This document shows positions 1 through 44,697 of a DNA stretch of 44,697 nucleotides, piece by piece (the stretch's first letter is position 1; each line of letters opens with the position of its first letter). The position numbers and the translations under genes are program-made. Below the pieces are notes generated by a model that was not told where the DNA came from, made no database searches, and saw only the letters and a program-made list of their open reading frames with translations. This DNA comes from Oscillatoriales cyanobacterium CG2_30_40_61 (GTDB lineage: Bacteria; Cyanobacteriota; Cyanobacteriia; Cyanobacteriales; Microcoleaceae), in assembly GCA_001873365.1 (NCBI GenBank), contig MNYZ01000102.1:3505-48201 (forward strand), read 5' to 3'.

Positions 1-1
1 T

Positions 2-688
2 ATTAGTGATGGTCAAGGAGGAACGGCCGCGGCGAGTATTACTATTGACCTTTTACCCTTTGCTGATAATAACCCCAATTCATTCACCGGAGGTAGTTTT
101 AGCGATAACCTCAATGGTCTGGGGGGCAATGATACCCTCAGTGGTCTCGATGGCAATGATAACCTGCGAGGGGATGCTGGGAATGATTTACTCCTCGGAG
201 GAAGTGGAAACGATAAACTTCAGGGTGGAATTGGCAACGATACCCTTAATGGAGGTTTAGGACGGGATAGTTTGAGTGGGAGTCTTGGGGAAAAAGACCT
301 ATTTATTTATACGGACTCCCTAGATGGGGGCGGTATCGGGTTTGATGCGGTGGGAACCGGAATTAATGCTCAAATTGGCAGTGGTTTCTATGATTCTATT
401 AACAATTTTGAGAGTTTGGGTCAGGTTGGTGGCGATCAAATTGGTTTATCCACCAGTTTAATTGCGGGTACTGCTAATATTCTGTTAACGGTACAAACCA
501 ATCTTTCAACAAATGTTTTATCGGGAAATAGCCCCGGTCTATTTGCCTTTGATAGTGGTAAGGATACCTACTTAATTTATGATGGCAATGGCAATAATTT
601 AACTGGAAATGATTCTCAAATTCTGGCTAAATTAGAAGGAGTTACGGGCATAACAACCCTAAATCCTGATGATGTAATCCTGTTCTAA
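2..688 (+). CDS. RTX-type calcium-binding repeat protein, C-terminal part (5' truncated by window edge)
   Basis: The reading frame is open from base 2 to the stop at 686-688. Its first part encodes nonapeptide repeats of the GGxGNDxL type (for example [16 protein letters not shown], then [11 protein letters not shown] and [11 protein letters not shown]), the calcium-binding parallel beta-roll of hemolysin-type (RTX) proteins. A roughly 140-residue non-repetitive C-terminal region follows ([10 protein letters not shown]...DPDDVILF), as is common after the repeats in cyanobacterial secreted or surface RTX proteins. In that family the repeats fold on meeting extracellular calcium and the C-terminus carries a type I secretion signal. 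The start lies outside the window; the TTG at 272 is internal and not a plausible start. The functional N-terminal domain is unseen, so the activity cannot be named. Confidence 0.85.
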
Positions 689-697
689 ATCTATCCC

Positions 698-735
698 GTA
701 GAGACGTTGCATACAACGTCTCTACAGGGGTTTTT
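698..735 (+). terminator. Hairpin terminator after the RTX gene (dispersed palindrome)
   Basis: A perfect 12-bp stem (GTAGAGACGTTG at 698-709, CAACGTCTCTAC at 714-725) with a 4-base loop is followed by GGGG and five T. It sits 9 bases after the RTX stop codon, so it fits an intrinsic terminator. The GTAGAGACG...CGTCTCTAC palindrome is also a dispersed element: a related copy lies at 43079-43107. Confidence 0.7.
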
Positions 736-737
736 AA

Positions 738-1340
738 TTACTGATTGGGTGTATTAAGTTGCAAATCAACAGAATTTTCCTGCTCCAATTTCACAACATT
801 TTCAGGAGGAGTTAAACAGGTTTTTAATAGTTGATCAACTCCTAAATTTGTACTAGCTTCGTTCATACCTACAACGCAATTGGAAAACGTTTCAGGTAAC
901 ACACTCCGACGACAGCTATCAAGAACATTGAAGGGATCAGATGAGCTAGTATTTAAGCTAATATTAACTACACAATTAGCTAATTCATCGGGACGGCGTA
1001 CCTGCAGACAACCGGATAGGATTTGTTCTACGGGGAGAGCGGCTACATTTCTTTGCATTTGGCTGACACAATATCCCATATTCCGGGGCCGTGATGCCAT
1101 TCCGCAGCCTTGTGTTGCCAACTCCACCGATAGCCCGGCTGTAACTAACTGTTGGGTACAATTTCTATAGTCCTGTCGCCGTATTAAGACAAAAGAAGGA
1201 AACGCCTCAGCCGGAGCCACAGAAACAAATAGGGGAAACAAACTCACCGTCGCCACTAAGGATAACCAACGCTGGTGTCGTGGGAGGTTGGTCAAAAGTG
1301 CTTTTCTTAATCCAGAAAACATCACAATAGAAGGATTCAT
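738..1340 (-). CDS. Secreted protein of unknown function with four paired-cysteine repeats
   Basis: I do not recognise this 200-residue protein. A basic N-terminus, a hydrophobic stretch (WLSLVATVSLFPLFVSVAP) and a possible AEA cleavage site near residue 46 indicate export. The mature part has eight cysteines at residues 61, 79, 91, 111, 123, 143, 155 and 175. The last six follow an exact 32-residue period with spacings 20, 12, 20, 12, 20, and the first pair is two residues shorter. Each unit starts near an aromatic or N residue, then CV, and ends with IL or LL and C. The pairs could be disulfides in the periplasm, giving a rod of four helical hairpins. An alternative ATG (residue 7, base 1322) exists, and neither start has a clear ribosome site. 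The gene converges on the RTX gene and stands alone. Confidence 0.75.
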   Translation of the reverse strand: MNPSIVMFSGLRKALLTNLPRHQRWLSLVATVSLFPLFVSVAPAEAFPSFVLIRRQDYRNCTQQLVTAGLSVELATQGCGMASRPRNMGYCVSQMQRNVAALPVEQILSGCLQVRRPDELANCVVNISLNTSSSDPFNVLDSCRRSVLPETFSNCVVGMNEASTNLGVDQLLKTCLTPPENVVKLEQENSVDLQLNTPNQ

Positions 1341-1507
1341 AGCTGTTTCAAGTTTTGCACAATGATATCATGGGTTAGCCGTTGACCGTTGATCTTTAAC
1401 ACTCCCTGGCGTGAATGCAGGGTGATTCTTTTGCTCGTTTGATCGTCTATCCTAGAAATTAAATAATGTCAGAATAAAGGGTATATGGATGTTACGCGAT
1501 CACTCCT

Positions 1508-1752
1508 TAAATTAACTATCTCACCCCCCAAGAATGGCAGGATATTTTCATCCGCTTAAACATGGCAGCCTGTAAAGGGGGTGGCTTTCAACTCCCGCCA
1601 GAAGTCTATCCCCAAGTAGCCGAATTACTCCATACCACTTCCTCAACTACTGCACAGAACGCCTCATCCTGCAACGAGTCGGCAACCGCTACCGCTTCAT
1701 CCATCGCCTCGTTCAAGAACACTTCGCCAACCTAGAAATCCAAAAAGAGTAA
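1508..1752 (+). pseudogene. Frameshifted C-terminal remnant of a NACHT-type NTPase
   Basis: Two overlapping frames together read as one protein end. From 1508 frame 2 gives INYLTPQEWQDIFIRLNMAA and, a little later, VYPQVAELLH. From about 1635 frame 1 continues with YHFLNYCTERL, then LQRVGNRYRFIHRLVQEHFA and a stop at 1750-1752. The end motif (LQRVG-YRFIH-LxQEHFA) is typical of the C-terminus of cyanobacterial NACHT-domain STAND proteins. The frame change near 1635-1645 and the absence of any upstream NTPase domain show this is debris. Nothing else is visible between 1341 and 1507. Identification is from memory of the motif. Confidence 0.6.
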
Positions 1753-1838
1753 AAACTTGAGAGTAAAAATCAATTGAATTTTGAAATTTTAGGAGAAATT
1801 AATGACATTGAAATCATTTATATTTTGGAGTAAAAATT

Positions 1839-2051
1839 ATGGAATTTGTCGTTTGCATCAATAACCAAGACTATTCAGCTTCCTTAGAAATTCGCAAAAT
1901 TTATCAAGTTTTACCCGATCCTAAAGCCAACAATCATCAAATGATTCGCGTCATTGATGAATCGGGAGAAGACTACCTATACCCCAGCCGTTATTTTATG
2001 GCCATAGAGTTATCAGAACCTCTCCAACAAGCTCTTGCTACCTGTCTCTAA
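1839..2051 (+). CDS. Small conserved hypothetical protein (70 aa)
   Basis: This 70-residue protein begins MEFVVCINNQDYSASLEIRK and contains RVIDESGEDYLYPSRYF. I recognise the pattern (short cyanobacterial proteins with CINN...YxASL...K-Y...RVxDESGEDYLYP) as a recurring uncharacterised family, but no function is known to me. No signal peptide or membrane segment is visible. GGAG lies 8 bases upstream of the ATG in an AT-rich leader, supporting this start. The charged composition and position among remnants of NACHT and toxin-antitoxin genes would fit a small accessory or antitoxin-like protein, but that is only inference. The stop falls just before a palindromic repeat. Confidence 0.7.
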   Translation: MEFVVCINNQDYSASLEIRKIYQVLPDPKANNHQMIRVIDESGEDYLYPSRYFMAIELSEPLQQALATCL

Positions 2052-2060
2052 AATTAACCC

Positions 2061-2130
2061 AGAAACCGGGTTTCTGTATTGGTTTCTGCATCCTCACCGA
2101 GATGGGATGAAGAAACCCGGTTTCTGTATC
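2061..2130. repeat. Core-only copy of the AGAAACCGGGTTTCT palindromic repeat
   Basis: A palindrome AGAAACCGGGTTTCT (2061-2075) recurs as AGAAACCCGGTTTCT (2111-2125), making a larger foldback. It shares the inner arms of the repeat family at 4731, 14522, 21673 and 33611 but lacks the outer AGGACTTACGCAC arms. Confidence 0.6.
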
Positions 2131-2205
2131 GGGTTGTTGTGTTACCCGAACCCCGCGATAATTACCTACACAAAATTAATTGTATATTTTATTATTAGAT
2201 TGATT

Positions 2206-2398
2206 GGGCGATTGAAATCGCGACTACACAAACAAAGTCTCCCTTCGGAGACTGAAGAAATTTAACCCGCGCAGGCGGGTTTCGTCTGTGTAGACGCGGT
2301 TTCAACCGCCCGGTCAAATTAATTCTGAAGAAATTTAACCCGCGCAGGCGGTTTTCGTCTGTGTAGACGCGGTTTCAACCGCCCGGTCAAATTAATTC
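2206..2398. repeat. Foldback (MITE-like) element with a tandem 73-bp duplication of its right half
   Basis: The left arm begins GGGCGATTGAAATCGCGACT and is the imperfect reverse complement of the right arm (CTGTGTAGACGCGGTTTCAA then CCGCCC). The right half is present twice in tandem: 2252-2324 and 2325-2397, 73 bp each, with one G/T difference that I could see. A related element lies at 22937-23101. No transposase reading frame is inside. The rest of the gap between the genes (2052-2537) holds only this, the palindromic repeat before it and AT-rich DNA that may include the antitoxin promoter. Confidence 0.75.
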
Positions 2399-2537
2399 GG
2401 CTTTATCGGTGGTTAAGTAAAATCAACACAAAAACATACAATTAATTTTGCCTACCTACTTATGCCTCCCTTAAAAATGCTATTATTGAATTAATCTAAA
2501 TTATTAAAAAAACTGGTTTGAAAACATTTTAATTATT

Positions 2538-2735
2538 ATGATTCAAGAAATTAATGCAATATTTGATGGTAAATCCCTGCAACTGGAATCTCCCTTAAAT
2601 CTGGATGTAGGTACAAGGGTTAAAATTATTGTTGAAACTATATTACCCAAAAAACAACGCCCAAAAACATTTTTTGAAACCGCTCAATCTTTACAGCTAC
2701 AAGGCAATCCAGATTGGTCGGAGAAAATTGATTAG
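2538..2735 (+). CDS. VapB/AF2212-like antitoxin
   Basis: A 65-residue protein (MIQEINAIFDGKSLQLESPL, then TRVKIIVE). The beta-rich N-terminus with IxAIxDGKxxxxExPLxLxxGTRVKI is the signature of the DUF104/AF2212-like antitoxin family, which binds its own promoter and neutralises a partner PIN-domain toxin. The C-terminus (LQLQGNPDWSEKID) is the usual toxin-wrapping tail, ending earlier than I would expect. The toxin that follows immediately has lost its N-terminal two thirds (see 2728-2907), so this antitoxin has no functional local partner. ATG start; no strong ribosome site is visible in the AT-rich leader. Confidence 0.7.
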   Translation: MIQEINAIFDGKSLQLESPLNLDVGTRVKIIVETILPKKQRPKTFFETAQSLQLQGNPDWSEKID

Positions 2736-2907
2736 TTTGTTTAAACAGCGAAAAGATAAAGAATGGGGTTTAGTCGATTGTCTGTCATTTATCGTTATGC
2801 AGAATCGAGGAATGACTGATGCACTAACTGCCGATACTCATTTTCAGCAAGCCGGATTCCGGCCATTACTCAAAAACCAGATCAATCAGGGGGAATACAT
2901 ACTATAA
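2728..2907 (+). pseudogene. VapC-like PIN-domain toxin, C-terminal fragment only
   Basis: In frame 1, overlapping the end of the antitoxin, the sequence reads LISLFKQRKDKEWGLVDCLS, then FIVMQNRGMTDALTADTHFQ and QAGFRPLL. This is the last part of cyanobacterial VapC-family PIN ribonucleases: D in KEWGLVDC and the TADTHF region are the C-terminal acidic positions. A full toxin is about 130-145 residues; only about 60 remain, and the first catalytic aspartate and the middle glutamate are missing. No in-frame ATG precedes the motif closely. A deletion joining the antitoxin's end to the middle of the toxin explains it best. Confidence 0.7.
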
Positions 2908-2949
2908 TAAAAGATTGGTGCAAAAAATTTTATGCGGAGAAAAAGTTAG

Positions 2950-3558
2950 ATGGCTCGATATAGAGGCCCCCGTCTGAGAATCGTTCGTCGTTTGGGCGAT
3001 TTACCTGGATTAACTCGGAAATCCCCCAGAAAGGCCTATCCCCCTGGACAACACGGCCAAGCCCGTCGTAAACGTTCAGAATACGCAGTCCGGTTAGAAG
3101 AAAAACAAAAACTGCGCTATAACTACGGCGTTTCCGAGCGTCAGTTATTGCGTTATGTCCGTAAAGCTCGTCGCGCCGCCGGTTCCACGGGTCAAGTCTT
3201 GCTGCAAACCTTGGAAATGCGTTTGGATAACACCATTTTCCGTTTAGGAATGGCCCCCACAATTCCAGCGGCTCGTCAGTTAGTCAGCCATGGTCACGTG
3301 ACTGTGAATGGTCATCGCGTTAATATTCCTAGCTATCAGTGCAGACCTGGTGAAGTAATTGGGATCAGAAATACGGAAAAATCCCGTGAATTGGTCAAAG
3401 CCAATTTACAATATCCCGGTTTAGCCAACGTTCCTAGCCATCTGGAGTTAGATAAAACACAACTGACTGCAAAGGTAAATAGCGTCATTGAACGGGAATG
3501 GGTGGCTTTACAAATTAATGAACTGTTAGTCGTTGAATTTTATTCACGTCAAGCCTAA
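2950..3558 (+). CDS. rpsD: 30S ribosomal protein S4
   Basis: The 202-residue protein starts [20 protein letters not shown] and has the expected length and layout of bacterial/plastid S4: an N-terminal rRNA-binding region ([20 protein letters not shown]), a helical region ([17 protein letters not shown]), and an S4 RNA-binding fold ([20 protein letters not shown], then [14 protein letters not shown]). S4 is a primary 16S rRNA binder that nucleates assembly of the 30S body. The ATG follows a CGGAG ribosome site about 9 bases upstream. As is usual in cyanobacteria it stands apart from the large ribosomal protein operons. A terminator-like hairpin follows at 3583-3630. Confidence 0.98.
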
Positions 3559-3582
3559 GAGTTCCTCACCGTTCTATTTTGT

Positions 3583-3630
3583 GTGGGGCGTTATCAATGA
3601 TTAAAAATAACGTACCCCACCTACTTTTTA
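3583..3630 (+). terminator. rpsD terminator
   Basis: The stem GTGGGGCGTTAT (3583-3594) pairs with ATAACGTACCCCAC (3607-3620) with a two-base bulge, and a run of T follows (3624-3629). It lies 25 bases after the rpsD stop and before the convergent moaA end. Confidence 0.65.
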
Positions 3631-3645
3631 TAATCAATCAGGCTG

Positions 3646-4632
3646 CTATCCTCCAATTTGGGACATGGTACGGGCATAATTTCCCGTTGTACCGGAGTCC
3701 CGTTGTTTAAAATTAATATCGGGTTTAATTCCTAATAGGTTACTTACCTTTTCTCTTAACTCCTCAAACGTCGCACCCTGACGCAGAGGAGTTTTTAAAT
3801 CGATTTGTCCGGTTTCATTCAGTAAACAAGGTCGTAACCAACCATCGGCGGAGAATCTCATCCGGTTACAGCGATCGCAAAAACATTCAGACATCTGACT
3901 AATAAATCCTAATGTTCCCTTCGCTCCGGGTATTTGAAATACATCCGCAGGGCCGTTTCCCTTGACCTGTGAGGCTTCTAAACCCCATTTTTCTCGAATT
4001 TGTTGGCGTAATTGTTCTGAGGAAATCCAACCGCGATCGGCAAATAAATCGTTATTTCCAATGGGCATAAATTCAATAAATCTAACGTGCCATTGTCGTT
4101 CTATTGTTAGTTTAGCTAAATCCAAAACCTCATGATCATTCACCCCAGGAATCACCACGACGTTTAATTTTAAGGGATTAAAACCCACTTGATAAGCCGC
4201 TTGTATTCCCGCCCAAACCTGTTGCCAACGGCTGCGCCCTCGGTTGCCGATAATTTGATCAAAAATATCAGCATCAAGGGAATCTAAACTAATATTAATT
4301 CGTCGCAGTCCAGCATTATATAAATCCTCTGCCATTTCTGCTAATAAAAAGCCATTAGTGGTCATTGCCACATCTTTTGTTTCAGGAAAAGCATTAATTT
4401 GTTTAACTAATTCTATCACCCCGGGACGCAATAAAGGTTCACCTCCGGTTAAGCGAAATCGAGTAAATCCAACGGGGATAAATACCTCTTGTAACAGGGT
4501 TAAAAGTTCATCCAGAGTTAATAAATTCTGTTGTAGAATATAATCCATTTCTGTGCCTTCGGGCATACAATATTGACACCGGAAGTTACAACGGTCAATC
4601 AAACTAATACGGAGATAATCAACGGGGTTCAT
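3646..4632 (-). CDS. moaA: GTP 3',8-cyclase (molybdenum cofactor biosynthesis protein A)
   Basis: A radical SAM enzyme that with MoaC converts GTP to cyclic pyranopterin monophosphate, the first step of molybdenum cofactor synthesis in the cytoplasm. The N-terminal [4Fe-4S] motif is C15-x3-C19-x2-C22 ([14 protein letters not shown]), followed by the SAM-binding LTGGEPLL. The second, substrate-binding cluster motif is C-x2-C-x13-C ([20 protein letters not shown]). The protein ends in Gly-Gly after YARTMSQI, the conserved C-terminal tail needed in the family. The length of 328 residues is normal. The ATG start is two residues before the conserved [12 protein letters not shown]; no Shine-Dalgarno is obvious. 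No other moa gene is adjacent. Confidence 0.96.
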
Positions 4633-4730
4633 GGATTTTTAGGAGAATAATAGAATTCTGTTCTCTCTATATTATGTCTAATTTTTCTATTGTAGGGTGA
4701 GTCAGAATTATGATTGTCATAGATATTCTT

Positions 4731-4823
4731 AGGACTTAGCACCAAACCGGGTTTTTTAGATAATATGTGGGTCACAACCAAGTATTTTCACAAAAAAAAA
4801 CCCGGTTTCTGTGCGTAAGTCCT
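4731..4823. repeat. MITE-like repeat, AGGACTTACGCAC family, copy A
   Basis: A 93-bp foldback between moaA and dnaG. The right end reads GTGCGTAAGTCCT; the left end AGGACTTAGCAC lacks one base pair of the perfect inverse. The inner arms are AAACCGGGTTTTTT and AAAAAACCCGGTTTCT. Its reverse complement matches copy B (14522-14633) through the middle, including GTGAAAATACTT, GTTGT and ACCCACATATT, so the two are the same element in opposite orientation. Confidence 0.8.
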
Positions 4824-4844
4824 GATTGAAAAAACTTATTACCA

Positions 4845-6788
4845 TTAATTTATATTTATTCCCCCCAAGGGAACAGAAATTAAATCATGAAATTGAGTAT
4901 CTCTAATTCGTTTTAATTCCCACATCCATTTGGTTTCTGCGTCGATTTGTTGATAATATTTTTGAGCTAAATTCTGGTGTTGAGCAATATCGGTTTCTCC
5001 CCATAATTTTAATGCCATATCTCGTCTTTTTTGACAAATAACGGTTTCAATAGACGCAATAGAACTGCGAATAACTAATTGGGCGCGACAAATATCAATC
5101 TCCGTATGTTCATCCAGATAAAATAGATGATAAAATTGTTTAGTTTGTTGATTTTTATCTAAACAAACTTGTTGCAATTCCAGAATTAAATCCACCGGAT
5201 CTAAACTCTTTTGGGATCTTTCCTCAATTTGGGCAATTTCTCGCCATAAAAACCGATGATGAGCTAAACTAAACTGTAAATCCCTCGCTTCTAATCCATC
5301 AATAATTGTTGGACGATATTCGGGACAATGGAGATATATTTTGAGGAGTTTAACTTCTGCTTCTTCTAATAAGCTGCGCTCGGAGTTAATACTAAATAAA
5401 TTATCAGAAGATGGTTGATTTTTTCCTATTTCTAAATGGTGCTGATTTACTTGAGTTTGTAAATTTTTAGCTAAGAGCGAAATTAACCGATTTTGTCCTT
5501 GACTCAGAAGTTCAGCACAGTATTGAATATAGTGGGTGCGTTGCATTCCATTCTCAATTTTTTTCAATAATTCTACCATTTGTTTTGATACTTGCTGCGA
5601 CTGGGCAACGGTTTCTAGGTTTTTTCCAACTAATAATCGTTGAATTTGCCAATCTATCCAAAATGGCGCATCAACCAATAATTTTTGATAATCTTCGGCG
5701 GAATTATGAATTAAAAACTCATCAGGATCTTTGCCTGAAGGAATATTTAAAATTCTTAAATTAATATAACCTTGATAAGCTAGATCTTCAATTTCTCCGA
5801 TCGCCCGTTCAGCGGCTTTATTCCCAGCGGCATCTGCATCAAAATTGAGAATAATTTGTTTAGATTCTGTATACCGAACTAACTGCCGAACTTGATTTAA
5901 ATTTAACGCAGTGCCTAAAGAAGCCACAACATTTTCTATTCCGGCGGTATGTAATGCAATTACATCAAAATAGCCCTCCACAACAATCGCTTGATCTTGT
6001 TTACCGATGGCATTTTTTGCTTTATCTAAGGCAAATAAAGTCTTGCCTTTATCAAATAATTCGGTTTCGGGAGAATTGAGGTATTTTGGCAGTTCATCCC
6101 CTAAACTTCTGCCCCCAAATCCGATAATTTTTCCCTGACTATCATGAATTGGAATCATTAATCGATCTCTAAACCGATCATAATAGCCATTGCCAGTTTT
6201 TCTAGGGACAATTAACCCAGCTTTTTCGACTAATTCCGCCGGAAAATGTTTCTGTTCCACCAAATAATCATAAAGTGTTTCCCATCCTTGGGGAGCATAT
6301 CCTAACTGAAAATATTGAATTGTATTTTCTTTGAGATTTCGTTTTAATTTTAAATAATCTAAAGCTTGTAGTCCTTCCGGTTGTCTTAAAGTATATTGAT
6401 AAAAACCCGTAGCGATCGCCAAAATCTCATATAATTGTTCTCGTAAAGAAATCTGTCTCTGTAATTCCTGACGTTTTTCCGGTTCCAAAGTCTTAACTGG
6501 AACTTGATAGCGTTTTGCTAACTCTAAAACCACCTCGCTAAAAGAACTTTTATCCAAATCCATGATAAATTTAATCGCATTTCCCGCCGCCCCACATCCA
6601 AAACAATAAAACATTTGTTTGGTAGGACTCACGGTAAAACTAGGGGTTTTTTCATCATGAAAAGGACACAACCCGACAAAATCTTTCCCCCGGCGCTTCA
6701 AGGAAACTTTTTCGGACACGATATCATAAATATCTGCCCTTTCTTTGACTTGTTCTATGGTTTCTGGATGAATTCGGGGAGTCAGCAT
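4845..6788 (-). CDS. dnaG: DNA primase
   Basis: Synthesises the RNA primers for replication forks. The 647-residue protein has the full DnaG order: a CHC2 zinc-binding domain (C41, H44, C62, C65 in CPFHDEKTPS...FYCFGCG), the RNA-polymerase core with the YLNSPETELFDKG motif near 236-248, a Toprim fold (E271 in VVEGYFD; D317, D319 in DADAAG), and a C-terminal region (about 430-647) for helicase binding. The start at MLTPRIHPETIEQVK matches the family; no clear Shine-Dalgarno precedes it. The C-terminal domain is less conserved, as usual. It lies downstream of the toxin-antitoxin pair on the same strand with a 125-bp AT-rich gap containing TTAATTAATAA palindromes, so it probably has its own promoter. 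Confidence 0.97.
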   Translation of the reverse strand: MLTPRIHPETIEQVKERADIYDIVSEKVSLKRRGKDFVGLCPFHDEKTPSFTVSPTKQMFYCFGCGAAGNAIKFIMDLDKSSFSEVVLELAKRYQVPVKTLEPEKRQELQRQISLREQLYEILAIATGFYQYTLRQPEGLQALDYLKLKRNLKENTIQYFQLGYAPQGWETLYDYLVEQKHFPAELVEKAGLIVPRKTGNGYYDRFRDRLMIPIHDSQGKIIGFGGRSLGDELPKYLNSPETELFDKGKTLFALDKAKNAIGKQDQAIVVEGYFDVIALHTAGIENVVASLGTALNLNQVRQLVRYTESKQIILNFDADAAGNKAAERAIGEIEDLAYQGYINLRILNIPSGKDPDEFLIHNSAEDYQKLLVDAPFWIDWQIQRLLVGKNLETVAQSQQVSKQMVELLKKIENGMQRTHYIQYCAELLSQGQNRLISLLAKNLQTQVNQHHLEIGKNQPSSDNLFSINSERSLLEEAEVKLLKIYLHCPEYRPTIIDGLEARDLQFSLAHHRFLWREIAQIEERSQKSLDPVDLILELQQVCLDKNQQTKQFYHLFYLDEHTEIDICRAQLVIRSSIASIETVICQKRRDMALKLWGETDIAQHQNLAQKYYQQIDAETKWMWELKRIRDTQFHDLISVPLGGININ

Positions 6789-6913
6789 TGGGGATTAAAC
6801 TAGAATGATATGTCTTTATTTTGCCATAAAATACCCTTAATAATCCTTCTGATCTTTTGAGTGTGTTTATTAATTAATAACTTAATTAATAATTAGTCAA
6901 TTGATCACACCCT

Positions 6914-7348
6914 TTAAACACCCATATTTTCAATACTCCAATCTTCAAATCTCAACCCAGGAACTCGTTCAAAATCCTGTCGATTGCGTGTTACTAAAAT
7001 TCCATTATTTGCCATGACAAGAGCAGCGATGCGTAAATCTTGCGTACCAATCCGAATTTTTTGCCGCAATAATTCAAAATAACAATGATAAGATTCCTGA
7101 TCAAAATTTATCACATTAATAGTTTGATAATACTTTAAAGTTTCTTCTAATCTTGCGTAAGCAAATAGAAGCTCATCAGCAAATTTTGCTTTTTTAATTT
7201 GGTTTAAACGTCCATAAAACTGTTCTTCTACTGTAACAATAGTAACTGCAACTTCTTCAGGATTAACTGTCATAACTCGTTGTGTTACAACAGGACGTTG
7301 TCGTTGAAATAAGGAAATATGATCGGTATCTAATATCCAAAAACTCAC
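6914..7348 (-). CDS. vapC: VapC-family PIN-domain toxin
   Basis: A type II toxin-antitoxin ribonuclease. The 144-residue protein opens with the PIN motif WILDTDHISLF (D7), has E41/E42 in TIVTVEEQ, D104 in IGTQDLRIAA, and a C-terminal acidic cluster in TRNRQDFERVPGL (D125): the metal-binding residues of VapC nucleases, which cut tRNA or rRNA. It starts 5 bases after its antitoxin stop, so the two are translationally linked. Length and C-terminal LRFEDW are typical of cyanobacterial members. All catalytic positions are present, so it should be active, unlike the fragment at 2728-2907. Confidence 0.85.
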   Translation of the reverse strand: MSFWILDTDHISLFQRQRPVVTQRVMTVNPEEVAVTIVTVEEQFYGRLNQIKKAKFADELLFAYARLEETLKYYQTINVINFDQESYHCYFELLRQKIRIGTQDLRIAALVMANNGILVTRNRQDFERVPGLRFEDWSIENMGV

Positions 7349-7353
7349 TGTTT

Positions 7354-7719
7354 CTACTCCTCTCCATCAAGTTGACGATAATATTCTTCCGTTTCAGCAT
7401 CTCTTTCACGACGATAATCTTCAATATCTTTGAGCATCTCGTCAAAATAGGGATCATCTTTAAACATTCCTGCAAACTTCATCCAAGGATGTTCTGATTT
7501 GGGTAGAGGAATTTCTAGTTGCACAATTTCACCTTGTTTCAGAATAGCATTAACTTGTTCTAATAATTGTTCTAATGCTGCTTCTCGACTTGCACCCTTA
7601 GCTTTACAATCCAAACCTAATACTGTTACTATATATTCTTGATTTTGTTGTTGAATTAACACCGGATAAGTCAATTTGGCAATAGATGGAGATGACGCTT
7701 GAATTAAGTTGGCGGTCAT
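7354..7719 (-). CDS. Antitoxin partner of VapC (HicB-like N-terminal half)
   Basis: A 121-residue acidic-tailed protein just upstream of the PIN toxin. The first half (YPVLIQQQNQEYIVTVLGL, then ASREAALEQL) resembles the partial RNase H fold of HicB-like proteins. The second half (HPWMKFAGMFKDDPYFDEML then DIEDYRRERDAE) is the charged helical tail seen in cyanobacterial antitoxins that pair with PIN toxins, where it would wrap the toxin. Inference of antitoxin role comes from this tail and the 5-base spacing to vapC. A TACAAT box near 7753-7758 (read on the minus strand) is a likely -10 element, and the operon is probably autoregulated. Confidence 0.8.
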   Translation of the reverse strand: MTANLIQASSPSIAKLTYPVLIQQQNQEYIVTVLGLDCKAKGASREAALEQLLEQVNAILKQGEIVQLEIPLPKSEHPWMKFAGMFKDDPYFDEMLKDIEDYRRERDAETEEYYRQLDGEE

Positions 7720-7819
7720 AAAACTATCCTTTGATAATCTAATTCAGTCTTATTGTACACTATTTTAAGTTCGGAAAAAGCTATGATTCACGGGAGAAAC
7801 TGGGCTTTTAGCTCAGAAA

Positions 7820-7993
7820 TTAGCCCGGAATTTTTTTTAACTGGTGGTTATCTAAACTCAATGACGGAATTACGACGACATCTTGATCCTCTAATTCCTG
7901 ATCACTTAAAGTGTGAAAACGTTGGCGAAGTTGAGTTTGCAGTTCTCGAAACCGTTGAATTGTGTTTTCCTGGGAGTGATGCCATACAACCAT
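7820..7993 (-). pseudogene. 5' fragment (57 codons) of a PGM1-like carboxylate-amine ligase gene
   Basis: On the minus strand an ATG at 7993 opens a 57-codon frame reading MVVWHHSQENTIQRFRELQT, then DQDVVVIPSLSLD and QLKKIPG before a stop at 7820. I recognise the IPSLSLDxxxLxKIxG motif as the N-terminus of a long cyanobacterial ATP-grasp protein annotated as a PGM1-related peptide ligase, whose next residues should be HYEERLLFxLI or similar. That continuation is absent: after KKIPG the sequence runs directly into the promoter region of the toxin-antitoxin operon. A deletion removed the rest. Identification is from memory. Confidence 0.5.
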
Positions 7994-8078
7994 AATTCTA
8001 ACCTATTGAACCCGATATCTCTATGTTAGTTCAGGTGATTAACTTGATAGCAGTTTCGATAAGAATTGCAAGATTTTG

Positions 8079-9692
8079 TTACTTGAGTTCCCAGAGTCGT
8101 GATAGTTGATCAACTTTTTCTAATTGATAGTTTTCATTTTTTATGGTTTGGCGCAATTCTTGAGAGGGGCTAAAAACAAAAACCTTTGGCCCTATGGGGA
8201 GTAATAATAGATTGGGTTCGGAATTAACCATTAATAGTTTAATATCAGGGTTTAATTCATAACTCAGAGAAATAATATTCCCTAAATTTGTATAATCAAT
8301 CCCGTGATCAACAATGAGAGTGGCGGATTTATTTTGATTTAATTTTTGGGCAATTTGAGCAATTTCCTCACTGGGAACTTGATGCCACCAGCTTTGTGCA
8401 TTGGCACTCATACTAATAGAAATTAGGCTAAATGTGAAAACGATGGCTAGGAGCGATCGCCAAACTATTTCTCCATCAATTAAGGAATTTTTATTACTTT
8501 TAATATGAGTAAAAAATAGATAAGCCACAGCTAATTGAATGGCGGGAAAACAGGAAATCAAAAAGCGGGTTACCCCGGAACGTCCTCCCCCTAAAAGCAC
8601 ATCGGGTAAAGCTAACATTAAAAAAGGAACTAAAATAGATGTCCAAATAAATAGGCGAGTTTGTCGATTCGTTTGTTGGCTAATTTGAAATAATGCCGCC
8701 AGAATTAATAAAATAAAGGGGAGTCTGAGTAAATACATCTGAATACTATTGAAATCGAAGTTGATATCAACAAATACAGAAGTAAAACTCAAAATCCAAA
8801 ACTTGCTTAAATTTAGTAAACTGATGGAATTGCTTGACCAATTGGTAACATCCATCGCCCGTTGTAAATTACTGATTAAAATAATTAACCAAGGACTAAA
8901 AGCTAGAATTGCGATCGCAACAGCCCCTAAAAATTCTAATAATAATACAGAAAAAGGCAAGGGTTTTCGGTTTCTAAAAGATCGTGAAGATTGCATACTC
9001 AGTAACAGAATATAAGCCCCATGACCAATAATTGTTAACCCGAATAAAGCATGGGTATAGAGTCCAAAAATACAGGCTAAACTATAACCCGCCCAAAATA
9101 AAGGATGACGCCAACGAATCGCTTTTAGTAAGGCATAACCAGTAGCAATTACCATTAAGGTAAGTAAACTATATTGTCGGGCAGTTTGAGCAAATAAAAT
9201 ATCAAAGGGAGATAGGGCTAAAAAAGCCGTAGCCAGTAAAGCGGTTTGGGAAGATTGAAATAATTCCCCAGCCAATAAATACATAAACGGCAGGGAAATT
9301 AAACTAATTAAAGCGGGTAAAAATCGAGAAGCAATAATAGAATTACCAAACAAAAACATCCAGACCCGTGCTAATAAAAAATAAAACGGAGAATGTTGAG
9401 GATCTTCTTTCGCCAGGGAATTTAGGATATCTAGGGGGGTACTATTGGGTTTAAGTTGTTGATATTTGAGGAGATCAACCGGGTAAACCATCCGATTTTT
9501 ATAGAATTTTTGAGCAAATTCTTCACTCGTATATCCAGCAGCCCGTAGGTTAGTATAAACTTCATCATGCCAATAGATTTTTCCATCTAAAGCCACAAAC
9601 CGGAAAGCCACACCAATAATAATGACAACAATTAAAAATAACCTCAAAACATGAGGGCGAATTCTTTTAAAAAAGTTCCAGAGACGCCACAT
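8079..9692 (-). CDS. Membrane glycosyltransferase, family 39 type
   Basis: A 537-residue integral membrane protein with about ten to twelve hydrophobic segments, beginning at residues 17-34. The first loop carries the acidic motif WHDEVYT (D43, E44), the catalytic site of GT-C glycosyltransferases such as ArnT and protein O-mannosyltransferases, which use polyprenyl-phosphate sugars on the outer side of the inner membrane. HSPFYFLLARVWMFLFG and the second loop fit the same family. The C-terminal 110 residues are soluble (from QSWWHQVPSEEIAQIAQKL). The acceptor (lipid, glycan or protein) cannot be told. The gene is isolated, with no ribosome site of note. The ATG start is supported by the adjacent basic N-terminus. 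Confidence 0.85.
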   Translation of the reverse strand: MWRLWNFFKRIRPHVLRLFLIVVIIIGVAFRFVALDGKIYWHDEVYTNLRAAGYTSEEFAQKFYKNRMVYPVDLLKYQQLKPNSTPLDILNSLAKEDPQHSPFYFLLARVWMFLFGNSIIASRFLPALISLISLPFMYLLAGELFQSSQTALLATAFLALSPFDILFAQTARQYSLLTLMVIATGYALLKAIRWRHPLFWAGYSLACIFGLYTHALFGLTIIGHGAYILLLSMQSSRSFRNRKPLPFSVLLLEFLGAVAIAILAFSPWLIILISNLQRAMDVTNWSSNSISLLNLSKFWILSFTSVFVDINFDFNSIQMYLLRLPFILLILAALFQISQQTNRQTRLFIWTSILVPFLMLALPDVLLGGGRSGVTRFLISCFPAIQLAVAYLFFTHIKSNKNSLIDGEIVWRSLLAIVFTFSLISISMSANAQSWWHQVPSEEIAQIAQKLNQNKSATLIVDHGIDYTNLGNIISLSYELNPDIKLLMVNSEPNLLLLPIGPKVFVFSPSQELRQTIKNENYQLEKVDQLSRLWELK

Positions 9693-9752
9693 AAAATCCG
9701 TTTAAATTCAGTTTGATTTATAAAATTTAATCTTAAAGCTTTTGACTAAAAA

Positions 9753-9771
9753 AGCAGGGAGATTCCCTGCT
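9753..9771 (-). terminator. rbcS terminator
   Basis: An 8-bp GC-rich stem, AGCAGGGA (9753-9760) and TCCCTGCT (9764-9771), with a 3-base loop lies about 90 bases beyond the rbcS stop. Read on the minus strand it is followed by TTTT, fitting the end of the rbcL-rbcX-rbcS transcript. Confidence 0.65.
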
Positions 9772-9863
9772 CAAATTTGGCTCAAGTTCCAAAATAGTTT
9801 TAAGAAACTAGCGAGTTAGATGATGATTCATCTCGCCCTAACTCATGCAGTCTCAAACCCTAC

Positions 9864-10199
9864 TTAGTATAAAGAGCTACTGGGTTTGTGGACGATGAAG
9901 CTTAAAACTTGGCACTGCTTCACGTTGTCAAAACCCATCACACGGATATAGCATTTGGAGTTTTCTTGGCGGCAGGCTTGAACTTCATTCAACACTTCTT
10001 GAGAAGTAGTAGCATTGAATAAAGGCAGTTTCCACAGAGTCCAATAGTGCTGGGTGGGTTCAGAAGATTCACTAAATTCCACACCGGGGATATATCCTTG
10101 AGCTAGGATATATTGGACTTGTTTGACGATTTGGGCATCAGTCAAGGGAGGAAGATAGGATAACGTTTCAAAACGACGTTCTTTTGGTAATGTCCGCAT
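9864..10199 (-). CDS. rbcS: RuBisCO small subunit
   Basis: The 111-residue protein ([20 protein letters not shown]...) is the small subunit of form IB RuBisCO; eight copies cap the L8 core in the carboxysome. [10 protein letters not shown], the central [20 protein letters not shown] and the end [11 protein letters not shown] are family hallmarks. Length is that of cyanobacterial RbcS, without the plant beta-A/beta-B loop extension. It is the last gene of rbcL-rbcX-rbcS, 65 bases after rbcX, and a terminator follows. Confidence 0.98.
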
Positions 10200-10264
10200 T
10201 GTTGTTTCTGAAGTTAAATCGACTAAAGGTTAATAGGCGATCGCGGTGGCAATCATGGTTGAAC

Positions 10265-10669
10265 TCACCGCAGGTCGGGGTTTGGTTCTGAGTCCGTTTG
10301 TAATTCGGTCTCCGGGTTAGATTCAACACTACTCAGTTGCGTAATTCGTTCTAAATACTGACGTCGATAATCTATATTGGCTTTTTGAATATTTTCACGA
10401 ACCATTTCCGGCAAATAATCGGCAACTTCCTGTACTATATGTTCCCGCACAGTCATAATCCGAAACGCCATCTCCTGATTTTCTTGGAGCATTTCTCCCA
10501 GATAAGCTTCTCCGTCCTGAATTTTCCCGGTTGAGGAAAACCCACTCAGCCAGATCGCTTGTCCAGGGTTCGTTTCCCATAGTTGATCCGTGATAATTCT
10601 TACAGCCTGATAGGTCAGGTAACTGGCCAGCACTTTTGATGTTTGTTTCGCAACTGCTTTGATGTCCAT
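10265..10669 (-). CDS. rbcX: RuBisCO assembly chaperone RbcX
   Basis: A homodimeric helical chaperone that clamps the C-terminal tail of folded RbcL and helps form the L8 core before RbcS binds. The 134-residue sequence starts MDIKAVAKQTSKVLASYLTY and includes YLTYQAVRIITDQLWETNPGQ, forming the hydrophobic groove that holds the RbcL peptide, and a region with LGEMLQENQEMAFRIMTVREHI. The C-terminal tail (after RITQLSSVES) is acidic and variable. Its place between rbcL and rbcS, on the same strand, is the standard arrangement in beta-cyanobacteria. A 122-bp gap separates it from rbcL. Confidence 0.97.
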   Translation of the reverse strand: MDIKAVAKQTSKVLASYLTYQAVRIITDQLWETNPGQAIWLSGFSSTGKIQDGEAYLGEMLQENQEMAFRIMTVREHIVQEVADYLPEMVRENIQKANIDYRRQYLERITQLSSVESNPETELQTDSEPNPDLR

Positions 10670-10709
10670 AGGCTGACTCTAACCCTCTTGATTATGGATT
10701 TAGATTTTA

Positions 10710-10774
10710 GATTTTGGATTGAGTTTTAACCACAACTCACCTGATTTGTCAAGTCTGACCCAAAATCCAAAATC
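10710..10774. repeat. Inverted repeat between rbcL and rbcX
   Basis: GATTTTGGATT (about 10711-10721) and AATCCAAAATC (10764-10774) can pair across a 40-base loop. It may attenuate transcription or stabilise the rbcL message 3' end; GATTTTGGATT-type heptamer tracts are also common intergenic repeats in cyanobacteria. Role inferred only. Confidence 0.4.
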
Positions 10775-10791
10775 CTCAATCTGTAATCAAT

Positions 10792-12222
10792 TTAGACGGT
10801 ATCCATCGACTCGTACTCAAACTTGATTTCTTTCCAGAGTTCGCAAGCAACGGCCAGTTCAGGAGACCATTTGCAAGCTTCACGGATAACGTCGCCACCT
10901 TCACGGAACAGGTTACGACCTTCGTTACGAGCTTGGATACAAGCTTCGAGGGCCACACGGTTAGCGGTAGCACCAGGAGCATTACCCCAGGGGTGTCCGA
11001 GGGTTCCACCACCGAACTGTAAGCAGGAGTCATCGCCAAAGATTTCCACCAAGGCGGGCATATGCCAAACGTGAATCCCACCGGAAGCCACGGGCATCAC
11101 ACCAGCCATGGAAGCCCAATCTTGGGTGAAGTAGATCCCACGGGAGCGATCAATTTCAATATGATCTTCGCGCATCAGGTCAACGAAGCCCATGGTGATG
11201 CCTTTTTCGCCTTCGAGTTTACCGACGACAGTACCCGAGTGCAGGTGGTCACCACCAGACATCCGTAAGCATTTGGCTAACACACGGAAGTGAATCCCGT
11301 GATTTTTTTGACGGTCAATCACCGCGTGCATCGCACGGTGAATGTGAAGCAACACGCCATTGCGACGACACCATTTAGCCAAACTGGTGTTAGCAGTGAA
11401 ACCACCGGTTAGGTAGTCGTGCATGATGATCGGGGTTTTGATTTCCTTGGCGAACTCAGCCCGTTCCATCATTTCTTCAAAGGTGGGGGCGGTCACGTTT
11501 AAATAGTGACCTTTGATTTCCCCAGTTTCAGCCTGAGCTTTTTCGATGGCTTCTTGAACGAACAGGAAGCGATCGCGCCAGCGCATAAAGGGCTGAGAGT
11601 TGATGTTTTCGTCGTCTTTGGTGAAGTCTAAACCACCGCGCAGAACTTCATAAACGGCGCGACCGTAGTTTTTCGCAGACAGACCCAGTTTGGGTTTAAT
11701 CGTACAACCGAGGAGAGGACGACCGTATTTGTTTAATTTATCGCGCTCCACGGTAATCCCGTGAGGAGGGCCTTGGAAGGTTTTCAGGTAAGCGATGGGG
11801 ATGCGTAAATCTTCTAAACGCAGCGCCCGCAGAGCTTTGAAACCAAACACGTTACCGACTAAAGAAGTCAGTAAGTTGGTAACAGAACCTTCTTCAAACA
11901 GATCCAGAGGATAGGCGACGTAGCAAATATATTGGTTATCTTCGCCGGGAACGGGTTCGACTTCATAGCAACGACCTTTATAGCGGTCGAGGTCAGTCAG
12001 CAAGTCCGTCCATACCGTTGTCCAAGTTCCAGTAGAGGATTCCGCAGCAACAGCAGCACCCGCTTCTTCCGGGGGAACTCCAGGTTGGGGAGTCATCCGA
12101 AAGGCCGCCAGAAGATCCGTATCTTTTGGTGTATAGTCAGGCGTGTAATAGGTCAGTTTATAGTCCTGTACACCAGCTTTATAGCCAGATTTGGACTTGG
12201 TTTGTGTTTGAGAGTAAGACAT
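10792..12222 (-). CDS. rbcL: RuBisCO large subunit, form IB
   Basis: The catalytic subunit fixing CO2 onto ribulose-1,5-bisphosphate. The 476-residue sequence has all landmarks: N-terminal substrate-contacting region ([20 protein letters not shown]), catalytic motif [20 protein letters not shown], the carbamylated lysine in [10 protein letters not shown] (K202 here, K201 in plant numbering), loop 6 ([10 protein letters not shown]) and the C-terminus [19 protein letters not shown] used by RbcX. The start [20 protein letters not shown] is preceded by GGGAGAT 5 bases away, a good ribosome site. It is the first gene of rbcL-rbcX-rbcS. Shadow frames on the opposite strand are not genes. Confidence 0.99.
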
Positions 12223-12662
12223 ATCTCCCTTAAAGCTCCCTTTGTTTAGGAATCGATTATTTTATGCACTGATTGGCAATTGATTAAAATAGTATCAACA
12301 AATGAGTCATTACAACGTTGAATCTTTTTAATATTTTTATAACATTTGTTTATATTTCTTCTGGTTTTGGAACATTTCCCTTAGATCCCCATGGTTTTTT
12401 ACTTTACATACCACTAAAATGACTTTTTTATATTAAGTCTTATGAAATAAATTCTGGTTAACAGAATAAGTGATTTTACTTAACTATTTCTCGAATTTCA
12501 ATTGCACAATTATAGTTTATTGTCAAGCATAACATTCAGTTAATCCTTGATTTTAAGTCTCAAATTTTATAAATAGTCTTTACTCTATTGTAAACAATTT
12601 AATGATTGATTTAAGTCTATTAATAGAAAACTGGGTTTTGGGTAGGACTGTTCGTTAAAATT
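12223..12662. promoter_or_regulatory. rbcL/kinase divergent intergenic region
   Basis: A 440-bp AT-rich gap between divergent rbcL and the kinase gene. No reading frame or structured RNA stands out. The strongly expressed rbc operon must start here, and an extended leader is common in cyanobacteria, but I cannot fix a promoter position by eye. Confidence 0.5.
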
Positions 12663-14447
12663 GTGATTAACTCCATACTGCCCATTGTGACTTCACCCAC
12701 CATCCATTGTATTAATCCCCAATGCTCCCATCCCTCAAATCAACCTTGGGGGAACAAATTTTGCCAGAGTTGTGGCGCTCCCCTACAACTCAACCAACGC
12801 TATATTCCCTTACACAGTTTAGGCACTGGGGGTTTTTCCCGTCTTTATACCGTCTGGGATCTCAAAGCCCAAACCGAAAAAGTCCTAAAAGTCCTGGTGG
12901 AACCCTCCCCCAAAGCCTTAGAACTCTTTGAACAAGAAGCGGCGGTTTTAGCCCAATTACGCCACCCCGGAGTACCTCGGGTCGAAGCCGATGGCTATTT
13001 TTATCTAAAAAAAGGTAACGGCTCAGAAGGCCATCTCCCCTGTTTAGTGATGGAAAAAATTAATGGCCCCACCCTACAGGAAATTTTAGGGCAATATCCC
13101 CAAGGCTGTCCCGAAGACTGGGTGATCAGTTGGCTATCCCAAGCCTTAGATATATTAAGGGAATTGCATGGCTATCAAATTATTCATCGAGACATCAAAC
13201 CCTCAAACCTGATGTTAAGGATGACCCCCCCTTTAGGGATGAAAACCACCCAGGTTTGGGATACCCAACTGGTGATGATCGACTTTGGCGGGGCTAAACA
13301 AATTGGCCCGGTTGCCCATAGCGATCGTGAAACCAGTCCTCGCAGTAGCACCCGCCTGATTTCCGCCGGATACAGTCCCCCAGAACAGTTGATGGGGGTG
13401 ATGGTCGGGCCGCCATCGGATTTCTACGCCCTGGGGCGCACCTGTATTCATTTATTAACCGGTCAATTTCCCGGAGATTTAGATGATGCTTATACCGGGG
13501 AATTGCGGTGGCGAGAAAAAGCCCGGGTCAGTCCTGGGTTTGGTAATTTATTAGATCGGATGGTGCAACTCGATCCCCGTCAACGTCCCCAAACCGCCGC
13601 ATCAATTCAAACGGATATTTTTAGAATTATTCGAGAGAAAAAACATCCTCGACGGATGATCAGTACCCATCAACGGTTATTAGATAGCCTCAAAACCAGT
13701 TTAATTCAATGGAATCAAAAATTAATTCAACTGGTTTTTGGACTAGGGAAATTAACCATACATTCTGTTCGGGGTTTAGTAGAAACCAGTTGGGAAATTG
13801 CCTTAGCTGGAACCGGAGCGATCGTCGGAACAGTAATTGGATCAATATTAGTTAATTTTTACGGTTTAGGCGGAAAAATTACTGAGGTTTTAGCCCAAGA
13901 ATTACCCCAGATTTTACCGAATGTTCCCCTAACTTTAGGGGCGGAAGTGTTAGTTTGGGGATTAGCTGGATTAGGCGCCGGAATTGGATTAACCGATGCG
14001 GGAGGGTTTGGTCAACGCCGCCGTTATTGGTTAGCTGGAATCATGGGAATGTTAGGTTATATTGTGGGGGGAGCTAGTGGACAACTGATTAATCAGTTGT
14101 TAGAAAATACAAAAAATACAGATATTGCGGGATGGGAAGAATTGTTTAAGCAACTCCCTTTCGGAATAGCCGCCGGGTTAGTCACTTTAGGTTTAGGATT
14201 ACGCAGTGATCAACTATTTCAGGGAATCTTTGTTTTATTAACCGTTACTACCCTGTTTTTTGGTTTCAATCAATTTCCTATTTTACCTCAAGGAATATTA
14301 CAGTTTCCCACCCAAATGCAAAACTTTAATTTAGACCAATTTTGGCACAGTTTAGGATTTATGGCATTACTCAGTGGCACAACTGCGTTCTGTTTGGGAA
14401 TAACTCACTATTTTATTCTGCCCCTATTCCGATGGTTGAGAAATTAA
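12663..14447 (+). CDS. Membrane-bound serine/threonine protein kinase with zinc ribbon
   Basis: A 594-residue Hanks-type kinase. A four-cysteine zinc ribbon (C16, C21, C34, C37 in CINPQC...FCQSCGAPL) precedes the kinase domain (about 47-330): glycine loop LGTGGFS (53-59), K76, catalytic loop HRDIKPSN (D177), DFGGAK (D207) and the APE-like SPPEQ. The zinc ribbon-kinase order is a recognised cyanobacterial class (PknB/SpkB-like). After the kinase, hydrophobic glycine-rich segments (about 380-590, for example TGAIVGTVIGSILVNFYGL) anchor it in the membrane. The start is GTG at 12663. It diverges from rbcL. Targets are unknown. All catalytic residues are present, so it should be active. Confidence 0.9.
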   Translation: MINSILPIVTSPTIHCINPQCSHPSNQPWGNKFCQSCGAPLQLNQRYIPLHSLGTGGFSRLYTVWDLKAQTEKVLKVLVEPSPKALELFEQEAAVLAQLRHPGVPRVEADGYFYLKKGNGSEGHLPCLVMEKINGPTLQEILGQYPQGCPEDWVISWLSQALDILRELHGYQIIHRDIKPSNLMLRMTPPLGMKTTQVWDTQLVMIDFGGAKQIGPVAHSDRETSPRSSTRLISAGYSPPEQLMGVMVGPPSDFYALGRTCIHLLTGQFPGDLDDAYTGELRWREKARVSPGFGNLLDRMVQLDPRQRPQTAASIQTDIFRIIREKKHPRRMISTHQRLLDSLKTSLIQWNQKLIQLVFGLGKLTIHSVRGLVETSWEIALAGTGAIVGTVIGSILVNFYGLGGKITEVLAQELPQILPNVPLTLGAEVLVWGLAGLGAGIGLTDAGGFGQRRRYWLAGIMGMLGYIVGGASGQLINQLLENTKNTDIAGWEELFKQLPFGIAAGLVTLGLGLRSDQLFQGIFVLLTVTTLFFGFNQFPILPQGILQFPTQMQNFNLDQFWHSLGFMALLSGTTAFCLGITHYFILPLFRWLRN

Positions 14448-14521
14448 TAATATGAAATCCCTAAATGTTGGCTAAAGATCATTAATCAGGATCGGATGAC
14501 TAATAACTATTCGTAATTCGT

Positions 14522-14633
14522 CAGGACTTACGCACCCAACCAAAGAAACCGGGTTTTTTTTGTGAAAATACTTCGTTGTCACCCACATATTCTCTAAAAA
14601 ACCCGGTTTCTCGGGCCCCATGCGTAAGTCCTG
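14522..14633. repeat. MITE-like repeat, AGGACTTACGCAC family, copy B
   Basis: A 112-bp foldback with ends CAGGACTTACGCA and TGCGTAAGTCCTG, inner arms AGAAACCGGGTTTTTT and AAAAAACCCGGTTTCT, and a central GTGAAAATACTTCGTTGTC. It lies between the kinase and the Ap4A phosphorylase and has no coding capacity. Confidence 0.85.
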
Positions 14634-14639
14634 TTCGTA

Positions 14640-15560
14640 TTACCAACTCACCCCAGCTTGTTTTAAAACAGTTAAGGGATGATAGGATTTCAGGTTTTGA
14701 AGTTGTTCTGAATTTTTAACTAATAAAGCTCCCGCAAATCCCAAAGAATTAATCGAAATTCCCTCAAATTTTTCTTGAGATCGAGGAATAATCATCATCC
14801 AATTTCGGGTCGCTAATAAATTATAAGCCCCGGATTGAAAGGGCTGATCTCCAACGGATAAACCCACTTTTCCTAATAGCTCCAAATATAATTCTAAGGT
14901 AAAAATTGCAGCGTCTGAAGGTTGATTAATCCAGTCAGAATTAAAGGAGGCGATCGCGTGAACAAAAGGAAATTCAGGAATGATACCAATAGAATTATTA
15001 AACTGTATAGAAGCGATCGCAGGTTCAATCGGAAGACTTATTCCATCTGGAACTAAAGGAAACGGCACTAATTGTAAATGTTTATGACGTTGACTCGCCC
15101 CGGCTAATTTTCCCCCATTATAAAAAACTAAACCATTAATTTCGGCTAAACCCAGCCACATAGCTGCAAAATCCGCTTGAGTGAGCCAGGTTTCCTGTGC
15201 TTCAAATTGTCGAGTAACGATTAATAAATGATGATCAACAACATTAAATTTATTCAGTAAACATAAATGAGTTTCTGATAAATCACTTACAAATAAATCC
15301 TGTTCATAGGGCAAAAATGGATTAAATTCTTTACCGGATTTAGCTAATTTTTTTTGCTGTTTCTTCTTGGCTTTCTGTTTTCTAGCTAAGTTAGAAAGAA
15401 TTCTCACCAAAAACCGAATATTCCCCGCCTCTATAAAATCATATTCCGTTGGAATAGATTCCAATGCACCACAATTGAGCGCGTATTCACTTTGAGTAAT
15501 TATTCGTTGCCATAATGTCCCCGATGGTAACATCAAGTTTGTCGTTGTTGTACTGATCAT
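14640..15560 (-). CDS. Diadenosine tetraphosphate phosphorylase (ATP adenylyltransferase)
   Basis: A 306-residue member of the Apa1/Apa2 branch of the HIT superfamily, which splits Ap4A with phosphate into ATP and ADP. The key motif is GASQRHKHLQLVPFPL, the HxHxQ nucleotidyl-transfer histidine site, preceded by GLVFYNGGKLAGAS. The N-terminal region (GTLWQRIITQSEYALNCGAL, ESIPTEYDFIE) and LNKFNVVDHHLLIVTRQFE match the family. A lysine-rich stretch (RKQKAKKKQQKKLAK) lies near residue 60 in a loop. ATG start; MLPSGTLW at residue 10 is an alternative. The role is to keep the alarmone Ap4A low. It is flanked by the copy B repeat and the caspase block. Confidence 0.88.
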   Translation of the reverse strand: MISTTTTNLMLPSGTLWQRIITQSEYALNCGALESIPTEYDFIEAGNIRFLVRILSNLARKQKAKKKQQKKLAKSGKEFNPFLPYEQDLFVSDLSETHLCLLNKFNVVDHHLLIVTRQFEAQETWLTQADFAAMWLGLAEINGLVFYNGGKLAGASQRHKHLQLVPFPLVPDGISLPIEPAIASIQFNNSIGIIPEFPFVHAIASFNSDWINQPSDAAIFTLELYLELLGKVGLSVGDQPFQSGAYNLLATRNWMMIIPRSQEKFEGISINSLGFAGALLVKNSEQLQNLKSYHPLTVLKQAGVSW

Positions 15561-15738
15561 TTCAATGTAGGCGATCGCCTAAATTACAATCTTCTTTTTC
15601 TATCCTACAGGAGTTAGGGAAACAAAGGAATAATAGGGGAACAAATCACACCCGCTCCTTTGAGATTGAATCAATTCAAGGATGAGGACATTAACCTTCT
15701 CCAGCAGGAAAACTAGATTTCCATGATTTACAAATTGC

Positions 15739-15876
15739 TTAGGAGTGAAATGCTAAACCATAAACAACTCCATTATGTCCTGTAAAAGTTTTCTTAGATT
15801 GATATTTTCCTTGAGAATTCCGTTCCCAAACTCGAATTGTACCATCTGCACTCGCTGAAGCCAGCATAGAACTAGC
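15739..15876 (-). pseudogene. Out-of-frame WD40 repeat remnant, tail of the caspase-nSTAND gene
   Basis: In the frame different from the 15753-18338 gene, the minus strand reads ASSMLASASADGTIRVWERN, then KKTFTGHNGVVYGLAFHS and a stop. LASASADGTIRVW and FTGHNGVVYGLAF are a WD40 blade end and the start of the next. Only one blade's worth survives. The caspase gene's own frame overlaps this stretch and encodes unrelated residues, so the propeller was deleted and the joint is out of frame. Confidence 0.75.
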
Positions 15877-18338
15877 GGATCATCATCCCAAAGTAAACGC
15901 ACTACTTCCGAATTTTTAAACCCCCGTTTGGCAGTTTCAGCAGCTTTATTCCAATCACTAACTGTTAAAATCAAACTTTTTTGCCATGCTAAATTTGATT
16001 CCTCTTGTTTGAGCCACTTCTGTAACAAATCCCAACCCCGAACCAGATAATCATGGGCAGGCTCAACGGAGGATTCTCCAAGTTCTTGACTTTTAACAAT
16101 CAGACGAGCATTAACTAGGCGTTCAATTACTCCTGCAACACGCTGATTTTCCTGGGGATCTGCATAAACCAACTCCGATTCTGGTATCCGACGCCGGGCA
16201 ATTTCTCCACCTTCAATTGTGACCATTCGCAACATTAACCGTCGCAGGGTCATTTGGTGCGCTTCACCCGATACTTGACCAAACTCTTTGATCAGATTGT
16301 CATACTCCTCGGTCGCCCGACGGGTGAGTGCTCCGTTTACGCCACCGAGTTCCTGATAGTCTTGGATTCGCAAAGTGCGATCGCAACAATTCGGGTCTTC
16401 TCTCCATCGCCCGGCAAGTTTAATATAAAGTTCACTCAATGTGAAAGAAAGTAGGGGCAATGCTCCTGGAGTTTGCGCCAATTCATCAATTAACTGACCT
16501 ACTAACTCAGAGGGTTCAAAATGTAATGCTTGTTTGCAGGCGGGCTTTTCAATGGCATCTCGTAACTCATCGGAATTCATAATCCGAATCGGAAAACGGG
16601 CGTTTTGCCAATAGGGTGTTAAGGGACAATTATTAAAACGAGGTTCAAAATCTAAACGTAGGGTAATAACCAAATGAAAAGATTTAGAATTTTGTTCTAA
16701 AGCTATTCTGAAAAGGGATAGGAAGCGATACCATTTCTGTTGTTCTTCAGTCCCCGAAATCTGAGGATTCATGGTAATTAGTTCTTCAAATTGGTCAATT
16801 ACCAATAGGAGTTGAGTAGATGGATTAGCTTGACTCCATTTTTTAATGATGGATGTCAGGGACTGAGGGTTTTTTTTAAGCTCTGGGATTAGGGGTTTAA
16901 GGGTTGCTTGAATGGCAGCATAGAGATGATCTAGTTGTTTTTTTTCTTGGGGTTGATCACACAAGGATTGCAACTGATCCCAATAGTCTGCAATCAAAGA
17001 TAATTGGGTTTCTGGTTGGGCTAAATTCCAAGACCCAGCTAACTTTTTAATCTGATCTGATGTTGAGTTTGAGGATTGAACCTTTTGGTTATTAACAATT
17101 TCAGCTAACTGTTGATCTAAAAAGCTGACTTGAGTTAATTCAGTTATAAGATTTGGATTAACAACAGGAAGCAGGGTTTTTGCTAATTGGGTAAAGGGAG
17201 ATTTACCCGGTTGCATGGGATTGAGAATATAACAACCTTTCTGTTGGGAATCTCGCAGATTTGGTATTAATCCCGCTTTAACTAAACTAGACTTACCTGA
17301 ACCCGATGCACCAACAATAATAGTTAGGGGAGTGGTAAGTTTAAGGAGGCGATCGCTCAATTCATCTATCAAGGTTTGACGACCAAAAAAGAAGGGATGA
17401 TGTCTTTCTTCAAAGGCTTTTAAACCCCGATAGGGATTATTATTTTCATTGAGTATGGGTGCGGGTTGTAGCTGTTTCTGAAAATCAAAATCAGGTTGGG
17501 TAAAGATAAATTCGCCCTGATCGTATTCTACGCGCATAGAATGGAGTCCCGGTTTTTGATGTTCACCGCACAATTCACTAACTCGCTGTTCCAGATATAA
17601 ATATAACTCATGGGCTGTAATCACTTGATCGTGAATAAAATCCGCTTTATTTTCTAATAGTCCTTCTAGCAACCCCAAGGCAAAGGGAGAATGCAATTCC
17701 TGATTTTGATCGGTCATGCTACCCCGTTTGTCCTGGGCTAAGGTAGCAATATCTAATGCTTCTTGATCCTGGGCTGAGGAGGTAATTACTTGCCATGCAG
17801 GATAACGAATAAACCGATCATAGTGTTCTTTATAAACTGTTTTTAGGACGGGTATCATTTTGCGATGACCAGCCCAATTAAACATTCCCGCAAAGCAGCA
17901 GTCGAGGATAACTAATAAGTGATGACACCCTAATTTTTTCAGGGCTTCGCACAGATCTGTCATGGCTAAAAATGAATCTTGATTTTCTCCGTCTGCATCT
18001 TGGGGGACGAGATACCCGGCGGGGCCATCGTTACTATTACGGGGAATACCATGACCTGCAAAGTAAAAAATCAAGCGGTCGGTATCTGTGGGTTTAAGTT
18101 GTTTTAATAGGGTGTCATTCAGTAAGTTTTGTAGTCCGGTCAATGTGGCATCTTCCTCTAATAAAGAAATAATATTTTGAGGTTGATATCCATATTGAGT
18201 TTGAAGTAAATTGGCGATTGCTTTGGCATCACTCACAGGTGTTTTCAAGTTATGAATACTTTTATTTTTGTAATGATCAATGCCAATTACTACTGCTAAA
18301 TTGCGATCAAAGTTGGTTCTTTCATATTTCCAAGGCAT
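15753..18338 (-). CDS. Orthocaspase fused to an nSTAND1-type ATPase (WD40 propeller lost)
   Basis: Residues 1-280 are a caspase-like peptidase domain (C14, orthocaspase): catalytic His96 in YFAGHG and Cys148 in VILDCCFAG; orthocaspases cleave after Arg or Lys. NPYRGLKAFEERHHPFFFGR (301-320) opens an nSTAND1 ATPase with Walker A GASGSGKS (343-350) and Walker B LLVIDQFEEL (about 511-520), followed by a winged-helix-like region (AHDYLVRGWDLLQKW). This class usually continues into a WD40 sensor propeller of many blades. Here, after LLWDDDP (about residue 815), the frame reads unrelated residues over WD40-coding DNA and stops. GGAGG lies 9 bases before the ATG. The product would be a sensorless caspase-ATPase: inactive, constitutively active, or regulated otherwise. 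Confidence 0.88.
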   Translation of the reverse strand: MPWKYERTNFDRNLAVVIGIDHYKNKSIHNLKTPVSDAKAIANLLQTQYGYQPQNIISLLEEDATLTGLQNLLNDTLLKQLKPTDTDRLIFYFAGHGIPRNSNDGPAGYLVPQDADGENQDSFLAMTDLCEALKKLGCHHLLVILDCCFAGMFNWAGHRKMIPVLKTVYKEHYDRFIRYPAWQVITSSAQDQEALDIATLAQDKRGSMTDQNQELHSPFALGLLEGLLENKADFIHDQVITAHELYLYLEQRVSELCGEHQKPGLHSMRVEYDQGEFIFTQPDFDFQKQLQPAPILNENNNPYRGLKAFEERHHPFFFGRQTLIDELSDRLLKLTTPLTIIVGASGSGKSSLVKAGLIPNLRDSQQKGCYILNPMQPGKSPFTQLAKTLLPVVNPNLITELTQVSFLDQQLAEIVNNQKVQSSNSTSDQIKKLAGSWNLAQPETQLSLIADYWDQLQSLCDQPQEKKQLDHLYAAIQATLKPLIPELKKNPQSLTSIIKKWSQANPSTQLLLVIDQFEELITMNPQISGTEEQQKWYRFLSLFRIALEQNSKSFHLVITLRLDFEPRFNNCPLTPYWQNARFPIRIMNSDELRDAIEKPACKQALHFEPSELVGQLIDELAQTPGALPLLSFTLSELYIKLAGRWREDPNCCDRTLRIQDYQELGGVNGALTRRATEEYDNLIKEFGQVSGEAHQMTLRRLMLRMVTIEGGEIARRRIPESELVYADPQENQRVAGVIERLVNARLIVKSQELGESSVEPAHDYLVRGWDLLQKWLKQEESNLAWQKSLILTVSDWNKAAETAKRGFKNSEVVRLLWDDDPLVLCWLQRVQMVQFEFGNGILKENINLRKLLQDIMELFMV

Positions 18339-18441
18339 GGCTGAAAGTCCTCCAATATAATTGAGGTTTGAATTGAGTCCTAAAACCCTGTAAATAAAAA
18401 CGGTATTTTATGGAATTTCAGGAAAATTAAACTATCTAAAA

Positions 18442-20553
18442 CTACAAATTTTGCGTGATAGTAAAGCGCACTTCTTTGGTTAACCACTCCGCATTTGGAT
18501 CGGGTTTATAGCGCATAGAACGAGATATTAAAGGTGGATGATCAACATCAGCACCAATGGTTGAAAATAATTCATTCATTGGGTTAATATTCCCTTCTCC
18601 TTTTGTTGCTAATTTTTCATCTAGGAGAACATTCAGATCTCCTTTACTGCCTAAATCTTGATCTAGGGCGGGCAAAGTTAGCCATTGAAAATTAGCTAAT
18701 CCACGGGTTGCAAAGAGTTTTAGAGTTTCGTTAACTTGCTTATAATTGAGGCCGTTTGGTAATCCTGGTTCCAAATCAATCTCAATATCTTCTTGATTTT
18801 CTAAGGGATAAAAGACATCTTCACTGCCATTAATCGGAATCTGAGAAATTGCCCAGGTTGGCTCCAAATCCAAAATAACAATATTGAGAGGTTGCCCAGA
18901 ATTATTTTTAACTCGTAAACAAGCTGATTCTCCTTCTTTTAAGATAATCTGGTCTGGGTTTGCAAAGGGTTGTTTATTGCCATCTAATAATTCCATTTCA
19001 ATTTTTTGCTCTAATTTTGAGTTGGAATTATCCAGACTTTGTATGGCTTGATATTTTGCTAAATGAACTAAACGCTTAACTACGGTTGTACCCCCATTTG
19101 GATCATTAATTTTCAGGGGTAAACCTAAGTTTTTTAAAGGTGTTCCGCTACAAATTTCATACTCCCCATTTCTACCAACTGCAACTTGATAATCAGCTTC
19201 TTGATGATTCTCCGGTTGAACTTCTAAAACCCAACCATTCCCGATTAATGCTTGCCGCACAATCTCTAAAGCTTCTGTTTGTTTGTTAGCCAACTCCGGT
19301 GGTAGTTCATTCTCCAAAATCCCCGCCTGTTTTTGATTAAATAAACGCACACGACGCACTAATTCCACAGGTGCAGAAACCAAAATCGTAGGACAACCGG
19401 GTTCTATATTTCCTCGGATTTGAAAACCCCCAGTTTCCGGTAATAAAACTTTAGCAATAGATTGAGAAGCCTGAATATCTTCCAATTCCACAAGGGCTAT
19501 TTGCTGTTGCGGGTTAGAAAAATCCGTTGTACTCAGAGGATAAATAGCAAAGCGTGTACCTAAACTCAGTCCTTGGGCTAACCCCGCATCAAGGGTAATT
19601 TGGTTGCCATTAACGCTCATAACATTAACGCTATAAGGAGTTAGAATGCGATCGCTACCAAATACCGAACGATTTCCGTCACCGAGTAGCATTGGTAATT
19701 GTTGAGGAAACTTACTTTGAATTTGAGCGCAAATACGATGATACAAAGCGCTAAAACTAATTCCAGTATTACGAGTAGCCAGGGTATCCATCAACCAATA
19801 GGTTAAGGCTCCATGTCTTTCTGTACCATTCACCGCATATTCATAGGCAAATTCATTGGGCCGACAGGCGGCTAAAAGAACGTAATTCTTAGTTTGAGGA
19901 ACCCAAGAAACACCGCTATAGTTTTCGCTGGTTAATGCTTTCCAATTGTTAATAAGTTCCTGACGGTCAAACCCTAAACTTTCTGCGCTTCGAGATACCG
20001 TATCAATTCCTTCTCCACCTCGAATAGCCGCATCCCCTCGGGTCGCGCCCCCGGAGTGACAACTATCAAGAATTACGGTAACAATTAAGCCTTTATCGGT
20101 CATGCGTTTGAGCAGGGTTGCTAATTCCACATCTCGCAGATAACGACCGTCTTCATCCCCAATATCCATCGGCACAATACCTTCATCGAGTTGGTCAGTA
20201 TCCTTGAGTTCTGGATAGATAGTTGTCGCCCGTCCCCCATGTCCAGAGTAATAAATACAGACCTGTTCTCCGGCTTGGGCTAGTTCCGTAATGGCGTGAA
20301 ACTTCCCAACAATATTTTCACAGGTGGGCAGCAGGTCTGGAGTAATACTCAAATCAGAAATATCGGGATTTGGAGAAATTAATTTAACAATTTGTTCCGA
20401 TGAAATCTTCAGGGTTTTTAAGAAATAATCTCCCACTAAGTTAATATCGCGGACACATCCCTTGAGATTCTTATACATGGGATTCGGGATATAACCATCA
20501 ATTCCGATTAAAAGAGCATAAAAATTGTTTTTTTGTTCAGATAAATTAGGCAT
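18442..20553 (-). CDS. Orthocaspase (C14 peptidase) with long C-terminal region
   Basis: A 703-residue caspase-like protease. The p20-like domain (1-300) has the catalytic dyad His105 in IYYSGHGG and Cys165 in VILDSCHSGG, the classical metacaspase motifs. D163 is next to the cysteine and acidic residues would favour basic P1 residues. Residues about 310-480 look like a beta-rich region (ILTPYSVNVMSVNGNQITLD...), and 540-680 resembles DUF4384-like ligand- or surface-associated modules (ILKEGESACLRVKNNSGQPL NIVILD). It lacks a signal peptide, so it acts in the cytoplasm. CGGAG sits about 7 bases before the ATG. It lies between an M15 peptidase and a second caspase gene, all on the same strand. 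Family roles proposed include stress-induced cell death, but targets are unknown. Confidence 0.9.
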   Translation of the reverse strand: MPNLSEQKNNFYALLIGIDGYIPNPMYKNLKGCVRDINLVGDYFLKTLKISSEQIVKLISPNPDISDLSITPDLLPTCENIVGKFHAITELAQAGEQVCIYYSGHGGRATTIYPELKDTDQLDEGIVPMDIGDEDGRYLRDVELATLLKRMTDKGLIVTVILDSCHSGGATRGDAAIRGGEGIDTVSRSAESLGFDRQELINNWKALTSENYSGVSWVPQTKNYVLLAACRPNEFAYEYAVNGTERHGALTYWLMDTLATRNTGISFSALYHRICAQIQSKFPQQLPMLLGDGNRSVFGSDRILTPYSVNVMSVNGNQITLDAGLAQGLSLGTRFAIYPLSTTDFSNPQQQIALVELEDIQASQSIAKVLLPETGGFQIRGNIEPGCPTILVSAPVELVRRVRLFNQKQAGILENELPPELANKQTEALEIVRQALIGNGWVLEVQPENHQEADYQVAVGRNGEYEICSGTPLKNLGLPLKINDPNGGTTVVKRLVHLAKYQAIQSLDNSNSKLEQKIEMELLDGNKQPFANPDQIILKEGESACLRVKNNSGQPLNIVILDLEPTWAISQIPINGSEDVFYPLENQEDIEIDLEPGLPNGLNYKQVNETLKLFATRGLANFQWLTLPALDQDLGSKGDLNVLLDEKLATKGEGNINPMNELFSTIGADVDHPPLISRSMRYKPDPNAEWLTKEVRFTITQNL

Positions 20554-20591
20554 TTTTCTCCGGTTTTAAAATTTGGATACAAGGGTGGGTG

Positions 20592-20643
20592 GGCAGATTT
20601 TTCCAGACCTATTAATTAATAGGTAATACCCGGTTAATCTGCC
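20592..20643. promoter_or_regulatory. Nested palindrome upstream of the orthocaspase gene
   Basis: GGCAGATT (20592-20599) pairs with AATCTGCC (20636-20643), enclosing the perfect 16-bp palindrome CCTATTAATTAATAGG (20608-20623). It lies about 40-90 bases upstream of the orthocaspase start and after the M15 stop. It may be an operator, an attenuator or a terminator between the two; no T-run is adjacent. Confidence 0.45.
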
Positions 20644-20704
20644 AAAATTACTAAATAAAGGAGTAGAATTAATCTCTTTAAAACCCTGAAAAATAAATTA
20701 AAAT

Positions 20705-21619
20705 TCAAGCCAATTGTTGACGAGTTTCTGTGCCAACAATACCATCTGCTGTTAAATTCTTTTTCTGTTGAAATTCTTTAACGGCTTTGTCTGTCCCTGG
20801 CCCAAAAACGCCATCCGTTGACACGGTAATTCCTGCATTTTTTAAACATTTTTGCAGCCATTCTACGTCTGTTCCTTCCATCCATGGTTTACATAACCGT
20901 AGGACTCTGGGTTGTTCATCCCAAGGTGCTTTAGGAAATCCTTTGGCGGGGGAAAGGTTCAGTGCTGACTCGGTTTCGCCACCTCTGGAATAAATTCCAT
21001 CTTCTGTAATTCGTTGATTCGGATGATTTTTATTCCAAAGTTTTTGAAAGGCTAAAATAGCCGTGGAACGAATATCTTTAGTTCCGCCTCCTACATAATC
21101 AAAATGGGGAGGATCTCCGGCTAAAGGATACCAATTTTGAGCCATTAAATAGGGTTCCCAACCTCTGGGATCTTCAATATCAAGGGCTAATCCACTTTGA
21201 TGATTACTTGACCCTGGGACGGCGACAGGACTAATATTTTTGTACCAATTATAGAGCAACATTTGTTGGGCAATGGTACGATAGGAGGAGTTAATCACCA
21301 TGGTAATTCCTCGGGCTGCGATCGCTCTTTTTAATGCTTCTTTTGCCGGAGGTTGCACTAAAGGAAATGCCGCATCACCTAAATCAACATTCAGATCATC
21401 ACAACTGACTAAAGCATTAGGAATAACCAGGTTAATTTGATGAATGAGTTGTTGAGAAAGGGCATTAACAATCGCCGTAGATTCACCGGGGACATCTCGG
21501 ACTAAACCATTAAAACTAGCCCGAATGGCTGAACGTGATTCCCGTTCATAAAATTCCAAACAAGCTTCTATTTCAGGATTTGCTAAGAGATTTGGATGTT
21601 GATGTTCTGGATTGGACAT
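20705..21619 (-). CDS. M15-family peptidoglycan peptidase with peptidoglycan-binding tail
   Basis: A predicted zinc D-Ala-D-Ala or L-Ala-D-Glu type carboxypeptidase/endopeptidase acting on peptidoglycan stem peptides. The catalytic domain has SSYRTIAQQ (111-119), SSNHQSGLALDI with H140 and D147, and PPHFDY with H172, giving the two histidines and aspartate that bind zinc. A PG_binding_1 domain follows (about 238-304: LRLCKPWMEGTDVEWLQKCL...DGVFGPGTDKAVKEFQQ). There is no signal peptide, so release would need lysis, a holin or another export route. Start is ATG with AAGGA about 12 bases upstream. The binding tail closely resembles that of the lysozyme gene next upstream, so the two may have a common origin or target. 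Confidence 0.87.
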   Translation of the reverse strand: MSNPEHQHPNLLANPEIEACLEFYERESRSAIRASFNGLVRDVPGESTAIVNALSQQLIHQINLVIPNALVSCDDLNVDLGDAAFPLVQPPAKEALKRAIAARGITMVINSSYRTIAQQMLLYNWYKNISPVAVPGSSNHQSGLALDIEDPRGWEPYLMAQNWYPLAGDPPHFDYVGGGTKDIRSTAILAFQKLWNKNHPNQRITEDGIYSRGGETESALNLSPAKGFPKAPWDEQPRVLRLCKPWMEGTDVEWLQKCLKNAGITVSTDGVFGPGTDKAVKEFQQKKNLTADGIVGTETRQQLA

Positions 21620-21672
21620 GGTAATTTTTCCTTAATTTAAAGGTGTTTTGTTGTGTTTAATTTTTCTTGGGT

Positions 21673-21773
21673 AGGACTTACGCACCAAACCGGGTTTCTG
21701 AACGAGAAATTTAGATTTCATCCGCAAAATTAGGGTCAGAAACCCGGTTTCTTTTGTCTTGTGTGTAAGTCCT
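21673..21773. repeat. MITE-like repeat, AGGACTTACGCAC family, copy C
   Basis: A 101-bp foldback with ends AGGACTTACGCAC and GTGTGTAAGTCCT and inner arms AAACCGGGTTTCTG / CAGAAACCCGGTTTC. The central loop differs from copies A and B. It sits between the lysozyme and M15 peptidase genes and may interrupt their transcript. Confidence 0.85.
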
Positions 21774-21780
21774 GTTGGGT

Positions 21781-22683
21781 TTATAAACCTAGTTTTTTGA
21801 GTGTTTCACTCCCAGCAATACCGTCTACTGTTAAATTATTTTGCTGTTGAAACTGTTTAACTGCTTGTTGGGTTTGTCCTCCAAAAATGCCATCGGGTTG
21901 CAAATTAAATCCCGCGTTGACCAGGGCTTTTTGTAGTTGCTCAACGTCCTGACCTTGCATTAACGGTTGACCTGGTTCAGATAACCGCAAAACTCGTTGA
22001 GTTTCTGGAATTTTTTCTCCATCCCAAGGTTCACTTAAAAATAAAGAACGTTCGGCTCTGCGACGACGAGATAAACCATGTAATACCTGTCCTCCAGCTT
22101 TATCCCATCTCAAAAATTGATCCGCAGCCTCTTGATATTTTCCTAGGTTTAAAAGTTTTAACAAAGTTGACTCAAATAAAGCTCTGGCTCCGACGTTATA
22201 ACAAAAAGAAACTAAAGCCGAAAATTGATTATCATTAATGTCAATTTTTACCCCATCAAGAACGGAAATTTCATATTTTTCTAATTCTTTTTTCAGGCGT
22301 GCTTCTGCTTCGGGAATGGTCATGGTCATCCCTTCATAAACCCCTTCTGTAAATCCCCAACCAATTGTCCAGATATTAACGGGGTCACGATAGGACTCTA
22401 CATAAGTACCATTAGAACCTTGTTTTAAATCATGTAATCCTTCAAAGGATTTAATCAGTTTAATTCCTTCTTCATTAATCTTTCTAGTTGCAGATCTAGG
22501 TTCAACAATACCCCGTGATCCTATATCCTGATCTGGAATAATTTCAAAGGTTTCTGCTGAAGTGAATTGTAGGGTTTGAATCAGTCGTTGAATTTGTCCT
22601 TTAGTTTCCGTTACTTGTATAATTTGTTCTTCTTGAAACTCATAAATACTACCATCTTTGGCAATTTTAAGGGTTCGGTTCAT
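21781..22683 (-). CDS. GH24 (T4-type) lysozyme with peptidoglycan-binding tail
   Basis: A muramidase-like protein of 300 residues. Residues 1-60 (MNRTLKIAKDGSIYEFQEEQ...) form a small domain I do not recognise. An arginine-rich linker (GSRGIVEPRSATRK, 55-68) follows. The GH24 domain (about 70-225) has catalytic E81 in IKSFEG, D100 in YRDPVNIW and T106 in TIGWG; the E-to-D spacing is about 10 residues longer than in T4 lysozyme. The end LSRRRRAERSLF is the typical GH24 motif. A PG_binding_1 domain (about 240-300) shares RVLRL...DVEQLQKAL with the M15 neighbour. No signal peptide. AAGGAG lies 7-8 bases before the ATG. Phage endolysins have this order, but no other phage genes are nearby. Confidence 0.88.
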   Translation of the reverse strand: MNRTLKIAKDGSIYEFQEEQIIQVTETKGQIQRLIQTLQFTSAETFEIIPDQDIGSRGIVEPRSATRKINEEGIKLIKSFEGLHDLKQGSNGTYVESYRDPVNIWTIGWGFTEGVYEGMTMTIPEAEARLKKELEKYEISVLDGVKIDINDNQFSALVSFCYNVGARALFESTLLKLLNLGKYQEAADQFLRWDKAGGQVLHGLSRRRRAERSLFLSEPWDGEKIPETQRVLRLSEPGQPLMQGQDVEQLQKALVNAGFNLQPDGIFGGQTQQAVKQFQQQNNLTVDGIAGSETLKKLGL

Positions 22684-22936
22684 TCCTAAACTCCTTGAGA
22701 CGTTTCAGTCTCAGTAAAAATTGATCCTAAAAGTTGTCAATTTCTGCGGAAATGTAGAATCACCCTAACGTCTGCTTAATCAATAAAAAGAGTCAAAAAT
22801 TTGATTAAATTTTTTTTATTCAGTCAGTAAGTTGCTGTTAAATATTGGTCTCTTGGTTTAGTTTAACAATTGTCATGTATCAATCCAGGGTAAATTTACA
22901 AAACTTAGGAATTTATACTTATAGACCTAATCCAGA

Positions 22937-23101
22937 GATCCAGCGATTGAAATCGTGGCTACACAAACGAAGTCCGCCTGCGCGGACTATTAACCTCCTT
23001 TGCGGTGCGGGTTTATTCTTCAATTAACCTCCTTCGATCAAGGGTTTAAAACCCGCGCCGGCGGGTTTTGTTTGTGTAGCCACGGTTTCAACCGCTGGAT
23101 C
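22937..23101. repeat. MITE-like foldback with 32-bp inverted ends
   Basis: The ends start GATCCAGCG and end CGCTGGATC, and the arms (GATTGAAATCGTGGCTACAC and its imperfect inverse) match over about 32 bases with two mismatches. It belongs to the same family as 2206-2398. Nothing coding is inside. The flanking gap (22684-22936) is AT-rich and should hold the promoter of the lysozyme gene, not located precisely. Confidence 0.8.
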
Positions 23102-23125
23102 ACTGGATCTTTAGGGGTGGGAGTG

Positions 23126-23761
23126 TCAAAACCCCAGAGAATTTGATATTTTAGGAATGGGGGTAACTTTGGCTTTAGGTTTCCAGTCATATTCCATATA
23201 TTGAGCCGTTTTTAAAGCCTTGCTATCCCCTAAAAGTTTAGCGACAATATAAAGAGATATATCAATTCCCGCCGAAATTCCGGCCGCTGTAATAATTTTT
23301 CCATTATCAACAAATCTTTGATTGCTGACCACGGTAGTTTGAGGAGCCATCGCCTGTAATTGATCTAATGCTAGATGATGGGTTGTAGCAACTAAACCAT
23401 CTAATAAACCAACTTTTGCTAATAGTAAAGCCCCCGTACAAACTGATACAATCAATTCAGCATGATATCCTTTAGATTGAATCCAGGCTAGAATTTGCAG
23501 TTGATTCAGAGCCGCTTTTGTTCCCATACCACCAGGGATAATAATAATATCGGGAGGAGGGCTATCTAATAGGGTACAATCGGGATTAAAACTCAAACCA
23601 TAATGGCATTGAACCGCATTTAAAGTTTCCGCTACTAGAAACACATTAAAAGGTTGATCCTCATTAATTTCTGATGTAATGGAAAATACCTCAAAAGGGC
23701 CGATAAAATCTAACAGTTGAACGCCATTAAAAATTAAAATAGCAACATTTTTTTGAGTCAT
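23126..23761 (-). CDS. DJ-1/PfpI-family protein (isonitrile hydratase/ThiJ type)
   Basis: A 211-residue class I glutamine amidotransferase-like protein. KNVAILIFNGVQLLDFIGPFEVF opens the fold, and the nucleophile elbow is VSVCTGALLLAKVGLLDG with C108; DIIIIPGGMGT precedes it. The FNGVQLLDFIGPFEVF pattern is of the subgroup with GlxA-like proteins and isonitrile hydratases rather than the stress protease PfpI. No DNA-binding domain follows, so it is the stand-alone form. The substrate is unknown. Start is ATG; it diverges 41 bp from the next gene, so the two share a promoter region. Confidence 0.85.
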   Translation of the reverse strand: MTQKNVAILIFNGVQLLDFIGPFEVFSITSEINEDQPFNVFLVAETLNAVQCHYGLSFNPDCTLLDSPPPDIIIIPGGMGTKAALNQLQILAWIQSKGYHAELIVSVCTGALLLAKVGLLDGLVATTHHLALDQLQAMAPQTTVVSNQRFVDNGKIITAAGISAGIDISLYIVAKLLGDSKALKTAQYMEYDWKPKAKVTPIPKISNSLGF

Positions 23762-23802
23762 GGGTCAGTAATCCTAAAAGAAAAGGGATAAAAGATTAAA
23801 AT

Positions 23803-24177
23803 ATGTTGAAAAAGTGTCTGAGGCTCCCAAATATTATTCTGGTTATTCTGATCACTTTAGGAATTGTACTAGGTTGGAATAATTTAACTTTAGCACAAGG
23901 CTCTGCCACTCAGCTTGAATATCGGATGAGTCGATTGGAAGCACAGGTATCTCAACTAATTGGACAGATTAATAGTCTACAATATCAAAGGTCAGGTACA
24001 ACAGTAATCCAGGTTAAACCCGATCCAACAAATCCTGCTCCCGAACTCAGAAATCCTTTGATGTCTGGCGATCCGATGTTTGATCGGTTAGCAACATTAG
24101 TGATTGAAACCAAACAAGATGTCCAAGAACTTCAGAAACAAATAGCGGAGTTAAAAACGCAATTAGAAACTCAATAA
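23803..24177 (+). CDS. Small membrane-anchored or secreted coiled-coil protein
   Basis: Unknown function, 124 residues. An N-terminal hydrophobic segment (IILVILITLGIVLGWNNLTLAQG) is a signal peptide or anchor with a possible LAQG cleavage near residue 32. It is followed by heptad-like repeats (LEYRMSRLEAQVSQLIGQIN and FDRLATLVIETKQDVQELQK then QIAELKTQLE) separated by a proline-rich linker (KPDPTNPAPELRNP). It could be a periplasmic coiled-coil adaptor. It diverges from the DJ-1 gene and faces psaX across a hairpin. Start codon ATG. Confidence 0.75.
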   Translation: MLKKCLRLPNIILVILITLGIVLGWNNLTLAQGSATQLEYRMSRLEAQVSQLIGQINSLQYQRSGTTVIQVKPDPTNPAPELRNPLMSGDPMFDRLATLVIETKQDVQELQKQIAELKTQLETQ

Positions 24178-24206
24178 TTTAGGGTTAAAATTAGTAATCT
24201 CATAAT

Positions 24207-24285
24207 TTTAAAAAAATAGGTGCTGCCATGATCTGAGGAGCTAAAGATGTTCTCCTCATCTTAGAAGATTGATCAAGAGCAGCAC
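24207..24285 (-). terminator. psaX terminator folding as a three-way junction
   Basis: GTGCTGC (24220-24226) pairs with GCAGCAC (24279-24285), and inside TGATC (24229-24233) with GATCA (24271-24275). Two inner hairpins fit: TGAGGAG/CTCCTCA (24234-24240, 24252-24258) and ATCTT/AAGAT (24258-24262, 24265-24269). On the minus strand the fold is followed by CCTATTTTTTT, so it likely ends the lipA-psaX transcript 28 bases after the psaX stop. Confidence 0.6.
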
Positions 24286-24312
24286 AGTGTTTAAAAATTG
24301 ATCATGTTTAAA

Positions 24313-24429
24313 CTATACAATGATGCCGAAATAGTAAGCGGCAACTAAAAAGTTAATTCCTAACAGAAGAATTGCCCAAAATGCACGAAAGGTATAAGAG
24401 CCGCTGGATTTTTGAGTTTTGGTAGCCAT
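24313..24429 (-). CDS. psaX: Photosystem I subunit PsaX
   Basis: A 38-residue single-membrane-span protein, MATKTQKSSGSYTFRAFWAI then LLLGINFLVAAYYFGIIV. It matches my recollection of thermophilic-cyanobacterial PsaX (MATK...Y(A/T)FR.FWA.LLLxINFLVAAYYFGI), a peripheral PSI subunit at the monomer edge that binds a chlorophyll. It is shorter than usual annotation cut-offs and easily missed. It lies 27 bases after lipA on the same strand, so co-transcription is possible, and a strong hairpin terminator follows. PsaX is present only in part of the cyanobacteria. Confidence 0.85.
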   Translation of the reverse strand: MATKTQKSSGSYTFRAFWAILLLGINFLVAAYYFGIIV

Positions 24430-24456
24430 ATTTGGTTCCTAAATACAATGATCCAA

Positions 24457-25416
24457 TTAAACCACAGAAGCAACTGAATCGGGATCGGACTCTCCAGCAT
24501 GATAGGAACTGCGAACCAATGGCCCAGAGCGGACATGAACAAACCCGATTTCGGTGGCGATCGCTCCCAAACGCTGAAATTCTTCGGGTGTCCAATATTT
24601 TCGCACGGGGAGATGTTCTAGGGACGGACGCATATATTGACCCAGGGTAATTCGGTCACATCCGGCCCCCCGTAAATCTTCTAGGGTTTGAATAATTTCG
24701 GCTTCGGTTTCTCCGTGTCCCAACATTAGCCCGGATTTCGTGGGAATGTTCGGATCAAGCTGTTTCACAATTCTTAATACATCCAGCGATCGCCCATACT
24801 TAGCCCCCCTTCTCACGGGTGCTTGTAGCCTTTGGACTGTTTCGACATTATGGTTATAACAGGCAGGTTCAGCCTCAACTACGGTGGCAATCCGTTGATA
24901 TTGGAGTTCTTGGGGATTACCGCCCCCCTGTCCGCCCCAAAAATCCGCCGTCAGGACTTCGATCTGGGTTTCGGGGTTAAGCTCTCGAATTCTGTCCATC
25001 GTCGCCACAAACCACCCCGCCCCGCCATCGGCCAAATCATCCCGGGCCACGGAAGTTAAGACCACATAGCGTAACCCTAAAATTTGTACGGCTTCGGCCA
25101 CCTTTTGCGGTTCTTGGGGATCAAGGGGCATCGGTGCATGGCCCTTATCCACTTGACAAAAGCCACAGGAGCGGGTACAAGTTGGCCCCATCAATAAAAA
25201 AGTTGCGGTTTTCTGTGCATAACATTCCCCTCGGTTGGGACAACGGCCTTCCTCGCAAATCGTATGAATTTGACGCTGTTTGATAATCCGTTGTACGGAG
25301 GATAATTCACTGGCCTTACCAATGGGACGGCGTAACCATGCCGGGATCGGTTCCATGGCATTTTGATCCCGATCACGATAGGATTGTTCTGGTGATAAAT
25401 CAGAAGGGGCAGACAT
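24457..25416 (-). CDS. lipA: Lipoyl synthase
   Basis: A radical SAM enzyme inserting two sulfurs into octanoyl groups on lipoyl domains (pyruvate dehydrogenase E2, GcvH). The auxiliary cluster is C-x4-C-x5-C ([12 protein letters not shown]) and the SAM cluster C-x3-C-x2-C (CTRSCGFC); the conserved RSSYHAGE near the C-terminus supplies the serine ligand. Length is 319 residues from the ATG at 25416 (MSAPSD). The longer frame from the TTG at 25422 adds two residues, and the ATG is preferred as it has CGGA at about 11 bases. psaX follows 27 bases downstream. Confidence 0.97.
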
Positions 25417-25556
25417 ATTCAAGTTCCGTTGTTATTTTGGCTTCTTCTCAGATTAATCTAGTTAGGTATTATAAAGATGCAGTTATTTTAATCAATTGGT
25501 CAAAGTGATCTAATACAATAATAGTTAACGCATCATTATCGTTATGGGAGTTCGTT

Positions 25557-26126
25557 GTGGCAGGTCGGAAAATACTGGTTATTGATGATAGTAAAGTCAT
25601 TAGAGTTCGAGTGCGAGAAATGTTACCCCCTGGTAACTTTGAGGTATTAGAAGCCAAAGATGGCAAAGAAGGTCTCGAATTCGTGCAAAAAGAACACCCC
25701 AATTTAATTATGCTGGATTTCCTCCTGCCTAAATTAAGTGGCTGGGATGTGTTTCAGCGAATTCAAGCGGATGAAACCTTACGACGAATTCCCCTTGTCC
25801 TGATGTCGGGACGGAAGGAAGAAGTCACCGAAAAAATTTCTGAACCCTTTCAATATTTTGAATTTATTGAAAAGCCCTTTGAGAAAAATCAACTAATTTC
25901 TGCGATTAAATTGGCGTTCCAAAAAGCCAATCTTCCCCGGCCACCCCTATCCACCCCTGGAACTGCTGCACCTGCTCCTGCACCTGCTCCTCAAGCTGCT
26001 TCCGGTGGAGACGCTACGGATATTGCGGCAATTAAGGCTCAAATGGATAAAATGCAGGCGGAACTGGATGCACTGAAAAAACAAGTGTTGCAACTGAAAA
26101 CATTTATTCAGAGGAAATTCAAGTAG
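25557..26126 (+). CDS. Response regulator receiver protein with coiled-coil tail
   Basis: A 189-residue protein. The CheY-like receiver spans 1-125 with D10/D11 (ILVIDDSK), phospho-acceptor D54 (LIMLDFLLP), the T/S switch (MSGRKEE) and K in FIEKPF. A proline/alanine linker (TPGTAAPAPAPAPQAASGGD) leads to a C-terminal coiled coil (IAAIKAQMDKMQAELDALKK). There is no DNA-binding or catalytic output domain, so the coiled coil is probably a protein-interaction or oligomerisation output. GTG start at 25557 with GGGAG seven bases upstream; the nearby ATG at 25544 is out of frame. No cognate kinase is adjacent. Confidence 0.9.
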   Translation: MAGRKILVIDDSKVIRVRVREMLPPGNFEVLEAKDGKEGLEFVQKEHPNLIMLDFLLPKLSGWDVFQRIQADETLRRIPLVLMSGRKEEVTEKISEPFQYFEFIEKPFEKNQLISAIKLAFQKANLPRPPLSTPGTAAPAPAPAPQAASGGDATDIAAIKAQMDKMQAELDALKKQVLQLKTFIQRKFK

Positions 26127-26130
26127 GAAG

Positions 26131-26172
26131 GTTGACAGTTAACTATTCAGGGTTGACTGTTAACTATTGATG
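26131..26172. repeat. Two-copy 21-bp tandem repeat
   Basis: GTTGACAGTTAACTATTCAGG (26131-26151) is followed by GTTGACTGTTAACTATTGATG (26152-26172). It lies in the 64-bp gap between the regulator and the PfkB kinase. It is a short dispersed repeat type common in cyanobacterial intergenic DNA. Confidence 0.6.
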
Positions 26173-26190
26173 GAAAATTGAACGGAAATT

Positions 26191-27216
26191 ATGATACTGG
26201 ATGCTTCATTTTTGGCACAATTAAACGCCGCCATGGATTCATTATTACAACGAATGAATCTATTTTCCCAGGCGCGGGTTTTGGTGGTAGGAGATTTAAC
26301 TTTAGATGAATTTTTGACAGGTCAAGTAGAACGTTTATCCCGTGAAGCTCCGGTATTAATTTTACGTCATGAACATACTCGCCAAATTCCCGGGGGCGGT
26401 GCAAATGCGGTTTACAATTTGGCAAAATTAGGGGCATCGGTTAAGGTGGCTGGACTGGTGGGAAAGGATGATCAAGGAATTGCCCTTTGTGGAATTTTTG
26501 AACAGGCGGGAATTGATATTGGGGGAATTTTTATTGATCCTAACCGTCCCACGGTAACGAAAACTCGGATTTCAGGTCATGCGCGTCAATCTGTTACCCA
26601 ACAAATTGTTAGAGTTGATCGCAAATCTGACGAATTACCTGATATTGAATTACAGTTAAAATTAGCTGCATATATTAGTGAAAATATTGATACTGTAGAT
26701 GCGGTGGTTTGTTCTGATTATGGGGATGGCGTCCTAACCCAATTGGTAATTGAAGCCGCATTAAAAGCTCCTTTAACGATTGTTGATACTCAAAAGGATT
26801 TACACAGATTTGCGGGTGCAACTTTGTTTACTCCTAACCTTCCTGAAGCGGAAAAAGCCGCGGGATATTCGATTAAAAATCAGCAAACTTTACAACGGGC
26901 GGGACAGGATTTATTAAGATTAACTCAAGCAAGTTCAATGTTAATTACCCGGGGAGAGGAAGGAATGAGTTTGTTTGATGGTGATCAACAATTTCAAATT
27001 CCGCCTTTTAATCGCACGGATGTTTTTGATGTTACCGGGGCTGGAGATACGGTGGTGGCGGCTTTAACCTTGGGTTTGTGCACGGGTTCATCGTTATGGG
27101 AAGCGGCGGTTTTAGGCAATTTAGCTGCTAGTTTAGTCGTGCGTCAATTTGGAACCGCGACAACCACAATTGAGGAAATGAAAGAAGCGTTGCGATCGCT
27201 TTTAAACCCAGAATAG
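26191..27216 (+). CDS. rfaE1: PfkB-family kinase, heptose 7-phosphate kinase (RfaE1/HldE N-domain) type
   Basis: A 341-residue ribokinase-fold sugar kinase. The N-terminal VLVVGDLTLDEFLTGQVERL and SREAPVLILRHE match D-glycero-D-manno-heptose 7-phosphate kinases rather than fructokinases. The GGGANAVYNLAKLGA and the C-terminal catalytic DVTGAGDTVVAALTLGL (aspartate base and anion hole) are present, with VVCSDYGDGVL and LFTPNLPEA between. The reaction would give heptose 1,7-bisphosphate for lipopolysaccharide or S-layer glycan precursors. The cytidylyltransferase half of HldE is absent. Start is ATG at 26191; no strong ribosome site. The heptose assignment is by motif recall and other PfkB substrates are possible. 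Confidence 0.78.
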   Translation: MILDASFLAQLNAAMDSLLQRMNLFSQARVLVVGDLTLDEFLTGQVERLSREAPVLILRHEHTRQIPGGGANAVYNLAKLGASVKVAGLVGKDDQGIALCGIFEQAGIDIGGIFIDPNRPTVTKTRISGHARQSVTQQIVRVDRKSDELPDIELQLKLAAYISENIDTVDAVVCSDYGDGVLTQLVIEAALKAPLTIVDTQKDLHRFAGATLFTPNLPEAEKAAGYSIKNQQTLQRAGQDLLRLTQASSMLITRGEEGMSLFDGDQQFQIPPFNRTDVFDVTGAGDTVVAALTLGLCTGSSLWEAAVLGNLAASLVVRQFGTATTTIEEMKEALRSLLNPE

Positions 27217-27218
27217 GG

Positions 27219-27246
27219 AATTACGAATTACGAATTACGAATTACG
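27219..27246. repeat. STRR: four copies of AATTACG
   Basis: Four exact tandem heptamers AATTACG, flanked by GGG on the left and AATAGGTAAT on the right. The same heptamer run occurs at 34331-34358. These are the short tandemly repeated repetitive sequences typical of filamentous cyanobacteria. Confidence 0.8.
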
Positions 27247-27273
27247 AATAGGTAATTAACTGTTAACTGGTAA

Positions 27274-27326
27274 GGGCGGGTTCTGTTAGATCTTTGTTAA
27301 TCACCTAAATCTCGATGAACCCGCCC
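27274..27326. repeat. Inverted repeat with 10-bp stem GGGCGGGTTC
   Basis: GGGCGGGTTC (27274-27283) and GAACCCGCCC (27317-27326) form a perfect 10-bp stem with a 33-base loop between the kinase and the CADD-like gene. It may terminate the kinase transcript, or be a GC-rich dispersed repeat. Confidence 0.55.
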
Positions 27327-27392
27327 CTACAACTGATTACTTGACAAATATTGATTTTAAGATAAAATTCTGGGGAACCGATATTTATAGGA

Positions 27393-28097
27393 ATGCAAAT
27401 GTTAACCCAAAATCAGCCTTTAACTGAAACAGTATTTTTGGCTAAACTCAACGAAATTATTGAAAGCAATCACCTACTCAAGCACCCCTTTTATCAGATG
27501 TGGACTGAGGGGAAACTGACATTAACCATGTTACAAGAGTACGCCCAAGAATATTATTTGCACGTTCATAACTTCCCCACCTATGTTAGTGCTACCCATG
27601 CGGCTTGTGATGATATCAATATTCGCAAAATGTTGTTAGAAAACCTGATTGAAGAAGAACGGGGCTCGGCCCATCATCCAGAATTATGGTTACGGTTTGC
27701 AGAAGGTTTAGGAGTAGAACGTAGTGCTGTTCTTGAGCGCCAACCTTTAAATAAAACCCAAGAATCGGTTCAAATTCTGAAAAAATTATCCCGTAGTGAA
27801 GAAGCAGAAAAAGGGTTAGCCGCACTATACGCTTATGAATCCCAATTTCCTGAAGTTTCTACTACCAAAATTGCTGGATTAGAAGAATTTTATGGTATCA
27901 AAGAAGAATCGGCTTTATCCTTCTTTAAAGTCCATGAAAAAGCCGATGAAATTCACAGTCAAATGACTCGGAAAGCCTTGTTACAACTGTGTCAAACCGC
28001 CGAACAACAACAAGCCGCATTAGACTCCGTACAAACGGCCGTTGATGCGTTTAACTTGCTTTTAGACGGTGTTTATGAAGAATATTGTCAGAACTAG
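27393..28097 (+). CDS. CADD-family diiron protein (heme-oxygenase-like fold)
   Basis: The 234-residue protein reads HPFYQMWTEGKLTLTMLQEY, EYYLHVHNFPTYVSATHA and NLIEEERGSAHHPELWLRF. This pattern is the CADD/folate-related subgroup of the TenA/PqqC-like fold. Chlamydial CADD makes p-aminobenzoate from its own tyrosine using a diiron or Fe/Mn centre. Likely ligands are E88/E89, H95, E149, H181, D185 and H188; the last three have the H-x3-D-x2-H spacing. Tyrosines near residues 34 and 50-55 could be the sacrificed ones. Whether it makes PABA in this organism is inference. Start ATG at 27393 or the in-frame ATG six bases later. Confidence 0.82.
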   Translation: MQMLTQNQPLTETVFLAKLNEIIESNHLLKHPFYQMWTEGKLTLTMLQEYAQEYYLHVHNFPTYVSATHAACDDINIRKMLLENLIEEERGSAHHPELWLRFAEGLGVERSAVLERQPLNKTQESVQILKKLSRSEEAEKGLAALYAYESQFPEVSTTKIAGLEEFYGIKEESALSFFKVHEKADEIHSQMTRKALLQLCQTAEQQQAALDSVQTAVDAFNLLLDGVYEEYCQN

Positions 28098-28136
28098 AAT
28101 TTTAGGCTAGATTTCGTTTAATTTTTCCTAAAAATC

Positions 28137-28168
28137 CTGTAGAGGGGTTATTGTTAACACCTCTACAG
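28137..28168 (-). terminator. Terminator of the small secreted protein gene
   Basis: CTGTAGAGG (28137-28145) and CCTCTACAG (28160-28168) form a 9-bp stem. Read on the minus strand it is followed by GATTTTT, fitting the end of the gene at 28187-28597; it may also limit read-through from the CADD-like gene. Confidence 0.6.
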
Positions 28169-28186
28169 AAATTAAATCAGAAGAAA

Positions 28187-28597
28187 TTAAATCAGTTCAA
28201 CGATTCCATTAGAACCAATACTAATACTCTTATGACCTGCGCCCCCAGAGGAAATATTGACGGTTAGTTCATTTTTTTCGGCATCAAAATTGCCTTTAAA
28301 TCCCAGAGGAGTCCCATCTAGGGTATAAATTAAAATGTTGACGGCCCCGGTTTTAATCTGCGAAAATGGCAGAACGGTTGATTGTCCACCAGCTAAAATT
28401 TTAGACGAATTTTGGCTTAAACCATACTGAATTGGTTTGCCCGCTTCATTGATGAGTCGAACTGTAACCCGTTGATCTGTTTTTACCCGAAATCCGGTAT
28501 AAACCTGGGCTGAACTGGGACTAGGGGAAAATATAATCGGAGTAACGAAACTTAATGTTCCGATTAAAGCCAGGGTCGTTAAAAGTTTGATTTTCAT
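28187..28597 (-). CDS. Small secreted protein, function unknown
   Basis: 136 residues. A signal peptide (MKIKLLTTLALIGTLSFVTP...PSSAQ) predicts export with cleavage near residue 30 (SSA/Q). The mature part looks beta-rich (YTGFRVKTDQRVTVRLINEA, GAVNILIYTLDGTPLGFKGN) with no cysteine, and ends SIGSNGIVELI. I do not recognise a family. It lies alone between the CADD-like gene and mutL, with a terminator at its 3' end. Confidence 0.7.
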   Translation of the reverse strand: MKIKLLTTLALIGTLSFVTPIIFSPSPSSAQVYTGFRVKTDQRVTVRLINEAGKPIQYGLSQNSSKILAGGQSTVLPFSQIKTGAVNILIYTLDGTPLGFKGNFDAEKNELTVNISSGGAGHKSISIGSNGIVELI

Positions 28598-28745
28598 AGA
28601 TTTTATGGAATTAAATCAGAATCAGTTTGTCAATTATTCTAGTCTATATTTTTGAACTTCACACTTTAATTTTTTTAGCTGGTCTTTAATAAAAATTTTA
28701 GATTTTCTCAACATTTCCACTAGATTAGACTATTTAACAAAACTC

Positions 28746-30452
28746 CTAAATTCCATGACTTTTTCCAATCACCCAATTCCGACGAAAAAAACGCGATAGG
28801 GTAGATTCTTCTAATTGTAAAACAATCGGACGACCATGGGGACAGGTACGAGGATTGCGGGTTTTCATCCATTGATCTAATATAGTTTGCATCTGGGTTA
28901 AATTCAGGGGTGTGCCATTTTTAATTGCACTCCGACAGGCGGTGGCGACTTGGGCGGCTTGTAAATCTCCTCCTAAACTTAATTCTAATAAAGCTTCTGA
29001 ACAATCACTGCGTTTGATTAATAATTCCGGGGCATTTCTAACTACCCAAATCCCATCGCCAAAGGGATCAACTTCTAATCCTAAACGGTGCATTTGTTCT
29101 AATTGCGCTATTGATAAATCTTGTAAAATAATCCCGGGTTCGATGGGAATTAATCGCCATTGATCACAGATTTGTTCATATAAAATCCGTTCATGGGCAA
29201 TATGTTGTTCAATTAACCATAATCCGCTTGAATGTTCGGCAATAATATAGGTATTTAGAACTTGGGCGATCGCTTTTATTTCTAATATTCCTAATTCAGT
29301 TTGAGAGCTGGGAGCATCTAACTGAGTTTCGGAATTAATCCTATAGCTGCCCTTATCTTCCGAGACTTTAATTAACTTCTCAATGCGATTTTGAGGAGGG
29401 GAAATCCGCTCAAAATTTAACCTTAAAGCCTGTTCAATGCCTTGACTAATCAGTGCTTGCCATCCTTTCAAATTCTGGAGATAAACTTCACTTTTATCGG
29501 GGTTTCTATTCCAGTCTATTTGTTCGGGTAACAGGTGTAAATGTACAAAACAAATGGGATAGCGATCGCGGGGACAGGTGCGGGCGAGGGCGGTTAATAG
29601 GGTTTGTTCTAATTCCGGCGATCGCACCATTCTACCATTAATAGCCACCTTCACCCAATCGGGTCGGCGACGTGAAGCGCGATCGGGTAATCCTAATATT
29701 AATTCAATTTCCCTGAGATTAATATTATCATAATCTGGCGGAATTTTCAAATACAATAAATCATTGAATTGAACATTTTTAATAATCTGGGGTAAAATTT
29801 GTTGAGCATTCACCCCCGGACTAATTTGAAACCAAGGATTATGACCTTGACGTAGTTGCCAAGTCACCTGGGGATGACATAAGGCAATTTGCTGAATTAT
29901 TAACTGAATACCGCGCAATTGTTGAGCCGAAGCGGGTAAAGATTGACGTCGATTTTGCCAATTTTCAAACAAATTAGAAACCGTAATCACTGTTCCCGGG
30001 GCGACAGCAATAGTTTCAGTTTGAACAACTTCTCCTTGATGATTATAACTAACACGCCAACCGCAATTAGCAAGGGAAGGAGAACGAGGGCGACTAATAA
30101 TTTCTAAATCCGATAATTGGGCTAAACTGTGTAAGGCTTCCCCCCGAAATCCTAAACTATTAATTTGAAATAAATCTGTAATTGTGTTAATTTTGCTGGT
30201 ACTATGGGCAGTGGCAGCTTGTTTTAAATTAGTTAAATCCATGCCCAAACCATTATCTACTACTTGCAGCCGCCAAGACTCCGGCCATACCGAAATTATA
30301 ATCCGATTTGCCTGGGCATCTAAAGCATTTTCAACTAATTCCCGAACCACCGCTACTAAGGAGTCAATAACTTCACTGGCTGCAATTAAATCAATAACAT
30401 CTTTGGGGAGAGTCCGAATACAATTCAAGGGTAAACAGGTTGAATTTAACAT
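28746..30452 (-). CDS. mutL: DNA mismatch repair protein MutL
   Basis: A GHKL ATPase that couples MutS mismatch recognition to strand incision. The N-terminal domain shows VRELVENALDA, DNGLGMD and the GFRGEALHSL motif; QIDWNRNPDKSEV is the transducer region. The C-terminal domain keeps the endonuclease-type zinc motifs ACRSAIKNG and CPHGRP and a terminal FFRR, but the catalytic DQHA(x2)E(x4)E motif reads EQHIAHERILYE. The first aspartate is therefore glutamate. The longest frame begins with TTG at 30470 (MPIAFE); the ATG at 30452 (MLNSTC) is preferred, giving 568 residues. No Shine-Dalgarno is clear for either, and STRR heptamers lie just upstream. Confidence 0.93.
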   Translation of the reverse strand: MLNSTCLPLNCIRTLPKDVIDLIAASEVIDSLVAVVRELVENALDAQANRIIISVWPESWRLQVVDNGLGMDLTNLKQAATAHSTSKINTITDLFQINSLGFRGEALHSLAQLSDLEIISRPRSPSLANCGWRVSYNHQGEVVQTETIAVAPGTVITVSNLFENWQNRRQSLPASAQQLRGIQLIIQQIALCHPQVTWQLRQGHNPWFQISPGVNAQQILPQIIKNVQFNDLLYLKIPPDYDNINLREIELILGLPDRASRRRPDWVKVAINGRMVRSPELEQTLLTALARTCPRDRYPICFVHLHLLPEQIDWNRNPDKSEVYLQNLKGWQALISQGIEQALRLNFERISPPQNRIEKLIKVSEDKGSYRINSETQLDAPSSQTELGILEIKAIAQVLNTYIIAEHSSGLWLIEQHIAHERILYEQICDQWRLIPIEPGIILQDLSIAQLEQMHRLGLEVDPFGDGIWVVRNAPELLIKRSDCSEALLELSLGGDLQAAQVATACRSAIKNGTPLNLTQMQTILDQWMKTRNPRTCPHGRPIVLQLEESTLSRFFRRNWVIGKSHGI

Positions 30453-30480
30453 TTCAAAGGCAATAGGCAATCTTGCTGTA

Positions 30481-30504
30481 GGGAATAGGTAATAGGTAAT
30501 AGGG
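30481..30504. repeat. STRR: GGTAATA heptamers
   Basis: GGGAATA followed by two copies of GGTAATA and GGG. It lies between mutL and the histidine kinase gene, directly in the mutL leader. Confidence 0.6.
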
Positions 30505-30516
30505 TTAAATGTAATT

Positions 30517-31656
30517 TTAGTTTAATTTGACTTCTTCGGCAAGTTCAGCGTGCATTTCTTTTAGTTGAGTTTGGGGTAGTTTAATATAAAAAGTAGTACC
30601 TTGATTGGGAACGGATTTAAACTGAATTTGACCGCCATGGGCATCAATAATTGATTTAGCAATAGCAGTTCCTAACCCCGTACCACTGCGTTTTCCATGG
30701 GTAACAAAGGCATCAAATAAATGTTCTCGAATCAGATCAGGAATTCCAGGGCCATTGTCATTAATGGCTATTTCCGTCCATTTTCCCGTCAATGTAGCAG
30801 TGATTGAAATAGCTCCTCCTGGTTTTTCAAAGGCTTCTACCGCATTTCCCACTAAATTTTGAAAGACTCGAATCAGTTTATTTTCATCGACATAAATTCG
30901 ACAATTTTCATCGGCTTGCACAGAAAATTTAACCTGGGTTGATTCAAAATAAACTCGATTTAATTTTTCAAAATTTTGTAGCATTTTTGCCACGGAAATC
31001 GATTTTCTGTATAAAAGTGTACTGCCTTTAGTAAATTCTAATACTTCCTCGGCCATACCTAACATCCGTTGAATTTGCATAGAAATCAAATCACACCATT
31101 CTTGAGTTTCTTCATCGGGGTGCATTTCCTTGAGCATGGAACTAGATAACTGAATTCCGGTAAAAGGACTTCTAAAATCATGTAAAATAGTATTCACCAT
31201 TTCCCCGACTAATTCCATTTTTTCTTTATGGACTAATTGATGGACATATTGATTGGTAGTAACGCGCAAATGACTAATAATATAAGTAAATAAATTCAGA
31301 ATTACTTTACCCTTAGCATTGCTTAAAATTTGCATCAAATCCGGTTGAGAAATTTTAGCTAATTTCACCTGTCCGGCCGTGATTGCCCGGGCGCTGCGGG
31401 GCTGTCCATCTAAGACCCCAAATTCTCCAAAAAAGTCATTAGCTTGGGCGACAGCAATGGTTTGATATTGACTCAATGGAGCTTCTTTTTTAAACTCCAC
31501 CCGACCTTCTAAGACTAGATATAAAAAATTAGGAGCTTCTCCTTCTTCAAAAATAATATATTGGTCGGCAAACTGTTCAACAATTGCTAGTTCACAGAGT
31601 TGTTGAGCTTCGGGAAGTTCAAAATAGCTAATAAATCTATGAGAGGCTATATCCAT
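30517..31656 (-). CDS. Sensor histidine kinase with cyclic-nucleotide-binding domain
   Basis: A 379-residue soluble kinase. An N-terminal cNMP-binding fold (about 10-125) has the phosphate-binding cassette GEFGVLDGQPRSARAIT (77-93). A HisKA region carries the phospho-acceptor H159 in NTILHDFRSP, and the HATPase domain has NLVGNAVEAF, DNGPGIPD and GTGLGTAIAK. cAMP or cGMP binding would gate autophosphorylation; cAMP is an important second messenger in cyanobacteria. No transmembrane segment and no partner regulator adjacent. ATG start. mutL follows downstream on the same strand after a 64-bp gap containing STRR repeats. Confidence 0.92.
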   Translation of the reverse strand: MDIASHRFISYFELPEAQQLCELAIVEQFADQYIIFEEGEAPNFLYLVLEGRVEFKKEAPLSQYQTIAVAQANDFFGEFGVLDGQPRSARAITAGQVKLAKISQPDLMQILSNAKGKVILNLFTYIISHLRVTTNQYVHQLVHKEKMELVGEMVNTILHDFRSPFTGIQLSSSMLKEMHPDEETQEWCDLISMQIQRMLGMAEEVLEFTKGSTLLYRKSISVAKMLQNFEKLNRVYFESTQVKFSVQADENCRIYVDENKLIRVFQNLVGNAVEAFEKPGGAISITATLTGKWTEIAINDNGPGIPDLIREHLFDAFVTHGKRSGTGLGTAIAKSIIDAHGGQIQFKSVPNQGTTFYIKLPQTQLKEMHAELAEEVKLN

Positions 31657-31808
31657 TTTATATACCGGGTTGTCATCAAAAATTAGGGTAATCTGGTTTG
31701 GTGGTATTGAGTATGGAATTAATCAGTTTGATAGCTGAAAAAGGCAGTTTTTACTAAGGGCAAATTGCTTTTGGGGCTGAGAAAAATACAACTTAATAGT
31801 ATAATAAA

Positions 31809-32318
31809 TTATAGCGTGGATGCTCCCAACATTTGAGCTAAAGATGTTTGCAACACCGGGGGTAAACGGCGCATAATTTTGCCAGTTTGTCCGTCGATAG
31901 GAGCCAAAGTCACCTGGGCACTGAGATAATGGGATTGACCTTCTAGGGATTCAATCCGGTATTCCCAGGGAATTCGCACTCCTTTAGTTGGTAGGATTCG
32001 ACTTTTAACCACAACCTGCATCCCCATTTTCACGGGTTGATGGTAGCGAATATTCAACTCGACAACGGGTAATTCGCAACCCATTTCTACTAAGTTATGA
32101 TACTCCAATCCCGCCCAACGTAACTGTTCTACCCGGGCTTCTTCCATCCAAGACAGATAGGTTCCATGCCAAACGATACCACCATAGTCGGTATGATGGG
32201 GAGAAACCCGCACAACATAGTCAAACCAAGGGGTTGACCGGGGGGTATCCTTTGAGGATGGGGACTGAGGAACGGGATTTGTTTCAAACACTTTACAAAT
32301 AGATTGAGAACGCAACAT
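31809..32318 (-). CDS. Hotdog-fold acyl-CoA thioesterase (4HBT/YbgC type)
   Basis: A 169-residue protein with the hotdog motif DYGGIVWHGTYLSWMEEARV (D in HHTDYGGIVWH is the catalytic residue of the 4-hydroxybenzoyl-CoA thioesterase family). An N-terminal extension of about 35 residues (MLRSQSICKVFETNPVPQSP) has no similarity I recognise. The substrate is uncertain: it could be a fatty or aromatic acyl-CoA. It differs from the DHNA-CoA thioesterase motif of vitamin K synthesis (DTDAAG). Start ATG at 32318; the extension suggests a shorter start is possible, but no internal ATG precedes the fold. Confidence 0.8.
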   Translation of the reverse strand: MLRSQSICKVFETNPVPQSPSSKDTPRSTPWFDYVVRVSPHHTDYGGIVWHGTYLSWMEEARVEQLRWAGLEYHNLVEMGCELPVVELNIRYHQPVKMGMQVVVKSRILPTKGVRIPWEYRIESLEGQSHYLSAQVTLAPIDGQTGKIMRRLPPVLQTSLAQMLGASTL

Positions 32319-32432
32319 TTCTACAAATTATCTGTCAACTCGGGGGATTATTCTAGGTATGGATACTGTTTAATCCGTGTTGGATAGAGCTGACCCCTGA
32401 TAAATCATCTATTTTAATCACAAGGAAAACCC

Positions 32433-33287
32433 ATGATAAAAAAAATTCTAGTTGCGGTTGCTGGTCGAGGATTATGCGAAGAAATGCTGAATATGATGTT
32501 GGATATCCCCTCTTTCCAAAAAGCATCGGTGACGCTTCTACACGTTGTTTCTCCTGAAGTGAGTTCGGATACGATGTCGGAAAAGTTAACTGAGGCCGGA
32601 AAAATTCTGGCTGAAGCTGTTACCTCAATTAAACTCGACCCTAAGCAAATTAATCCTTTACTTAAACAAGGTGATCCTAAAGATATCGTTTGTCAAGTGG
32701 CCAACGAGGAAGATGTGGATTTAATTATTATGGGTTCCCGGGGTCTAGGACGTCTACAGGCGATTCTGGAAAACTCCGTCAGTCAGTATGTATTTCAACT
32801 CACCAGCCATCCCATGCTGTTGGTCAAGGACGATACCTATGTCAAAAAACTGCGTAAAATTATGGTGGCGGTGGATAATTCCGAAGCCTCTAAACAGTGT
32901 TTACAGTTAGCGATTTCCTTTGCCAAAGATATCGCTGGGACTCAACTGATTTTAGTCCACATTAATAAGGATATATCTGGGAAATCGAGCGAAGATTTCA
33001 GTAATAATGCGGAAAAAGATCCTATTTTAGCCCCGGCAATTGAAGAAGTAAAACGCATGGGAATCGGCTATCGTTGTGTTAGTGGGATTGGTAAACCAGG
33101 CCCGGAATTGTGTCGAGTTGCTGAAGAATTGAATCCTGATTTATTAATGTTAGGCTCCCCAGACCGTCGCCCCAACGTAGCTAAGAGTTTTATCGACTTA
33201 GACCGATTATTGGGAAGTTCCCTATCAGATTATGTGCGGGTTTATGCTAACTGTCCAGTTTTGTTAGCACGGACAACGGCAAAATAA
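32433..33287 (+). CDS. Universal stress protein with two UspA domains
   Basis: 284 residues in two tandem Usp domains, 1-135 and about 140-284. The first has the ATP-binding motif GSRGLGRLQAILENSVSQYV (G-x2-G-x9-S-like). The second has IMVAVDNSEASKQCLQLAIS and ends LGSSLSDYVRVYANCPVLLA, with a degenerate G-loop. Tandem UspA proteins bind ATP and act in stress survival. ATG start with AAGGA about 9 bases upstream. A bidirectional terminator follows, shared with psbM. Confidence 0.9.
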   Translation: MIKKILVAVAGRGLCEEMLNMMLDIPSFQKASVTLLHVVSPEVSSDTMSEKLTEAGKILAEAVTSIKLDPKQINPLLKQGDPKDIVCQVANEEDVDLIIMGSRGLGRLQAILENSVSQYVFQLTSHPMLLVKDDTYVKKLRKIMVAVDNSEASKQCLQLAISFAKDIAGTQLILVHINKDISGKSSEDFSNNAEKDPILAPAIEEVKRMGIGYRCVSGIGKPGPELCRVAEELNPDLLMLGSPDRRPNVAKSFIDLDRLLGSSLSDYVRVYANCPVLLARTTAK

Positions 33288-33312
33288 TTCCCGGTTAATT
33301 AACAAACATAAG

Positions 33313-33350
33313 AAAAAGCGCCATCAGACCGTTACTGTGGCGCTTTTTTT
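33313..33350. terminator. Bidirectional terminator, usp / psbM
   Basis: AAAAAGCGCCA (33313-33323) pairs with TGGCGC then seven T (33338-33350). On the plus strand the T-run follows the stem and ends usp; on the minus strand the A-run becomes TTTTT and ends psbM. Confidence 0.8.
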
Positions 33351-33387
33351 GAATGAAAATTCAATCAAAATTTAGGAAAAAACGGTA

Positions 33388-33501
33388 TTAACCTTCTTTA
33401 CCATCCCGACTTTGGGTTTGAATATACAAAATCAACAGAAAAACCGCAGGAACTGCCACAAACAAAATACTGGCAACAAATCCTAAATCATTAACTTGCA
33501 T
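33388..33501 (-). CDS. psbM: Photosystem II subunit PsbM
   Basis: A 37-residue single-span protein, [20 protein letters not shown] then [17 protein letters not shown]. It matches PsbM (M-V-N-LG..A..LFV.VP..FL.ILY.QT.S) at the PSII dimer interface. It is too short for usual gene finders. It is on the opposite strand to usp, and shares the hairpin terminator between them. A MITE-like repeat (33611-33676) lies upstream. Confidence 0.92.
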
Positions 33502-33610
33502 AATTGCCCTACCTTAAGTTAAATGGAAAATTCAAATACCCCTAGAATATCATTAATTGACGTTTTTGAATACATTGATTTTATAGTAGAGAACACCGAA
33601 ACAGGCAATG

Positions 33611-33676
33611 GAGTCCGAGAAACCGGGGTTTTTTTCCCGAAAAACCCCGGTTTCTTTGGTTGGGTGCGTAAGTCCT
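33611..33676. repeat. MITE-like repeat, AGGACTTACGCAC family, decayed copy D
   Basis: The right end GTGCGTAAGTCCT is intact, and the inner arms AGAAACCGGGGTTTTT / AAAAACCCCGGTTTCT pair well. The left outer arm is degenerate (GAGTCCGAG). It sits between psbM and the Uma2 gene. Confidence 0.65.
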
Positions 33677-33688
33677 GTACTTAATAGC

Positions 33689-34276
33689 TTACCAAATCGA
33701 AGTTAAATCTAACACAAAACCGGGTAAAACATCCTCGCCTGAAATTTGGTTAGGGTGTTCTAATATTTCCACATCTTGATGCAGACGATAAACCTCAATT
33801 TGTTGCTGTTTACGATTAATTAACCAACCTAATCTTGCCCCATTCTCCTGATATTCTTGCATTTTTTGACGAGTTTTTTCTAAACTATCACTCGGAGACA
33901 TTAATTCCACCACAAAATCAGGACACAAAGGCACAAATTTATCCTGTTGTTCGGGTGTTAAAGATTCCCAACGTTCTCGACTTACCCAGGAAGCATCAGG
34001 AGCGCGGTCAGCACCATTCGGAAGGGTAAAACCCGTATTAGAATCAAAAACTTCACCTAAACGGTTTTTGGAATTCCATAAATCAAGTTGAGTGGTAATT
34101 TTAACATTCCGTTTCCCTGTATTTCCTCCCGTGGGGGGCATAATAATTAACTCTCCTGAGTGGGTGCGTTCAAATCGAAAATCATGATTTTCTTGACACA
34201 ATTGCCAAAATTGTTCCGAGGTTAAATCCAGTTTCAATTTTAAAATTGGGGGTAAGGTCAGAATATTGGTTTCCAT
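33689..34276 (-). CDS. Uma2-family (DUF820) endonuclease-like protein
   Basis: A 195-residue restriction-endonuclease-fold protein. The family hallmarks are GELIIMPPTGGNTGKRN near the N-terminus, GFTLPNGADRAPDASWVSRERW, and the catalytic-type core CPDFVVELMSPSDSLEKTRQKM (PD...E-xx-SxSD). The end GARLGWLINRKQQQIEVYR is the expected last strand. Uma2 proteins are highly multiplied in cyanobacteria and their real function is uncertain; a nuclease role is by fold analogy. Start METNIL is an ATG. It follows the copy D repeat and precedes a long STRR tract. Confidence 0.88.
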   Translation of the reverse strand: METNILTLPPILKLKLDLTSEQFWQLCQENHDFRFERTHSGELIIMPPTGGNTGKRNVKITTQLDLWNSKNRLGEVFDSNTGFTLPNGADRAPDASWVSRERWESLTPEQQDKFVPLCPDFVVELMSPSDSLEKTRQKMQEYQENGARLGWLINRKQQQIEVYRLHQDVEILEHPNQISGEDVLPGFVLDLTSIW

Positions 34277-34284
34277 AGTAATAT

Positions 34285-34358
34285 GGGGAATGGGGAATGG
34301 GGAATGGGGAATGGGGAATGGGGAATGGGGAATTACGAATTACGAATTACGAATTACG
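34285..34358. repeat. Compound STRR: GGGGAAT x7 then AATTACG x4
   Basis: Seven exact GGGGAAT heptamers (34285-34333) run into four AATTACG heptamers (34331-34358), sharing AAT. It lies in the Uma2 leader. Such tracts vary in copy number between strains. The rest of the gap to 34620 is AT-rich; no gene is visible. Confidence 0.9.
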
Positions 34359-34620
34359 AATGGGTAATACTTCGACTTCGCTCAGTAACAGGGTAATGGA
34401 TATCTATTATATTATAGAATAGAGAATATTAAAATCAACTGTCATGATCAACAAACTCATCTCTAGTTAAGATTAATTTTTGTAACAAAACCGATCAGAA
34501 ATTGAGGTTTTTTCCCCTTTTTCAAGCTCAAACATAAACTAAAATTAAATCTTCTGCAATATTCTGGAATCTTGCTTAAAATATCTGTTATTACAGAAGA
34601 AACTATTTTAATAAAATCCG

Positions 34621-37600
34621 ATGATAAATTCTAGCCGATTTCGCCTAATTCGCAAGCGGTTTGTCTTTGTTTTTCTATTTATATTAACCTTAGTGGGATG
34701 CCGAATTATCAGTAATTCCCCCGTGAGCGAAGTCATCCCAATGATTGCTGACTTACCAAAACCGCAACTTCCAGAATGGATTGAAACCATTAATCCCCTG
34801 GGCGAGAGTCCAGAATTAAGTCAAATTCATGTGATTTTTAAAGACCCTTTAATTCCCCTAGAAAGTTTAGAGAGTTCAGGACAAAAAAAACTCCTGAATA
34901 ACTTTGAAATTAGCCCAGCCATACCCGGCGAATTTCGATTTTTAACACCTAGAATGATAGGATTTCAAGCCGATAAAGCCCTCCCCTTAGCTACCCGTTT
35001 ACAAGTTACTATAAAAAAAGGATTAGCCGATTTAAACCAAAATCAATTAGACCAGGATATCGCCTGGACATTTGCCACCGAACCGATTAAATTATCTAAT
35101 TTACCCGGAAGTGAAGAACAACCAGGTTCTTCAGAAAATCCCCTGGGATTAAATCCCGAACTAAAATTTAATTCCAACGTAGAATTAGATTTAAACTCTT
35201 TAAAAGAACACTTACAACTAATTTCTCAAAAAACTAATCAAGTAATTCCTGTGGAGGTTAAAATTGCCCAACCCGAAGACAATCAAACCCCCATTGAACC
35301 TTTAAAAAGATTCAATGGGGCAACTCAAAACCCCGAATATATTGTTACTCCCAAACAACCATTACAAACCGCTACTAAATATCAATTTAAAATTACCCCA
35401 GGATTACGTCCTGCCAAAGGAAATTTAGAAACTCAAGTTGAGATTTCTAGCCCGATTAAAACCTATGATACTTTAAAATTTATTAATTTAGAACTTCCCG
35501 TTAAAGCATCAGAAGAAGGAACATTTGGGCGCTTTGTTACGGGAAATCCTCAACTGCTATTTAATAATGGAATTATTGCCGAATCAGCCCTAAAAAATAT
35601 TACCATTAAACCGGCACCTAAAACCGAAATTAAAGCCATTCAAGCCTATGATAATTATGAGCAAGTTACCATCAATCCTTGGGTTTTAGAACCCCAAACT
35701 AATTATACCATTACCATAGGTGCGGAAGTTGAAGATAAATTTAATCAGAAATTAGGAAAACCCGTTACTGTTAACTATAAAACTGGGGATTTAACCCCAG
35801 ATATTTCCGTACCTTCGGGATTAAATATTTTCCCATCCCAACAAAATTTAGAACTGAATATTTCTACCTTAAATTTACCTGAATCACAATATCGAGCCGC
35901 TTATCAAGTAGTACAACCCACGGATTTAGTTTATACCGATACGGCCTACCCTAGAGATGAAGGTAGAAAAAATCTATTACTTCCCCAGGAAAAATGGACG
36001 ACTTTTGCTGTTCCTAACCCGAAAAATAATATTCAAGAAACCTCAATTAATTTAAGAGAAAAATTAGGGGGAAATACGGGAATGTTAGCATACGGAGTCA
36101 CGGCAAAAACTACCCGTTATCAACAGGAAGGTGAACAGAAATGGATTGAACCTCAATTTAATGGTTTGGTACAATTAACTAATTTAGGCGTATTTGCCCA
36201 ATGGTTTCCAGAGTCAGGAATGGTGCGGGTGAATCACTTAGATAACGGCTCCGTTGTTGCCGGTGCAATTGTTGAAATATATCCATCTAAACTCGATGCA
36301 AAATCCCATCCTAAACCCCAATCTTGTGCAACAGGAATTACTGATAATCAAGGTATATTATGGTTAAATTCTCAACAGTTAAAATCCTGTATGCAGGGGG
36401 AAAGATTTGCCGAAGCACCGGAATTATTAGTAATTGTCAAGGAAGGTAAAGATTGGGCTTTTACCCGTACCCTATCCTATAGTGGAGCCGATGGATACGG
36501 AATTGATGCCAATTGGGAAGATAAACAAACCCTATCCCGGGGAGTGATTTTTTCAGACCGTCAACTGTATCAACCTGGGGAAAAAGTTGCCTTAACGGGT
36601 GTCACTTATTCCCTAGAAAATGGCACATTAAAACCTAATAAAAATCAAAGTTATACGGTGACTTTAGAAAATCCCAAAAAAACAAAGCAAGAATTAGGAG
36701 ATTATCAAAGTAATGAATTTGCTACATTTTCTGTAGAATTTTCCTTAGAAGAAAATCAACCTTTGGGAAATTATATTATTCGGGCAAAAGACAACAATGG
36801 GGTAGAACTTTTAGGTAATTTCCGTGTAGCTGAATTTAAACCACCTAATTTTAAAGTTGCCCTAAATTTAGATCAAAAATTTGCCCAAATTGGAGATAAA
36901 ATTACCGCAAAAGCCCAGAGTGAATATCTGTTTGGTGCTCCGGTAGCTGAAGGTGCTGCTAAATATTATGTGACTCGAAATGCAACGGATTTTGTCCCGA
37001 AAAAATGGGAAAATTATTCCTTTGGTCGTCAATGGTTTTGGCCGGAAGAAAAACCCAATGTTTCTGATAGTGTATTGCAAGAAAATCAACAGTTAGATGC
37101 TCAAGGTCAGGGGAGTAAAACTATCACTGTAGCTAAGGATTTACCCTATCCCATGACCTATCGGGTGGATGTGGAAGTTACGGATATTTCTAACTTATCC
37201 GTTGCTGATTCTGAGTCCTTTACCGCCCTTCCCAGTGACCGTTTTATTGGGTTAAAAACTGCATTTATTGCCGAAGCGGGTAAGGAGTTTCCTGTTGATA
37301 TGATTGTCACCGATATTCAAGGAAAACCCCTGGAAAATATTGGGGTAAATTTGCAACTGCAAAAAATGGATTATAGCCAAGTAACGCGAGTTGTTGAAGG
37401 AGCGCGAACCCCTAAAAATCAAATTCAATATCAAACCGTTGCTCAAGTTGATATTAAGTCGGGTCAGAAGGAACAAACTATTAATTTGACGGCTCCAGAT
37501 TCGGGTTCCTATCGAATTCGTGCTAATTTTAGTGATAAAAATAATGAAGTTACCGCCACAGATTTACAAATTTGGGTGACAGGAAATGGGTTAGTTTATT

Positions 37601-40362
37601 GGGGAGGAGATGAAGAAAAATTAACCATTAAACTGAATAAAACTACCTATAAACCCGGAGAAACTGCAACCGCTTTAATTCAATCTCCCTATCCCGAAGG
37701 GGAATTATATTTTGCTGTAGTACGGGATAAACCGCTTTATGAACAGGTGATTAAAGTTAAAGGGGGCGCGCCAGAAATTCAGTTTCAAGTCACCCCAGAA
37801 ATGTTACCCAATGCCGCAGTTGAAGCGGTATTAGTGCGACAAGGAAAACAAATTTCTGAACTCGAACCTGGTAGTTTAGAAAACTTAGCTAAAATTGGAT
37901 TTACGCCCTTTAAAATCAACCTAGAAGATCAATATTTGCAAGTGCAAGTTAATCCCCAACAAGCCAAACTAGAACCAGGTTCTCAACAGAGCTTAGACCT
38001 AACTTTAACTGATAGTAAAAATCAACCAATTCGCGGACAATTTACCGTAATGGTGGTGAATGATTCAGTTTTACAACTCAATAATTATCGACCTCCGAAT
38101 TTAGTAGAAACCGTCTATGCAAAACAGCCGATTTCCACAAGATTTAGTGATAATCGTCCGGAGGTTATTTTAAATCAAATGGCGTCTTCCTTAGCAAAAG
38201 GTTGGGGTTATGGAGGCGGTTTATCTAGTGCTACAGCTAATACTCGAATTCGTAAAAACTTTCAAGCCCTAGCCTTTTATCAGGGTTCAATTATTACCGA
38301 TAATCAAGGAAAAGCTACGGTTAATTTTAAGCTCCCTGATGATTTAACTACCTGGCGAGTGATGGTAGTGGCAACGGATGGAAGCCAAAAATTTGGGTCG
38401 GCTGAAACTACATTTATGACCACTCAAGCATTAATGTCTAACCCAATTTTACCACAATTTGCCCGTCCAGGCGATCGCATTTTAGCCGGATTATCAATTA
38501 CCAATTTAACCGGAGAAAAGGGCAAATTAAATATTACCGGAACTGTTAACGGCGGGATTCAATTTTCCCCTGGAAACGCCAATCAACAGACCTTAAAAAC
38601 TAACGCCGAAGCCGGAACTAATGCCTATCGCTTTCCAATTTTAGTTAAACAAGCAGGGGATTCTCAAGTTCAATTTACCACGGAATTTAACGGTAAATCC
38701 GATGGGTTTGCAGTACCTTTAACGGTGAAAACCTTTGACGTTAATGAACAGGTAATTGAGTCAGGACGGACAACTAATACTGTCACCATTCCCCTAAATA
38801 TTAGTAAAAAAGTTGTTCCCGATTTCGGAGGGTTAGAAATTAATTTAGCTAGTACCCTAATTCCTCAACTGACTGCTTCTGCTCAACAGGTATTTAATCG
38901 AGAGAGATGGCCGTTTCTCGAACCTGCTGTTAGTGAATTAATCATTGCTGCTAATATGCAGATTTTGGGTAAAAAATACGGTCAAAATTTCAATAATTTG
39001 CAGTTACCTGAACGGGCTAAAACCGCTTTAGCTAATATTGAAGAATTGCAACAAGAAGATGGTGGAATTGCAACCTATCCGGGTTCAAGATTCTCTAGTC
39101 CTTTCCTTTCCGCCTATACAGCAGAAGCCTTAGCCCAAGCTCAAAATGCCGGATTTTCGGTTAATTCTGAGTTGATTAATTCTCTAAAAACCTATTTAAC
39201 TCAAGGGGTGAATGATCCTCTAAAATATGATTTCTGTAGCGATGAAGTTTGTAAAAATCAAATCCGCTTAAATGCCTTAATTGCTTTAGACGCGCTGGGA
39301 GAAAAACGCAGTGATTTCTTAGATGATATCCGGCAAAATTTTGATCAATTTGATCCCGTGACCCAGATTAAACTGGTACGCTATTTATCTCAATTTCCCC
39401 AATGGAAACAGGAGTATGATACTCTATTTGAGCAAGTGCAAAAACAGATTTACGTCACAGGAAGAACGGCAACGCTGAACTTACCTCAAGGCTATAGTTG
39501 GTTAAATTCTGATACCGCAATTCAGTCCCAAGGGTTAGGTTTATTGTTAACAAAAAATTCCCAATCTGCCACCGTTGATAAGCTGGTGGAAAGTTTATTA
39601 AATCTGCGTCGAGATGGGACTTGGGGAGGTAGTTATGATAACGCCCAGGCGTTAACAGCTTTAACTGCATATAGTCAAACCGAGGCGACACCACCTAACT
39701 TTAAGGTGGCGATTAATTTAGCAGATCAAACATTAGGAGAAACTCAATTCAAAGGGTATAAAGATTCTAGTTTTAGTTTAGATATACCTATGTCAGAATT
39801 ACCCCAAGGCAAAAATAATTTAATTTTAGAAGCGTCAAATCAAGGCAAATTAAATTATTGGGTCGCCTATCGTTATCGTTTAGAAGGAAATCAACCCGGA
39901 CGTTTAAATGGGTTAAGAATTACCCGCACAATTCGCCCTGCTAATGAGGATAAAATTTTACAAACAATTGACTTGAATAATCCTAAAGATCTGCTCAAGG
40001 TATCACCGGGACAAGTGTTTGATATCGGTTTAGATATTATTACGGATCATCCTATTGATCAAGTCATGATTACTGACCCCCTTCCCGCCGGATTTGAAGC
40101 TATTGATGCTAGTTTTAAAACCAGTAATTTAGCAGTAAAAGCTCAAGAAAGTAGTTGGCAAATTAACTATCAAACGGTTCATAATGACCGAATTACAGCC
40201 TATAGCGATCGCTTAGAACCGGGGATTTATCAACTACATTATTTAGTTCGTGCTGTGACTCCAGGGGAATATTTATGGCCGGGTGCAGAAGCAAAATTAC
40301 AACATACTCCCGAAGAATTTGGCCGCAGTGCATCGACAACTTTATTGGTTTCTAAACCCTAG
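34621..40362 (+). CDS. Large bacterial alpha-2-macroglobulin-like lipoprotein, thioester missing
   Basis: 1913 residues. The N-terminus is a lipoprotein signal (FVFVFLFILTLVGC, lipobox LVGC, C27), so it is lipid-anchored, in the periplasm or on the outer membrane. The chain has several MG/beta-sandwich domains; the A2M core is seen in ANTRIRKNFQALAFYQGSII and PDDLTTWRVMVVATDG. The TED region RERWPFLEPAVSELIIAANM has no CxEQ, so no thioester can form. The alpha/alpha-toroid continues (GGIATYPGSRFSSPFLSAYT...). Bacterial MagD/YfaS-type macroglobulins entrap proteases as periplasmic defence, with or without thioester. No adjacent penicillin-binding protein 1C gene is seen, although pbpC often accompanies A2M genes. 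ATG start. Confidence 0.9.
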   Translation: MINSSRFRLIRKRFVFVFLFILTLVGCRIISNSPVSEVIPMIADLPKPQLPEWIETINPLGESPELSQIHVIFKDPLIPLESLESSGQKKLLNNFEISPAIPGEFRFLTPRMIGFQADKALPLATRLQVTIKKGLADLNQNQLDQDIAWTFATEPIKLSNLPGSEEQPGSSENPLGLNPELKFNSNVELDLNSLKEHLQLISQKTNQVIPVEVKIAQPEDNQTPIEPLKRFNGATQNPEYIVTPKQPLQTATKYQFKITPGLRPAKGNLETQVEISSPIKTYDTLKFINLELPVKASEEGTFGRFVTGNPQLLFNNGIIAESALKNITIKPAPKTEIKAIQAYDNYEQVTINPWVLEPQTNYTITIGAEVEDKFNQKLGKPVTVNYKTGDLTPDISVPSGLNIFPSQQNLELNISTLNLPESQYRAAYQVVQPTDLVYTDTAYPRDEGRKNLLLPQEKWTTFAVPNPKNNIQETSINLREKLGGNTGMLAYGVTAKTTRYQQEGEQKWIEPQFNGLVQLTNLGVFAQWFPESGMVRVNHLDNGSVVAGAIVEIYPSKLDAKSHPKPQSCATGITDNQGILWLNSQQLKSCMQGERFAEAPELLVIVKEGKDWAFTRTLSYSGADGYGIDANWEDKQTLSRGVIFSDRQLYQPGEKVALTGVTYSLENGTLKPNKNQSYTVTLENPKKTKQELGDYQSNEFATFSVEFSLEENQPLGNYIIRAKDNNGVELLGNFRVAEFKPPNFKVALNLDQKFAQIGDKITAKAQSEYLFGAPVAEGAAKYYVTRNATDFVPKKWENYSFGRQWFWPEEKPNVSDSVLQENQQLDAQGQGSKTITVAKDLPYPMTYRVDVEVTDISNLSVADSESFTALPSDRFIGLKTAFIAEAGKEFPVDMIVTDIQGKPLENIGVNLQLQKMDYSQVTRVVEGARTPKNQIQYQTVAQVDIKSGQKEQTINLTAPDSGSYRIRANFSDKNNEVTATDLQIWVTGNGLVYWGGDEEKLTIKLNKTTYKPGETATALIQSPYPEGELYFAVVRDKPLYEQVIKVKGGAPEIQFQVTPEMLPNAAVEAVLVRQGKQISELEPGSLENLAKIGFTPFKINLEDQYLQVQVNPQQAKLEPGSQQSLDLTLTDSKNQPIRGQFTVMVVNDSVLQLNNYRPPNLVETVYAKQPISTRFSDNRPEVILNQMASSLAKGWGYGGGLSSATANTRIRKNFQALAFYQGSIITDNQGKATVNFKLPDDLTTWRVMVVATDGSQKFGSAETTFMTTQALMSNPILPQFARPGDRILAGLSITNLTGEKGKLNITGTVNGGIQFSPGNANQQTLKTNAEAGTNAYRFPILVKQAGDSQVQFTTEFNGKSDGFAVPLTVKTFDVNEQVIESGRTTNTVTIPLNISKKVVPDFGGLEINLASTLIPQLTASAQQVFNRERWPFLEPAVSELIIAANMQILGKKYGQNFNNLQLPERAKTALANIEELQQEDGGIATYPGSRFSSPFLSAYTAEALAQAQNAGFSVNSELINSLKTYLTQGVNDPLKYDFCSDEVCKNQIRLNALIALDALGEKRSDFLDDIRQNFDQFDPVTQIKLVRYLSQFPQWKQEYDTLFEQVQKQIYVTGRTATLNLPQGYSWLNSDTAIQSQGLGLLLTKNSQSATVDKLVESLLNLRRDGTWGGSYDNAQALTALTAYSQTEATPPNFKVAINLADQTLGETQFKGYKDSSFSLDIPMSELPQGKNNLILEASNQGKLNYWVAYRYRLEGNQPGRLNGLRITRTIRPANEDKILQTIDLNNPKDLLKVSPGQVFDIGLDIITDHPIDQVMITDPLPAGFEAIDASFKTSNLAVKAQESSWQINYQTVHNDRITAYSDRLEPGIYQLHYLVRAVTPGEYLWPGAEAKLQHTPEEFGRSASTTLLVSKP

Positions 40363-40392
40363 TTATGATCCCCCTAAATTGCCATTATTAAA

Positions 40393-40528
40393 GGGGACTA
40401 AGATCCCCCTAAATCCCCCTTAATAAGGGGGACTTTGAAATCCGTTTCCCCCTTAATACAAGGGACTAATATCCCCCTAAATCCTCATTAATAAGGGGGA
40501 CTTTGAAATCCGTTTCCCCCCTTTTTTA
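40393..40528. repeat. Two 68-bp tandem C-rich repeats after the macroglobulin gene
   Basis: Unit 1 (40393-40460) and unit 2 (40461-40528) each contain ATCCCCCTAAATCC, TTAATAAGGGGGACTTTGAA and ATCCGTTTCCCCC, with few differences. The following CCCCCC T6 A GGGGGG (40525-40542) is a hairpin. It may end the macroglobulin transcript, or it is part of the widespread GGGGGATTTAGGGGGAT repeat of cyanobacteria. Confidence 0.7.
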
Positions 40529-40629
40529 GGGGGGCTAGGGGGGATCATCTGACAAAAAAATATTTTAATAAAGCAGAAAAAATGCTAAAATTAAAATAGT
40601 TTCAATCCACAGGATAAGGAATAAAATCA

Positions 40630-41283
40630 ATGTCTGTGATCGCGGTAATTGACTATGATATGGGGAATTTACACTCGGTTTGCAAAGGTTTAGAAAAAGC
40701 CGGGGTAAAACCTCAAGTGACTGACTCAGCTACAGTTATTAAAAATGCTGATGCGGTTGTATTACCTGGGGTGGGTTCTTTTGACCCCGCTATGCAACAT
40801 TTGCGATCGCGGAATTTAATTGAACCCATTCAAGATATTATTGCTTCCGGTGTTCCCTTTTTAGGCATTTGTTTAGGCTTACAAATTCTATTTGAATCTT
40901 CAGAAGAAGGTCAGGAAAAAGGCCTAGGAATATTCCCCGGAACTGTGCGCCGTTTTCAGTCTGAACCTGGGTTAACTATACCTCATATTGGTTGGAATCA
41001 ACTATCTTTTATTCAACCAAATATTCCCTTATGGAAAACCATTGGTTCCCAACCTTGGGTCTATTTTGTCCATTCCTATTATGTTGATCCAACTGATAGT
41101 AATTTAACTGCGGCGACTATTCAGCATGGAAGTCAAATTATTACAGCGGCGATCGCAAAAGATAACGTCATGGCGGTACAATTTCACCCGGAAAAGTCCT
41201 CTAACGCCGGACTAAAAATATTAGATAATTTTGTAGAATTAGTTCAAGGTAAACCTCAAACGTTAAGCCCTGTTTCTGTATAA
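40630..41283 (+). CDS. hisH: Imidazole glycerol phosphate synthase, glutaminase subunit HisH
   Basis: Releases ammonia from glutamine for HisF in histidine (and AICAR) synthesis. The class I amidotransferase triad is C81 (FLGICLGLQILF), H186 and E188 (VQFHPEKS). IAVIDYDMGNLHSV and ADAVVLPGVGSF are family signatures. 217 residues is normal. ATG with AAGGA about 9 bases upstream. Its partner HisF lies 2.2 kb downstream on the same strand, with rsmD and a phosphatase between them. rsmD starts 38 bases later, so the pair is probably co-transcribed. Confidence 0.97.
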   Translation: MSVIAVIDYDMGNLHSVCKGLEKAGVKPQVTDSATVIKNADAVVLPGVGSFDPAMQHLRSRNLIEPIQDIIASGVPFLGICLGLQILFESSEEGQEKGLGIFPGTVRRFQSEPGLTIPHIGWNQLSFIQPNIPLWKTIGSQPWVYFVHSYYVDPTDSNLTAATIQHGSQIITAAIAKDNVMAVQFHPEKSSNAGLKILDNFVELVQGKPQTLSPVSV

Positions 41284-41321
41284 GATAGACCGGATTTATT
41301 ATTAATTGGAGGAATAAATTT

Positions 41322-41864
41322 TTGAGTTTAAGAATCTATGGAAACCGCCTGTTAAAAACCTTACCCGGAGAAGAAACCAGACCCACATTAGCTAGGGTCA
41401 GGGAAGCGGTTTTTAATATTTGGCAAGGTAAAATAAAAGCCTGTCGCTGGTTGGATTTATGTACGGGTAGTGGGTCGATGGGGGCTGAGGCATTATGTCG
41501 AGGGGCGGCGGTTGTGATCGGGATTGAACAACACGGGAAAGCCTGTAAACTTATCCAAGAAAATTGGCAAACAATGGCGGATTCTTCCCAACAAATTCAA
41601 GTGATTCGAGGAGATATTTTAGGGAAGTTAAAGACTTTATCCGGGCAAAAATTTGATTGTATTTATTTTGATCCGCCCTATAATAGCAATCTTTATCAAC
41701 CTGTCTTAGAAGCCATATCTCAATATCAACTCCTATCCGATCATGGAGAAATTGCGGTGGAACACCATACCCATCGTTGGCAAATTCAACCAATTACAGA
41801 CCTAGAAATTTGTCGAGAAAAAACCTACAGCAATTGTGCTTTAACGTTTTATTGTTTAAAATAA
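41322..41864 (+). CDS. rsmD: 16S rRNA (guanine-966-N2) methyltransferase
   Basis: A SAM-dependent methyltransferase for G966 of 16S rRNA. LRIYGNRLLKTLPGEETRPT, ARVREAVFNI, WLDLCTGSGSMGAEAL (SAM-binding) and FDPPYNSNLY (catalytic DPPY) are all present; 180 residues is normal. The start is TTG at 41322, preceded by a perfect GGAGGA 8 bases away, which decides the start; no ATG is nearby. Only 38 bases separate it from hisH. Confidence 0.95.
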   Translation: MSLRIYGNRLLKTLPGEETRPTLARVREAVFNIWQGKIKACRWLDLCTGSGSMGAEALCRGAAVVIGIEQHGKACKLIQENWQTMADSSQQIQVIRGDILGKLKTLSGQKFDCIYFDPPYNSNLYQPVLEAISQYQLLSDHGEIAVEHHTHRWQIQPITDLEICREKTYSNCALTFYCLK

Positions 41865-41871
41865 TAAACAC

Positions 41872-41992
41872 GGATTTAAGAGGATTTCACGGATTTCACG
41901 GATTTTAATTTGTCCCCCAATCAAGTTGAGGGCAGGCCCCCAATCAAGTCGAAACCAGGGTTAATCTGCGTAATCCCCTTAAATCCGTGATC
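41872..41992. repeat. Inverted repeat of ACGGATTTAAG type
   Basis: ACACGGATTTAAGAGG and TCACGGATTTCACGGATT face CCCTTAAATCCGTGATC and AATCTGCGTAATCCCCTT at the other end. An inner pair CCCCCAATCAAGT occurs twice. The arms are imperfect. It lies between rsmD and cysQ. Confidence 0.55.
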
Positions 41993-42010
41993 CTTATTAC
42001 TGGAGTTTTT

Positions 42011-42970
42011 ATGTTTTACGAAAAAGAAAAACAAATTGCGATTGCAGCCACATTAAGCGCCTGGAAACTGTGTGAAAGAGTGCGGGAAAATATTCCCCAA
42101 GCGATGGAAAAAATTGATAAAAGTCCGGTGACGGTAGCTGATTATGGCTCTCAAGCAATTATTTGTAAAGCTTTAGCAGAAGTATTCCCCAATGATCCCG
42201 TTGTGGGGGAAGAAGATGCGACGGAATTACAAACTCCAGAAATGGCGGAAAACTTAGCAAAAATTACTCAATACGTCCAAGAAATCATTCCCGATGCCAC
42301 TTCAGAACAAATTATCAACTGGATTAATCAAGGCAATGGAAAAGTTGAAAAAAGGTTTTGGACATTAGATCCAATTGATGGTACAAAGGGCTTTTTAAGA
42401 CAGGATCAATATGCGATCGCTTTGGCTTTAATTGAGGATGGAGAGGTGAAAGTTGGGGTGATGGGATGCCCAGCCTATCCCGTGGAAAATCATCAAGCTG
42501 GGGCCTTATTTGTAGCAGTTAGGGGCCAAGGATCAACGATGATCATATTGGCAACGGGGGAAGAAATTCCGATTCAAGTTGTCGCTGAAAATGATATGGA
42601 AAATTTGCGATTTGTCGGCAGTATTGAAGCCAGTCATGGTGATATTGATCGTCAGGATGCTGTGGCAAAAGCGGTGGGAATTGTGGCGCCAGCAGTTAAG
42701 ATGGATTCCCAGGCAAAATATGGGGCGGTGGCGTCTGGAAAAGCGGCGTTATATTTGCGACTTCCTTCTCCTAAAACCCCTAATTATCGGGAGAATATTT
42801 GGGATCATGCCGCCGGGGCAATTGTAGTAGAAGAAGCGGGGGGACGGGTGAGTGATATGTTTGGTAAACCTTTGGATTTTGCCTCTAATCCTAAGATGTT
42901 AGAAAATCGGGGTATTATTGTTAGTAATGGGATTATCCATGATCCTGTTTTAGCAGTATTAAATGAATAA
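42011..42970 (+). CDS. cysQ: 3'(2'),5'-bisphosphate nucleotidase (CysQ/HAL2 family)
   Basis: A Mg-dependent, Li-sensitive phosphatase converting PAP to AMP, which clears the by-product of sulfate assimilation. GEEDAT, WTLDPIDGTKGFLR (metal-binding DPIDGT) and IWDHAAGAIVVEEAGG are the inositol-phosphatase superfamily signatures. The eukaryote-like HAL2 length (319 residues from MFYEKEK) fits the plant/cyanobacterial branch better than short CysQ. The true start is ATG 42011 with GGAG five bases upstream; the GTG at 41987 lies in a repeat and is rejected. Substrate preference is inferred. Confidence 0.88.
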   Translation: MFYEKEKQIAIAATLSAWKLCERVRENIPQAMEKIDKSPVTVADYGSQAIICKALAEVFPNDPVVGEEDATELQTPEMAENLAKITQYVQEIIPDATSEQIINWINQGNGKVEKRFWTLDPIDGTKGFLRQDQYAIALALIEDGEVKVGVMGCPAYPVENHQAGALFVAVRGQGSTMIILATGEEIPIQVVAENDMENLRFVGSIEASHGDIDRQDAVAKAVGIVAPAVKMDSQAKYGAVASGKAALYLRLPSPKTPNYRENIWDHAAGAIVVEEAGGRVSDMFGKPLDFASNPKMLENRGIIVSNGIIHDPVLAVLNE

Positions 42971-43446
42971 TTGATCCAAATTATTCTAGGATTTTTTCTG
43001 ATTAATTCTGTGTTGGGGTAAAGAAACCTTCATTGGTGTCAACTTAAGCCTCCGAAGCCCGGAAATAAATTTCGGGCTGTAGAGACGTGCCATAGCGCGT
43101 CTCTACTTTGATATAATAGTCTCCCTGTAAGACTGAATCACATAAACTCTGGCATTTTGATATTGCTTTATCCGCGCTAAAATTTGAGCTTTTAACATCC
43201 CAAGTTGAGGATACAGATAAACCCATTTTAAAAAACCGATAACGGATGAATCTAAAGCTAATTTTCCCCTCCTAATTTGTTATAACTTATAACTCCTTCT
43301 TTCTGGCATCGGTTTTTTATTGATCCGGTTTCGATCGCTGATTAATTAACTATTGCCTATTTTGGTATTCCCTGCTATATAATTAATATCAACTTAAAAA
43401 GGGATAGTTCCCCTTAATTTTGGTATCCTAATCTTCAATATTTATT
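42971..43446. other. Gene-free gap with two hairpins
   Basis: 476 bp between cysQ and hisF. AGCCCGGAAATAAATTTCGGGCT (about 43057-43078) forms one hairpin and TGTAGAGACG/CGTCTCTAC (43078-43107) another, related to the palindrome at 698-725. A 60-residue minus-strand frame (43044-43226) reads through both hairpins and is not convincing. The rest is AT-rich. The hisF promoter should lie at the right end. Confidence 0.5.
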
Positions 43447-44232
43447 ATGCTGGCAAAACGAATTTTACCTTGTTTAGATGTGAAAGCGGGTCGAGTGGTG
43501 AAGGGGGTTAATTTTGTTGATTTAAAAGATGCTGGTGATCCGGTGGAATTGGCAGCGGCTTATAATGATGCTGGAGCGGATGAATTAGTATTTCTGGATA
43601 TCACCGCCACCCATGAAGACCGAGATATTATTTTTGATGTGGTTTATCGCACCGCCGAACAGGTATTTATTCCCTTAACAGTAGGTGGAGGGATTCAAAA
43701 CTTAGAAATGATTAAAAACTTATTAAGAGCCGGGGCAGATAAAGTTAGTATTAATTCCGCCGCCGTGCGTGATCCTGACTTAATTAATCGAGCCAGCGAT
43801 CACTTTGGGGTGCAATGTATTGTAGTAGCAATTGATGCCCGTAGGCGCACAAATCCCGATAATCCGGGTTGGGATGTTTATGTACGAGGCGGTCGGGAAA
43901 ATACCGGAATTGATGCTCTAAAATGGGCAAAAGAAGTTACAAAAAGAGGGGCCGGAGAACTTCTAGTTACCAGTATGGATGCGGATGGAACCCAGGCGGG
44001 CTATGATTTAGAATTAACTCGAACTATTGCCGAATCCGTGGAAATTCCGGTGATTGCATCGGGAGGCGCTGGGACTTGTGAGCATATTTATCAAGCCCTA
44101 ACCCAAGGGAAAGCCGAAGCCGCTTTATTAGCCTCCCTATTGCATTATGGTCAATTAAGTGTGGCAGAAATTAAGACCTATTTAGCAGAACATCAAGTCC
44201 CGGTGAGGAATCCTGATATTTTGTCAGGGTGA
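43447..44232 (+). CDS. hisF: Imidazole glycerol phosphate synthase, cyclase subunit HisF
   Basis: A TIM barrel that uses HisH-derived ammonia to make imidazole glycerol phosphate and AICAR. Catalytic D11 ([14 protein letters not shown]) and D130 (VVAIDARR) are in place; phosphate-binding loops are VGGGIQ and SGGAGT. 261 residues is about 5 longer than typical because of a C-terminal tail ([12 protein letters not shown]). ATG start; no clear Shine-Dalgarno. Its partner hisH is at 40630-41283. It has its own upstream gap, so probably a separate promoter. Confidence 0.97.
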
Positions 44233-44467
44233 GGTCATCTTTTATTGGGCTTAAACAAATATTTGTTGATACCGAATTCGAGCCATAATTAGACTATTCC
44301 AAAGAAAAAATAGTGATTCTCCACCACCGGAGCGAAGAATTTTTTCAGCAGTTTTTCTCACATTTATCTGTTGATTCACTTTTTGATCAGCATCCTATAG
44401 CAGTCCTAAATCATTATCAAGAGCATGATATAATGATATACACTACTTGATTATGACAATAAAAATT
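44233..44467. other. Gap before the transposase gene
   Basis: AT-rich, no gene seen. It may hold the left end of the insertion element; TATAGCAGTCCTAAATCATT (44396-44415) is a candidate end, but its partner is beyond the window. Confidence 0.3.
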
Positions 44468-44697
44468 ATGAATGACTTACAACAGGCAGAAAAAGAGCGG
44501 AACAAAGAAATAGCTGAATTAGAAATTTTAATTGAGAGTAATCTTTCGGCAAGAGAACTAAAACGAGCAATAGCTGTCAGGATGGCGCTCACCGGTAAAA
44601 TTTACCGTGAAATCAGCCAAATTTTAGGTGTAAGCGAATTTTTTGTTGGGCATTGGAAAAAAGTTTTTAAAGGCAAAGGAATCGCTGGATTAAAACT
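44468..44697 (+). CDS. IS630-like transposase, N-terminal helix-turn-helix (3' truncated by window edge)
   Basis: From the ATG at 44468 the frame stays open to the end: MNDLQQAEKERNKEIAELEI, then SARELKRAIAVRMALTGKIY and REISQILGVSEFFVGHWKKV. The helix-turn-helix (IYREISQILGVSEFFVGHWKKVF) followed by GKGIAGLK is the start of IS630/Tc1-mariner type transposases found in many cyanobacteria. The DDE catalytic part lies beyond the window. No ribosome site of note. It is either a functional element or a remnant; this cannot be told here. Confidence 0.65.
   Translation, partial: MNDLQQAEKERNKEIAELEILIESNLSARELKRAIAVRMALTGKIYREISQILGVSEFFVGHWKKVFKGKGIAGLK

Follow-up and report, generated by a model that had tools for sequence, protein, structure and literature searches.

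The minus strand of the window, by which we mean the whole 44,697-nucleotide stretch of DNA that was analyzed, carries open reading frames (ORFs) for a GH24 muramidase and an M15 peptidase, each ending in a peptidoglycan-binding domain (GH24-PGB and M15-PGB), an orthocaspase (CASP) and a caspase-nSTAND protein (CASN). The confirmed coordinates of these ORFs are listed below with those of smaller features, including the remnant of a gene for an undescribed short protein, called HYDN, that is linked to such loci.

21781..22683, minus strand: GH24 muramidase gene (300 aa), from ORF and Pfam, with orthologs in relatives
22480..22533, minus strand: GH24 linker (residues ~51-68); R57-G58 and R63-S64 are candidate orthocaspase sites, with cleavage predicted from sequence
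20705..21619, minus strand: M15 (VanY-like) peptidase gene (304 aa), from ORF and Pfam
21506..21619, minus strand: M15 propeptide; C20 is invariant, and the candidate site R32-A33 lies just ahead of the catalytic domain; from alignment and a low-confidence AF2 model
18442..20553, minus strand: CASP orthocaspase gene (703 aa), from ORF, Pfam and alignment
15753..18338, minus strand: CASN caspase-nSTAND gene, truncated (861 aa ORF), from ORF, Pfam and comparison with an intact relative
15739..15873, minus strand: WD40 remnant, read in a different frame; alignment gives 96% identity with the 3′ portion of the intact CASN gene of genome G006
15691..15740, minus strand: HYDN gene remnant, ~50 bp of the 3′ end, from alignment with an intact locus

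An earlier note on this DNA had described a one-strand block of two orthocaspases and two wall hydrolases, each gene with a ribosome site, and the ORFs and Pfam assignments agree with that description, as do the purine-rich, ribosome-site-like runs that can be read upstream of all four starts. The intergenic gaps are 161, 151 and 103 bp (60/57/115 and 60/98/31 in two relatives), and none of the terminator-like sites convincingly splits the four genes. A promoter scan was uninformative (21 sites versus 19.1 expected), and an Rfam scan of the window returned zero matches.

The GH24 protein (Phage_lysozyme, E 7e-41; PG_binding_1, E 1.6e-19) is composed of an N-terminal domain (~1-65), a linker, the GH24 domain (69-220) and a C-terminal PG_binding_1 domain (243-298), and the motifs SFEG, YRDP and WTIG are visible. 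The M15 protein (VanY/M15, E 3.4e-9; PG_binding_1, E 7.7e-18) consists of a propeptide (1-38), the M15 domain (39-230) and PG_binding_1 (249-303), with no variation at H140, D147, D169 and H172 across 11 rows of an alignment. Judged by their sequences, both are endolysin-type hydrolases whose catalytic domains have the expected residues in conserved alignment columns. No signal peptide was found in the first 40 residues of 25 GH24/M15 homologs from relatives, in which the 19-residue Kyte-Doolittle mean never exceeded 0.78; the window's own two proteins were outside this set and are 90-92% identical to rows included in it. We considered whether C20 of the M15 propeptide, invariant in 11 rows, acts as a cysteine switch; residues 1-50 have pLDDT below 50 in the AF2 model, in which the propeptide is not packed, and the model thus speaks neither for nor against such a switch.

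CASP (Peptidase_C14, E 1.6e-16, above the cut-off) has a caspase domain at residues 12-288 followed by a conserved tail. All 23 rows of the CASP alignment keep H105 and C165. Within the p20/p10 linker, neither R172 nor R178 varies; R178, present in 23 of 23, is followed by G, A or S in 21. Profile comparison matched solved metacaspases, and PADLOC model PDLC02987 (caspase) matched residues 10-699 (E 4.4e-40); GH24, M15 and HYDN had no match among the PADLOC models. CASN combines Peptidase_C14 (E 7.2e-17, likewise above the cut-off; residues 12-268), with the motifs YFAGHG and LDCC visible, and nSTAND1 (E 1.3e-96; up to ~801), the STAND NTPase domain characteristic of NLR-like sensors; the last ~39 residues of its ORF are out of frame. 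Both proteins score below the cut-off of 140 bits for the NCBIfam EACC1-caspase model NF047832 (CASN 73.2, CASP 20.8). By fold and His-Cys dyad, as read from sequence, CASP and CASN are orthocaspases of peptidase family C14. The dyad of CASP, the two CASN motifs, the GH24 motifs and the four M15 residues are those that we take, by family, to be of the catalytic type, and so the earlier claims of visible catalytic residues in all four proteins (with CASP and M15 residues invariant in alignments), of wall enzymes without signal peptides and of a shared peptidoglycan-binding tail hold.

The earlier note missed that CASN is truncated and that an out-of-frame WD40 remnant lies at its 3′ end. The intact CASN of G006 is a caspase-nSTAND-TM-WD40 protein with 14 WD40 stretches. 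In the window, the WD40 remnant is flanked by the junctions of two deletions, of about 1.95 kb (15869-15873) and 0.83 kb (15739-15740), which together took the membrane helix of CASN and nearly its whole set of WD40 repeats, and left ~50 bp of HYDN. The C-terminal repeat sensor (TM plus WD40) is thus deleted, which rules out an intact caspase-nSTAND sensor here, and HYDN has zero matches anywhere in the strain's own genome. Because of these losses, the window copy may be inactive, mis-wired or mis-regulated.

The arrangement itself is not peculiar to this strain. Among 98 genomes, its own included, 13 have the full-length GH24 type, and in 12 of these CASP lies on the same strand, 1.0-1.6 kb from a GH24. 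In the thirteenth (G039), as in a second copy in G047 (C19), CASP is absent nearby within the fetched stretch and GH24, M15, HYDN and an nSTAND ORF are present despite this; in G039, HYDN and the nSTAND ORF occupy the place of CASP. The order GH24, then M15 or C39, then CASP is repeated across genera and families, which rules out a strain-specific chance cluster, an outcome that the earlier note had named as fatal to its proposal. Within its own genus the GH24-M15-CASP set is found in 3 of 10 genomes (its own, G006 and G009), and G001, G004 and G008 carry other variants of the locus. The window genes for GH24, M15 and CASP are still open and 84-91% identical to those of relatives. Alleles diverge in tail plus sensor; STAND, CHAT, caspase and transposase genes intermix freely around these loci; and some relatives lie outside the filamentous cyanobacteria.

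The partners of CASP are interchangeable: at related loci GH24 and M15 are replaced by other putative envelope enzymes, namely a C39-like protein (C39-PGB), M74-PGB-GH19, an LCAT-like lipase or a patatin. An envelope-type enzyme or HYDN lies on the same strand within three genes at 31 of 79 CASP loci (one through patatin alone; an 80th locus, L109, was dropped for its split CASP), and at 1 of 20 control loci of other caspases from relatives (an LCAT-like ORF), a comparison biased toward the CASP side because label seeds were drawn from CASP loci and patatin was labeled in two such loci and not in controls. No recognized envelope enzyme is near CASP in the other 48 loci. LCAT homologs occur in 3 of 59 genomes (one being the query), and all three adjoin CASP. 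A caspase-alpha/beta hydrolase fusion was also found.

HYDN has a hydrophobic C-terminus that is predicted to be helical; its AF2 model is poor (pLDDT 44.9). Of the 98 genomes, 18 have it, and 16 of those belong to the group of 23 that carry a strong CASP (hypergeometric 3e-11, uncorrected for relatedness); it is fused to CASP in G020 and to M15 in G040. No HYDN match was found in 50,697 phage records, in plasmids or in a viral contig scan.

Unrelated CASP partners have in common a linker site of the form [R/K]-[G/A/S]. The HYDN alignment has a column with R/K followed by A/G in 14 of 14 rows, and in the LCAT alignment R/K is present in 15 of 15 rows, with A/G next in 14. With identical linkers merged, and L065 and three unlinked M15s set aside, the motif is present in 67 of 67 distinct linkers from six families (34 expected on shuffling), a count made on related rows, in windows picked after the sequences were inspected, with a pattern that caught 10 of the 15 aligned LCAT rows. 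As a control, the GH24-PGB linker has the motif in 1 of 14 cases. The specificity of the loose motif as a predictor is weakened because the M15-PGB linker likewise carries K-A in 12 of 14; of the 26 viral GH24 ORFs that have 15 or more residues upstream, 8 also match, as do, by chance, the unlinked M15s L142_3 and L144_3, and L149_2 has the whole propeptide with no CASP in its 6 kb. The part of PMC5756287 that we consulted gives an Arg/Lys P1 preference for metacaspases and relatives. At the sequence level the shared site fits this preference and resembles the p20/p10 linker of CASP itself, and orthocaspase cleavage at these sites is predicted.

These observations are best read as one version of a modular conflict or suicide system built on CASP, which once triggered would cut envelope enzymes that are latent until then and so bring about cell lysis, a reading to which we give even chances. 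CASN, a STAND sensor with its own caspase domain that is normally membrane-anchored and tipped with a WD40 propeller, would detect the trigger and activate CASP, which would autoprocess at its p20/p10 linker and then cut its neighbors at the Arg/Lys-Gly/Ala/Ser site between N-terminal segment and catalytic part. Cleavage would free or activate the GH24 muramidase, the M15 endopeptidase and, at intact loci, HYDN, which may open the inner membrane as a pore and let the hydrolases, having no signal peptide, through to the wall. The triggered cell would lyse, and we infer that abortive infection within a filament is the most plausible benefit. The earlier proposal of a lysis or death module with an ATPase sensor therefore survives in part: conserved order speaks for it, and caspase-gated lysis gains support because the linker site is shared among partners, whereas in the window HYDN is gone and the sensor lacks its membrane helix and almost every WD40 repeat.

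A bolder version, which we put forward tentatively, is an inflammasome-like lysis operon in which an NLR-like caspase sensor prompts the orthocaspase to cut one site shared by effectors of no fewer than six unrelated families (muramidase, M15 endopeptidase, C39 peptidase, M74-GH19, LCAT-like lipase and hydrophobic HYDN); latent endolysins, together with a membrane protein gated by the caspase, would then dissolve the cell. In that case HYDN would define a new effector family resembling gasdermins or holins. The in-cell targets of cyanobacterial orthocaspases are a long-open question, and these recurrent gene sets put names to candidate substrates and predict a cleavage residue in each. If the proposal is true, envelope hydrolases and a new hydrophobic family join the latent effectors under bacterial caspases, and there is a direct route from caspase to bacterial lysis.

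Caspase and STAND genes and domesticated endolysins might instead merely share an insertion spot in defense islands without joint function. The free mixing of STAND, CHAT, caspase and transposase genes would be explained in this way, as would the G039 and G047 copies that retain GH24-M15 without CASP. However, we judge such hitch-hiking unlikely, given order and spacing fixed in 12 of 13 genomes, HYDN fusions to both CASP and M15, an R/K-[A/G] column conserved in unrelated partners, and control caspases that so rarely have an envelope-type neighbor. Nor do we find it probable that the set serves development rather than phage defense, by breaking filaments (through sacrificial cells or hormogonium release) or recycling cells. 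Many hosts are, by their record titles, filamentous cyanobacteria, and a sacrificial cell could well use wall hydrolysis together with a protease, but the set is patchy within one genus, its alleles diverge in tail plus sensor, and some relatives lie outside the filamentous cyanobacteria.

It is very improbable that the cell exports the hydrolases as weapons for use on other bacteria, with the caspases as regulators or immunity factors: PGB tails and endolysin-type domains would serve such a role, but none of the 25 homologs has a signal peptide-like N-terminus and the labeled neighbors include no export gene. A prophage remnant or prophage lysis cassette was rejected, since PHROGs gave no structural, tail or holin-labeled family in nine flanking ORFs, in keeping with the earlier statement that no such genes are around, and the N-domain is present in 0 of 82 viral GH24 ORFs. 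Finally, the block of the window strain could be a relic in decay that no longer functions, a possibility of some weight that concerns this copy alone and is compatible with caspase-gated lysis elsewhere. Two deletions that cut CASN and removed HYDN point this way, but GH24, M15 and CASP remain open and close to their relatives.

The earlier note knew of no described system with this gene set. Our literature search, outside of which lay most subscription journals and preprints, likewise found no description of the set or its shared site; close precedents (canu, NucA-trypsin and metacaspase-amidase) are nevertheless in print, and are compared here as far as the consulted parts of the cited sources describe them. 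In canu (caspase-nuclease, antiphage; PMC12799240), a caspase-family protease adjoins a latent effector that it activates in an immunity setting, but the effector is an MBL-type nuclease, none of which was found in eight Pfam-scanned ORFs of the block and flanks, whereas the block has envelope-directed enzymes and HYDN; CanA has Ig-like domains, and CASP a different tail. The NucA-trypsin and VMAP/EACC1 systems (Kaur et al., 2020; PMC7159879) resemble the block through effectors that are lysozymes or papain-like peptidoglycan peptidases (EAD1-linked in those systems), the pairing of a caspase with an alpha/beta hydrolase, STAND NTPases and multicellular hosts, but Pfam recognized no trypsin/NucA, MoxR-vWA or EAD in the block, and both its caspases score below the EACC1-caspase cut-off.

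Bacterial gasdermin and CARD-NLR-like systems, including LypABC lysis control (PMC13236601), also join an NLR-like ATPase and proteases to lysis, and a membrane effector released by a protease would parallel HYDN. In contrast, the block encodes wall hydrolases, HYDN is short with a predicted helical hydrophobic C-terminus, and the scanned proteins had no gasdermin match in Pfam, NCBIfam or PADLOC, sequence models that may miss bacterial gasdermins. The phage holin-endolysin cassette resembles the block in its signal-peptide-less GH24 and M15 endolysin-type enzymes and possibly in a membrane partner, but the block has no adjoining phage genes, its GH24 N-domain is absent from the viral GH24 ORFs, and HYDN was not found in the phage records or in the viral contig scan. 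Metacaspase-Amidase_2 fusions and metacaspase operons (PMC3501461) likewise pair a caspase homolog with a peptidoglycan hydrolase and have been proposed to act in cell death; those are single fusions or operons, whereas the block comprises several genes that recur together, with a linker site in common.

All four genes of the same-strand block claimed in the earlier note were recovered as open reading frames (ORFs) on the minus strand of the window, and their Pfam domains agree with the claim:

15753-18338, minus strand: CASN, a caspase domain joined to nSTAND1
18442-20553, minus strand: CASP, a caspase (orthocaspase)
20705-21619, minus strand: M15, a VanY/M15 peptidase with a PG_binding_1 (PGB) domain
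21781-22683, minus strand: GH24, a Phage_lysozyme domain with PGB

PHROGs places both hydrolases, GH24 and M15, among endolysins, and the assembly in which they reside is cyanobacterial (4.8 Mb, 119 contigs). The intergenic gaps are 161, 151 and 103 bp in the window, 60, 57 and 115 bp in the relative G006, and 60, 98 and 31 bp in the relative G009. The GH24-M15 gap, which is just 60 bp in both relatives, carries in the window an 18-nt inverted repeat (21673-21773; 65 nt between arms) that is probably a small insertion. Upstream of GH24 lies a 66-nt inverted repeat (22930-23108; 83% complementary, 47-nt gap), also found in G009 (~72%), which looks like a small mobile repeat. Elsewhere in the window, two neighboring ORFs (6914-7719) resemble, by eye only, a PIN-type toxin and its small partner.

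We searched 98 genomes, including that of the window (G000), with GH24, CASP, M15 and CASN as queries. The full-length GH24 type, defined by a match starting at residue 1-3, is present in 13 (G000, G006, G009, G011, G024, G039, G042, G047, G048, G052, G053, G061 and G079). In 12 of these, a CASP gene resides 1.0-1.6 kb from a GH24 gene on the same strand, and M15 occupies the interval except in G011, which has a C39-PGB gene there. CASN-type proteins come after CASP in several genomes, and 3 of 10 same-genus genomes have the GH24-M15-CASP set. No CASP occurs within the stretches fetched from G039 (L020) and from contig C19 of G047 (L007, a full-length GH24 copy), both of which carry GH24, M15, an nSTAND ORF and HYDN, a linked protein with a hydrophobic C-terminus; the CASP of G047 adjoins a second GH24 copy, truncated by the start of its contig. 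A second Planktothrix CASP locus (L029 in G009, L030 in G001) has HYDN and an nSTAND protein, with no wall hydrolase labeled. In Nodosilinea PCC 7104 (L052), GH24 seems to have been interrupted by a DDE transposase ORF, which has a shortened GH24 on one side and a PGB fragment on the other, with M15 and CASP next to them. Other CASP homologues (L080, L102, L106, L112, L113 and L120) come from records titled as archaeal, Acidobacteria-type, Chloroflexi and Syntrophaceae metagenome-assembled genomes, for which binning error is possible.

The putative envelope-type gene near CASP homologues varies from locus to locus. Partners include C39_2-PGB, C39_2 alone, M74-PGB-GH19, M15 fused to a hydrophobic domain, an LCAT-like lipase and, in one Chloroflexi and one Syntrophaceae record, patatin; a caspase fused to an alpha/beta hydrolase is likewise found. 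A scan retained 80 loci out of 231 relatives, and the 79 with a whole CASP were counted. An envelope-type enzyme or HYDN lies on the same strand, at most three genes and 5 kb away, in 31 of the 79 (one through patatin alone); neighbors at the other 48 are CHAT, caspase, nSTAND, kinase or unlabeled genes. Among 20 control loci of other caspases from relatives, none has GH24, M15, C39, M74, GH19-like, PGB or HYDN, and one has an LCAT-like ORF. Within 9 kb the counts are 32/79 versus 1/20 (Fisher P 0.003), a comparison of non-independent loci with a bias towards CASP, because CASP loci supplied the label seeds and the controls were not screened for patatin. At a threshold of E 1e-20, LCAT homologues turn up in three genomes out of 59, the query genome included, and each of the three adjoins CASP.

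HYDN is ~150 amino acids long and has no informative family in Pfam, NCBIfam or PADLOC. A linker joins its N-terminal part to a hydrophobic stretch, for example AAGMLAPLLVSGLGLAPAIATLIATLVVKKIA; over 19 residues the hydropathy is 1.93-2.09 in five rows. A poor AF2 model (pLDDT 44.9) has two long C-terminal helices. HYDN adjoins CASN or CASP in many loci, and is the N-terminal portion of a CASP fusion in G020 (L017) and of an M15 fusion in G040 (L034). Of the 98 genomes, 18 have HYDN, and 16 of these 18 belong to the 23 with a strong CASP (E <1e-100, the next best match being at 9e-35), giving a hypergeometric P of 3e-11 with relatedness ignored. Searches of phages, plasmids and viral contigs did not find it.

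These diverse partners share a linker site. It consists of a basic residue and then a small one, with variable flanks. In GH24 and M15 it lies shortly ahead of the catalytic domain; in LCAT it separates the domain from the C-terminal part, and in HYDN it falls where the two parts meet. In HYDN, R/K then A/G fills a single alignment column (14/14 rows); in LCAT, R/K is present in 15/15 rows, followed by A/G in 14. The HYDN-M15 fusion has the site at both junctions. All 67 distinct linkers from six families contain [RK][GA] or RS, compared to 34 on shuffling each linker (P <0.0005 for GH24, M15 and LCAT, 0.0005 for HYDN, 0.013 for C39 and 0.036 for M74), although linker windows were picked after inspecting the sequences and rows are related. 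CASP itself carries R172 and R178, both invariant across 23 rows, in the loop that follows its catalytic cysteine: the residue next to R178 is G, A or S in 21 rows and R in the other two, and the residue next to R172 is G or A in 16. Arg/Lys is described as preferred at P1 by C14 members other than caspases, and autoprocessing as required by orthocaspase MaOC1, in passages of one article (PMC5756287); a passage of another places arginine at P1 in docking (PMC8283722).

Among control linkers, GH24-PGB matches in 1/14 and M15-PGB in 12/14, the latter through a conserved K-A, and thus the pattern alone is not specific. The GH24 N-domain is absent from all 82 viral GH24 ORFs, which have a median of 5 residues ahead of the domain; of 26 with at least 15 such residues, 8 match. 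Nine of 11 unlinked M15 rows lack a Cys-plus-R/K propeptide, two of which would fit a loose pattern by chance; L149_2 has the propeptide, and L151_4, next to HYDN, is truncated. The site is also missing from three more unlinked M15s (L037_5, L038_6 and L039_1).

Compared with G009, the window shows 91% identity in GH24, 90% in M15 and 90-94% in CASP residues 1-150, whereas identity drops to 32-64% per 50-residue block over the remainder of CASP and to ~50% in CASN. The catalytic start and effectors therefore stay while the CASP tail and sensor differ, a pattern that would be expected if tail and sensor recognize each other.

The window copy is damaged relative to G006 (locus L001), whose CASN has 1618 amino acids and is 84% identical:

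window 15869-20586: aligns with L001 3335-8115
window 15739-15873: aligns with L001 1252-1385
window 15677-15740: aligns with L001 359-422

Two deletions, of ~1.95 kb and ~0.83 kb, have cost CASN its membrane helix (which reaches a hydropathy of 2.65 in G006), almost all 14 WD40 stretches and the 3′ end of the gene. They also removed all but ~50 bp of HYDN, the next gene, which has no match elsewhere in this genome. The remaining CASN ORF has 861 codons' worth of amino acids, the final ~39 out of frame, and its WD40 remnant sits in another reading frame. The short junction overlaps (5 bp and 2 bp) do not look like assembly collapse of WD40 repeats.

Domains, gene order, partner exchange, fusions, conservation of the site and the damage are observed. 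We infer that CASN would sense a trigger and CASP would be activated, that cleavage would release latent enzymes while HYDN would open the membrane, and that the outcome would be lysis. The patchy, modular distribution weakly favors defense over development. Full-text literature searches, with most subscription journals and preprints outside their scope, found no published description of this gene set or of the shared linker site. Related kinds of system are nevertheless in print: in canu, a caspase has a latent nuclease as its partner (PMC12799240); Kaur et al. link a lysozyme and a papain-like peptidoglycan peptidase through EAD1 with trypsins, and in VMAP systems a caspase with an alpha/beta hydrolase (PMC7159879); Asplund-Samuelsson et al. 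describe metacaspases fused to an amidase and one operon that includes an amidase (PMC3501461); and LypABC is an NLR-like lysis system (PMC13236601). The block is thus a variant of such systems rather than a wholly new kind.
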